From Chloroflexota bacterium (GTDB lineage: Bacteria; Chloroflexota; Anaerolineae; Promineifilales; Promineifilaceae): a stretch of 44,085 bases of DNA. Both the position numbers and the translations under genes were made by a program. Within the stretch, counting starts at the first letter, position 1. Each line of letters begins with the position of its first letter. The notes under the pieces are model-generated. The model searched no databases, was not told the origin of the DNA, and saw only the letters and a list, made by a program, of their open reading frames with translations. Positions 1 to 44,085 of this stretch are shown here, piece after piece. The stretch is from assembly GCA_022616275.1 (NCBI GenBank), contig JAKEFB010000048.1, positions 1-44,085 of the forward strand, written 5' to 3'.

Positions 1-59
1 GCCAGTTGTTTTGCCACGTTATCTGCTGGCCAATGTGGTCCGGGCTTGCCCGGCCAGCC

Positions 60-1517
60 ATGTTCAAGTTACTCCGTTACTTTACGCTAACCAGCCTGGT
101 GGCCTTTGTGGTGGTGGCCATCCTGTTGGGCCTGTTTTACCGGCAAACGGCCATCAGGGACCTGATGACAGTCGCCGAGAGCCGCAACGTGACCCTGACC
201 CAGGCTTTTGCCAACACGATCTGGCCGGAATTCGCGCCCTTCCTGACCTCTGCATCCACGATTGAGACTGGCGCGCTCCGCAGCCACCCGGAAACAGCCA
301 GGTTGCGCCAGGCCGTCCTGGCCCAGATGCAGGGGACGTCTGTCGTGAAAGTCAAGATTTACTCGCTGGACGGCCGGACTGTCTTTTCGACGGAAGCAGC
401 TCAGATAGGCGAGGACAAAAGCGACAACGCCGGCTTCCTGGCTGCCCGTTCCGGCCAGGTGGCCAGCGAATTAACCCACCGGGATGCGTTCAGCGCCTTT
501 GAAGGGGAAATTGAAGACCGTGACGTTTTCTCCAGCTACCTGCCCATCCGGCGGCAGAACGCTGGCCCGGTGGAGGGCGTGTTTGAACTTTATACCGACC
601 TGACGCCGCTGTTGGCCGATATCAGCCGGACGCAACGAATGGTCATCGGTGGCGTCGTCGTCATCCTGGGGCTGCTTTACGGCGTTCTTTTCCTGATAGT
701 CCGGCGGGCTGACACCATCCTGCGCCAGCAATACCAGGGAGGGAAAGCGGCCGCCGAGGCTCTCCAGGCGGCCAAAGAGGCGGCCGAGGCAGCCAACCGG
801 GCGAAGAGTGAATTTGTCTCCCTCGTCTCCCACGAATTAAAAACGCCGATGACGGCCATCAAAGGTTACCTGGACTTGTTGAACTCCGGCCGGGTCGGCT
901 CGCTCAATGACAAGCAGACCAATTTTCTAGGGACCATCAACGCCAACGTGGAACGGATGACCAAGCTCATCTCTGACCTGGACGACCTGTCGCGCATTGA
1001 GGCCGGTCTGCTGTCTCTGGAACTCGATTCGGTGGCCGTGAACGAGATCGTCCGGGAAGTGGCCGAGGCGTTGAACGGCCAGGTAGAGGCCAGGCAGCAA
1101 AATCTCATCCTGCAGTTAGACGACAACCTGCCCCCAGTTCAGGCCGACCGCGACCGGCTGTCCCAGATTCTCTTTAACCTGATCAGCAACGCCTACAAAT
1201 ACACCCCTCCCGGTGGGCTCATTACCGTACGGACTAAATTCCCGGCCACAAACCAGTTGCCCGGTTCCAATCACCACATGGTCCACGTTTCAGTCCAGGA
1301 TACTGGCATTGGGCTGAGTCCCGAGGACCAGGATAAAGTTTTCCAGAAGTTTTTCCGCTCGGCCGATGAGGAAGCCCACAAGGTTTCCGGTACTGGTCTG
1401 GGGTTGAACATTACTCGCCACCTGGTCGAAGTGCAGGGCGGCCACATTTGGTTTGAAAGCAAATACCGGGAAGGAACGACTTTTCATTTCACCATTCCAG
1501 TAGCCCGGTCCGGTTAA
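60..1517 (+). CDS. Membrane sensor histidine kinase
   Basis: Two-component sensor kinase of the inner membrane. I start it at the ATG at 60 because the first membrane segment (residues about 8-27) begins there; the frame is open to the left edge from a TTG at 6, so a longer N-terminus is possible. A periplasmic Cache-like region of about 165 residues follows, then a second membrane segment (about 194-214), an Ala/Glu-rich coiled coil, and HisKA with SHELKTP (phospho-acceptor His258). The HATPase has an N box (ISNAYKYTPPGG), G1 (DTGIGL), F box (KFFRSAD) and G2 (GTGLGL). All catalytic boxes look intact. No response regulator is in view. The stop shares TAATG with the next kinase, implying translational coupling. 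The ligand cannot be read from sequence. Confidence 0.9.
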   Translation: MFKLLRYFTLTSLVAFVVVAILLGLFYRQTAIRDLMTVAESRNVTLTQAFANTIWPEFAPFLTSASTIETGALRSHPETARLRQAVLAQMQGTSVVKVKIYSLDGRTVFSTEAAQIGEDKSDNAGFLAARSGQVASELTHRDAFSAFEGEIEDRDVFSSYLPIRRQNAGPVEGVFELYTDLTPLLADISRTQRMVIGGVVVILGLLYGVLFLIVRRADTILRQQYQGGKAAAEALQAAKEAAEAANRAKSEFVSLVSHELKTPMTAIKGYLDLLNSGRVGSLNDKQTNFLGTINANVERMTKLISDLDDLSRIEAGLLSLELDSVAVNEIVREVAEALNGQVEARQQNLILQLDDNLPPVQADRDRLSQILFNLISNAYKYTPPGGLITVRTKFPATNQLPGSNHHMVHVSVQDTGIGLSPEDQDKVFQKFFRSADEEAHKVSGTGLGLNITRHLVEVQGGHIWFESKYREGTTFHFTIPVARSG

Positions 1518-2803
1518 TGTTTGGGGCAGCGGGGCGCTTTTTCCGTTCACGTTACATTCCGGTCGCGCTGGCCACGGCCGTTTACGTGGTCGCCTTCCTG
1601 CTTGCCGGCGGGCGGCCGGTGTGGATATCGCTGGCGTTGCTGCCGGTCAGCGTGGCCGGCTGGCAACTGGGCTTGTGGGGCGGCCTGCAGGCAGGGCTGT
1701 TGTTTATCCCTTTTAATGCCCTGTTGCTCACCCTCACCGGCCAGCCGGGCTGGCAGCTTGTCTTGCAAGACAGCCTGATCGCCAACCTGGCGCTGGTGGC
1801 TATTGGCGCCGTGGTGGGTAGCCTGCGAGATTTGCTGGCCCAGGTGCGCCGCCAATCGGCCGAATTGGAAAAACAAAAAGCGGCGCTGGAAAAGGCCTAC
1901 CAGGAACAGTTGCAGCAAACCCAACACCAGGCCGCCCTTTACGAGGTTTTGCGGGCCGTCGGCCAGCACCTCGATCCGGAAACCACCATTCGTACGGCCG
2001 TCGAGGCCCTGGCTCAGTGGACTAACTGGCCGGCCGTCCAGCTCCTCACGCCCGATCCGCCGGCTCCGGCCGCCTATCGAGCCCTGGTCGTCCGGGCCCG
2101 GGCCGGGCCAATTCCCATCCGTCTGGGAACAGTTATTCCCTTCGCCGAGGGAATTATCGGCCGGGCCTTCCGCACCGGCGAAGTCCAGTACGTGGCCGAC
2201 GTCAGCTTAGATCCTGACTACCTCGTCCTTTTTCCCACCATTCAGAGTGAGATGGCTATCCCGCTCCGCCACCGCGAGCAGGTCTTGGGGGTGCTGAACG
2301 TGGAGAGCCACCAGTTAGATGCTTTTACAGCGGATGATATTCGCCTGGCCGAGTCTCTGGCCGAAACAGTCGCCCTGGCCCTGGATAACGCCAACCTGTA
2401 CCGGGAAACCCAGCAGCGGCTGCGGGAACAGTCGGTCCTGCGCCAGGCAGCCACCGTCATCTCCACTTCCCTGGAGCTGGAAACTGTTCTCAATCAGATC
2501 ACCCAGCAGATGGCCCAGGCCGTTGACGCCACCAGCGCCTATTTTAGCCAGTACGACGGCGCCAGCAGCAACAGTACAGTCCTGGCCGAGTACTTTAGCC
2601 CCAACGCGTCAGAAGCAGAACGGCTATCTGACCTGGGCGTCACCTATCTTGAGAGCGATCGCGCCCTACAAGAATACCTCAAGAACGGCCGCTACTACAT
2701 TTGCCAGCGGGATGACCCTGCCCTGGACGCCAATGAATTAGCCCATATGGTGCAATATGGCGCTGAGACCGTCCTTTACATTCCGCTGCACGTGCGCGGC
2801 TAG
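1517..2803 (+). CDS. GAF-domain sensor histidine kinase, N-terminal part (ends at in-frame TAG)
   Basis: N-terminal part of a second histidine kinase. The ATG at 1517 lies inside the stop of the first kinase (TAATG). It has about four hydrophobic segments in residues 10-105, a coiled coil (about 106-145), one complete GAF domain (about 145-290) and most of a second (from about 305). Translation ends at TAG 2801-2803 in the middle of the second GAF domain, just after LYIPLHVRG. The same frame then reads on without another stop through the rest of the GAF domain, HisKA and HATPase to 3700. At this place GAF domains usually have a polar residue before the LLG strand, so CAG (Gln) changed to TAG is the simplest explanation. 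The gene is either a young pseudogene, an amber read-through gene, or carries a sequencing error. Confidence 0.85.
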   Translation: MFGAAGRFFRSRYIPVALATAVYVVAFLLAGGRPVWISLALLPVSVAGWQLGLWGGLQAGLLFIPFNALLLTLTGQPGWQLVLQDSLIANLALVAIGAVVGSLRDLLAQVRRQSAELEKQKAALEKAYQEQLQQTQHQAALYEVLRAVGQHLDPETTIRTAVEALAQWTNWPAVQLLTPDPPAPAAYRALVVRARAGPIPIRLGTVIPFAEGIIGRAFRTGEVQYVADVSLDPDYLVLFPTIQSEMAIPLRHREQVLGVLNVESHQLDAFTADDIRLAESLAETVALALDNANLYRETQQRLREQSVLRQAATVISTSLELETVLNQITQQMAQAVDATSAYFSQYDGASSNSTVLAEYFSPNASEAERLSDLGVTYLESDRALQEYLKNGRYYICQRDDPALDANELAHMVQYGAETVLYIPLHVRG

Positions 2804-2905
2804 CTCCTGGGATATACCGAATTATGGGAAAGCCGGGCCAGGCGGACCTTCACCCCGGCCGAAATCAATCTGTGCCAGAACATTGCCCAACAGGCCGCCT
2901 TTGCC

Positions 2906-3700
2906 GTGGACAACGCCCGGCTGGTCAAGGCCCTCCAGGCCGCCAAAGAGGAAGCCGAAGGAGCCAACCGGGCCAAGAGTGATTTTATCTCCCTCGTCTC
3001 CCACGAATTAAAAGTGCCGATCACTGCCATTAAGGGGTACGCCGACCTGATCGGCCGGGTGGGTCAGGTTAGTGAATCCCAGGCTAACTTCTTGAAGACA
3101 ATCGTCGTCAACGTCGAGCATATGACCCGCCTCATTTCCGACCTGTCGGATATTTCACGCATTGAGGGCGGCCGGCTCCAACTGGACTATACCGCCATCT
3201 CACTGCCCGAAGTCGTTGAGGAAGTGACTTTCTCGGCCGGCAAACAGGTACAGGAAAAGGAGCAGGAACTCCAGGTACACGTCCCGGCCGACCTGCCCCG
3301 GCTCTGGTGCGACCGGACACGCCTGACCCAAATCCTTACCAACCTGGTCAGCAATGCTTCTAAATACACCCCGCCCGGCGGACAAATTACCGTCGAGGCC
3401 AGGCGCTACCAGCCTTCACGCGATGACCACCAGGGCGTTGACTTTATCCAGGTGTCGGTCCAGGATACCGGCATCGGTATCAGCCCTGAAGACCAGCAGC
3501 GCATTTTTGACGAATTCTTCCGCTCTGGCGACCGGCCGGCCCGCCAGACGCCCGGCACCGGCCTGGGGCTGAGCATCACTAAAAAGCTGGTCGAGCTGCA
3601 AGGGGGCAGCATCTGGTTTGAAAGCGAATACCGGAAAGGCTCTGCTTTTCACTTCACAATGCCGCTGGCGCCTGGCGGGCAAAGGCAGTTACCGCTCTAG
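2906..3700 (+). CDS. Histidine kinase HisKA-HATPase part, downstream of the amber codon
   Basis: C-terminal catalytic part of the kinase that begins at 1517 and is in the same frame. Reading from 2804 without a start restores the last GAF strand and helix. The first possible independent start is a GTG at 2906 with no visible ribosome binding site, so separate translation is doubtful. HisKA carries SHELKVP (His at residue 33 of this piece, about 496 of the joined protein). The HATPase has LVSNASKYTPPGG, DTGIGI, EFFRSGD and GTGLGL. All catalytic boxes are intact, which argues for a recent interruption. The module is closely similar to that of the upstream kinase. Its last 47 bases overlap the 3' end of the convergent glycosyltransferase. 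Confidence 0.75.
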   Translation: MDNARLVKALQAAKEEAEGANRAKSDFISLVSHELKVPITAIKGYADLIGRVGQVSESQANFLKTIVVNVEHMTRLISDLSDISRIEGGRLQLDYTAISLPEVVEEVTFSAGKQVQEKEQELQVHVPADLPRLWCDRTRLTQILTNLVSNASKYTPPGGQITVEARRYQPSRDDHQGVDFIQVSVQDTGIGISPEDQQRIFDEFFRSGDRPARQTPGTGLGLSITKKLVELQGGSIWFESEYRKGSAFHFTMPLAPGGQRQLPL

Positions 3701-4919
3701 CCACACCGTTCTCCGCCCGAATTTGCCGCCCCAGGGCGGCCGCCCGCCGGCGCATGCCCTCGTCCTGTACAGCCATCATGATAGCCTGGGCCAGTCGCTC
3801 CACGGTCAGGGCGCGGCGCGGCACAGGCGCCGGCCCCACCCCCAGGGCCCTGACCCGGTCCGCCCAAAAAGGCTGGTCGCCAAAAAAAGGGACCAGGATG
3901 GAAGGCACTCCGGCCCGCAGCCCGGCAGCCGTGGTGCCGGCCCCGCCGTGGTGGACTACGGCCGCTACCCGGGGGAATAGCCAGTCGTGGGGAATGGCTT
4001 CCGCTTTAAACACGTCAGGCGGCAGATCTGCCTGACCCAATCCGCCCCACCCCGTTATGAGAATGCCTCGCTGTCTGGCGCGGGCCAGCGCGGCCAGCAC
4101 AATTTCCGTAACAGCCTCCGGGTCACGGCTTTGCATGCTGCCAAAGCCAACGCACACCGGTGGTGGGCCACTGGCCAGAAATTCCACCAGCCCGGCCGGC
4201 GGTTGCCAGCCAGGTGGCGCGTCCAGAAACCAGTAGCCGGTCACGTGGAGCCACGGTCCCCAGTCGGCCGGCCGGGGCAACACCGCCTGGCTAAACCCAT
4301 ATAAAACCGGGTGGTGTTCCGCCTGCATCGGCCGCAGCGGTCCCCAAAAGGAGGTGGGTGGTAGTCCCAGGGTCTCCCGCCGCCATCGTTCTACCAGTGG
4401 CCGTAGGGGCTGCCAGAGCAGTTGCAAAACCAGGTAGTGGGTTAGCAGGTTGTACCAGCTCCCCAGTTTAATATCGGGAAAAGAGACGCTGGGAAAAGCC
4501 CGCGTGGGGTGGAGCGGCTGGAGGGGAGCGCCCAGGGCTGGAATGCCAAGCGCCTTGGCCACGTAGTAACCGGCAACGCCCAACGTGGAATAAATAATGG
4601 CCTCCGCGCCCTGGCAGGCTTCCCAGACGGTGACCAGGAAACGCCCGGCTACCGGTTCCATCAATTCGAAAAAATGGCGTATAAAGCGGATGGGGTTCCG
4701 GCCGCTGGCCAGCCAGGCCTGCCCGGCCTCGCTTTCGATCATGGCCCGAGGGTTGCCCTCCACCGGCCGGAAGCCCAACCCCCAGCCGGTAACAAAGGGA
4801 GCAAACTCGGGGTGTGTCGCCAGGCAGACCTGATGGCCGGCCGCCTGAAGACCCAGGCCCAGGGCCACGAGGGGCTGCACGTCGCCACGTGATCCAACCG
4901 CCAACAGAACAACGTTCAT
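3654..4919 (-). CDS. UGT/sterol-glucosyltransferase-like family 1 glycosyltransferase
   Basis: GT-B fold glycosyltransferase, 421 aa, transferring a sugar from a nucleotide donor to a lipid or other small hydrophobic acceptor. The N-terminus MNVVLLAVGSRGDVQPLVAL is the hallmark of the UGT80-like (sterol 3-beta-glucosyltransferase) and rhamnosyltransferase group. The C-terminal donor-binding part has HHGGAGTTAAGLRAGVP followed by PFFGDQPFWADRV, the usual donor loop with the D/Q pair. There is no signal peptide, so it is probably cytoplasmic or peripherally membrane-bound. It ends inside the 3' end of the kinase gene on the other strand. The ATG at 4919 has a poor ribosome binding site, and an inverted repeat lies 27-42 bases upstream. 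Acceptor unknown. Confidence 0.88.
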   Translation of the reverse strand: MNVVLLAVGSRGDVQPLVALGLGLQAAGHQVCLATHPEFAPFVTGWGLGFRPVEGNPRAMIESEAGQAWLASGRNPIRFIRHFFELMEPVAGRFLVTVWEACQGAEAIIYSTLGVAGYYVAKALGIPALGAPLQPLHPTRAFPSVSFPDIKLGSWYNLLTHYLVLQLLWQPLRPLVERWRRETLGLPPTSFWGPLRPMQAEHHPVLYGFSQAVLPRPADWGPWLHVTGYWFLDAPPGWQPPAGLVEFLASGPPPVCVGFGSMQSRDPEAVTEIVLAALARARQRGILITGWGGLGQADLPPDVFKAEAIPHDWLFPRVAAVVHHGGAGTTAAGLRAGVPSILVPFFGDQPFWADRVRALGVGPAPVPRRALTVERLAQAIMMAVQDEGMRRRAAALGRQIRAENGVARAVTAFARQAPAAL

Positions 4920-4945
4920 GGGTATTACTAGATTCGTCTAGGGTT

Positions 4946-4961
4946 TTCACCTGGAGGTGAA
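4946..4961. promoter_or_regulatory. Operator-like inverted repeat upstream of the glycosyltransferase gene
   Basis: TTCACCT and AGGTGAA form 7-base arms around a 2-base centre. The repeat lies between the DinB-like gene and the glycosyltransferase start, in the position of a repressor site or small RNA hairpin. No clear -10/-35 pair was found beside it. Confidence 0.3.
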
Positions 4962-5000
4962 TACTGGCACAAGCAATAACTGTATTTAAGATTCGCGGCC

Positions 5001-5576
5001 CTAAGGTTGACGGGCAGCGCGGGCCTGTGCTACAACGTTAGCAATCTGTTCCAGATGGCTATCGTCGTGCCGCAGGCCGTTCACGAAGCGGGCCACGGCG
5101 TTAATGGCTTCGCCATCCCGGCCGGGAATGGTGTTGTCCAGGTGGGGGGGATCCGGCCACATCTCCAGACTGGCCAGCCGCAGGCGACGACTCTCCTCCA
5201 GGCGGTGGTGGCACTGGGCCATAGTGATCACCGTCTGCCAGGGTATCTCGCTGCGTGACCGGCCGCCCCGGTGGGGCACGCCCCGGGCTAATTCGGCCGC
5301 AATTGCCGCTGCTTCCTCGGCCGAAGCGGTCGTGTGGACAATGACGTGTCCCAGCGTCCAGGGCAGGTGTAGCTCCGCTTCCGTGGCCGCCACCGGGTCA
5401 TACGCCTCCGGATCGGCCGGCACATAAGCCACGTCCTCGTCGCGACAGCCGGCAATGAGCGCCAGTATCGTATCTACCATCTCATTGGTCAGGGCCTGCA
5501 AATCCTCACGTGTCAGCCCGGCCACCAGTTGGCTGACGGTGATCTCTTTGTTGCGCACGAGGGTGAAGTCAAGCAC
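5001..5576 (-). CDS. DinB-like four-helix protein
   Basis: Small helical protein of the DinB/YfiT superfamily, 191 aa, usually metal-binding and in some relatives a thiol-dependent transferase. The sequence shows the first histidine region ([14 protein letters not shown]), a middle CHHRLEES and a C-terminal HDDSHLEQI. That last segment gives the H-x3-H pair followed by Gln-Ile that is typical of the family's metal site. No signal peptide or membrane segment is present. It lies downstream of the large kinase gene on the same strand, separated by a fold-back repeat. The substrate cannot be inferred. Confidence 0.75.
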
Positions 5577-5599
5577 GGCACTTCCTTATGAGAGATTAG

Positions 5600-5657
5600 A
5601 GAGTGGAGATTGGAGATTGGCAATCAGGGATCGCTCGCAATCTCTAATCTCCACTCT
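5600..5657. repeat. Fold-back element of GGAGATT-type words
   Basis: Left arm 5600-5619 (AGAGTGGAGATTGGAGATTG) pairs with right arm 5638-5657 with one mismatch around an 18-base loop. Extra GAGAG/GTGGA words extend both sides to about 5590 and 5670. Each arm is made of tandem, slightly varied copies of a short word. It lies just past the stop of the Ser/Thr kinase and before the DinB-like gene, so it may act as a terminator-like stem. Confidence 0.7.
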
Positions 5658-5670
5658 CCACTCTCCACTC

Positions 5671-8600
5671 CTACGGGCAAACCACGTTGTTGAAATCCTG
5701 CCACGTTCCCGCATTGTTGGTAATGGCGCCGGCCGGCCAGCTTTGCTGGCTACCAACGTACAGGACCAGGATCATGCCGGCAAAGGGGTTGCCGTCCTGC
5801 AATACCGGCATTTCCGCCAGGTCTATATCCATCTCCACCACCCAGCGCGAGCCACCCGGCTCGCCGACCACGGCCGTCCAGTTAGTGCTGGTGTGAGACG
5901 TCCAATCCTGGCCGTCGGTGTTTGTGCCTATCCCGGCCTGGATGGTCAACGTGCCGTCCCGGATCACCTGGAAAAAGCGGTCGGCCGAGTCGGGGTCGCC
6001 GGCGTTGTTAGTGGCGTCAAAATAGAGCTTGAGTGAATCAATAGCCGGATCGGAGGTCGGGTCATTAATAATAAAGGCCAGGTAAAGGCTGCTGGCATCC
6101 TTCACAACGTAGACCTGGACCTGGCGGGAAGGGTCTCCTGGCGGCTGGAAGGTAAACAGCGGTGTAGTGCCCCATTCGGTCACCTGGACGCTACCATCAA
6201 TCGTCGGCGGCACCGTCACACAGGCCAGTGCCGGGTTGGGCGCGCTGGTCGCCGTGGGCGTGGCTGTCATAGTGGGCGTGGGCGTGGGCAGGGGCGTGCT
6301 GGTGGCCGTGGGCGTGGCCGAGGGAATGGGGGTTGACGTCGCTGTGGGGATCGGCGTGGGTATGGCCGTGGGTAAATTGGTTGCCGTGGCCGACGGCGTC
6401 AACGAAGGCAACGGGGTGGCGGTCCAGGTGGCAGTGGCGGCCGGCGTCACCGTAGCCGGCAGCGTCGGCGTAGCCGAGGGCGGGGCCTGCAGGGGATTCG
6501 TACCCTGGCCGATCTCTACCCCGTCGGGCACGCCATCGCCGTCGGTATCGGCCTTGACCGGATTGGTTCTATAGACCTTGACCTCGTCCCCATCCAGCAG
6601 CACGTCACCATCTGAGTCCCGGTTGCGGGGCTGGGTGCCCCAGGTCAAGACCTCTTCGCCATCCAACAACCCGTCGCCGTCTGTGTCCCGGTTTCTGGGG
6701 TCGGTGCCGGCCGCCGCTTCCTGGCTATCATTCAGCCCGTCCGAATCCTGGTCGCCCAGCGCAGCGGCGGTTTGAGCCACACTGGTGATCGTGCCGGCCG
6801 TGGCTGTCGCCGCCGCGGCCGTTTCCGTGGCTCGCAAGGCTGTCGCCGTCAGGCTGTTAAAGCCGCCAAAGCCGGGGGTTGCTGTGGTCTCGTCGCCTGA
6901 GAGTACTCGTTGAAGGTATAAGAACCCGGCGACAAAACAAAGAAAAATCAGCATAAAGAGGAAAAAGTAACCAACCCCGGCCGGAATAATGGCTGTCGTT
7001 TGGGCGCTGCCGGTCAGGAGCTGCCGGGCGCCGCTGCGAGTGGCAATTTCTACCTCAAAGGGAAGGGTCTCAAACCCGCCTAACCAGCTTTGCTGGCGCG
7101 GCTCCAATTGCAGCTCGACAATGGCGGTCTGGCCCGGTTTCAGGTTAATCCGGCCACGCTCGCCACGAAATTGCAGGCGGCCCTCCGGGTCGCGGCCAAC
7201 CAGGCTAAAGTCGGTGGCCGTGTTGCCGGTATTTTGCAGGCTCACGCGGACTACGCCCGGCAGGCGCAATTGGCGCGGCTCCACGCTGGCCTCGAAGGCC
7301 TCAAAGGTCCCCAGGTACAAATCGGCGCTGGCGGCCGCCTTGGCGTCCCGGTGTTGTTGGGCGAATAACTCGATGCGGAAACGCTGCCGGCCGGCCGGTG
7401 TGTTGGCCTGGCGGGGTGGCTGGATCACCAACGGAATGCGGACCGTCTCGCCGGCCGGTATTGTCACAAACTGGTCCGGCAGCACGACCCAATCGGACGG
7501 CAGGCCGTGGACTCGCAGATTGACCCTGTCTTCCACATTGCTGCGATTCAACACCTCGACGTTTAGTTCAACCTGCTCTCCAGGCTCCACCGAGACCTGG
7601 TCACGGGTCAGGAAAATTTCCAATGGGCTGACTGATACCGCCGGTTGGCGCTCGGCCAGTTCGGCGTTAGTTGGCAGCTCAGAGATTGGGGTGGTCTGGA
7701 AGGTCTGGCGTGTGGCTGGTGGCGGCCCCTCCAGCGTCAGGCGATAGGGGCCAACCTCCAGGACAGAGCCCGTTGGCATCGCTTCCGCCTGGTTAGCCGG
7801 CAAGCGCCGGCCGTTAAGCCAGGTCCCGTTCACGCCTCCCAGGTCTAAAACCGCCCAGCCGGTGGCCGTGGCCTGCAAACGGGCATGATGGCGCGAAACA
7901 CCTTCGGCCGGCAAGACAATGTCGTTGTCGGCGTTGCGTCCCAGGGTAATGACAGCCCGGTTGAGGTTGGCGTAGCTGGCTTCGTGACCGGGCGCTTCAA
8001 TGCGCAGCCGGTAACCTTCCGGCGCCTGGCCGGCCAGGCTGGCTTCCAGGCCGGCCGCCTGGACCAGGACTTGCGTCGGCAAATCGGCCAGAGAGACCAT
8101 GGCGCTGTGTAGGGCGTCGGCCATCTCCAACCCCGTGGCGAAGCGTTCGGCCGGCTGCTTAGCCAGGGCCTTCATCAGCAGCGCGTCAATAATCGGCGGT
8201 ACGTCCGGCCGGATTTGCCGGGTGAGGCGCGGCATTTCGCCCCGGTTGTGAGTGGCCACGGCTTCGGCCAGCGTTTTAAAGCGGAACGGCAACTGGTTGC
8301 TGACCAGCTCGTACAGGACTACGCCCAACGAATAGAGATCGCTCCGGCCGTCCAGATCTAACCCCTCGCACTGTTCCGGCGACATGTAAGTCGGGGTGCC
8401 GAGGGTCGTGCCGCTCAAGGTCACCGGCTCGCCCTCCAACAGCTTCACCAGGCCAAAATCGGTCAGGACTGCCCGGAACGGGTATTCGTCCGGATCTTCC
8501 GGCCGGCTGGTGGGCTTTAGAATGATGTTGCTGGGCTTTACGTCCCGGTGAATGACGTTCCGCCGGTGGGCATAGTCCAGGGCTTCGGCAATCTGGGCGG

Positions 8601-8958
8601 CAATCTGGCAGCTTTGGGCCAGGGGTAGATATTTTTGTTGGCTCTGAAGCCGCTGTAAGTGGGCCCGCAGGCTGCCACCGGAGATGTACTCCATGGCAAT
8701 GTACAGCCCTTGTCCCGATTGGCCAAAATCAAAAATGCGAACAATCGAGGGGTGGTCCAGTTGGGCAGCGGTGCGGGCTTCCTGAGCCAGCCTGGCCTGG
8801 AATTCCGGCTGGCGGGCAAAGTGGGCGTGCATCAGCTTCAAAGCCACCGTCCGCTCCAGGTTTAAATCATAGGCCCGGTAAACGGCGCCCATCCCCCCAT
8901 CCCCTATCAGGGCGTCGAGACGATAATGAGCAATGACCTGGCCAACGAGATCGGACAT
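5671..8958 (-). CDS. Large membrane Ser/Thr protein kinase with FHA, TSP3 and CBM9/DOMON-like domains
   Basis: A 1095-aa PknB-type (Hanks) kinase. Residues about 12-275 form the kinase: Gly loop GDGGMG (19-24), Lys41, HRDVKPSN with Asp139, DFG at 167-169 and SPE, so it should be active. An FHA domain (about 333-410; GRN...VSRHHA...NGTWLNG) would bind phospho-Thr. Next come one or two Ig/NEW3-like beta domains (about 450-640) and one membrane segment (about 660-685). The outer part has four Asp-rich thrombospondin type 3 calcium repeats (about 725-800), a Thr/Pro-rich linker and a C-terminal CBM9/DOMON-like domain (about 905-1094, starting near PTIDGSVQ). It looks like a receptor kinase sensing carbohydrate or another ligand outside. 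The ATG lies 5 bases past the threonine aldolase stop. Confidence 0.9.
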   Translation of the reverse strand: MSDLVGQVIAHYRLDALIGDGGMGAVYRAYDLNLERTVALKLMHAHFARQPEFQARLAQEARTAAQLDHPSIVRIFDFGQSGQGLYIAMEYISGGSLRAHLQRLQSQQKYLPLAQSCQIAAQIAEALDYAHRRNVIHRDVKPSNIILKPTSRPEDPDEYPFRAVLTDFGLVKLLEGEPVTLSGTTLGTPTYMSPEQCEGLDLDGRSDLYSLGVVLYELVSNQLPFRFKTLAEAVATHNRGEMPRLTRQIRPDVPPIIDALLMKALAKQPAERFATGLEMADALHSAMVSLADLPTQVLVQAAGLEASLAGQAPEGYRLRIEAPGHEASYANLNRAVITLGRNADNDIVLPAEGVSRHHARLQATATGWAVLDLGGVNGTWLNGRRLPANQAEAMPTGSVLEVGPYRLTLEGPPPATRQTFQTTPISELPTNAELAERQPAVSVSPLEIFLTRDQVSVEPGEQVELNVEVLNRSNVEDRVNLRVHGLPSDWVVLPDQFVTIPAGETVRIPLVIQPPRQANTPAGRQRFRIELFAQQHRDAKAAASADLYLGTFEAFEASVEPRQLRLPGVVRVSLQNTGNTATDFSLVGRDPEGRLQFRGERGRINLKPGQTAIVELQLEPRQQSWLGGFETLPFEVEIATRSGARQLLTGSAQTTAIIPAGVGYFFLFMLIFLCFVAGFLYLQRVLSGDETTATPGFGGFNSLTATALRATETAAAATATAGTITSVAQTAAALGDQDSDGLNDSQEAAAGTDPRNRDTDGDGLLDGEEVLTWGTQPRNRDSDGDVLLDGDEVKVYRTNPVKADTDGDGVPDGVEIGQGTNPLQAPPSATPTLPATVTPAATATWTATPLPSLTPSATATNLPTAIPTPIPTATSTPIPSATPTATSTPLPTPTPTMTATPTATSAPNPALACVTVPPTIDGSVQVTEWGTTPLFTFQPPGDPSRQVQVYVVKDASSLYLAFIINDPTSDPAIDSLKLYFDATNNAGDPDSADRFFQVIRDGTLTIQAGIGTNTDGQDWTSHTSTNWTAVVGEPGGSRWVVEMDIDLAEMPVLQDGNPFAGMILVLYVGSQQSWPAGAITNNAGTWQDFNNVVCP

Positions 8959-8963
8959 AACTA

Positions 8964-10046
8964 CTACTCTCTCTGTGGCCCACCCGTGGCCTGGCCTACC
9001 CGTGGCCCAGCCAACACGTGGCCTAACACCTCTAGCAACGTCGCCACCTCCCGCCGGCCGACCCAGTAATGGGTCACCGCCCGGAAGCGGCGCGGGCCGG
9101 CCGTCCCCAGCCAGACGTCGGCTTCCCGGCGACAGGCCTCTGCCACCTCCCCGGCCGTGAAGCGTACACCTTCCTGCAGGCTAAAAAAGACGATATTGGT
9201 CCGTACCGCCGCCGGGTCCACGGCGACGCCTGGAATCCTGGCCAGGCCCTGGGCCAGGAGTTGGGCATGGGCGTGGTCTTCGGCCAGGCGATCCACCATT
9301 TCCTCTAAGGCGACAATGCCGGCCGCCGCCAGGACACCGGCCTGGCGCATCCCACCCCCCAACATTTTACGCACTCGCCTGGCCCCGTAGATAATCTCGG
9401 CCGGGCCGCACAACAGCGAGCCGGCCGGAGCGCACAGCCCTTTGCTCAGGCAAAAAGTGACCGTGTCCACGTGGCGGGTGATTTCCGCCGGCGCGACCCC
9501 CAAAGCAACCGTAGCGTTAAATAGCCGCGCCCCATCCAGATGGACCGCCAGGCCACGCCGCCGGGCCACGCCGGCCACAGTGGCAAAATAATCAGGCGGA
9601 AGCGGCGCGCCGTTCCTGGCCCCGTAGGAATTTTCCAACATGATGAGGCGGGTCCGGGGATAATGGGGGTCGTCCGGGCTGATGGCCGCTTCTATCGCGG
9701 CCGGGTCCATTTGTCCCAGGCCGTCGGTGGGCAGCGGGCAGGGAACAACGCCACCCAGCGCTGCCATGCCGCCGGCCTCAGCCCGAAACGTGTGCGTATC
9801 CTGGCCAACGATGGCCTGGTCACCCCGCGTCGCCTGGCTGAGCGTCCCAACCAGGTTGCCCATGGTGCCGCTGGTTACAAACAGACCGGCTTCTTTGCCG
9901 ACTTTAGCGGCCGCCAGGGTTTCCAATTCATTGATTGTTGGGTCTTCACCAAAAACGTCGTCCCCCACTCGCGCCTGGGCCATCGCTTCGCGCATCGCCG
10001 GTGTCGGCCAGGTCACTGTATCCGAGCGAAAGTCAATCCTGTCCAC
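8964..10046 (-). CDS. ltaE: Low-specificity L-threonine aldolase
   Basis: Cytoplasmic PLP enzyme splitting L-threonine or L-allo-threonine into glycine and acetaldehyde. Family features: IDFRSDTVTWPTPAM at the start, GDDVFGEDPT, HTFRAEAGG near the cofactor, HLDGARLFNA (PLP-ring Asp) and FCLSKGLCAPAGS with the Schiff-base lysine. I chose the GTG at 10046, giving 360 aa, because it places VDRIDFRSDTV at the N-terminus as in relatives; a TTG at 10085 would add 13 unlikely residues. The last 20 residues are less conserved, and their DNA contains small repeats of CCCGTGGCC type. It is followed by the kinase gene after 5 bases, so the two are probably co-transcribed. Confidence 0.9.
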   Translation of the reverse strand: MDRIDFRSDTVTWPTPAMREAMAQARVGDDVFGEDPTINELETLAAAKVGKEAGLFVTSGTMGNLVGTLSQATRGDQAIVGQDTHTFRAEAGGMAALGGVVPCPLPTDGLGQMDPAAIEAAISPDDPHYPRTRLIMLENSYGARNGAPLPPDYFATVAGVARRRGLAVHLDGARLFNATVALGVAPAEITRHVDTVTFCLSKGLCAPAGSLLCGPAEIIYGARRVRKMLGGGMRQAGVLAAAGIVALEEMVDRLAEDHAHAQLLAQGLARIPGVAVDPAAVRTNIVFFSLQEGVRFTAGEVAEACRREADVWLGTAGPRRFRAVTHYWVGRREVATLLEVLGHVLAGPRVGQATGGPQRE

Positions 10047-10111
10047 AGTGAGACGTAGTTTATGTAAAAATGTGGAGATTGGCAAACTGGTTACGAGGAT
10101 CGTCCCGGAGG

Positions 10112-10140
10112 TTGTGAACCTCCGAGAGAATCGCTATAAT
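10112..10140 (+). promoter_or_regulatory. Sigma-70-like promoter for the secreted-protein gene at 10304
   Basis: TTGTGA (10112-10117), a 17-base spacer and a perfect TATAAT (10135-10140). The -35 lies inside a GGAGGTT/AACCTCC hairpin (10107-10123). Initiation near 10147 would give a leader of about 155 bases that contains the palindrome at 10213. Confidence 0.65.
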
Positions 10141-10212
10141 TAGCGGTACGTCGCACCTGGTCAGGCGCGACAGTTGCGTAAATTAGGGAAGGACTGAAAC
10201 ATCTTCACCAGA

Positions 10213-10240
10213 TGTAGGGGCGCACCAATGCGCCCCTACA
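10213..10240. repeat. GTAGGGGCGC palindrome in the leader
   Basis: Perfect 12-base arms (TGTAGGGGCGCA and TGCGCCCCTACA) around a 4-base loop. The outer GTAG...CTAC frame is shared with the element at 31966, suggesting one family of dispersed intergenic palindromes. It lies in the presumed untranslated leader of the secreted-protein gene. Confidence 0.7.
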
Positions 10241-10303
10241 CGCATTTTCAGGTGTGCCAGTTCCACATTAGCGGCCCCAAGTGGGCCAGAAAAGGGGAAA
10301 GTC

Positions 10304-12094
10304 ATGACTCTACGTCAGCTTTTGGGTTTCGTTTTGGTTTTTGTTTTGCTGGTGGCCGGTGTCTGGTTCTTGGGCCGCTCGGAGCGCCTGGGGCCGGACA
10401 GCGTAGCGCGCCAGCGCGCGTTGGGGGCCCTGGCCCCGGCCGGCAGTGGCGGCCAGGCAGAATCCGTCGCCGCCGATAATGAGCCGGTCATCTGGCACGA
10501 GCCGGTCGAAGGCAGCTCGATTGACCTGTCCCAACCGCTGCCAGATGTGCCGCCGGGAGACACCCAGTACGATCTCTGGATGCGCGGCGAGATTGATCTG
10601 GAACAGGAAAGCCTGGTTAGCGAGGCAGAGGTGGCCGCCCTCCAGGAAGAAGCGCTCCTGTTGGAGCCCAGCGCCAACATCCAGATCGCCCAGGAGGGGC
10701 CGGGCCTCTTTGGGCCGTCTCTCGGCGTTAGCTTCGACAGCCTCAACATCAGCGAATGCTGCGGCGGCGCCGGCGCCACTGTTCCGCCCGACCCGGAACT
10801 GGCCGTGGGGCCGAGCCATATCATTGCCGCCGTGAACATTGCCTTTGAAATTTACAACAAGTCTGGGGCTACCCTCCTGCCGCAGACGACTTTTACCACC
10901 CTGTTTGCCGGTGTTCCCGGCTGCAGCGGACAGCTCTTTGATCCCAACGTTCTATATGACGAACAGGCAGACCGCTTTATCCTGGGCATTGACAGTAACG
11001 GTAATAGCTACTGTGTTGCTGTGTCGCAAACTAGTAATCCCGTGGGGGTCTGGAACCGCTATCGCTTTGTCACTAACTCGGCCGGCGGCTTCTTTGATTA
11101 CCCACACGCCGGCGTCGGCCGGAACGCGCTCTACATGGGCGGCAATATGTTTGTTTGCTCTACCTGCGGTTTCAAGGATGCTCGCGTCTGGGCCTTTGAC
11201 AAGGTGGCCATGTACGCTGGCCTGGCCGCTGGCTCGGTGGAGCGGGTCTTCAACCTCAGTGAAGACACACCCCAGCCAGCCAACCTGCACGGCTTCGCCC
11301 AGGGCGCCTGGCCGGCCAGCGGGCCCCACTACATCGTCACCGAAACCAACTTCAACGGCGCGACCTATTCTGTTTTTGCCTGGAATGATCCGTTTGGGGC
11401 CAACACCCTGGTCAAGAACGGTACCTTTAACCTGGTAACGGCGACCGGCGTGCCGGCCGGCTTCCCGATAAACGTTCCCCAGTCCGGCGGCGGGTCGCTT
11501 CAGGCCAACGACTTCCGGCCGCACGACGCCGAGTACCGCAATGGCTTCATCTGGACGGCCAATACCATCGCCTGTAACCCCGGCGGTGGCACGGTAGACT
11601 GCGTCCGTTGGGCGCAGATCAACCCGGTCAACGGCACGGTGGTCCAGGCTGGCGTTCTGGCCAGTAACGGCCAGTACCGCTTCTTCGGCAACCTGGCCGT
11701 CAACCACTGCAACGACATGGCTATTGGTTACACCAAGTCCAGCAGCGGGATGTTCCCGGCTGTCTTTATCGCCGGCCGCAACGCCGAACAGCCACTGAAC
11801 ACCCTCAGTCCTGAAATCCAGCTCAAAGCCGGCGAGGTCAATTACACCGCTTTTGACGGGTCTCCACATCGTTGGGGCGATTACACTGGCTTCACCAGTG
11901 ATCCCAATGGGCAGGATATTTGGTACCTGGGCCAATACAGCAAGAACACTGGCAGCGGCTTCGGCCGGTGGGGAACGTACATCGGCCGCTTCACCTTCCC
12001 TGACTCGATTCAGGCCCCAGCACCGCAGCAGGCGCCGGCTGGCGGTTCCAGTTTCGTTTACCTGCCCATCATCAAAAGAGGTATTTGCTCCTAA
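10304..12094 (+). CDS. Secreted protein of unknown function with C-terminal YLPII tail
   Basis: 596-aa exported protein. A signal peptide or anchor is clear at residues about 3-24 (LLGFVLVFVLLVAGVWFLG) after Met-Thr-Leu-Arg. The mature part has an acidic, low-complexity start, then a beta-rich body whose spaced motifs (VGPSHIIAAVN, DPNVLYDEQADRFIL, FFDYPHAGVG, FRPHDAEYRNGFIW, WYLGQYSKNTGSGFGRWG) suggest a propeller-like fold. I do not recognise an enzyme family. Paired cysteines (CC near residue 150 and others) fit disulfides outside the cell. It ends with FVYLPIIKRGICS, similar to tails of two other secreted proteins in this window. It has its own promoter and terminator, so it is monocistronic. 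The ATG at 10304 follows a GGGGAAAG ribosome binding site. Confidence 0.85.
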   Translation: MTLRQLLGFVLVFVLLVAGVWFLGRSERLGPDSVARQRALGALAPAGSGGQAESVAADNEPVIWHEPVEGSSIDLSQPLPDVPPGDTQYDLWMRGEIDLEQESLVSEAEVAALQEEALLLEPSANIQIAQEGPGLFGPSLGVSFDSLNISECCGGAGATVPPDPELAVGPSHIIAAVNIAFEIYNKSGATLLPQTTFTTLFAGVPGCSGQLFDPNVLYDEQADRFILGIDSNGNSYCVAVSQTSNPVGVWNRYRFVTNSAGGFFDYPHAGVGRNALYMGGNMFVCSTCGFKDARVWAFDKVAMYAGLAAGSVERVFNLSEDTPQPANLHGFAQGAWPASGPHYIVTETNFNGATYSVFAWNDPFGANTLVKNGTFNLVTATGVPAGFPINVPQSGGGSLQANDFRPHDAEYRNGFIWTANTIACNPGGGTVDCVRWAQINPVNGTVVQAGVLASNGQYRFFGNLAVNHCNDMAIGYTKSSSGMFPAVFIAGRNAEQPLNTLSPEIQLKAGEVNYTAFDGSPHRWGDYTGFTSDPNGQDIWYLGQYSKNTGSGFGRWGTYIGRFTFPDSIQAPAPQQAPAGGSSFVYLPIIKRGICS

Positions 12095-12103
12095 AAGCGA
12101 AGG

Positions 12104-12134
12104 GAGGCTGGCTCCAAGAGCCAGCCTCTTTTTT
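12104..12134 (+). terminator. Rho-independent terminator of the secreted-protein gene
   Basis: GAGGCTGGCT (12104-12113), a 5-base loop and AGCCAGCCTC (12119-12128), followed by six T. It ends directly at the stop of the convergent gene at 12135. Confidence 0.9.
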
Positions 12135-13106
12135 CTAAGGCGCTGGCAGGGGTTCGCCTGCGCTCACGAATAGATCGGCCGGGGCTGTATCTGGCGCCAG
12201 CAGTCGCAACGCCCCGGGCTGAAGGCGGCAGGTAAAGGGTGTTGTGCCGGCCGGGTCACCGTCCTGGTGGAAAGGCATGGGCGGATCGGTCTGAACGGTA
12301 ATTTCGCGCCCGGTTAGGAGAACAATATCCGGGTTTTGCAGGTGGAGACCCAGCGCCACCTGCATCAGGTAGGGGAAAACGTGGCGCATATCCCGCCCCC
12401 GGAAAAGCCAGACCTCGAACAGACCATCGTCCAGCCGGGCTTCTGGGCTCAATAGCAACTCGCCGCCGGCAAAACGGCGGCAGTTGCTGATCGTCACCAT
12501 CAAAAAGTCGCCGATAAGCGATTGGCCATCCACCGTCACCGTGGCCTTCATCCCCGGAAATTGAGGAATGACCGGCAGGCTCTCGCCCACGTAGCCCAGA
12601 GGGCCAAAGCGCTTGGCCACCTTGGAACGGGGCTCGATGTGCTTGACCAGATAACTGTCCACGCCGGTGCTGGCCCACAGCAGCCAGGGCTGCCCCTGGT
12701 CGCACAGGCCGACGTCTACCTGGTACACCCGGCCGTTGGCCAAACTTTCTGCTGCCCGCAGCAGACCATCCGGGTGGAGGGGACCGGGACGCGGCATTTG
12801 TAGTTCCTTGGCAAAGGAATTGCCTGTTCCGGTGGGCAGGGGAGCCAGGATGGTTCTGCTGCCCACCAGCCCGCCGGCTACCTCGCCTAGCGTGCCGTCG
12901 CCGCCGGCGGCCAGCACTAGGCAGTGTCCGGCGCCGGCCGCCTCCCTGGCCAATTCGGGCGCGTGGCCGGCGTAGGCCGTCGGCCGGACGTGTACTCGCC
13001 AGCCACGCTTTCGCCAGAAATCGGCCACCTTGCGGATAGCCGCATTCCAGTTAGCCGGCCCGGCCAGGGGGTTGTAAATCAGGGTTGCTTCAGGCAGTTC
13101 CTTCAC
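12135..13106 (-). CDS. Diacylglycerol kinase family lipid kinase
   Basis: Lipid kinase of the DagK/YegS/sphingosine-kinase catalytic family, 323 aa, phosphorylating diacylglycerol or a related lipid at the inner face of the membrane. The nucleotide-binding part has TLIYNPLAGP near the N-terminus, AAGGDGTLGEVAGGL (the GGDGT signature) and PLPTGTGNSFAKEL. The C-terminal beta sandwich includes GGELLLSPEARLDDGLFEVWLF, usual in this family, with the Asp-Gly pair. The GTG start at 13106 lies inside the 3' end of the upstream P-loop kinase gene (17-base overlap), implying one operon. The exact lipid is unknown. Confidence 0.88.
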   Translation of the reverse strand: MKELPEATLIYNPLAGPANWNAAIRKVADFWRKRGWRVHVRPTAYAGHAPELAREAAGAGHCLVLAAGGDGTLGEVAGGLVGSRTILAPLPTGTGNSFAKELQMPRPGPLHPDGLLRAAESLANGRVYQVDVGLCDQGQPWLLWASTGVDSYLVKHIEPRSKVAKRFGPLGYVGESLPVIPQFPGMKATVTVDGQSLIGDFLMVTISNCRRFAGGELLLSPEARLDDGLFEVWLFRGRDMRHVFPYLMQVALGLHLQNPDIVLLTGREITVQTDPPMPFHQDGDPAGTTPFTCRLQPGALRLLAPDTAPADLFVSAGEPLPAP

Positions 13107-13689
13107 AAGCTAACCAGTAATTAGCCAGTCGCCTGGCCAGTTCAACGGGCGGTGTTTCCGTGGTGTCCAGCATAATGTGCGGCTCGACAATAGGCTCCTG
13201 GGCCGCCACCATCCACTGGTACACCGACCAGCCGGCGTCCGACAGATCTCCCTCGCGCCGGCTGCCGCTTTTTCGCTGCGACAAACGCTCGCGGATAATG
13301 TGCTCGGCCGCCTGGACGTGGCAGACGGCTACCGGCGCGGTGCGCCGTTCGGCCAGCTTAAACAACTGCTGCCGCCGGGCGGCCATATGGTTGGTTCCGT
13401 CAAAGGCCACACGCTGGCCTCGGGCCAGGCGTTGCTCAATGACCCGGTGGCAAACCTCGTAAACAAACATCATTTCCGCGGCCGTGTACGTCGGGTAGCG
13501 GCGAATGTATTGGCGCACCGCGTCCGTACTGATAATCACGCAGGGCAGAATAGCGTGCAAATTCTCCATGATCATAGATTTACCTGTGCCCGGCAGGCCA
13601 ACCATGATTAACAGGCTACCGCCGGCCCGCGCATAAGGCACGGCCGGCAGCGTCCGGTCAATGTCTCGAACAATACGGTGCGCATCCAT
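13090..13689 (-). CDS. Predicted P-loop kinase (AAA_33/zeta-toxin-like fold)
   Basis: About 199-aa P-loop phosphotransferase. Walker A is GLPGTGKSM. Next is IISTDAVRQYIRRYPTYTAAEM, the STD-x2-R substrate-binding motif common in polynucleotide-kinase-like and COG0645-type predicted kinases, then RVAFDGTN and a lid helix IIRERLSQRKSGSRREGD. The substrate may be a nucleotide, antibiotic or other small molecule. The ATG at 13689 is preferred over a GTG two codons upstream. It overlaps the lipid kinase gene by 17 bases. A toxin role is not supported, since no antitoxin gene is adjacent. Confidence 0.75.
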   Translation of the reverse strand: MDAHRIVRDIDRTLPAVPYARAGGSLLIMVGLPGTGKSMIMENLHAILPCVIISTDAVRQYIRRYPTYTAAEMMFVYEVCHRVIEQRLARGQRVAFDGTNHMAARRQQLFKLAERRTAPVAVCHVQAAEHIIRERLSQRKSGSRREGDLSDAGWSVYQWMVAAQEPIVEPHIMLDTTETPPVELARRLANYWLACEGTA

Positions 13690-13725
13690 TATCACGACCC
13701 CAGGTAGGGTAGATTATCCCAACCT

Positions 13726-13754
13726 CCCGAAGGTTCGCAACCTACGGGGTTTTT
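13726..13754 (+). terminator. Terminator-like hairpin upstream of the ABC operon
   Basis: CCCGAAGGTT (13726-13735) pairs with AACCTACGGG (13739-13748) with one mismatch, followed by five T (13750-13754). No plus-strand gene ends here. It sits just before the ABC operon promoter and may shield it from read-through. The AACCT/AGGTT core recurs in the stems at 10107 and 20974. Confidence 0.5.
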
Positions 13755-13760
13755 GGCTGT

Positions 13761-13789
13761 TTGACATTTAACCCGCTTTTGGCTACTAT
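13761..13789 (+). promoter_or_regulatory. Sigma-70-like promoter of the ABC exporter operon
   Basis: Perfect TTGACA (13761-13766), a 17-base spacer, then TACTAT (13784-13789). It lies about 110 bases upstream of the first gene of the operon. Confidence 0.7.
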
Positions 13790-13902
13790 TCTGCCGCTGG
13801 AGCGAGTGCTAACGAAAAAACCTCGAAAGGCACATTCAGTACCACACCGGGTCTAGTGTGCTTTTCTTTTTGGCAAAATTCATCACAAGTGAGCAAATCA
13901 AG

Positions 13903-14952
13903 ATGAGTGACCAGAAGAATAACAATATCATGATCGAGGCCGACGGCCTGACCAAACTGTATGGTAGTGTCAAGGCGGTAGAAGATATTACCTTTAGCTG
14001 CCGCCAGGGGGAAATCGTCGGTTTTCTCGGACCCAACGGGGCCGGTAAAACCACGACGATGCGTATATTGACCGGCTATATGCCTCCCAACGCCGGAGCC
14101 GCCTTTATTGCCGGCTATAACACCCTATCTGAGTCCATCCAGGCCCGCCAACACCTGGGCTATATGCCGGAAACAGTCCCTCTCTACCAGGAAATGTCGG
14201 TGGAAAGCTACCTGGCCTTTGTCGGCCGGCTGCGCAACGTGGATAACCTGTGGGAGAAGGTGGACGACGTGATGGAAGCAGTAGATTTGTTGGACCGGGC
14301 CGAGACGCACATCGGCAAGCTGTCCAAGGGTATGCGCCAGCGGGTTGGTCTGGCCCAGGCGCTCATTCATGACCCCGACGTGCTCATTCTCGACGAACCG
14401 ACGATCGGCCTCGACCCAGCCCAGATCCGCGAGGTGCGCCGGCTCATCGTCGAGCTTGGCAAAAAGCACACCATCCTCTTGAGCACCCACATCCTGACCG
14501 AAGTGGAGCAAATCTGCAACCGGGTGATTATGATTATCAATGGCCGCATCTGGGCCGATATGCCCCTGAAGGAGATCACCGGCCAGGACGGCAGCACCTT
14601 GCTGACGCTGAAGCTGGCCCAACCGGCGGCCGACACAGATGCCACCCTCGGCCAGTTGCCCGGTGTCCTGCAGGTCAACCAGACCCAACCCAGGGAATAC
14701 CAGTTGCTGATAGACGGCCGGGAAGCAACGCGCATCAACGTTGCCTCAACGGCCGTTAACGCGGGTTGGGGACTGCTGGAACTCTCGGCCGTGCGTATAA
14801 GCCTGGAAACCCTGTTCCTGGACAAGATGAACGAAGCGGAACTGGCCCGGGCGGCCGAGGCAGCCGAAGAAGAAGAGTTGATGGCCGAGGAAAAAGAGGA
14901 AATGCTGGCCGCCGGCCTGGCCAACGCTGAACTGGAGGAGGAAGAAGAATAA
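13903..14952 (+). CDS. ABC transporter ATP-binding protein, GldA-like
   Basis: ATPase subunit of an ABC-2 type exporter, about 349 aa, cytoplasmic. Walker A is GPNGAGKT (43-50). The signature is LSKGMRQRVG, Walker B LILDEPTIGLDP, and the switch His lies in LLSTHI. The upstream GTG at 13858 would add 15 residues without homology, so the ATG at 13903 is preferred. After the ATPase core there is a DUF4162-like domain and an unusual very acidic tail (last 35 residues mostly Glu/Ala). The stop overlaps the permease start (TAATG). With the next three genes it matches the GldA-GldF-GldG arrangement first described for gliding motility and later seen in many non-gliding bacteria. The cargo is unknown. 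Confidence 0.92.
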   Translation: MSDQKNNNIMIEADGLTKLYGSVKAVEDITFSCRQGEIVGFLGPNGAGKTTTMRILTGYMPPNAGAAFIAGYNTLSESIQARQHLGYMPETVPLYQEMSVESYLAFVGRLRNVDNLWEKVDDVMEAVDLLDRAETHIGKLSKGMRQRVGLAQALIHDPDVLILDEPTIGLDPAQIREVRRLIVELGKKHTILLSTHILTEVEQICNRVIMIINGRIWADMPLKEITGQDGSTLLTLKLAQPAADTDATLGQLPGVLQVNQTQPREYQLLIDGREATRINVASTAVNAGWGLLELSAVRISLETLFLDKMNEAELARAAEAAEEEELMAEEKEEMLAAGLANAELEEEEE

Positions 14953-15692
14953 TGCGCAACATCTGGATTGTAGCCCGCCGCGAGCTGGGCGCTATCTTTG
15001 TCCAGCCCATCGCCTACATTTTTGCCATCATGCTCACGCTAATCACCGGTTACCTGTTTTCGGTCCAAATCACCAACTACGTGCTCCAGGCCGGTTTTGG
15101 CGGCCCACCGCCGACAGTAGACGCCATCCTGCGGACTTTTACCTTTCTCATCCTTTTTGCCGGCCCAGCTATCACCATGCGCCTGCTCTCTGAGGAGCAA
15201 AAAAGTGGCACGTTGGAACTGCTCATGACCTTGCCGGTACGAGATGGCGAGGTGGTTATCGGGAAATTCCTGGCCGCCCTCATTTTCTACCTTTGCATGG
15301 TGGCCCTGACGCTGGTATATCCCCTGATTTTGCTGCGCTTCGGCAATCCGGACGTCGGCCCCATTCTCACGTCCTACCTGGGCGTCGTGCTATGGGGCGC
15401 GGCCGTGCTGGCGATTGGCACGCTGGCCTCGGCGCTGTCGGAAAACCAGATCGTCTCTTTCATGGTCGCCTTCGGTATTTTGCTGATCTTGTTCCTGACC
15501 AGCCTGGTGGGCAGCTTTTTCACCACGAACGCGCGTATCAGCACCATCTTCAACGAGCTATCCCTGAATGACCACCTGAACAATTTCATGACCGGCCTGG
15601 TAACGGCCAAGGACGTGCTCTATTATCTGGCCGTCATCGCCGTCTCGCTGTTTGCGGCCACTCGTATCCTGGAGAGCCGGCGCTGGCGATAA
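14952..15692 (+). CDS. ABC-2 family permease, GldF-like
   Basis: Membrane subunit, 246 aa, with about six helices. The first segment begins after IVARRELGAIFVQPIAYIFA, the usual amphipathic entry of ABC-2 permeases. RLLSEEQKSGTLELLMTLPV, the coupling-helix motif of this family, follows the second helix. The gene starts within the stop codon of the ATPase gene. The 83 bases after it hold no gene and no terminator, so the operon probably continues. Confidence 0.9.
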   Translation: MRNIWIVARRELGAIFVQPIAYIFAIMLTLITGYLFSVQITNYVLQAGFGGPPPTVDAILRTFTFLILFAGPAITMRLLSEEQKSGTLELLMTLPVRDGEVVIGKFLAALIFYLCMVALTLVYPLILLRFGNPDVGPILTSYLGVVLWGAAVLAIGTLASALSENQIVSFMVAFGILLILFLTSLVGSFFTTNARISTIFNELSLNDHLNNFMTGLVTAKDVLYYLAVIAVSLFAATRILESRRWR

Positions 15693-15775
15693 GTGGCAAC
15701 CCGGCCGCGGCCGTTCTCGCCAGTAATGGCCGCCCGTCGCCATATTTTTTACCTGCCTGACTGAGAGTTTGAGCC

Positions 15776-17344
15776 ATGAAAAACAATCTTGATCGTATCG
15801 CCCCGTTTCTTCCCTGGCTGGGCCTGCTTTTGTTGCTCGCCGGGGTTGTCGTCTACATCATTACCCGTCAATTCGACCTGGCCACCAACCTGTTGCTGGC
15901 CGGTGGAGCGGTTGCCTTGTTGCTGTTTGCCGTTCTCAGGCCGGACCGCGTGCGACTTCTGTTTAGCGGCCGGCAGGCCCGTTACGGCACGACCACCCTC
16001 CTGTCCGTGCTCTTCTTCACGGCTATCGTCGTGCTTCTGTATTGGATCACCTACCGCAACAATGACTGGCGCTGGGACGCCACCGAAACCGACGAATTTA
16101 CCCCCCTCCCGGAAACTGTGGAGCTGTTGGAAGGCCTGCAAGAGCCTATCCACGTGATCGGCTTCTACACCCTGGCGGCTCGCGGCCAGCAAGACACGGC
16201 CCAAGCCCGCCTGGAAAGCCTGGCGGCTGTCACTCCCATGCTGACCTACGAGTTCCAGGATCCCAACGCCAACCCCATTGAGGCCCAAAAGTACGAGCTG
16301 GCCGGTGACGCCACGTTGGTCTTTACCCAAGGTGAAGGCGAAGCAGAGGTCTTTTCCAAAGCCATCGCCGTTTCCGACCGTGATATTCACTCTGCCCTGC
16401 TCCAGGTCATTAACCCCGTTGAGAAAAAGGTTTATTTCATCACCGGCCACGGCGAGCGCAGCACCGAAGACTTTGGCCAGACAGGTCTGAGCAACCTGGT
16501 CGAAGACGTGGGCGGCCTGGGCTTCACCGTGGAGCCGCTCACCCTGGCCGGCGGCGTCCCGGAAGACGCCGATGCCGTTGTCCTGATTGACCAGCAAACG
16601 CCAATGCAGCCGGAAGAAGTCGCCGCCATTGCCAACTATTTGCAGCAGGGTGGCTCGGCCTTCCTTGCCCGCGACGTAACTATTCTGGATCAGGCCCTGG
16701 CGCGGATCGAGGGCGACGGACTCAACAACATGTTGCTGGACGAATGGGGCATCCGCTTGTTGCCTGACGTCATTATCGAGACCAACCCGCAACTGGCTCT
16801 GTCCGGCCAGCAAGTGCCCTTGATTTTCATCGCCGTTGACTACGGGACGAGTCCCATTACTTCCCAGGAACTGCAGACCTTTGGCAGCCTGTTCGTCATC
16901 GCCCGCTCCGTGACCACCCAGGAATCCGGCGCCGTGACCCATACGGAACTGGTGCGGACTAGCGAAGAGTCATGGGGTGAAACGAATCCCCTGGCGTCCC
17001 CGCTCCAACCCAGCCCGGAAGATGCAACCGGCCCTATGGCGTTAGGTGTCAGCGCCGAAAACAGCGCCAGCGGCTCCCGCCTCGTGGTCTTTGGCGACGC
17101 GGACTTTTTGAGCAACGAAGCCTATTTCCGGGGTGGCAATAGCCTGCTCTTTACCAATTCCCTTAACTGGCTAGTCGGCGACGAAACAACCTTATCCCTG
17201 ACGCCACGCGAGACGGTCAACCGCCAGGTGACCATTCCCCAGGCTCAACTGGGAGTGCTGCAAATCGTAAGCTGCCTGCTCGGTCCGGCCCTGATGGCCC
17301 TGGTGGGTATCGTCGTCTGGGTTTCGCGGAGGAGGAGCAGATGA
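15776..17344 (+). CDS. GldG-like ABC transporter auxiliary protein
   Basis: 522-aa membrane protein of the GldG/ABC_transp_aux family, which works with GldF in ABC-2 exporters. Three hydrophobic segments lie near residues 12-30, 37-55 and 77-95, and one at the C-terminus (about 495-515). Between them is a large extracytoplasmic domain. It starts with the family's typical text NDWRWDATETDEFTPLPETV followed by LLEGLQEPIHVIGFY, continues with YFITGHGERS, and ends with RLVVFGDADFLSN, the conserved GDxDF region. The final ATGA overlaps the DUF4340 gene. Related domains resemble intraflagellar transport and glutamine-amidotransferase-like folds without catalysis. Confidence 0.88.
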   Translation: MKNNLDRIAPFLPWLGLLLLLAGVVVYIITRQFDLATNLLLAGGAVALLLFAVLRPDRVRLLFSGRQARYGTTTLLSVLFFTAIVVLLYWITYRNNDWRWDATETDEFTPLPETVELLEGLQEPIHVIGFYTLAARGQQDTAQARLESLAAVTPMLTYEFQDPNANPIEAQKYELAGDATLVFTQGEGEAEVFSKAIAVSDRDIHSALLQVINPVEKKVYFITGHGERSTEDFGQTGLSNLVEDVGGLGFTVEPLTLAGGVPEDADAVVLIDQQTPMQPEEVAAIANYLQQGGSAFLARDVTILDQALARIEGDGLNNMLLDEWGIRLLPDVIIETNPQLALSGQQVPLIFIAVDYGTSPITSQELQTFGSLFVIARSVTTQESGAVTHTELVRTSEESWGETNPLASPLQPSPEDATGPMALGVSAENSASGSRLVVFGDADFLSNEAYFRGGNSLLFTNSLNWLVGDETTLSLTPRETVNRQVTIPQAQLGVLQIVSCLLGPALMALVGIVVWVSRRRSR

Positions 17345-18012
17345 ACTGGCGTACAACGGCCGTTCTCTTCGTTATCCTGGTTATCCTGGGCGCTTTTGTC
17401 TTTTACCAGAGCCGCCAGGAGCCAGTTGGCGAGGAGGCAACACCGTTTCCCACCCCGACGCCTCAAATTGAACTGGTGACGGACATTGCCGCCCCCGACG
17501 TGCAACAATTGGAAGTTCGTCGCCTGGAGGATGGCGCGGCCGTAGTCTATACCCGCCAGGAAGGAGCCTGGTTCCAGACTGTTCCCACCAACACCCAGGC
17601 CGTCAGTGAGACGCTGAACAGCCGGGTGACCAGCCTGGTCAATATGGCCAGCCGTGGCACTTACTCGGCCGACCTAAACCCTCTATCAGCTTACGGGCTG
17701 GACAATCCTCAGTATGAATTCGTCCTGGTGGGGCTACGCGAAGGACAAACAGTTCGCTTCACCTTCCTGGTCGGCAACCAGACGCCGACCGGCGATGGCT
17801 ACTACGCCCAGCGGCGTGGCGACCCGCGCGTTCATATCATCCTGACGACCACGGTGGATAACCTGATAGATTTCCTGGAAAACCCGCCCTTACCGACAGC
17901 GACGCCAACAGTTGACCTGACCATTCCCGTCACCGGCACGGTCACTATTACCGGTACGGTTACCATTACCGGCACAGCGCCGCCGGGCAGTACCGGCACG
18001 CCCGAACCCTGA
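17341..18012 (+). CDS. DUF4340 domain protein, partner of the ABC exporter
   Basis: 223-aa membrane-anchored protein with one N-terminal helix (about 5-22, TAVLFVILVILGAFVFYQS). The periplasmic DUF4340 region includes VQQLEVRRLEDGAAVVYTRQEGAWFQTVP and the family's YGLDNPQYEF segment. The C-terminus is Thr/Pro/Gly-rich with a repeated TGTVTI unit, probably an extended linker. The start overlaps the GldG-like gene by 4 bases, so the two are translationally coupled. DUF4340 proteins commonly accompany GldG homologues; the molecular role is not established. Confidence 0.85.
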   Translation: MNWRTTAVLFVILVILGAFVFYQSRQEPVGEEATPFPTPTPQIELVTDIAAPDVQQLEVRRLEDGAAVVYTRQEGAWFQTVPTNTQAVSETLNSRVTSLVNMASRGTYSADLNPLSAYGLDNPQYEFVLVGLREGQTVRFTFLVGNQTPTGDGYYAQRRGDPRVHIILTTTVDNLIDFLENPPLPTATPTVDLTIPVTGTVTITGTVTITGTAPPGSTGTPEP

Positions 18013-18028
18013 TAATGATGCTGTGGCA

Positions 18029-18062
18029 AACCCCGCAGGGTTCGGAACCCTGCGGGGTTTTC
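18029..18062 (+). terminator. Rho-independent terminator of the ABC operon
   Basis: Perfect 14-base stem AACCCCGCAGGGTT / AACCCTGCGGGGTT (18029-18042 and 18046-18059) with a 3-base loop, followed by T residues. The symmetric A/T flanks would also let it work on the other strand. Confidence 0.85.
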
Positions 18063-18079
18063 GGTGGTTCCGAGATTTT

Positions 18080-18108
18080 TTGAAAAGTAAAGCAGTCTGC
18101 GCTATAAT
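18080..18108 (+). promoter_or_regulatory. Sigma-70-like promoter of rpsO
   Basis: TTGAAA (18080-18085), a 17-base spacer, perfect TATAAT (18103-18108). The expected start near 18115 gives a leader of about 70 bases. Confidence 0.75.
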
Positions 18109-18114
18109 GGACTG

Positions 18115-18159
18115 TTGCTCGGGAGTGCGACGCTTTCGGCGCGACGGCTACCTGGGCAA
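18115..18159 (+). promoter_or_regulatory. Structured rpsO leader, candidate S15 autoregulatory RNA
   Basis: TTGCTCGGG (18115-18123) can pair with CCTGGGCAA (18151-18159), counting two G-U pairs. Between them a GC-rich segment (18126-18148) can form a second hairpin around CTTTC. The ribosome binding site GGAG follows at 18174-18177. Ribosomal protein S15 is known to repress its own mRNA through leader structures that differ between phyla; a role here is inferred. Confidence 0.4.
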
Positions 18160-18186
18160 TAGTGTTAAGAAAAGGAGTTAAGAAGA

Positions 18187-18456
18187 ATGCCGTTATCTGA
18201 GGCGGAAAAAGCCGAAATTATTGAATCGTTTGCCATTCACCCGGGTGACACCGGCTCGCCGGAAGTACAGATTGCTCTGTTCGACCGGCGCATTAAACAG
18301 TTGCAAGATCATCTGAATTCGCACAAGCACGATGAAAGCTCCCGCCGGGGCCTGCTCATGTTGGTGGGCAAGCGGCGGCGGCTGTTAGCGTACTTACGTA
18401 AGGCAGACCCAGACCGCTACCGGGCCATCCTGGAACGGCTTGGTCTCAGACGATAA
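18187..18456 (+). CDS. rpsO: 30S ribosomal protein S15
   Basis: 89 aa, the normal length for S15, which binds the 16S rRNA central domain early in 30S assembly. Conserved text is clear: [22 protein letters not shown] and the RNA-binding [23 protein letters not shown] near the C-terminus. The start has a strong AGGAG site 9 bases upstream. It is followed by its own weak terminator and then pnp, the widespread rpsO-pnp order. Confidence 0.98.
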
Positions 18457-18465
18457 GTTGAGCGT

Positions 18466-18500
18466 GGCGCGTAGGTGCTATCAGACACTTACGCGCCTTT
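18466..18500 (+). terminator. Hairpin after rpsO
   Basis: GGCGCGTAGGTG (18466-18477) pairs with CACTTACGCGCC (18486-18497) with one mismatch around an 8-base loop, followed by only three T. It is probably a leaky terminator or mRNA-processing stem, allowing some read-through into pnp. Confidence 0.65.
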
Positions 18501-18516
18501 GTCACTATATTAGGTC

Positions 18517-18624
18517 GGGGTAGTGGAGTGTGTTTTTAGGAATTGGGTATTGTCCCGCACCCGGCCGGACTAGCTGAATCCGGGCTGCGAGTCAGTCCCC
18601 AGTCCCTAAACCCTCCACTTCCCC
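18517..18624. repeat. Long imperfect inverted repeat between rpsO and pnp
   Basis: The left arm 18517-18540 (GGGGTAGTGGAG...TTTAGG) pairs with the right arm 18605-18624 (CCTAAACCCTCCACTTCCCC). The enclosed 60-odd bases include a second possible pairing (CCCGG with CCGGG). On the minus strand the right side reads as repeated GGGACT words. It resembles the other word-built fold-back elements here, or it could be part of the pnp leader. Confidence 0.5.
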
Positions 18625-18675
18625 ACCAACCAATCAACCGGCCTGGCCGGGCGTGCCTGTATGGGCAAGGGTATT

Positions 18676-18720
18676 TAAGTAATTGAGTAATTGGGTAATA
18701 ACCTAATTACCTGATTATCA
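18676..18720. repeat. GTAATT-word repeat upstream of pnp
   Basis: Tandem AAGTAATTGAGTAATTGGGT words followed by partly complementary AACCTAATTACCTGATTA words. It is a looser version of the element after radC (24035-24086), built from the same word. It lies within the pnp leader, 36 bases before the start. Confidence 0.55.
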
Positions 18721-18755
18721 ATTCCCCCGGCCGGCCAACAATATGTGGAGGTAAT

Positions 18756-20966
18756 ATGTTTGAAGAAAAGAGTTTTAGTACAAAGATTGGTGGCCACGAG
18801 TTCATTGTGTCCACCGGAAAATTGGCCGAGCAGGCGGGCGGCGCAGTTACCGTCCGCGTGGGCGACAGTATGCTGCTGGCCACGGCCACGATGGCCAAAA
18901 CCATCCGCGAAGGGCTGGACTTTTTCCCACTTAGCGTTGACTTTGAGGAGAAAATGTACGCCGCCGGCCGCATCCCCGGCAGCTTCTTCCGGCGTGAAGG
19001 CCGGCCCAGCACCGACGCCATCCTGATCTGCCGCCTGACAGACCGGCCGTTGCGTCCCCTTTTCCCCGAAGGAATGCGCAACGAAGTCCAGATCATCATT
19101 ACCACGCTTTCGTCCGATAGCGAACATCACCTGGACATCATGTCCGTCAACGCCGCCAGCATTGCCCTGATGGTGTCCGATATCCCCTGGAACGGCCCTA
19201 TCGGCGCGGTGCGCGTCGGCTACATTGATGGCCAGTTTGTCGTTAATCCCACGATCCCCCAGATGGTTGACAGCCTGCTCGACCTGCGCATAGCCGGCAC
19301 GCGGGATGCCATTATCATGGTCGAGGCCGGGGCCAAAGAAGCCTCGGAGGCCCTGGTTATAGAAGCGCTGGAATTTGGCCACCGTGAGCTGCAGCCACTG
19401 ATTGACCTGCAACTGGAAATGCAAGCCGCCGTGGGCAAGCCCAAGCGGGAGATTATTGTGGAGGAGACCGACCAGATCCTGGCCGAAACCGTGCGGCTTC
19501 GCCTGGGGGACAAGGTCCACAAGATCGTGGAAGAGACCGACGAGCGGGAAGAGCGCAATGAAGCCCTGGACGAGCTACGCGAAGCAACTGTAGACGAAAT
19601 CCTGGAAATTGACGAAACGACCGATCCCAAAGATATTCGGGAAGTCATTGCCGAGGAGTTGAAAAAGGCGGTCCGCGAACGTATTCTTTACGAAGGCGTC
19701 CGGCCCGACGGCCGGGGCTACAGCGACATTCGCGAGCTGAAGTCTGATGTTGGCATCAGTCCCCGGGCGCATGGCTCCGGGCTCTTCCAGCGCGGCCAGA
19801 CCCAGGTGTTAGCCATTGTGGCCCTGGGAACACCCCGCGAAGCGCAAAAGCTGGATGGCCTGTACCCCGAAGACACACGCCGCTTCATCCATCACTACAA
19901 CTTTCCCCCCTACTCCACCGGCGAGACGTGGATGTTACGGGGTCCCAAGCGGCGCGAAATTGGCCACGGCGCGTTGGTGGAGACGGCCCTGGAGCCCATG
20001 ATCCCACCGGAAGATGAATTTCCCTACACAATCCGTGTCGTGTCGGAGGTTCTCTCGTCCAACGGCAGCACCAGCCAGGCCAGCGTTTGCTCCTCCAGTC
20101 TGGCGCTGATGGATTGCGGCGTGCCCATCAAGCGGACGGTGGCCGGCGTGGCCATGGGCCTGGTGACCGACGGCAATAAGTACGCTGTTCTCACCGATAT
20201 CCAGGGTATCGAAGATCACCTGGGCGACATGGATTTTAAGGTGGCTGGCACCGGCGAAGGCATCACGGCCCTGCAAATGGATATCAAGATTTCTGGCCTG
20301 TCTAAGGAAGTGATGGCCGAGGCCCTGGAGCAGGCCCGCGTGGCCCGCCTCCAAATCCTCGATCATATGGCCCAAACAATGCCCGAACCGCGCCAAGAGC
20401 TGAGCAAATGGGCGCCCCGAATGATCACCATCAAGATTGACCCGGACAAGATCGGGGCGGTCATTGGCAAGGGTGGCAGCACCATCCGCAGTATCGAGGA
20501 AGATTACGACGTCTCCATTGACATCCAGGATGATGGGACGGTATACGTGGCCGGCCTGGACGGCGAACGGGCCGACGCTGCTTTGAGCAAGATTGAAGCC
20601 CTGACTCGCGAACCGGAAATGGGCCAGATCTTCACCGGTAAAGTGGTCCGGACGACCGACTTTGGCGCTTTCGTCGAGTTCACCCCTGGCGTGGACGGGA
20701 TGGTCCACATCTCCCAGTTGTCTTCCGAGCGACTGAACCGGGTGGAAGACGCCGTAACCATCGGCGACGAGATCATGGTCATGATCACCGACGTTGACAA
20801 GGATACGGGTAAAATCCGCCTGTCACGGCAGGCGGTGCTCGAAGGCTGGTCACTGGAAGAAGCGCGGGCCAACGACGTTGTACGCAGCAGCCGGGGCAAC
20901 GGCGGCGGCCGTGACCGGCGTGGCGGCGACCGCGACCGGCGCGGCGGCGGCGGTCCCCGGCGCTAA
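18756..20966 (+). CDS. pnp: Polyribonucleotide nucleotidyltransferase (PNPase)
   Basis: 736-aa phosphorolytic 3'-5' exoribonuclease of the RNA degradosome, forming a trimeric ring. Order: first RNase PH domain (about 1-145), an all-helical domain, second RNase PH domain (about 320-545), KH domain (from about 560, IGAVIGKGGSTIRSI) and S1 domain (about 620-695, GQIFTGKVVRTTDFGAFVEF). It ends in an Arg/Gly-rich tail of RGGDRDRRGG type that may add RNA affinity. Phosphate-binding and catalytic segments such as SNGSTSQASVCSSSLALMD and the following DIQGIEDHLGDMDFKVAGT look intact. The start has a good GGAGGT site. It follows rpsO, the common arrangement. Confidence 0.98.
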   Translation: MFEEKSFSTKIGGHEFIVSTGKLAEQAGGAVTVRVGDSMLLATATMAKTIREGLDFFPLSVDFEEKMYAAGRIPGSFFRREGRPSTDAILICRLTDRPLRPLFPEGMRNEVQIIITTLSSDSEHHLDIMSVNAASIALMVSDIPWNGPIGAVRVGYIDGQFVVNPTIPQMVDSLLDLRIAGTRDAIIMVEAGAKEASEALVIEALEFGHRELQPLIDLQLEMQAAVGKPKREIIVEETDQILAETVRLRLGDKVHKIVEETDEREERNEALDELREATVDEILEIDETTDPKDIREVIAEELKKAVRERILYEGVRPDGRGYSDIRELKSDVGISPRAHGSGLFQRGQTQVLAIVALGTPREAQKLDGLYPEDTRRFIHHYNFPPYSTGETWMLRGPKRREIGHGALVETALEPMIPPEDEFPYTIRVVSEVLSSNGSTSQASVCSSSLALMDCGVPIKRTVAGVAMGLVTDGNKYAVLTDIQGIEDHLGDMDFKVAGTGEGITALQMDIKISGLSKEVMAEALEQARVARLQILDHMAQTMPEPRQELSKWAPRMITIKIDPDKIGAVIGKGGSTIRSIEEDYDVSIDIQDDGTVYVAGLDGERADAALSKIEALTREPEMGQIFTGKVVRTTDFGAFVEFTPGVDGMVHISQLSSERLNRVEDAVTIGDEIMVMITDVDKDTGKIRLSRQAVLEGWSLEEARANDVVRSSRGNGGGRDRRGGDRDRRGGGGPRR

Positions 20967-20973
20967 CCTCTAA

Positions 20974-21065
20974 ACCAAACCCCGCAGGTTGGGGCACGAA
21001 GTGTGCCCCGGGCACGGTTCATGCCCCGGGCACGAAGCGTGCCCTTAGAAACCTGCGGGTTTTTT
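20974..21065 (+). terminator. Compound terminator of pnp with nested palindromes
   Basis: An outer stem (AAACCCCGCAGGTT near 20974-20987 with AAACCTGCGGGTTT near 21046-21059) is followed by a long T run. The loop holds two near-identical 17-base palindromes, GGGCACGAAGTGTGCCC and GGGCACGAAGCGTGCCC, flanking a CCGGGCAC...CCCCGGGC inverted repeat. It looks like a normal terminator whose loop was expanded by a palindromic unit. Confidence 0.8.
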
Positions 21066-21088
21066 TCCTCAATCTCCCAAATTAACGT

Positions 21089-21094
21089 TATAAT
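21089..21094 (+). promoter_or_regulatory. Probable -10 element upstream of the permease gene
   Basis: TATAAT lies 34 bases before the ATG at 21128. The matching -35 would fall on the T-rich tail of the pnp terminator and is weak. Confidence 0.45.
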
Positions 21095-21127
21095 AGGCCC
21101 ATCCTAATTGAGCGGATCTGCCAGCTT

Positions 21128-22336
21128 ATGACTGACGAAGCAAGAGTCGCCGAAAATCTTCCACCACCAGTAGCAGAAGCCACCACCTCTACTTCCCCGG
21201 CGTGGCCCGCCAGCACCAAGCGGCTGGTGATGACCGTTTTGCTGATCCTCTTTTTACTCACGCTCTACCGTATCCGGGGGCTGCTCATTCCCGTCATTAT
21301 GGCCCTGGTGATGGCCTACGTGGTGCTGCCCATCGTAGATTTTCTCCAGCAACGGTTCCGCCTGTCCCGGGGGTTGGCTATTGCCCTCATCTACCTCTTT
21401 ATTATTGCCGGCATCGTGGCTATCCCGGTTGGCGCCATTCCCCAGTTGATTACCCAGGGCAATAACCTGGTTAACAACACGCCGCGCTATCTGCAGCAGT
21501 TGGGCGAGTTTCTCGAACGGCCGCTGGTGATTGGCAGCTATACCATTCCCTTGAACGAACTGCCGTTGGAAGAGGCTTACGGCGCTATACGGGATAATCT
21601 TATCAGCATCATCCAGACTCTCGGCCGGCAGGGCTTTAGCTTGTTCGGCAACCTGGCTTCGGCTACTCTCTCGACCGTCGGCTGGCTGATCATTATTCTG
21701 GTCTTGTCCTTTTACATGGTCAAAGATTACCGCAAGTTGTGGGGCTCCATTGTGGCCATCGCCCCGACGAGCTACCACGCCGACGTGTCCCGGCTCGGCC
21801 GGGAAATCAGTCTTACCTGGAACGCTTTCCTGCGTGGCCAGCTTATCCTTGGCTTCATCGTCGGCCTGATCACCTTCATCGCCGCCCTGACCATTGGCCT
21901 GCCCAATGCCCTCATCCTGGCCCTGATCGCCGGCCTGCTCGAATTTGTGCCCAACATTGGCCCGGCGTTGGCCGCTATCCCGGCTATCCTTTTGGCCCTG
22001 TTCCAGAGCGACGCAAGCTGGTTAGGTAGCCAGATTGGGCCGCTTTGGTTTGCCCTCGTCGTCCTGGGCGTCTATATCGTCATCCAGCAAGTCGAGAACC
22101 TCGTCCTGGTACCACGTATTATCGGCCGCAGCCTGAATCTCCATCCTCTAGTCGTGCTCATCGGCGCTCTGGCCGGGGCCAGCATCGCCGGTATCCTGGG
22201 CATCCTCCTGGCTGCTCCCCTGCTGGCCAGCGCTCGCCTGATTTTACTCTATATCTACCGCAAGTTACTGGATCAGCCACCCTTCCCAGACCTGGTTGAA
22301 GCACTGGTCGAAGAGCTGGAGGAAACGGTAGATTAA
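21128..22336 (+). CDS. AI-2E family (PerM/YdiK-type) membrane transporter
   Basis: 402-aa integral membrane protein of the AI-2E transporter family. Hydrophobic segments occur as a pair near residues 38-75 (split by the LYRIRGLLIPVIMALVMAYV turn), one near 85-105, then a soluble region, and a second cluster (180-205, 235-330, 340-375). The family motifs EFVPNIGPALAAIPAI and the late ENLVLVPRIIGRSLNLHPLVVLIG are clear. Members transport varied small molecules or sodium/protons; AI-2 export is shown only for a few, so the substrate is unknown. The N-terminal 30 residues are hydrophilic and low-complexity. One base separates its stop from the TTG of the next gene. Confidence 0.9.
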   Translation: MTDEARVAENLPPPVAEATTSTSPAWPASTKRLVMTVLLILFLLTLYRIRGLLIPVIMALVMAYVVLPIVDFLQQRFRLSRGLAIALIYLFIIAGIVAIPVGAIPQLITQGNNLVNNTPRYLQQLGEFLERPLVIGSYTIPLNELPLEEAYGAIRDNLISIIQTLGRQGFSLFGNLASATLSTVGWLIIILVLSFYMVKDYRKLWGSIVAIAPTSYHADVSRLGREISLTWNAFLRGQLILGFIVGLITFIAALTIGLPNALILALIAGLLEFVPNIGPALAAIPAILLALFQSDASWLGSQIGPLWFALVVLGVYIVIQQVENLVLVPRIIGRSLNLHPLVVLIGALAGASIAGILGILLAAPLLASARLILLYIYRKLLDQPPFPDLVEALVEELEETVD

Positions 22337-22337
22337 A

Positions 22338-23057
22338 TTGGGACAGGCAGCCCCAATCCTTCTCCGGCAAGCTACCCCGGCCGACAAGGCGGCCGTGCAA
22401 GCGCTCTCTGCTCAAATCTGGGAAGGGCAGGATTACGTTCCCGGCAGTTTTGACGACTGGGTGGCCGACCGGCGCGGCCGTTTCATGGTAGCCTATGGGG
22501 GTGACCAACTGGCCGGTTTTAACAAGTTAACGGAGCTGGCCCCCGGCCAGTGGTGGCTGGAGGGGCTACGTGTTGACCCGGCTCAACGAGGTCGTGGGCT
22601 GGCCCGGTTGCTGCACGAAAACGGCGTTCGCCTGGCCGAGGAAATCGGGACGGGCAGGCTACCGGCCGTAGAGAGTTTCCTGGACCACTCCACTCACGCC
22701 CTGGCCTGCGGCGGCCTGTTAGAAGACGAATGGGCCTGGTACGAAATCCGGCCGTTCCTGGCCGAATTGCAGGCCGGAGAACGGTTGTACTGGTGGCGCA
22801 GGCCGGGCGGCGCGCCGCCCGGCCTGGTCATTGCCAACCGGCCGGAGCCGGGCCTGTTCTGGTTGAACTACGCCGACGTTGCGCCCGGCGACTGGCCCGC
22901 GCTGGCGGCCGCCCTGCCCTGTCTGGCCGCCCGGCTGGGCTGCCAACGCCTGGAAGGCAAGCCCCTGGCTTCAGAAACCGTTCTGACCGCCCTGCTGGCG
23001 GCCGGCTGGCAAATTGACCCGGACGTGCAAATGTGGCTTTTGGAAAGAGAGCTATGA
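22338..23057 (+). CDS. GNAT family N-acetyltransferase
   Basis: 239-aa acyl-CoA-dependent acetyltransferase. The GNAT core occupies residues about 5-130: LRQATPADKAAVQALSAQIW at the start, then LEGLRVDPAQRGRGLARLL, whose QRGRGLA is the acetyl-CoA pyrophosphate loop. The C-terminal hundred residues (from about 150) form a second, less conserved part. The TTG start at 22338 immediately follows the permease stop, so translation is probably coupled. The substrate is unknown. A fold-back repeat follows the stop. Confidence 0.82.
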   Translation: MGQAAPILLRQATPADKAAVQALSAQIWEGQDYVPGSFDDWVADRRGRFMVAYGGDQLAGFNKLTELAPGQWWLEGLRVDPAQRGRGLARLLHENGVRLAEEIGTGRLPAVESFLDHSTHALACGGLLEDEWAWYEIRPFLAELQAGERLYWWRRPGGAPPGLVIANRPEPGLFWLNYADVAPGDWPALAAALPCLAARLGCQRLEGKPLASETVLTALLAAGWQIDPDVQMWLLEREL

Positions 23058-23063
23058 GTTAAA

Positions 23064-23119
23064 AGCAATGAGCAATGAGTAAAAAGTTGCTCATCGCTCA
23101 TCGCTCATTGCTCATCGCT
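23064..23119. repeat. Fold-back element of GAGCAATGA-type words
   Basis: AGCAATGAGCAATGAG (23064-23079) pairs with CTCATTGCTCATCGCT (23104-23119) with one mismatch. The loop carries further CTCATCG copies that could pair in shifted registers. It lies between the GNAT gene and the 58-aa gene. Confidence 0.7.
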
Positions 23120-23140
23120 TAAAAAAGGAGAAAATGGACG

Positions 23141-23317
23141 ATGAAGAGTGATAGCAGGGACAACGAAATCCTGGCCGAGACCGATAATCTGCTGGCCTGG
23201 CGCAGCCAGGAAGAGGAAGTCGGCTACATTTATCATCTGGAGTTAGGCAGCGTTAGCCTGCACCTGATGCCCGACGAGTGGGATGAACTGGTAACGCTTG
23301 TCAAGAGCATCAGTTAA
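23141..23317 (+). CDS. 58-aa conserved-looking small protein upstream of radC
   Basis: A short ORF starting MKSDSRDNEILAETDNLLAW and ending WDELVTLVKSIS. A GGAG site lies 10 bases upstream and radC starts 3 bases after its stop. The composition is acidic. The middle (EEEVGYIYHLELGSVSLHLM) could form a two-stranded sheet, followed by PDEWDELVTLVKSI, an amphipathic helix. Codon use resembles the neighbours. An overlapping ATG at 23134 stops after five codons. I do not recognise the family; tight spacing and a proper ribosome binding site make it a likely real gene. Confidence 0.7.
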   Translation: MKSDSRDNEILAETDNLLAWRSQEEEVGYIYHLELGSVSLHLMPDEWDELVTLVKSIS

Positions 23318-23320
23318 CCT

Positions 23321-24031
23321 ATGTCTGCCAACTCCCCCGTCCAATACACGCCCCTTATCCGAGACCTGGCCAAAAACGACCGGCCGCGCGAGCGGCTGGT
23401 CGAGGTCGGGCCGCAAGCAGTCCGGACCGACGAACTGTTGGCCATCATCCTGCGCACCGGCACGGGTGGCGAAAGCGTGCTGCGCCTGGCCGAGCGTGTG
23501 CTCGGCCAGTTCGGTGGGCTGCCCGGCCTGGCCCGCGCCTCGGTGTCCGAGCTTAGATCGGCCAAAGGCATTGGCGAAGCCAAGGCAGTCGAAATCAAGG
23601 CCGCCCTGGAGCTGGGCCGGCGGTTGATGGCCACTACCCCCGACGATCGGCCGCGCGTCACCTCCCCGGCCGACGCTGCCAATTTGCTCATGTCGGAAAT
23701 GGCCTTCCTGGAACAGGAACACCTGCGTCTGGTGTTGTTGGACACCCGCAATAACGTCCTGGCCATGCCGACTATTTACATCGGCAGCTTGAACACCTCC
23801 GTTGTCCGTATCGGCGAGCTGTTCCGGGCGGCCCTGAAAGAAAACGCCGCCGCCTTCATCGTCGTCCACAACCACCCCTCCGGCGACCCCTCCCCCTCGC
23901 CTGAAGACGTCAACGTCACCCGGCAAATCGCCAAAGCCGGCCAGTTGCTAGACGTAGACCTGCTGGACCACATCATCATCGGCCGCCACCGCTACGTTTC
24001 GTTGAAGGAACGGGGGTTGGGTTTTGATTGA
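23321..24031 (+). CDS. radC: RadC family JAB-domain protein
   Basis: 236-aa RadC/UPF0758 protein. The N-terminus has helix-hairpin-helix text ([29 protein letters not shown]) suggesting DNA binding. The C-terminal JAB1/MPN domain has the zinc motif: [16 protein letters not shown] gives the HxH and downstream Asp, with the conserved Glu in the helix around [15 protein letters not shown]. Despite the name, a role in repair is not established for the family; metalloprotease or nuclease activity has been proposed. It lies 3 bases after the 58-aa gene. Confidence 0.92.
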
Positions 24032-24034
24032 GGA

Positions 24035-24086
24035 GGGTAATCAGGTAATTAAGTAATGGGGTAATTACTCAATTACCTGATTACCC
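24035..24086. repeat. Fold-back element of GTAATT-type words
   Basis: Perfect 16-base arms: GGGTAATCAGGTAATT (24035-24050) and AATTACCTGATTACCC (24071-24086), with a 20-base loop. Further copies of the same words extend to about 24101. It starts 3 bases after the radC stop and is AT-rich, unlike the genes around it. Confidence 0.8.
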
Positions 24087-24118
24087 AATTACCCAATAAC
24101 CGACAACAGGATATACAC

Positions 24119-25336
24119 GTGGCTACCGCCAATTTACTATTCAACGGCCGGCTGGCGGAGGGGTTTTATCCCTTCCGCAACAACGACAACCTCACTACCG
24201 CCGCTGGCTGGCTGCCCTGGTGGATTCCCCCCAAAAGGGAGGACCCCCAGTGGAAAAACCAGACACCTACTTACGAAGCGTTTGAGCTGGACGGCCGGCT
24301 GGTGCAGCGCCTGGGCACCCCCTGGGCCACACATACGGCCGGGCTGCTGCAGCAGGCGCCGGCTGCGCCCGGCAATGAATATTTCCTGACGGCCGAATGC
24401 CTGGCCTGGTCGAGCGAAGCCGAAGAAACCGGCAACCTGGTCGAAGCCAGTGACGTGAACGTCCAGATTGGCCTGGACCCCACCGGCGGCCTGGACCCCA
24501 CCAGCCCGCTGATCATCTGGAGCGAAATCGCCCAGCCTTTGGGGGAGTGGCAGGCACTGGAACTGGAAATTGAATCCCAGGCGTCGGCCATCACCGTCTA
24601 CCTGCGCTCGGCCCCTTCCCTGCCCAAACGGCAGCAGGCCGTCTTCTGGCGCAACGTTCGCCTGGAACCGCTTGGCCGCTTCAAGCGAGGCGTCTCTATC
24701 GTCGGTCCCGGCGATACCCACATCAACCTCTCCCCCGAACAGCCCCGACCCGGCCAACGGGTCACGGCCACTGTTTCCTCGGCCCGCAATCAGGTCTTTA
24801 TTGATCTGGTCGTCCGCCGGCCGGACAACGAAATTGCCGCCGTGGCCTTCCAGGGGCTAAGCCAGGACCAGGGCCGCTATACCTGGCGCTACCACTTTGC
24901 CGTGGCCGACGCCGGCCTGTACGACGTGCGCTTTGTCGGCGACCGGGGGGCGCGGCTGCTGGCCCAGCAATTAATGCGGGTGGCCGAAAAAGACGCCCTG
25001 GCCGAAGCGGCCGAACAGGCCCCCAGCGGCGCGCCCCGGCTGGACTACCACCGCATCTACGTGCTGCTGCCACCTACGGCCGACGCCAAGTGGTTCGTGG
25101 CCGCCGCCCGGGGCGCCTTCGACGGCCGCTATACCGTCGGCTTCTCGGCCGACGACGCCGGGGTCGGCGATCTGGCCGGCCGGCATATCCTGGCCGTAAA
25201 CCCCCACCACTGGCCGGAGACCTTGACGGCCGCCTGGTTCCACAAACATTACCCGGGCGCCAAATTTACGGCCGTCGTGGCTAACTCCCCGGACGACCTG
25301 GAAAACTGGCTGCGCAACTGGACTGAAGAAGCGTGA
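24119..25336 (+). CDS. Uncharacterised protein with galactose-binding-like N-terminus
   Basis: 405-aa protein, probably cytoplasmic as no signal peptide or membrane helix is visible. It opens with NLLFNGRLAEGFYPF, similar to the start of CBM4/9 and other galactose-binding-like beta sandwiches (NLLxNGxFExG). A middle beta domain spans about residues 195-285. The C-terminal domain (from about 305, RIYVLLPPTADAKWFVAAA) includes HILAVNPHHWPETLTAAWF and a Trp-rich end. I cannot name a function; carbohydrate or surface-polymer binding is plausible. The start is a GTG at 24119 after an AGGA site. Fold-back repeats flank both ends. Confidence 0.7.
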   Translation: MATANLLFNGRLAEGFYPFRNNDNLTTAAGWLPWWIPPKREDPQWKNQTPTYEAFELDGRLVQRLGTPWATHTAGLLQQAPAAPGNEYFLTAECLAWSSEAEETGNLVEASDVNVQIGLDPTGGLDPTSPLIIWSEIAQPLGEWQALELEIESQASAITVYLRSAPSLPKRQQAVFWRNVRLEPLGRFKRGVSIVGPGDTHINLSPEQPRPGQRVTATVSSARNQVFIDLVVRRPDNEIAAVAFQGLSQDQGRYTWRYHFAVADAGLYDVRFVGDRGARLLAQQLMRVAEKDALAEAAEQAPSGAPRLDYHRIYVLLPPTADAKWFVAAARGAFDGRYTVGFSADDAGVGDLAGRHILAVNPHHWPETLTAAWFHKHYPGAKFTAVVANSPDDLENWLRNWTEEA

Positions 25337-25337
25337 T

Positions 25338-25390
25338 GGAGATTGGAGATCAGAGATTGAAGATTGACAATCTCCAATCTCCAATCTCTA
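25338..25390. repeat. Fold-back element of GGAGATT-type words between convergent genes
   Basis: GGAGATTGGAGATCAGAGATTGAAGATTG words are followed directly by CAATCTCCAATCTCCAATCTCTA, giving a stem of over 20 bases with about four mismatches and almost no loop. The word is the same as in the element at 5600. It could terminate both convergent genes. Confidence 0.7.
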
Positions 25391-26641
25391 TTCTTTTGCC
25401 ACCAGCGACACGTTCAACACTTCGACCTCAAAGCTGTGGCCGGAAGCGACGAGGGTAATGGCTTTGATTTGCCGGGGTAGCGTCCCTTTTCCACCTAACC
25501 AATTCAATAAGTTATCTGACTCGTAAAAGACAAGCTGCTTGAAGGGTAGTCGTTGGTGTTCGGTGCGTGGTTCTGGGCAAGTGGTACAGACGTCCGGCGT
25601 GGTCGGGCCGACGTCGCCTACGGCGTAGAATCCTTGCTGCCAGATCTGGTCTACGCCGTTGACGTCAACGTAATCAATCCGTATCGTGAGCGGGCACTCG
25701 CTGCCCAGGCTGCCGCACACACCCAGGCTCTGCTCCAACAGTTCCAGGTTGATTTGCAGGCGCAGGCTCTGGTAATCAGTCACGTCCTGGTCAATAATCT
25801 GCCGGACAGCCACGTCGGCGTGGCCAACGCCAAACCGCTCCATAGACAGCGCCGATTCCCCTGAGGCGGTAATCACCTGGGTCTCGGCCGCCGGCTGTTC
25901 GGCAAATTCAACGTTGGGGGATAGTAAAAACCACGCTTCCAGGCCCTGGTTGAAGTCGCCGTTCAACACCAGGTCGCGCTCTGCGTCCAACGGCTCGCTG
26001 GGCGGCGAACCCTGGCGGACCAGGGCCCGTTGGTCGCCGTGCAAGATGGTGGATTCCCCCGCCGCTTCGACCAGGGCCAGGCCGCTCTGGACGACCACCT
26101 CTGTATCTGTCTCGGTGACCATCAGGGAATAGCGGCCGGGCTCGCGCATCACCACAACGCCCTGCGGTGTTATCACCTCGACCACCAGCGGCCGATCAGT
26201 GGCCGGGAGCACGACCAGGCTCAGCCGGCCTTTCGTCAGGGTTAGTCCCAGGAAATGGCTGGCCGAGCTGACCGAAAAACGAGGTGCAGTTGCCCGCCGC
26301 ACGTGAACGTCGCTGCCACCGTAGACCTGGACCTGGGCCAGGGGTTGTTCTGTGACGGGCGCAGCGATCAGAGCCAGCGCCGTATCGCTGGGGCCAGTTA
26401 AAAGCGTGCCGCTGGGATTCAGCGAGTGGACCGGCTCTCCAGCCAGCAGCACGTCGCTGCCACTCTCACTTTGCAGCACGGCCACGCCCTGGTTAGTCTG
26501 GATGTTGACCACCAGCGGCCGGGTAGCCTGCTGCAGAAACGTGCTGGCGCCCAGGGGAACGGCAATGACTAAGCCCAGGCAAAGGCTAAAACTGCCTAGA
26601 AGGATGGCCCAGGCCAGGCGCTCTCGGTGGCCGTTGCTCAT
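25388..26641 (-). CDS. Membrane-anchored FecR-like protein with C-terminal beta domain
   Basis: 417-aa protein with one N-terminal membrane segment (about 10-32, LAWAILLGSFSLCLGLVIAVPL). The following region is rich in short beta strands such as VVEVITPQGVVVMREPGRYSLMVT and VVVQSGLALVEAAGESTILHGDQRALV, as in FecR-type sensing domains. From about residue 225 (LVLNGDFNQGLEAWFLLSP) a galactose-binding-like domain begins, with a CGSLGSEC and a CTTC pair that may form disulfides. The topology is N-in with the bulk outside. Its ATG overlaps the acylphosphatase stop (ATGA). No partner sigma factor or receptor is nearby, so classical FecR signalling is not supported. Confidence 0.7.
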   Translation of the reverse strand: MSNGHRERLAWAILLGSFSLCLGLVIAVPLGASTFLQQATRPLVVNIQTNQGVAVLQSESGSDVLLAGEPVHSLNPSGTLLTGPSDTALALIAAPVTEQPLAQVQVYGGSDVHVRRATAPRFSVSSASHFLGLTLTKGRLSLVVLPATDRPLVVEVITPQGVVVMREPGRYSLMVTETDTEVVVQSGLALVEAAGESTILHGDQRALVRQGSPPSEPLDAERDLVLNGDFNQGLEAWFLLSPNVEFAEQPAAETQVITASGESALSMERFGVGHADVAVRQIIDQDVTDYQSLRLQINLELLEQSLGVCGSLGSECPLTIRIDYVDVNGVDQIWQQGFYAVGDVGPTTPDVCTTCPEPRTEHQRLPFKQLVFYESDNLLNWLGGKGTLPRQIKAITLVASGHSFEVEVLNVSLVAKE

Positions 26642-26913
26642 AGCCAGCGCACTTCAAACGACTGAAATTCGTGGGTGGCCGGTGACCAGGCTATTTCCAC
26701 CTGCGCTACCCGCGCGCCTTGTGGCCCGTGATGTAGAAAATTGGCAAGCCGTTGCAACTCAGCTTCCTGGCCCTCAGCTACGATGCTCACCGAGCCATCC
26801 CGCTCGTTACGTACCCAGCCAACCAGCCCCAGCCGCTGCGCTTCCAGGCGGGTGTAGTAACGAAAAGAAACACCCTGGACGCGGCCGTGAACGGTTGCCG
26901 TTAATCGTTTCAT
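26638..26913 (-). CDS. acyP: Acylphosphatase
   Basis: 91-aa cytosolic enzyme hydrolysing acyl phosphates such as carbamoyl- or acetyl-phosphate. GRVQGVSFRYYTR carries the catalytic Arg and phosphate loop, and GWVRNERDGSV holds the catalytic Asn. The ATG at 26913 gives the standard length and has a GAGGAC ribosome binding site; a longer reading from 26982 adds 23 residues not found in the family. The stop overlaps the next gene by ATGA. Confidence 0.95.
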   Translation of the reverse strand: MKRLTATVHGRVQGVSFRYYTRLEAQRLGLVGWVRNERDGSVSIVAEGQEAELQRLANFLHHGPQGARVAQVEIAWSPATHEFQSFEVRWL

Positions 26914-27000
26914 TCTGTCCTCGACGATGATAGAAATGTTGTACTGGCAACGGTCATAAACTGACATTTTTTCACCAAGCAACCGGAGGTTGCCATCACC

Positions 27001-27024
27001 TTGTCAGCTTGTCACCTTGTCAAG
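27001..27024. repeat. Three 8-bp direct repeats (TTGTCANN) in the acyP leader
   Basis: TTGTCA occurs at 27001, 27009 and 27017, one every 8 bases. On the minus strand this reads TTGACAAGGTGACAAGCTGACAAGG, downstream of the proposed acyP -10. A small GCAACC/GGTTGC hairpin lies at 26979-26993. It could be a regulator-binding array or slipped repeats. Confidence 0.5.
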
Positions 27025-27042
27025 TTTACAACCGGAAGGCAG

Positions 27043-27071
27043 ATTATACCCGAGACCCCCGCCACTTAAAA
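27043..27071 (-). promoter_or_regulatory. Promoter-like element of the acyP operon
   Basis: On the minus strand, TATAAT (27048-27043) lies 17 bases after TTTTAA (27071-27066). The -35 is weak and overlaps the T run of the pyrD terminator. An alternative -35 TTGACA exists inside the repeat at 27017-27022 but lacks a good -10. Confidence 0.45.
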
Positions 27072-27112
27072 ACGCCGTCCGATAATCGTTTGACCAACGA
27101 TTATCGGACGGC
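27069..27112 (-). terminator. Rho-independent terminator of pyrD overlapping its coding end
   Basis: Perfect 17-base arms (27074-27090 and 27096-27112; GCCGTCCGATAATCGTT) with a 5-base loop, followed on the minus strand by a T run. The pyrD stop (27101-27103) is inside the stem, so the last codons form part of the terminator. Confidence 0.9.
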
Positions 27113-28141
27113 CAACCCCCGAAGAATCCGTCCAGCCATCCCCGGCCCCTCATAAACCAACCCGGTGTACACCTGGACCAGGGCCGCCCCGGCGTCCAGC
27201 CTGGCCTGCGCGTCGGCCGCCGTAAAGACGCCACCCACCCCAATGATCGGTAGCCGGCCCCTGGTCTGCCGGTGAATGTAGGCAATAACCTCGTTGCTAC
27301 GGGTAGCCAGCGGCCGGCCGCTCAGGCCGCCTGTCTCCTCCCGCAGCGGGCTGCGCAAACCTGCCCGGCCGGTGGTCGTGTTGGTAGCAACAATACCGCT
27401 GATCTGGCGCCGCTCGGCCGCCGCCAGGATGTCGTCCAGCTCCGGCCAGCTCAAATCAGGGGCAATTTTCAGCAGCAGCGGCCGGGGCGCCATCGTCTCG
27501 GCCAGGGCCTGGTTCTCAGCCGCCAGATCGGCCAGCAACTGATCCAGGTAAGCGCCCCCTTGCAGCTCGCGCAGGCCGGGCGTGTTGGGCGAGCTGACGT
27601 TGATCGCCAAGTAATCGGCGTAGGGATAGACGGCCCGCATCACCGCCAGGTAATCGTCGGCCGCCTCGGCCAGCGGCGTTTCCTTTTGCTTGCCCAGGCT
27701 AATGCCTAAAACAAACGTCCGGCCGGCCTGGGCCAGCTTCGCCAGCCGGGGCGCGGCCGCGGCCACCCCTTCGTTGGGAAAACCCATCCGGTTAAGGAGC
27801 GCGCCATCCTCCGGCAGGCGAAAGAGGCGCGGCCGGGGGTTGCCCGGCTGCGGCTGGGGCGTCAGCGTGCCGGCCTCCACGTGGCCAAAGCCCAACAGCG
27901 CCAGCCCGGCCGCCACCCGCGCATCCTTATCAAACCCTGCGGCGACGCCCAGGACGTTAGGAAAAGTCAGGCCAAAGAGGTGGACGGGTTGGCGAGGAAT
28001 GGGACCGGCCAAGCGGCGTAACAGGAAGTGGCCGAAGGATGTGTACTGCGCCAGCTCCAGCGCCGCCAGGGTGCGTTCGTGTACCTGCTCAGCATCCAGG
28101 CGGCGCAGCAGCGGGAAAATAATTCGCTTGTAAAGAGTCAT
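27101..28141 (-). CDS. pyrD: Dihydroorotate dehydrogenase (quinone), class 2
   Basis: 346-aa FMN enzyme oxidising dihydroorotate to orotate in pyrimidine synthesis, passing electrons to quinone at the membrane. The N-terminal helical extension (MTLYKRIIFPLLRRLDAEQV) marks class 2. FGLTFPNVLGVAAGFDKDA is the family start motif. INVSSPNTPGLRELQ has the catalytic Ser region, with LLLKIAPDLSWPELDD and VATNTTTGRAGL for substrate and FMN, and IIGVGGVFTAADA for the FMN phosphate. The start lies 9 bases after the lepA stop, so the two share a transcript. There is no evident Shine-Dalgarno sequence. Confidence 0.96.
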   Translation of the reverse strand: MTLYKRIIFPLLRRLDAEQVHERTLAALELAQYTSFGHFLLRRLAGPIPRQPVHLFGLTFPNVLGVAAGFDKDARVAAGLALLGFGHVEAGTLTPQPQPGNPRPRLFRLPEDGALLNRMGFPNEGVAAAAPRLAKLAQAGRTFVLGISLGKQKETPLAEAADDYLAVMRAVYPYADYLAINVSSPNTPGLRELQGGAYLDQLLADLAAENQALAETMAPRPLLLKIAPDLSWPELDDILAAAERRQISGIVATNTTTGRAGLRSPLREETGGLSGRPLATRSNEVIAYIHRQTRGRLPIIGVGGVFTAADAQARLDAGAALVQVYTGLVYEGPGMAGRILRGLAVR

Positions 28142-28150
28142 GGAGAAGGG

Positions 28151-29956
28151 TCAATCTTCGTCCAGCTTTAGAACCGCCATAAACGCTTCTTGGGGCACTT
28201 CCACGTTGCCAATCATTTTCATCCGCCGCTTGCCCTTCTTTTGCTTCTCTAAAAGTTTCTTTTTCCTGGTGATATCGCCGCCATAGCACTTTGCCAGAAC
28301 ATCCTTCCTTAGCGCCTTCACGTTCGCCCGGCTGACGACTTTGTTGCCCACGGCCGCCTGGATAGGCACCTCGAACAATTGGCGCGGGATCAGCTTGCGC
28401 AGCGCCGTGACCAGCTTTTGCCCCCGGTGAAAGGCGTCGTCCTTGTGGACGATCATGGCCAGGGCGTCCACCGGCTGCTTGTTGACCAGGATGTCCAGCT
28501 TGACCAGGTCAGAGGCCCGGTAGCCGGCAAACTCGTAGTCCATCGAGGCGTAGCCCCGCGTGGCGCTCTTCAGCTTGTCGTAAAAGTCCACCACAATTTC
28601 CGCCAGGGGAATGTCGAACTTCAAGATGATCCGGCCGGGCGCCGGGTACTCCTGGCCCATAAACTCGCCCCGCCGGCCCATGGCCAGCTCCATGATCACC
28701 CCGTAAAACTCGTCCGGGGTAAAGATGTGGACCTGCATCCACGGCTCGCGGATCTCCTCGATCTGGCCGGGGTCCGGCAGGTCGGCCGGGCTTTCAATCT
28801 GGACCACCTCACCCGTATGCGCCTTGACCACCTCGTAGCGGACGCTGGGCGCGGTGGCCACGATGTCCAGGTCGTACTCCCGCTCCAGCCGCTCCTGGAT
28901 AATCTCCATGTGGAACAGGCCCAGAAAACCGCAGCGGAAACCAAAGTTGAGGGCGTTGGACGTCTCCGGCTCAAAGACCAGGGAGGCGTCGTTCAGTTGC
29001 AGCTTTTCCAGCGCCTCTTTGAGCAACTGGTAATCCTCACCTTCGGTCGGATAAAAGCCGGCAAAGACCATCGGCTTGGCCGAGCGGTAGCCGGGCAACG
29101 GCTTCTCGGCCGGGTTGTCCCGCAAGGTGATCGTGTCGCCCACCCGGCACTCGCGCACCGTCTTCAGCCCCGTGGCAATGTAGCCCACTTCCCCGGCCGT
29201 CAATTCCTGGACCGGCTTCATCCCCGGCCGGAAAACGCCAATCTCGATTGGCTCGACCGTCACGTCGTTGGACATGATCTTGATCCACTCTCTATCCCGG
29301 ATAGTACCCTCAAAAATACGCACGTAGGCAATCACGCCTTTGTAGGAATCGTAGTGGGAATCAAAGACCAGCGCCCGCAGCGGAACCTGGGCGTCCCCTT
29401 GCGGTGGCGGCACGCGTTGGACGACCGCCTCCAGGACCTGTTCGACGTTAACCCCTGTCTTAGCACTGATGGGGATAACTTCCTCGGCGGCGATGCCGAT
29501 CAGGTTCTCCACTTCCGTGGCTACGTCGGCCGGCAGGGCGGCCGGCAGGTCAATCTTGTTGACCACCGGCACCAGCTCCAGGTCCGCCTCCAGGGCCAGG
29601 TAAAGGTTAGCCAGCGTCTGGGCCTCAATGCCCTGGGTGGCGTCCACGACCAGGATGGCCCCCTCGCAGCTTTGCAGGGCCCGGCTCACCTCGTAGGCAA
29701 AGTCCACGTGGCCGGGCGTGTCAATCAGGTTCATTTCGTAGCTCTGGCCGTCCTGGGCCGTGTACTCCATGCGCACGGCCGAGGCCTTAATCGTCACCCC
29801 TTTCTCCCGCTCCAGGTCCATAGTGTCCAGCACCTGCTCCTGCATTTCCCGCTCGGAGATCGTCCCGGTTATCTGCAGCAGCCGGTCGGCCAGGGTGGAC
29901 TTGCCGTGGTCAATGTGGGCGATAATGCAAAAATTACGAATCTTCTCTTGGTCCAT
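28151..29956 (-). CDS. lepA: Elongation factor 4 (LepA)
   Basis: 601-aa ribosome-associated GTPase that acts on stalled or mis-translocated ribosomes. G1 is [10 protein letters not shown]3 DTPGH and G4 NKID; the N-terminus [20 protein letters not shown] is canonical. Domain II, the EF-G-like domains III and V and the LepA-specific C-terminal domain are all recognisable ([20 protein letters not shown]; ending [19 protein letters not shown]). Length is normal. It is first in the lepA-pyrD unit. Confidence 0.98.
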
Positions 29957-30011
29957 AGACCCCCAAGTATAGCAGATTGGCGGCCTAAGGGGGAAAAGGA
30001 TTGAAAAACCC

Positions 30012-30998
30012 CTACAGCCACCGCCGCTGCCGCATCCACCAAAACATAAAGGCCGGCGCCACAGCCATGCCCAGCAGCGTCAGATAAAAGACCGGGTCGC
30101 CCATCCAGGCCGGCCGGGGATCGGGGCTGGCAAAAAAGTTCATACCGAAAAAGCCGACGACGAAGGACAGGGGCATGAACAGGCTGGTGATGATCGTCAG
30201 CGTCTTCATCACCTCGTTCATCCGGTTATTGACCAGCGACAGGTAGGTGTCCAGCGAGCCGCCCACCAGGTCCCGCAGGCTTTCGGCAATGTCGTGCAGC
30301 CGGACCAGATGGTCGTACACGTCGCGGAAGAAGACCTTGTCTTTGCTGTCAATCACCGTGTAATCGTCCCGGGCCAGCTTATTTAACACCTCCCGTTGCG
30401 GCCCAATGATGCGGCGCAGGTACAACAGGGACCGCTTCAGGCCAAAGAGGTCTTCCAGCGTTTGTGGCGTCGGCCGGTCAAAAATCTGGTCTTCCAACAG
30501 GTCTATAGCTTCGTCTATGCTATCCATGACCGGCATGTACTCGGCCACGATGGTGTCAATCACCCGGTACATCAGGTGGTCTGATCCCCGTCTCAGGTGG
30601 CGGTCGCCTCGCTGGTAGGCGTTCCAGACGTGGTCCACGGCCGCAATCCTCTCGTGGTGCAGGGTAATCAGGTAGTTGGCCCCCAGGAAAACGTCCATCT
30701 CCTGGGTACGCACTTCTATCTTTGGCTGCTGCTCACACACAATCGCGTGTAGCACCAGGTACAGGTACGATCCCCAATCGTCCACCTTGGGGACGTGCGA
30801 CTCCTGCAAGGCGTCGTCAATTGCCAGCGGGTGAAAGTCAAAGACTTCACGCAGAATAAGTTCCGACTTCTCCGGCGGTTCCTCGACAATATCTATCCAC
30901 AGCAAGCCATTGGGCGCTATAAGCGCCATGGCAAACTCCGTTGTTGGCAAGTCGAAACGCAGCGAACCATCCTGCGGCCGGTACATTGAGCGAATCAT
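30012..30998 (-). CDS. corA: CorA family magnesium/metal transporter
   Basis: 328-aa pentameric inner-membrane channel for Mg2+ (or Co2+/Ni2+). A large N-terminal cytoplasmic alpha/beta domain and long helix lead to two C-terminal membrane helices. The first ends in the signature GMN ([15 protein letters not shown]), and the second is [18 protein letters not shown], finishing with a basic [14 protein letters not shown] in the N-terminal domain and the [22 protein letters not shown] helix are family text. The ATG at 30998 has an AAGG site. It lies 55 bases upstream of lepA. Confidence 0.95.
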
Positions 30999-31203
30999 AT
31001 ACTGTTGCCTTCTTTACACGAAGCAGCAAAATAATGAACCATAATGGTATATAACCTGGAAGTGGCGTTCCCATCCCATGTGTTGCGTGTATTAGCACAA
31101 ACAGGAAAATAGTCAAGTTCATTCCAGGTTCGCAGGTCCATCGCCTGTTTTATTGGTTGCAGCCTGGAAGTTATCCCAGGCCTTTCTTGAAAGGAGAATT
31201 TCT

Positions 31204-31959
31204 ATGTCACGTTCCTCTAAGTTCCCCCGCTTTTTGGTCGTCATCATCCTTGTCCTTGTCCTGGCGGCCGGCTTTACGCTGGCAATTTCCGCCCAGGACC
31301 CCGACGACGGCGAACCCAACGAGGCCGGCCCGGCCGGACCAGCCCAGGAAACGGTTCACGAAGAAGAGATCGGAATCCAAAATCAGCAAGCCGGGGGCGC
31401 CGCTACGGACGGCAATGGCGAACCGGAGCGCCAACCCGCAACCACTACTAGCGTGGTCCAGGAAGAGGTGGGAAATACCCCCAATGACCCCGGCATGGCT
31501 ACTTTTTTCAAACGCTGGGCGGCCGAAACGTTCGTTGCTTACGACAGCAGCAACACCTGGGCCTATGATGGCGGCGGCTGCTTCCACCGCACCGGCGGCT
31601 CGACCTGGTGGGACACCGATCTCCAATTACCCGACGGGGCGGAAATTGATTATCTTCGCGTCTACTACTACGATATGAACGGTACTACGGATGCGGAGAC
31701 AATCCTATTTCAGTTTGACGATATCGGTGGCAACGTACAACTCGCTTCGGCGGCGGGCTCCGGTACTCCGGGCTATAGCTCGGCCGGGAGTGGTTTCTTT
31801 TCTCATTTTGTTGATAATACAGACCACTCCTACGTTCTCCGCATTGACTTCAACGGGGCGACAACCAGCGACTTGAGAATTTGCGCCGTGCGCATCCGCT
31901 ACCAGTACAACGTCGCCACCCTCAGCCTGCCGGCCATCATGAACCTGACCAGCCCGTAA
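31204..31959 (+). CDS. Small secreted protein with C-terminal LSLPAI tail
   Basis: 251-aa exported protein. The signal peptide is residues 1 to about 28 (SSKFPRFLVVIILVLVLAAG), with a likely cut near AISAQ. The next 70 residues are acidic, Gln/Gly-rich and disordered. The folded part (from about 105) is a beta sandwich of unknown family with TFVAYDSSNTWAYDGGGCFHR, DYLRVYYYDMNG and LRICAVRIRYQY. It ends with VATLSLPAIMNLTSP, matching the Leu-Pro-hydrophobic tails of two other secreted proteins here. The ATG at 31204 with GGAG upstream is better than the in-frame start at 31153, which would bury the signal peptide. Monocistronic. Confidence 0.8.
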   Translation: MSRSSKFPRFLVVIILVLVLAAGFTLAISAQDPDDGEPNEAGPAGPAQETVHEEEIGIQNQQAGGAATDGNGEPERQPATTTSVVQEEVGNTPNDPGMATFFKRWAAETFVAYDSSNTWAYDGGGCFHRTGGSTWWDTDLQLPDGAEIDYLRVYYYDMNGTTDAETILFQFDDIGGNVQLASAAGSGTPGYSSAGSGFFSHFVDNTDHSYVLRIDFNGATTSDLRICAVRIRYQYNVATLSLPAIMNLTSP

Positions 31960-31965
31960 CCGTTG

Positions 31966-32012
31966 GTAGAGACGTTGCAATGCGTAGAGACGTTGCAATG
32001 CAACGTCTCTAC
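31966..32012. repeat. Tandem and inverted GTAGAGACGTTGC element
   Basis: An 18-base unit GTAGAGACGTTGCAATGC is repeated directly (31966-31983, 31984-32001). The second copy pairs perfectly (13 bases) with GCAACGTCTCTAC at 32000-32012 around AAT. It starts 7 bases after the secreted-protein stop. It has the same GTAG...CTAC frame as the palindrome at 10213. Confidence 0.85.
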
Positions 32013-32059
32013 ATCTCCAGTAACTTTTCAGATTTATGGCAGATTGATAAACTGAAAGG

Positions 32060-32179
32060 ATGAGGCTGAGGGAAGAAGTCACAGCCCTGCGAGGAGCGAT
32101 ACGGCAGTTGGAAGGGGAAGTAGCCCGCTTGCAAGCGGAAAACAGCATCTCCATTTCGTTTGTCAGCTTCCCCTGGTAA
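32060..32179 (+). CDS. Possible 39-aa coiled-coil peptide upstream of the Hsp90-like gene
   Basis: An ATG ORF of 39 codons. Residues 3-28 form regular Leu heptads (LREEVTALRGAIRQLEGEVA...), a short leucine zipper, and the end is hydrophobic (ISISFVSFPW). An in-frame stop lies just upstream. The only purine-rich stretch (AAAGG) is too close to the ATG for a normal ribosome binding site. The stop is 20 bases before the Hsp90-like gene. It may be a real microprotein, a leader peptide or a remnant of a longer coiled-coil gene. Confidence 0.35.
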   Translation: MRLREEVTALRGAIRQLEGEVARLQAENSISISFVSFPW

Positions 32180-32199
32180 AGGTTAAAATCTCTACTTTA

Positions 32200-34035
32200 A
32201 TGACGACAAGCCAACGCTTTAACCTACACCTGCCCGGGCTGTTGGAAGTCCTGGCCGGTAGCCTCTACTCCACGCCCAAGGTCGGTATCCGGGAGTTAAT
32301 CCAGAATGCCCACGATAGCTGCGTGCGCCGCCAGATAGAGGGAGAGTCGCGTTTTTACCGGCCGGCCATCACCATCACCAGCGACGAACAGCGCGGCGTT
32401 CTGACTATCCGGGACAACGGCCACGGCCTGACGGCCGACGAAATTGAAGAATACCTGGCCACCATCGGCCGCAGTTACACCGCCCAACTGAAAAGCGACC
32501 TGGCCATCTTTTCGCCGGACGAAGCGGCCGAGCTGATTGGGCAATTCGGTTTTGGCTTCCTCAGCGCCTTCCTGCTGGCCGACGAAGTGACCCTGGTCAC
32601 CCGTTCCCTCCACGCCGGCCCTGGCGAAGCCCTGCGCTGGCACTCCAGCGGCGGCGAATATTACCAGGTCGAGCCGGCTACCCGCCATGACGTAGGCACG
32701 ACAGTCGAGCTGCGCGTCAAGCCCAGCGCCGCTTTCGTCTTCGACGAGGAATTGTTGGTGGAGACGATCCAGCTCTACGCCGACCTGCTGGCCGTCCCTA
32801 TTTTCGTCAACGACGACCCGGCGCCCGCCAACCTGATGACGCCGCCATGGAACGATCCCCAACCGGCGCAGGCCATTGTCAACTACATCCGGCGCGCCTT
32901 CCAGGAAAGCCAGCCACTGTGCATCGTCCAGTTGCACGACCAGGAAATTGACCTGGGCGGCGATAGCCTGGTGGTGCCGCTCAAGGGCTTTCTCTTTGTG
33001 CCACCCAGCTCCGTCGCCTCGGTGCGCGAATACGGCGACCTGAAGGTCTTTATCCGGCGCATGTTTATCTGCGAACGGGAGCGCAAGCTACTGCCGCGCT
33101 GGGCCAGATTTGTCTGGGGGGCGATTGATTGTCCCTACCTGCAGCCTACTGCCTCGCGCGAGAGTATCCACGAGGACGACATCTTTGCCGCCGTGCGCCG
33201 CGCCCTGGAAAGCCAACTGGGCGCGGCCCTCCAGCGCATTGCCGACCAGGAACCGGAAACGTGGCGGCGCATTGTCTGGGGCCACACCGACGTCATCACC
33301 GGTTGGGCGGTGCGCGACGACGCTTTCTTTGAGCGGGTGGCCAACATCGTCACCTTCCGCACCTCGGCCGGCCCCATGACCCTGCCGGAATACCTGGCCC
33401 AGACCGGGCACACCCTTTATTTCCTCACCCGGCACATCGGCGCGCTACAAGAACAGTTGCTGGCCGAGGGCCACGATGCGCCGGTCATAGACGCCCATTG
33501 GTTCGCCGTCAAGCCGTTTCTGGAGAAGTACGCCGCCTGGCACGAAGGGATTGGCTTGGTCCAAATGGACGGCCAGGTCAAGCACCTGCTCCGGCCGGTG
33601 GCCCCCGCTCCTTTCAGCCGCCTGCTGGTCTACTACCAGGAGCAGGGCATCGCGGCCGAGGTGGTCGCTTTCAAGCCGGCCGACGTGCCGGCCCTGATGG
33701 TCTACCCGTCCGAGGTTGAGCTGATTATGGAGACGCGCCAGGCGCTGGATAAGGATGAGCTACCCGGCGAGCTGGCCGGCCTGGTGACCGACTACCTGGA
33801 CAGTTATGCCGATGCCGAAGAGGTAGAGTTACAGGGCAGGCTATACCTGAACGCCTCCTGCGCCCTCATCCAGCAGCTTGCCAAAGCGCCGCCTGACCAG
33901 CCGGTCCTGGAAGCGACGCTGGGGCTCATCTACCAGGTGGCCCGCCTGTTCTCCGGCCGGGCGCTGACGGCCGCCGACGCCGCCCTGGCCTTTCGCCAGG
34001 CCGTTAGCGCATTGGAGGTCTTGATTTCATCATGA
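32200..34035 (+). CDS. Hsp90-family ATPase (HtpG-like, divergent C-terminus)
   Basis: 611-aa GHKL ATPase, first gene of a three-gene unit. ATP site: RELIQNAHDSC with Glu32 and Asn36, RDNGHGL (72-77) and IGQFGFGFLSAF (113-124). The middle domain aligns by eye with HtpG: FLFVPPSSVASV, LKVFIRRMFICERERKLLPRWARFVWGAIDC, then TASRESIHED in place of the usual NVSRE loop, keeping the Arg that contacts ATP. The last 200 residues do not resemble the HtpG dimerisation domain closely, and there is no MEEVD tail. The protein probably acts as a specialised chaperone or ATP-driven clamp. The ATG at 32200 has weak purines upstream. The final ATGA overlaps the TPR-like gene. Confidence 0.88.
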   Translation: MTTSQRFNLHLPGLLEVLAGSLYSTPKVGIRELIQNAHDSCVRRQIEGESRFYRPAITITSDEQRGVLTIRDNGHGLTADEIEEYLATIGRSYTAQLKSDLAIFSPDEAAELIGQFGFGFLSAFLLADEVTLVTRSLHAGPGEALRWHSSGGEYYQVEPATRHDVGTTVELRVKPSAAFVFDEELLVETIQLYADLLAVPIFVNDDPAPANLMTPPWNDPQPAQAIVNYIRRAFQESQPLCIVQLHDQEIDLGGDSLVVPLKGFLFVPPSSVASVREYGDLKVFIRRMFICERERKLLPRWARFVWGAIDCPYLQPTASRESIHEDDIFAAVRRALESQLGAALQRIADQEPETWRRIVWGHTDVITGWAVRDDAFFERVANIVTFRTSAGPMTLPEYLAQTGHTLYFLTRHIGALQEQLLAEGHDAPVIDAHWFAVKPFLEKYAAWHEGIGLVQMDGQVKHLLRPVAPAPFSRLLVYYQEQGIAAEVVAFKPADVPALMVYPSEVELIMETRQALDKDELPGELAGLVTDYLDSYADAEEVELQGRLYLNASCALIQQLAKAPPDQPVLEATLGLIYQVARLFSGRALTAADAALAFRQAVSALEVLISS

Positions 34036-35102
34036 GTATTTGGGACTGGGTTGAAGAGTATCGCTGGCGGGCCATGTTTGAGGGCAACGACGAACAACTG
34101 GCCATGTCCGAGCTGGCCTCACTGGAAGCGCTGGTGGTTATGGACGCCGACCCCGACCAGATGTTGAGCATGTTGGAACAGGCCCAGGCCATGGCCCGCC
34201 AGCTCAACGAGCCGTGGTGGGAGTTGTTTTGCGAGCATTGGAAGCTCCAGGCCCTCCTCTTCCGCAAGCGGGACTATCGGGCCGCCCTGCCGGCCGCGGT
34301 CAAGGCCACCGTAGAAACCCGCAAGCCGGCGTACGCCCACTTTCCGCAGCGCATCTGCCTGCACGAGGACCTGATCAACGCTTACGTGGGCATTGACCCC
34401 CTGGGCAACGAAGCGGCGATTGAGAATGCCCTCAGCTACATGACCCAGGAGATCAACCCGGAGTTGGAATGCTGGCATTGCCTCCACTCGCTGCGCGTCG
34501 AGTTTCAGATCGGCCGCGGCCGCTGGAACGAAGCCCTGGCCGAGGGCCTGCGTTATCTTGCCACCAGCGATGGCGGGGAGTATTACGAGTGCGACGCTTA
34601 TAACCTGTTGTGCGAGATTGCCCTTGCCCTGGGAGACGACGAGAAGCTGGCCGGCTGGGCCAGAGAAGGAGAAAAAATCGCTCGACGTTCCAGCCGGGAA
34701 CTGATGCTGGCCAACCTGTTGGCCTGGCGGGTGCTGGCCGCCCGGCGCGCCGGCGACGAAAAGGCGGCCCGGAAGTTGTACCAGGCGGCCGTGACCCAGG
34801 CCGAGCGCCTGGCCTCTGTCCCTTCGCGCACCTATTACCAGGCCCTTAGCGCCTACCATGAAACGGCCGGCGAGTTGGAGCAGGCCCTCCAGGTACGCCG
34901 GCAAGAGCTGGAGGCCATTGGCGGCAAAGGCCAACTGATTGCCGAGTACGTGATCCGGCGCGACCAGTGCCGCCTGCTGGCCCAACTGGGCCGGCCGTTC
35001 ACCGCTGAGCTGGCCCAGGCCCGCCAGGCCGCCCAGGCCCTCAAGAACCCGGCCCCCTACCTGGCGGAACTGGATGGGGTCGCCGGCCATCAAGATATCT
35101 GA
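34032..35102 (+). CDS. TPR-like helical repeat protein, partner of the Hsp90-like ATPase
   Basis: 356-aa all-helical protein with no signal peptide. Helix pairs of about 34-40 residues with TPR-like text occur throughout: WELFCEHWKLQALLFRKRDYRAALPAAVKA, YNLLCEIALALGDDEKLAGWAREGEK, AWRVLAARRAGDEKAARKLYQAAV and YYQALSAYHETAGELEQALQVRRQE. It starts within the stop of the Hsp90-like gene and ends sharing TGATG with the next gene, so the three products are probably made in fixed ratio. TPR proteins are the classic Hsp90 co-chaperones in eukaryotes; a similar partnership here is an inference from gene order only. Confidence 0.75.
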   Translation: MSIWDWVEEYRWRAMFEGNDEQLAMSELASLEALVVMDADPDQMLSMLEQAQAMARQLNEPWWELFCEHWKLQALLFRKRDYRAALPAAVKATVETRKPAYAHFPQRICLHEDLINAYVGIDPLGNEAAIENALSYMTQEINPELECWHCLHSLRVEFQIGRGRWNEALAEGLRYLATSDGGEYYECDAYNLLCEIALALGDDEKLAGWAREGEKIARRSSRELMLANLLAWRVLAARRAGDEKAARKLYQAAVTQAERLASVPSRTYYQALSAYHETAGELEQALQVRRQELEAIGGKGQLIAEYVIRRDQCRLLAQLGRPFTAELAQARQAAQALKNPAPYLAELDGVAGHQDI

Positions 35103-35578
35103 TGGCCGGCGACCCTATCCACCCTCAGGTCCATGACCCCAACCCGGAGCCACCGTCGGCCGATCCCGATTTCATCCTGGCCCTGCCAGACGGCCGGGAA
35201 GAGCGGATCAGGCCGGACCGGTTGCGGACCCTGCCCTTTACCGCCGTGCCCAACTGCTTCGTCGTCAGCACCGGCCACGGAACTTCCGGTCCCTTTACCT
35301 TTGGCGGCGTCACCCTGTTGGAGTTTATCTACGCCCTGGCCGGCCGGGAGGCGGCCTGGTCCCAGGTCGAAGTCATCAGCGCCGACGGTTTTGGCACGGG
35401 CATCCTGGCCGGCGAGCTGGCCCACCCCGACCCGGCCGGTCCTATTCTGCTCAGCTACACCCTGGACGGCCGGCCGATGACCCGCCAGGAGGGCCTGGTC
35501 CGCCTCATCGTCCCCAACGAAAAAGACGACGCCCTGCGCCAGGTCAAGTGGGTCGGCCGGATTAACTTGAAACCCTGA
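35102..35578 (+). CDS. Stand-alone molybdopterin-oxidoreductase-fold domain (sulfite-oxidase-like)
   Basis: 158-aa protein resembling the Oxidored_molyb (sulfite oxidase/MsrP) fold. GPFTFGGVTLLEFIYALAG, VEVISADGFGTGILAGEL, LLSYTLDGRPMTRQEGLVRLIVPN and VKWVGRINL follow the family order. Cys52 (PNCFVVS) could be the molybdenum ligand, but the region around it is not typical and the protein is shorter than catalytic members, with no dimerisation domain, Tat signal or heme domain. It may be a non-catalytic binding module or bind cofactor with a partner. It overlaps the TPR-like gene by one base. No molybdopterin synthesis genes are in the window. Confidence 0.7.
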   Translation: MAGDPIHPQVHDPNPEPPSADPDFILALPDGREERIRPDRLRTLPFTAVPNCFVVSTGHGTSGPFTFGGVTLLEFIYALAGREAAWSQVEVISADGFGTGILAGELAHPDPAGPILLSYTLDGRPMTRQEGLVRLIVPNEKDDALRQVKWVGRINLKP

Positions 35579-35657
35579 AAGGGATAAGGACGTATGAGAT
35601 TGGCTGGATTTCTCACCGCCAATCAAGCGTGTTCAAGCTTTTAAGACAGGAGGTTAA

Positions 35658-36749
35658 ATGTCCCAAATCAAGGTCGCGACCTTTAATTGCGAATGGATGG
35701 TATCTATCTTTGGCGGGCTATGGACCCATTGGGTATTCCCCACTATTCCAGATAAATTTCCCGGTAAGAAACTGGGAGACATCAAGCTTGAACCGATTGA
35801 TGATGTCCCTGGCCTTTGCCAGCGTATTGCTGCAGTTATTCGGGAAATTGACGCCGAAATCATCGGTATTCAAGAAGGGCCACCGCGAAAAGATCAAATG
35901 GAGGCTTTTGTCGAGCGGTTCCTTGGAGGTGATTACGTTGTTTTTCACTCTAACGAAAATTGGCAGTCAATCAGCGCGCTGGTCCACAAGTCGGTAGCAC
36001 CACAAGTAATCGCCTGGCAACCTGAACTACCACCTATTAAGAAGCGCTGGTCCTCTATCCCTTACTATCCCTGGGGATTAATTGGTGCAGACGAAAGGAA
36101 GAACCATAAACTTGCTCGCCACCCGCTCCTACTCAGTTTTAAGCCGCAAGCGGACAAGGAACTCCTACTCATGCTCCTCCACACCAAATCGAAGTATTCC
36201 AAGCTCAAGGATCCTGCGCAGTGGGCGAATCGGGATCGTGAGGCCATCCTGGATGCCCTGACCGTTCGCGCCAAATTGTCGGCCGAGGTTTACCGGGTAC
36301 GCGAATTTATCAACAAGCAATTTGATCAATTGGCGCCGGGCGATAAACCGTTATCCCTTGTCGTCATGGGTGACCTCAATGATGGTCCTTATGCCGAACT
36401 AATAGAGCGAGAGTTCTTGATTCACAATATTGTTGACGAATTGGTTGGGACGCTACTAAATTCTGACCGTCACTTCAGGCACGCGATGAGTCCAGAAGCG
36501 CTAAGAACTGCGGCAACAACACGTTTTCCCGACCCGCTTGAGGGTGGCCAGATTGTTGAGGAGTTGATTGACCACATCCTTGTATCACCGGCCATCTGGC
36601 GCGGCAAAGGCGATTTTCGACTGAGAGCTAACTCATGCCGTGTTGAAACAAAAGTGTACGAAAAATACTTCGCCGATACTGGCCCTACGCGTAAACGCCA
36701 TCTCCGCCCAAGCGATCATATGCCTGTTACGGCAAAATTCAGGTATTGA
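35658..36749 (+). CDS. Endonuclease/exonuclease/phosphatase family protein, probably acquired
   Basis: 363-aa metal-dependent phosphoesterase of the DNase I-like fold. The order of motifs fits: KVATFNCEWM (metal Asn), IIGIQEGP (metal Glu), LLLHTKSKYS, VVMGDLNDGPY (catalytic Asp/Asn) and a final RPSDHMPVTAKF (Asp-His pair). There is no signal peptide, so it acts inside the cell, on DNA, RNA, phospholipid or another phosphodiester. The AGGAGGT ribosome binding site before the ATG is the strongest in the window. Base composition is clearly lower in GC (about 43-55% in lines I counted, against about 70% next door), and codon choice differs. It stands alone between a three-gene unit and a convergent gene, consistent with horizontal acquisition. 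Confidence 0.85.
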   Translation: MSQIKVATFNCEWMVSIFGGLWTHWVFPTIPDKFPGKKLGDIKLEPIDDVPGLCQRIAAVIREIDAEIIGIQEGPPRKDQMEAFVERFLGGDYVVFHSNENWQSISALVHKSVAPQVIAWQPELPPIKKRWSSIPYYPWGLIGADERKNHKLARHPLLLSFKPQADKELLLMLLHTKSKYSKLKDPAQWANRDREAILDALTVRAKLSAEVYRVREFINKQFDQLAPGDKPLSLVVMGDLNDGPYAELIEREFLIHNIVDELVGTLLNSDRHFRHAMSPEALRTAATTRFPDPLEGGQIVEELIDHILVSPAIWRGKGDFRLRANSCRVETKVYEKYFADTGPTRKRHLRPSDHMPVTAKFRY

Positions 36750-36778
36750 CTATTACCACACCGCACCCCGGCCGCTCC

Positions 36779-38587
36779 CTAAACCCCAGTCAAACTCTCC
36801 CACTCAGCCACTAACAATCGTCGGCCGGGAATACTTTCCAGGAAGGCGCGCCTTTGTTGGGGGTCGGCTATTTTGTCCGCCTGGTCCACCAGCCATCGGT
36901 GGCCGTTGACCAGCACGGTCGGGGCGCGCAAATCTTGAGCCGCCTGCAAGACCTGGTAACAGTTGAGAAACAGCCGGCCGGGGTCTTCGATGCCTTCTAT
37001 CGTCGCCGGGCTAAACTCCGGCCCGGCCAGTGGCAGCTCCTCCAACGCAGCCTGGGCCTGGGCCAGAGCCTGGGGCAGCGCTCCCCGGGCCAGGGAGGCA
37101 GCGGCCAGGCTGGCCAGATCCTCGGCCGCCGTTCGCGACAATTCCAGCTTCTGGTGCAGTTGTAGGGCCTTGCGATAGGCAGTAGCCGCTTCGTCCAGCT
37201 CACCCAGTTGCAGCAGGAGGTGGCCCATGATCCGCAACGCCTGGCCCTCCAATTCCGGACTGTCCAACTCCTGGGCAATGAGCAGGGCCTGGTGAGCCAG
37301 CGGCCGGCCGGTTACCTCTTCCCCCAGGCAATAGGCCAGCAGGCCCAGGTTGGCCAGGGCAATACTTTCCCCATAGCGGTCGCCAATTTCCCGGGCCAGG
37401 CGCAGCGATTGTTCCAGGTAGCTTCGGGCCGCCGCCAGGTCGCCCTGGTTCAAAGCTATATAGCCCAGGCCGCCAACGGCGCTGCACTCGCCCTCCCGGT
37501 CGTTGATCTGCCGGGCCAATTGCCGGCACTGCTCGAAGTAACGCCGGGATAGATCGTACTCGTGCCGGTATTGGGCGACAATGGCCAGGTTATTCAGGCT
37601 GATGCTCTGGCCATAATGGTCACCCAACCGCTGCTTGAGCCGTAACGCCTCGACGATGGTCCTTTCGGCCGCGGCAAAATCATTTTGCTTCAAAGCGACC
37701 ACCCCCAGGCTGTTCAGGCACCTGGATTCCCCGCGCAGGTCGTTGGTTTGCCGGTAAAGTTGCCAGGCGCTGGCAAAAAAGTCACGGGCCGGCCCGTACT
37801 GGCTGCGGGTTTCGGCCAGTATGCCCAGGCTGCGCAGGCTATCTGCTTCCCTATCGGCCAGACCGTTTTGCCGGGCCAGGCGCAGGGCCTGTTCAAACTG
37901 GTCGCCGGCCGCGTCAAGGTCCGCCTGCCGCCAGAGCGCGTCGCCCCAGGTAAGCCGGCCGGTTATCTCGCTGGCCACCAGCTTCCTGGCGCGGGCCAGG
38001 GTGGCCGCCTGTTGGGCCGTGGCCACGGCCGCCGGGTAGCTGCCGGTCACTTCGTAATAGCGAGCGCGGCGCAGAGCGGCCATGACTCGCCATTCGTCGT
38101 CGTCCGCTCTTTCGGCCAGCGCCGCCAGGGCTTCCAGGTCCTGGAACTGCGCCGGCCGCTGGCCCAACAGGCTGTATAAATTTTCTCGCTCCAGCAACAG
38201 TTTGTAACGAGCGGGCTCTTCCGCTTCCGGCAGCAGTTTCAGGGCTTCCGTATAGGCGCGGGCGGCGTCCTCGTTGGCGTAGCGGGCGGCGGCCTGTTCG
38301 GCGGTTTTAACCAGGTATTCTAACGCTTTGTCGTTGACCCCGGCCTGCTGGTAATGGTAGGCCAGCAGGCTGTACACCCCCTCCAGGTGGTTGGCGTAAA
38401 GCTGTTCCAAGATCTGGCTGACGGCCAGGTGCAGTTGCTTCCGGTCTTCCCGGAGGAGAGATTTGTAGGCCGCCTGTTGGAGCAGAACGTGATGGAAGAC
38501 GTACTCCAGCTCCGGTATGGTCTGGGCCAGGTGGATGAGATCGGCCGATTCGATCTGAGCCAGTTGGGTGGGCAACTTGGACGCCAT
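36779..38587 (-). CDS. TPR protein, N-terminally shortened relative of cyclase-ATPase-TPR regulators
   Basis: 602-aa helical protein with at least ten TPR units, for example the series around CLNSLGVVALKQNDFAAAERTIVEALRLKQRLGDHYGQSISLNNLAIVAQYRHEYDLSRRYFEQC. Its start, LIHLAQTIPELEYVFHHVLLQQAAYKSLLREDRKQLHLAVSQILEQ, matches the junction between the ATPase and TPR parts of large adenylate cyclase/AAA/TPR regulators (FxHxLLQxxAYxSLL). Cyclase and P-loop domains are absent. A GAGGT site before the ATG suggests it is expressed as it stands. It begins 19 bases after the propeller gene ends, so it is probably last in that operon. Likely a scaffold, or a decayed regulator. Confidence 0.8.
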   Translation of the reverse strand: MASKLPTQLAQIESADLIHLAQTIPELEYVFHHVLLQQAAYKSLLREDRKQLHLAVSQILEQLYANHLEGVYSLLAYHYQQAGVNDKALEYLVKTAEQAAARYANEDAARAYTEALKLLPEAEEPARYKLLLERENLYSLLGQRPAQFQDLEALAALAERADDDEWRVMAALRRARYYEVTGSYPAAVATAQQAATLARARKLVASEITGRLTWGDALWRQADLDAAGDQFEQALRLARQNGLADREADSLRSLGILAETRSQYGPARDFFASAWQLYRQTNDLRGESRCLNSLGVVALKQNDFAAAERTIVEALRLKQRLGDHYGQSISLNNLAIVAQYRHEYDLSRRYFEQCRQLARQINDREGECSAVGGLGYIALNQGDLAAARSYLEQSLRLAREIGDRYGESIALANLGLLAYCLGEEVTGRPLAHQALLIAQELDSPELEGQALRIMGHLLLQLGELDEAATAYRKALQLHQKLELSRTAAEDLASLAAASLARGALPQALAQAQAALEELPLAGPEFSPATIEGIEDPGRLFLNCYQVLQAAQDLRAPTVLVNGHRWLVDQADKIADPQQRRAFLESIPGRRLLVAEWESLTGV

Positions 38588-38606
38588 TCTGATTTACCTC
38601 AATCAA

Positions 38607-41210
38607 TCACCCACTGGCAAAGAGCAGCGGAAAGTAGAGCTGGTTGGTTGGTCCCAGCAGGGCGTAACGGCCGCTCCGGCAGACCGGCAGAGTGAGGCGG
38701 TTGTTGGCCAGGTCGTGGCTGTAGGCGGACGGAGGGACGCAGGTGTTGGCTGCGTCCTGCCAGCCGTTGCCGTCCCACCACCACAAGGCTAACAGGCTTT
38801 CGTCTACAATAGTCTCCCAATCGGCGTCGCTGTAGGCGATGGTAATGGTCACCGGCCAGGCGAAGGTGAGGAGCGGTCCACCGGCCTGCCCGGCCGCCAG
38901 GTCAAAGGCGTGCCCGGCAAAAGCCAGCCCGCTGCTGTTCCCCACCAACAGCGGCGTCACCGTCACCGCCGTCGTCTGCGTCACCGTCCCGGCCGGGAAG
39001 ACCAGCGTCGTCGGCAAATTTTGCGTATCGGTGTAAATGAGTGTCGTCGTTGTCGTCGAAAGCACCGTCGTGGCTACGGGGCCGGGCAAAATCGTGAAGT
39101 GGCCGCCGGCCCCGGCCGGCGGCAAGGTGACAGAACGGGTCGGCGGCCAGAAGGCGTAGCCGCTCAAGGCCGGGGTCAGGGTGTAGGCGCCGGGTAAGAA
39201 GCCCGTCACCGTGTAGACGCCGCTGGCGTTGGTCGTCGCCTGCCGGCCCGGGCCGGCCGAGACCGTCACCCCGGCGAAAGGCACGCCGTTGTGGTTGGTC
39301 ACCCGGCCGCTGACGGACAGGTCACCCTTCAACAGGTATAGGCCCCAGCTCTCCTGGGCCAGGTAAGCGTAGCCATCGGCTACGGCCAGGTCCTGGCTGT
39401 TCCCCGGCAAACCGTATACGTCAGCTATCGCCGGGGCGGCCGGGTTGCTGGCATCCACCAGCCCCACCAGGCCAAACATACCAGCCAGATACACGTAAGG
39501 CTCGCTGACTGCCACCTGCAGCGCATAGTCCGGGAAGTTGTAGCCGCCTTCTTCCACCGGAGCGGCCGGAATTGCCACGTTGACCACCCGCAGCCCATCG
39601 CCGTCGGCCAGGTAAGCCCGCTCGCCGGCCAGGGCTACATCCCAGATAGGATTCTCTATTTCATAGGAGCCTACTTCCACCGGGTTAGATGGCATCTGGA
39701 CGTTGATGATCCGCAGCCCGTTCCCGGCCGTGGCCACGTAAGCGATCTGGCCGGCCACGGCCACCGCCCAGGCCGGCTGGGCCGCCGGGTACGCGCCAAT
39801 CTCGACCGGCGCGGCCGGCGTGGTCACGTCCACCAGCCGTAGCCCCTTGTCGAAATCGGCCACATAGGCCACGCTGCCGCTAACGACCACGTCGGCGGCA
39901 AAACCTGGCGTGTCGTAGCTGCCCACCGCTACCGGCGCTGTTGGCGTGGTCACGTCCGCCAGCCACAGCCCGGCGTAGCCAGCGGCCACATAGGCGGTCT
40001 GGCCGGCCACGGCCAGCTCCCTGGCCCCGGCCGGCAGCGCCAGGTGGCCTACTGGATCAGGCAAGGCCGGGTTGGCCACGTCCAGCACGGCCAACCCCTG
40101 GTTATCCCCGGCGAAAGCCAGTGTTCCTGAGATCTCAATCCCACCCCAGGCATAGGCCGGCGCTTCCCACGACCCGGCCGGCAACGGCAGGCTAGGGGTG
40201 GTCACGTCTACCACCTGCAGGCCGGCCGGCCCATCGGCCACGAGGCTATAATTGCCGGCCAGCGCAAGCTGCCCGGCGTCGCCCGGCGTATCTAGAAAAC
40301 CAATCTCGGCCGGCGCCGTCGGCGTGGTCACGTCCACGACGCGCAGCCCGGCGCTGCCATCGGCCAGGTAGGCGGTGTTTCCGGCCACAGCCACGTGCTC
40401 GGCTTCGCCCGGAGATGGATAAATACCCAATAGCGCCGGGTTGGCCGGGCTGGCAACGTCAATAAGCTGCAAGCCGCCCTGGTCGCCGTCGGCCAGGTAA
40501 ATGGTGCTACCGGCCAGGGCCAGCCCGGTGGCGTAACCAGGCGTGTTGTAACTGCCCACCTCTACCGGCAGAACCGGATTGGCCACGTTAATCACCCGCA
40601 GACCGGCCAGGGAAGTGGCCGCATAAACGGTCGTGCCGTCCACAACCACATCCCAAACGTTGGCTGTCAGGAGTAGAAAACCGGCTTCTACGGGCATATC
40701 AGGGTTGCTTACATTGACTACGCGAAGACCCTCGTCGCCGTCGGCAACGTAAGCCATGCTGCCGTTGACCGCCACCCCGGCGGCGTGCCCCGGCGTATTG
40801 TAGTTGCCCAGGAGCGCCGGGGCGGCTGGGTTGGCCACGTTGACCACCTGGAGTCCAGCCGGGCCGATGGCCGCGTAAGCCCGGGCGCCGGCTACGACAA
40901 TGTCTTCGACCCTACCCGGCAACAAAACGTAACCCAGCCGCACCGGCTGGGCCGGGTTGCCGATGTCAACTACGGCCAGTTCCTGGCCCAGGCCGACGTA
41001 AGCGTATCCGCCGCTGACAAAAACAGCCTCCACGGCGCCGCCAATATGCCCGGCCATGGCCAGATTAATCGGGACTCCCTGGCCGGCCGGCGACCCCTGC
41101 CCGGCCGGATGGCCAGCTCCCCCGGCGGCCGGTAAAGCCAGGGCGGCCGCCCCCACAGCCAAACTCCAAAAAGCCAGGAATAACAGCGCCAGGAGCTTCG
41201 GTCGCTTCAT
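38607..41210 (-). CDS. Secreted LVIVD-repeat beta-propeller protein with C-terminal YFPLL tail
   Basis: 867-aa exported surface protein. Signal peptide at residues 1 to about 28 (LLALLFLAFWSLAVGAAALALPA). About 13 repeats of 42 residues follow (roughly 60-630), each with LxVVDVxxPxxPxxxGxxxxPG and a xVAVxGxxAYVAxGxxG strand, typical of LVIVD propellers. Next is a carboxypeptidase-regulatory-like Ig fold (DLSVSGRVTNHNGVPFAGVTV...), then a beta domain with FPAGTVTQTTAVTVTPLL and ALWWWDGNGWQD. It ends with LYFPLLFASG, similar to two other secreted proteins here. The ATG overlaps the HIT gene stop (ATGA). The role is probably surface adhesion or ligand display. Confidence 0.88.
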   Translation of the reverse strand: MKRPKLLALLFLAFWSLAVGAAALALPAAGGAGHPAGQGSPAGQGVPINLAMAGHIGGAVEAVFVSGGYAYVGLGQELAVVDIGNPAQPVRLGYVLLPGRVEDIVVAGARAYAAIGPAGLQVVNVANPAAPALLGNYNTPGHAAGVAVNGSMAYVADGDEGLRVVNVSNPDMPVEAGFLLLTANVWDVVVDGTTVYAATSLAGLRVINVANPVLPVEVGSYNTPGYATGLALAGSTIYLADGDQGGLQLIDVASPANPALLGIYPSPGEAEHVAVAGNTAYLADGSAGLRVVDVTTPTAPAEIGFLDTPGDAGQLALAGNYSLVADGPAGLQVVDVTTPSLPLPAGSWEAPAYAWGGIEISGTLAFAGDNQGLAVLDVANPALPDPVGHLALPAGARELAVAGQTAYVAAGYAGLWLADVTTPTAPVAVGSYDTPGFAADVVVSGSVAYVADFDKGLRLVDVTTPAAPVEIGAYPAAQPAWAVAVAGQIAYVATAGNGLRIINVQMPSNPVEVGSYEIENPIWDVALAGERAYLADGDGLRVVNVAIPAAPVEEGGYNFPDYALQVAVSEPYVYLAGMFGLVGLVDASNPAAPAIADVYGLPGNSQDLAVADGYAYLAQESWGLYLLKGDLSVSGRVTNHNGVPFAGVTVSAGPGRQATTNASGVYTVTGFLPGAYTLTPALSGYAFWPPTRSVTLPPAGAGGHFTILPGPVATTVLSTTTTTLIYTDTQNLPTTLVFPAGTVTQTTAVTVTPLLVGNSSGLAFAGHAFDLAAGQAGGPLLTFAWPVTITIAYSDADWETIVDESLLALWWWDGNGWQDAANTCVPPSAYSHDLANNRLTLPVCRSGRYALLGPTNQLYFPLLFASG

Positions 41211-41737
41211 GACGCCTCCCCCTCCGTTGCCTGGCTCTCGCCGGCCAGTAGAGCCTGCCGGATGCGCGCCGCCAGGCTGGCCATTTCTTCCCGGGGCAGC
41301 TCCAGGTAGCCCTGCTCAGCCTGCAAAGCTACCAACTGCTGCTCGGCAAAAGGCACACCGGGCGGCAGCGGGGCCAGGTGCCAGTGGACGTGCCGGTTCC
41401 CCTGCTGGCTGCCCAGCGACAAGATATACAGGCGCTCCGTCGGCACAACCTGCCGGACGGCCTCGCCCACCCGGTGAATAAGCTGCTGCAAGGCCAGGTA
41501 TTCGGTCGGGGAGAAATCACCTGTCACCTGCTCCCGGTGTTCTCTTGGGGCAACCAGTACGTAACCATACAACGTCGGGTACTTGTTGAGAAAGACAACG
41601 GCCGTTTCGTCTTCGTAAATCATGTGGTGGTTGTCGTAGTAATTCGGATCGCGAGCGATGATCCGGCAGATAAAACACGGGCCGGTCCGAATCCGCTCTT
41701 CATAAGCCGCCACATCCATCATCCGCCGAGACCACAT
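41207..41737 (-). CDS. HIT family nucleotide hydrolase/transferase
   Basis: 176-aa cytoplasmic HIT-fold protein. The histidine triad is NRHVHWHLAPLP (His116, His118, His120), acting on nucleoside phosphoramidates or dinucleotides. CFIC near the N-terminus (Cys21, Cys24) with later histidines may form the zinc site of the Fhit/HINT-like branch. The start at 41737 is chosen because GGAGG stands 7 bases upstream; a reading from 41770 lacks a site and adds 11 residues. The last 4 bases overlap the propeller gene, joining an intracellular enzyme and a secreted protein in one transcript. Confidence 0.9.
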   Translation of the reverse strand: MWSRRMMDVAAYEERIRTGPCFICRIIARDPNYYDNHHMIYEDETAVVFLNKYPTLYGYVLVAPREHREQVTGDFSPTEYLALQQLIHRVGEAVRQVVPTERLYILSLGSQQGNRHVHWHLAPLPPGVPFAEQQLVALQAEQGYLELPREEMASLAARIRQALLAGESQATEGEAS

Positions 41738-41812
41738 GCCGTTTCCTCCAAATCCGTCACAAATAATCAAACTTTGCGCGAACTTTGGCAGGCCAAAGTC
41801 TGCGCCTTTGCG

Positions 41813-42604
41813 TCAAATTCTTCCCTCACCCACAACCCGCTCAATTGTCTTGGGTAGGTCCAGCGGCCGGTCGGCCCCCGGCCGCAGCCAAGCCAGGAAT
41901 TCCACGTTCCCTTCCGCTCCTTCAATGGGCGAGCGAATCAGCCCGGCTGGCGCCAACCCCTGCGCCCCGGCCCAGCCCAGCACGCCAGCCAGCACCTGGC
42001 CGTGTACGGCCGGGTCACGAACAATGCCGCCCTTGCCCACGTACTCGCGGCCGGCCTCGAACTGCGGCTTCACCAGGGCAACTACGTCCGCCTCCTGCGC
42101 CAGCCAGCCCTGGACGGCCGGCAAAATCAATTTGAGCGAGATAAACGACACGTCAATGGCCGCAAAACTCACCGGCTCCGGCAAGGTTTCCAGATAGCGG
42201 GCGTTGGTCCGCTCCATGACTACCACCCGCTCGTCCTGGCGCAGCCTCCACTCCAGTTGGCCGTAGCCCACGTCAATGGCATAAACGCGGGCCGCCCCGC
42301 GCTGCAGCAGCACGTCGGTAAAACCGCCAGTACAGGCCCCCACGTCGGCGCACACCCGGCCGGCCACCTCCAGCGCAAACGCGTCCAGGGCGGCAGCCAG
42401 CTTGAAACCGCCCCGGCTGGCGTAGGGCAACGGCGTCACCAGCTCAATCTCGGCGTCCAGCGGGACGGCCGTGCCCGGCTTAATCACCGGCTCGCCGCCC
42501 ACCAATACCTCGCCGGCCATAATCAACGCCTGGCCTTTGGCCCGCGTTGGGACCAGGCCCCGTTCCACTAATAGTTTGTCCAACCGTTCTTTTTTGGCGC
42601 TCAC
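41813..42604 (-). CDS. tlyA: TlyA family rRNA 2'-O-methyltransferase
   Basis: 263-aa SAM-dependent methyltransferase that modifies ribosomal RNA cytidines; older annotation as hemolysin is misleading. An N-terminal S4 RNA-binding domain ([32 protein letters not shown]) is followed by the FtsJ-like domain with [29 protein letters not shown] (SAM loop), [10 protein letters not shown] and [34 protein letters not shown] is the conserved catalytic-lysine region. The correct start is the GTG at 42604, overlapping the epimerase stop by 4 bases (GTGA); a longer frame to 42835 is out-of-frame epimerase sequence. Confidence 0.95.
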
Positions 42605-43554
42605 AATCCAGACATCCGCTGCACCCAATCGGCCAGGGCGTCGGCCAGCGACTGGCGCAGGCTGATCTCCGGCCGCCAGCCGGTATCTCGCTCGATTTTG
42701 GTGTAGCTCCCCAGCAGCCGAGGCGTTTCCGACGGCCGCATCCGCTCCGGGTCGCGGGTGATGGTTACGTCCAGGCCGCTCAACTCGATTAGCGCGTCCA
42801 GGATGTGCTGGATGGATACCGCCCGGCCGGAGCAAATGATATACGTTTCTCCCGGCCGGCCCCGCTCGGCCAGCGCCTGGTAGGCGCAGGCCACGTCACG
42901 CACGTCGGTAAAATCCCGCTCGGCGCTCAGGTTGCCCACCGACATCGTTGGCGGCCGCCGGCCCAACTTGATGGCCGCCAACTGGCCGGCAAAGTCCGGC
43001 ACGACGAAACCCGGCGCCTGGCGTGGGCCAATGTGATTAAACGGCCGGGCCTCGACCGCCGGCAACTGGTAGCGCTGCCAGTAGAGGCGGACGAGCTGGC
43101 TGGCGGCCCATTTGCTCACCCCGTAGGGATGGTGCGGCCGGGGCTCGCTTTCCTCGGTCAGGGGCAACTCCTCTGGCCGGACTGCGCCGTAAATCTCGGC
43201 GCTGGTGACGACCACGACGCGCGGCCGGCCGGCGCTGCGGGCCGCCTCCAGCAGGTTGGCGGTGCCGCCGGCGTTGATGGCCAATGTCAGGGCCGGGTTG
43301 TCCCAGGAGCGGCCGGGCGAAGCCTGCCCGGCCAGGTGGTAAATGACCTCCGGCTGGACACCGGCCACGGCCGCCTCTAACTCAGCCAGGTCAAGCAAGT
43401 TGCCGGGAATCGGCCGGAATAAAGGGTGGTCGGGGAGTGGCTGGTGGCTGGTATCGGCGTGGACCAGGCCAAAAACCTGGTGTCCCTGGGCCAGCAGAGC
43501 GTCAGTGAGGTGGAAGCCGGCAAAACCGGTGGCCCCGGTTATAAAGATGCGCAT
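42601..43554 (-). CDS. NAD(P)-dependent sugar-nucleotide epimerase/dehydratase (GDP-mannose dehydratase/reductase type)
   Basis: 317-aa extended SDR enzyme. Rossmann loop TGATGFAG (6-13), [27 protein letters not shown] (Ser of the triad), and [18 protein letters not shown] with the catalytic Tyr-x3-Lys. [20 protein letters not shown] is close to GDP-mannose 4,6-dehydratases and GDP-4-keto-6-deoxymannose reductases (Rmd), so deoxy-sugar synthesis for surface glycans is likely. [20 protein letters not shown] is the usual family C-terminus. First gene of the run leading to tlyA, HIT, propeller and TPR. The exact reaction cannot be fixed from sequence. Confidence 0.88.
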
Positions 43555-43609
43555 GGCGCTATTATACCTGCTGGCGTAAAATGTAAACGACTTGTTACCT
43601 GATTAAAAC

Positions 43610-44017
43610 GTGCGAAACGCCTTTCATCATTGTTCGTTCCCTTACGGAAGCTATGAAGGTCATTTCGTGTTAGGAATCATCTATTCTCAGGTACGGGATA
43701 TTGACGGACATAAGGTTCACCGACTGGAGGATATGGAGCACATTACGTCAGTGATTGCAGATTTTCAGTTTTTCGCGCAAGAAAAATATCGGATCGCATC
43801 AGATCGGCCTGGCAGCGGCAATACGAAAAACATAGGTTCAGTATTAGAGATTGAAAGACTGATCAGTGGCACTGGACCTTTTGCTGAACTCGGTGAAGAA
43901 GTATTTGATGACTATTGGATGTTCTATCTTACTCAAGACATGGCCAGGGCTGCAGAACTGCCAATAAGGCCCTATGTTAACCTCAAAACGTATAAGGCAT
44001 ACAAGAGTTTAGAGTAA
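43610..44017 (+). CDS. Probable type II restriction endonuclease fragment
   Basis: 135-aa ORF in AT-richer DNA (a counted line is about 42% GC). It contains LGIIYSQVRDIDGHKVHRL, FFAQEKYRIASDRPGSGNTK, IGSVLEIERLI and FAELGEEVFDDYWMFYLT, then RPYVNLKTYKAYKSLE at the end. From memory this resembles the C-terminal part of certain type II restriction enzymes; I cannot name one. The frame opens with a GTG at 43610 directly after an in-frame stop and has no ribosome binding site, so the N-terminal part is probably missing or the gene is decayed. A probable DNA methyltransferase starts immediately after the stop. Confidence 0.5.
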   Translation: MRNAFHHCSFPYGSYEGHFVLGIIYSQVRDIDGHKVHRLEDMEHITSVIADFQFFAQEKYRIASDRPGSGNTKNIGSVLEIERLISGTGPFAELGEEVFDDYWMFYLTQDMARAAELPIRPYVNLKTYKAYKSLE

Positions 44018-44085
44018 ATGAGACTACCAAGAACTCCCAATAAAGTTATAGTTCCTCCAATAAAGTGTCAGGGAATAAAGACAAA
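44018..44085 (+). CDS. Start of a probable DNA adenine methyltransferase (cut by window edge)
   Basis: An ATG follows the preceding TAA without a gap. The 22 visible codons read MRLPRTPNKVIVPPIKCQGI followed by KT. PPIKCQGIKTK recalls the N-terminal SAM-binding motif X of D12-class adenine methyltransferases. With the adjacent nuclease-like ORF and low GC, a restriction-modification pair is the best guess. Only the first residues are visible, so this remains tentative. Confidence 0.45.
   Translation, partial: MRLPRTPNKVIVPPIKCQGIKT

Follow-up and report, generated by a model that had tools for sequence, protein, structure and literature searches.

An Hsp90-family ATPase gene linked to a TPR-type partner gene: a candidate two-gene chaperone module in bacteria

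In the analysed window, the whole 44,085-nucleotide stretch of contig JAKEFB010000048.1, an Hsp90-family ATPase gene (gene 1; 32200..34035, forward strand, 611 aa) is followed on the same strand by the gene of a TPR-type partner protein (gene 2; 34032..35102, 356 aa), and the two form an old pair which is widely conserved. They are interpreted here, with a probability of roughly 0.55, as a two-gene chaperone module in which gene 2 encodes a dedicated co-chaperone or client adaptor and to which the following gene 3 (35102..35578, forward strand, 158 aa) does not belong. The module is supported by the Hsp90 membership and the intact ATPase residues of gene 1 and by the conserved linkage and co-occurrence of the pair. 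Linkage of genes 1 and 2 alone falls short of proof of contact. The three ORFs overlap at their stop/start codons, with ATGA at 34032-34035 and TGATG at 35100-35104, as had been described in the earlier note on this DNA.

The products of genes 1 and 2

Gene 1 encodes a real, full-length Hsp90-family ATPase, as previously proposed: the Pfam models HSP90 and HATPase_c_3 were matched above cut-off and the Hsp90 residues were intact. The protein is PRK14083-like and lies outside HtpG proper. The top-scoring NCBIfam model was NF010683 (PRK14083), with 312.4 bits over residues 3-605, which is below the cut-off of 455; the htpG model NF003555 resulted in 224.9 bits, also below its cut-off of 371. In the tree, the gene 1 group was placed apart from 23 HtpG proteins with a support of 1.0. 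E32, N36, D72, G74, G76, G114, G117, G119 and R320 were invariant in 40 aligned gene 1-type proteins. The residues given as common to all HSP90 subfamilies in Table 4 of PMC1525184 (Y, REL, N, D, G, G, GQFG, G, P, SRE), were present in the window protein, where they were located by motif and not by reference alignment: Y23, R31-E32-L33, N36, D39, G74, G76, G114-Q115-F116-G117, G166, P299 and S319-R320-E321. The NF010683 (PRK14083) family possibly corresponds to the HTPG copies which the same paper (Chen 2006) places in Group B or C.

The C-terminus of gene 1, which had been called divergent, proved to be drifted rather than foreign. The C-terminal domain is present, and the profile of the 40 proteins aligned with residues 3-609 of 624 of HtpG and, over nearly the full length, with TRAP1. 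A MEEVD tail was sought at the C-terminus and was absent, the protein ending in ...ALEVLISS. From its sequence, the gene 1 product would be expected to hydrolyse ATP and to dimerise.

Gene 2 itself had no Pfam match at E 0.1, and its reported TPR-like character, which would be that of a diverged TPR-type protein, is supported through its relatives and their profile. In the profile-profile comparison, this profile matched TPR proteins with an E value of 6.9e-6 and a probability of 85% over 278 columns, and PF13424 (TPR_12) was matched by 6 of 14 aligned gene 2-type proteins.

Linkage and distribution of the pair

The next same-strand gene matched a five-sequence TPR profile in 46 of the 80 named loci with a gene 1 relative. 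With an iterated profile the number rose to 52 of 80; the fair count is 46, because the iterated profile was trained on the genes that it counts. The pair loci cover Chloroflexota, Planctomycetota, Actinomycetota and Proteobacteria, a wider spread than the sequence-only note could have shown. When the seed profile was run over 3444 ORFs, 7 further matches were obtained, 6 of which overlapped gene 1 or lay downstream of it on its strand. Among the 51 matched downstream ORFs, 40 overlapped gene 1 or began within 60 bp past its stop. The distances of genes 1 and 2 were correlated over 34 loci (Spearman 0.82; 0 of 500 permutations as high, kinship being ignored). As a control, ordinary HtpG loci, all from Chloroflexota, were inspected, and a TPR neighbour was found in 0 of 22, of which 19 had a testable ORF. 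After the pair loci had been shortened to about the downstream length of the controls, 45 of 76 still matched; the length used, 860 bases, was the median of a control version in which 8 of the 22 loci were on the wrong strand.

Of the 28 loci with no adjacent match to the iterated profile, three have contigs ending inside gene 1 (L119, L124, L134), one retains 303 bp (L146), and four have a TPR match by another route (L118, L160, L162, L167), which in the last three is a Pfam TPR downstream of the gene 1 relative. TPR genes of other lengths were found beside the gene 1 relatives of G376, G110 and a Streptomyces plasmid. The absence of an adjacent TPR gene looks genuine in L089, where other genes adjoin the gene 1 relative and a gene 2 relative lies on a separate contig, in L095, where transketolase follows, and in L091, L144 and L150, where other genes follow. 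No TPR gene adjoined the gene 1 relative of G240. Loci L035-L037 were left out of the analysis. No other recurrent neighbour of gene 1 was convincing, although shadow ORFs made the clusters less distinct where loci were rich in GC. In phage records, 34 matches to gene 1 were obtained; among the best 10 of the 34, the top match was a Salmonella contig and the remainder were short unannotated pieces or annotated htpG.

The pair was present under 34 of 50 organism labels (iterated profile), and in E. coli both genes occurred together in 245 of 5426 genomes, each match comprising at least 80% of the pair. A bacterial co-chaperone is thus directly testable.

Gene 3, its usual neighbourhood and the junction hairpin

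Gene 3 is predicted to be a small stand-alone PF00174 (sulfite-oxidase-fold) domain, in agreement with its first description (27.6 bits, cut-off 24); three relatives scored 44.6, 39.5 and 23.4 bits, the last under the cut-off. It is most likely an unrelated neighbour which came to follow genes 1 and 2 once these had landed next to it. Divergently from it lies a gene (28151..29956, reverse strand) whose product, by recognition of the translation, we take to be LepA (EF-4), and which was 81.5-84.4% identical to five relatives by tblastn. In 19 of 29 other gene 3 neighbourhoods, gene 3 stands divergently beside lepA with a gap of 51-347 bp, and lepA is read as its ancestral neighbour. In the window, CorA, an ORF (31153), gene 1 and gene 2 separate the two genes, and the interval 29957..35101 is therefore read as inserted DNA that put gene 3 behind the pair.

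An inverted repeat (35071-35092 and 35100-35121) with a 22-bp stem of 95% complementarity and a 7-nt loop forms a hairpin across the gene 2 stop and the gene 3 start (35071..35121, forward strand). This feature is missing from the earlier, sequence-only note. Its folding energy was -57.7 kcal/mol versus a shuffle mean of -31.9 (z -7.58; 0 of 200 shuffles as stable). When stretches of comparable length at the start of gene 3 were folded, the window gave -56.7 and 5 lepA-linked relatives gave -10.6 to -15.7. The hairpin could make the translation of gene 3 depend on that of gene 2.

Such coupling and the stop/start overlaps are what would be expected if Hsp90, TPR protein and gene 3 formed a three-part machine, for example for molybdenum cofactor loading, as had been suggested; this reading is now highly improbable. 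The neighbours of gene 1 relatives, whose co-occurrence had been set beforehand as a check able to refute it, included gene 3 in 0 of 80 loci (flanks of up to 8 kb), where the sole gene 3 matches were tblastn hits with E 0.02 to 0.7. Conversely, within the sequence retrieved for each of the 29 gene 3 neighbourhoods, a gene 1 relative was present in 0 of 29. Within the window's family, gene 3 was found in 30 of 53 genomes versus 3 of 53 for gene 1, and in the two other genomes with both they are on different contigs. Against plasmids, gene 3 gave no match at E 0.001. The metal-ligand comparison, in which 11 of the 13 longer PF00174 proteins tried were recovered in the alignment, bears on the same question. 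At the usual Cys column (Cys in 6 of these 11), 4 of 4 gene 3-family members have V or Y instead. Cys52, near the expected place, is shared by 20 of the 30 gene 3 proteins; however, the other 10 lack it, and it lies three residues before the canonical column. The statement that gene 3 is simply without a cysteine was rejected as too strong, given the nearby Cys in those 20 proteins. No support was found for a cofactor-loading role. A three-gene system was rejected as a candidate on synteny, namely the lepA-gene 3 arrangement. Of the single module first proposed, then, the pair stands and gene 3 drops out. Three coupled genes need not be one machine, and insertion explains gene 3 here.

Proposed mechanism, alternatives and known systems

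The gene 1 product would work as an Hsp90-type clamp, dimeric and driven by ATP. The gene 2 product, a putative TPR-type solenoid, would bind this clamp or the clamp's clients, would serve it as its own co-chaperone or client adaptor and would probably assist it in selecting clients. The contact between the two is probably not made by the eukaryotic MEEVD route because the C-terminus of gene 1 is without the motif. The pair would have been inserted between lepA and gene 3, which is now read behind gene 2 and is perhaps coupled to it through the junction hairpin.

Linkage and co-occurrence would fit equally well if gene 1 existed to fold or hold the gene 2 product and the latter were itself client or effector. 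The 18 gene 2 paralogues that G650 carries besides the copy adjoining its gene 1 point in the same direction, since they suggest a separate function for gene 2-type proteins. In G240 and G460, however, gene 2 relatives are located away from gene 1 and therefore need no neighbouring Hsp90, and a private chaperone of this kind is considered unlikely. A defence role had been raised by the earlier note; with the Hsp90 ATPase taken as a switch and the TPR protein as a sensor, a defence or conflict module is a minority reading drawn from a few side branches and is rather improbable. In the vicinity of a Thermoflexus relative (L085) are several TPR genes and a gene with a TIR domain, and a Pseudanabaena plasmid relative adjoins a TIR gene and has a C-terminal stretch matching the CAP12-PCTIR TIR model with 19.5 bits, under the cut-off of 24.7. 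In contrast, PADLOC 2.0.0 models were matched by gene 1 only, weakly and in part, through the ATPase domain (TmtA, REase_II; E 1.1e-5 to 6.5e-3), while genes 2 and 3 gave no match. The scanned neighbours in the window are non-defence genes, and in each of the two E. coli records inspected the pair occupied the same chromosomal site, of ordinary appearance. Among neighbour proteins (63 of 122 picked), 10 PADLOC models were matched at 1e-10, each in 1-2 proteins, a raw count with no background rate. The models include dGTPase, mad2 and PycC.

Returning to the co-chaperone module, gene 1 has the ATPase residues and the Hsp90 arrangement of N-terminal, middle and C-terminal parts in common with HtpG (NF003555), whereas it scores below the htpG cut-off, belongs to a separate clade and, in many of its relatives, has the TPR neighbour that was absent from the 22 Chloroflexota HtpG loci. 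The NF010683 'HSP90 family protein' model is the closest match; a Streptomyces plasmid member, with a TPR gene next to it downstream, reaches 825 bits, while the window copy remains below the cut-off, and the model covers the ATPase and not the pair. Adjacent Hsp90-like and TPR-type genes, as in the window, occur in P. aeruginosa, presumably as PA1068-PA1069, with a TPR-type gene of 764 aa compared with 356 aa here. No functional study of that pair was among the publications listed. A passing remark in PMC4053335 states that PA1069 appears operonic with Hsp90. In one row, read without column heads, of a heat-stress RNA-seq table (PMC4957987), PA1069 is given a log2 change of -1.98, and therefore the pair need not be heat-induced.

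A further parallel is eukaryotic Hsp90 with the TPR co-chaperones Hop/Sti1 and Cpr6. The likeness proposed earlier holds in that an Hsp90 and a TPR protein occur in both, and fails at the MEEVD tail, which gene 1 lacks. According to the respective papers, bacteria are without a Hop orthologue (PMC7688965) and no co-chaperone of E. coli HtpG is known so far (PMC4428384). It is tentatively suggested, at less than even confidence, that gene 1 belongs to a second Hsp90 lineage of bacteria, which works with a TPR partner of its own encoded in the genome, that Hsp90-TPR teamwork thus exists in bacteria independently of the MEEVD-based eukaryotic version, and that gene 2-type proteins, which have multiplied in some genomes, act as client adaptors able to replace one another. 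From the pair it could be learnt whether the teamwork of Hsp90 and TPR proteins had more than one origin.

Sequence features of the Hsp90-family ATPase and its TPR-type neighbour

The three plus-strand ORFs with overlapping ends described in the earlier note were confirmed at 32200-34035 (gene 1), 34032-35102 (gene 2) and 35102-35578 (gene 3). The gene 1 protein matched the Pfam families HSP90 and HATPase_c_3. Its best NCBIfam model was NF010683, "HSP90 family protein" (312 bits, residues 3-605, below the cut-off of 455), and the htpG model gave 225 bits, below the cut-off of 371. A second HSP90-family gene was detected elsewhere in the genome with a Pfam score of 337 bits vs 41 for gene 1, and this stronger-scoring gene is taken as the HtpG of the genome. 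In a FastTree phylogeny based on the first 480 residues of 114 sequences, with a few genomes entered twice, 91 gene 1-group sequences were split from 23 HtpG sequences with a support of 1.0.

The Hsp90 ATPase employs a Glu as the general base and an Arg of the middle domain. The ATPase residues of gene 1 were invariant across 40 aligned proteins, and all the residues listed as common to the Hsp90 family in the relevant part of Chen 2006 (PMC1525184) were found in the gene 1 protein. The previously reported divergence of the C-terminus is sequence drift; the region is still alignable, the family profile covering nearly all of HtpG and TRAP1. Long, mutually alignable C-terminal extensions were present in three gene 1 relatives (L083, 10972-13785; L040, 9932-12565; L084, 7957-10308). 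The Pseudanabaena extension gave a CAP12-PCTIR TIR match below the cut-off.

The gene 2 protein itself had no Pfam match and was grouped with TPR proteins by the iterated profile. TPR_12 was found in 6 of 14 aligned proteins, and the profile-profile match to TPR proteins spanned 278 columns (E 6.9e-6, probability 85%). The solved-structure profile search resulted in weak, partial matches only, one of them to a TPR regulator (E 0.015). At the sequence level, the TPR identity of the family is well supported and the window's own gene 2 presumably shares it. The gene 2-type partners fell mainly into two size classes, of about 340-430 aa and 730-820 aa. Contigs C23 and C41 of genome G650 carried 18 gene 2 paralogues beyond the gene 1-adjacent copy, 15 of them in two arrays; the frame of one paralogue contains a stop codon.

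Linkage of genes 1 and 2 across genomes

The best 80 of 544 gene 1-relative loci from a named genome collection were kept, and the set is therefore not a random sample. A seed profile combining gene 2 with four of its relatives hit the adjacent following gene on the same strand in 46 of these 80 loci. Among their 3444 ORFs there were only 7 other matches, 6 of which shared the strand of gene 1 and lay downstream of it or overlapped it. With the iterated profile, 52 loci and 16 other matches were obtained, a partly circular count, and Pfam placed TPR downstream in three further loci. As a control, ordinary Chloroflexota HtpG loci had a TPR-profile neighbour in 0 of 22 cases, 19 of which had a testable ORF. 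The gene 1 stop was overlapped by, or lay no more than 60 bp from the start of, 40 of the 51 matched ORFs.

Throughout the class, gene 1 relatives were detected in 10 of 397 genomes at E 1e-55, the window's genome included. A gene 2 relative adjoins gene 1 in the window and in G446, G550 and G650. A different TPR gene adjoins it in G376, TPR genes lie upstream in G634, and gene 2 relatives are present away from gene 1 in G240 and G460. Other genes come after the gene 1 relative in G557, and the G336 contig ends within 0.9 kb of its gene 1 relative. In another genus, one of the six genomes inspected had, on a single strand, a TPR gene and then two gene 1-like genes. A transketolase gene, not a TPR gene, follows gene 1 in two Chloroflexota relatives (L082, 3059-6939, sequence read by eye; L095, 463-4612, Pfam).

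The pair was found in 245 of 5426 E. coli genomes, chromosomally, and every match extended over 80% or more of both genes. In both records inspected (L168 and L169, 8854-11836) it was located between fdhD and yiiG, directly 3' of fdhD, an accessory gene for formate dehydrogenase; the FdhD family was matched by 2 of 63 scanned neighbour proteins. A MAG labelled Euryarchaeota (L105) also had a gene 1 relative with TPR-type genes beside it. HTPG is absent from Archaea according to PMC1525184, and the L105 locus may be a contaminant. The P. aeruginosa "plasmid" copy of gene 1 (L038, NZ_CP131792.1) is surrounded by the chromosome-type genes liv and flg, hence the megaplasmid record seems to contain a chromosomal segment.

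A limited literature search found no study of the pair. By gene order, the P. aeruginosa Hsp90-like and TPR-type genes are presumably PA1068-PA1069. PA1069 is described as seemingly operonic with Hsp90 and, in biofilms of efhP mutants, as reduced in abundance or not detected (PMC4053335); it has a log2 change of -1.98 in a heat data set (PMC4957987), and is entered in a table in the section on BatR interactions (PMC13411936). The words "Hsp90", "HtpG" and "chaperone" do not occur in the main text of DefensePredictor (PMC13092281).

Position and chemistry of gene 3

Of the 53 genomes in the family to which the window belongs, 30 have gene 3 and 3 have gene 1; each count includes the window's own genome. 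In G460 and G550, the other two genomes with both, the genes are on separate contigs. The 29 neighbourhoods of gene 3 relatives came from 28 family genomes and G088, without G680 and the second G672 copy. In 19 of them gene 3 adjoins lepA divergently with a gap of 51-347 bp. Both flanks of two of these loci (L184 and L186) match the window: an AI-2E-type transporter, DHOD, and lepA on to FtsJ and an epimerase. In the window, about 5.1 kb holding CorA, ORF 31153, gene 1 and gene 2 lie between lepA and gene 3. The prevalent position beside lepA, together with the matching flanks, indicates lepA / gene 3 as the ancestral arrangement. A gene 1 relative was near gene 3 relatives in 0 of the 29 fetched stretches, and the three-gene machine proposed earlier is not upheld; gene 3 is most likely a bystander to the pair.

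PF00174 was above the cut-off for gene 3 and two of three tested relatives, the third being just below. The column with Cys in 6 of 11 longer proteins is occupied by V or Y in four of four gene 3 family members. Cys52, three residues before that column, is Cys in 20 of 30 gene 3 proteins and could be the ligand if the sequences are aligned differently, allowing a short insertion. Molybdenum binding by the gene 3 product may occur but is not favoured.

A 22-bp inverted repeat (35071-35121) lies exactly across the gene 2 stop and the gene 3 start, with a predicted fold of -57.7 kcal/mol vs a mean of -31.9 for shuffles. An equally good inverted repeat (21/22, loop 3-12) was found at only one other window site, near 24036, and no comparable fold was found at the gene 3 start of five lepA-linked relatives. 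The repeat may tie gene 3 to gene 2 through termination-reinitiation coupling, or may be an insertion scar or an assembly artefact. A separate palindromic repeat, GTAGAGACGTTGCAATGCAACGTCTCTAC, is located at 31966-32012, about 190 bp 5' of gene 1, with an additional direct copy of its own left part; the genome has 10 exact palindromic sites of it vs 0 for the reversed control.

Possible roles of the pair

Gene 1 is equipped with what a clamp of the Hsp90 type requires, and the gene 2 product would serve it as a co-chaperone or client adaptor. This is most simply suggested by the adjacent, often overlapping or closely spaced frames and by the joint occurrence across phyla. In one rival reading, gene 1 serves gene 2 as a private chaperone. 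Another alternative, for some branches, is that the pair has a conflict role: in a Pseudanabaena plasmid relative the tail is TIR-like at a sub-threshold score, and a relative from Thermoflexus lies near a TIR gene. Among the 63 neighbour proteins, PADLOC gave few matches, to 10 models with one or two proteins each (counts uncorrected for background), and the Pfam families matched were mostly mixed.

For the co-chaperone or adaptor reading, the comparison with the eukaryotic system is as follows. Eukaryotic Hsp90 carries the MEEVD tail, whereas gene 1 has none; the predicted contact between the gene 1 and gene 2 products would therefore probably be unlike the eukaryotic Hsp90-TPR contact.
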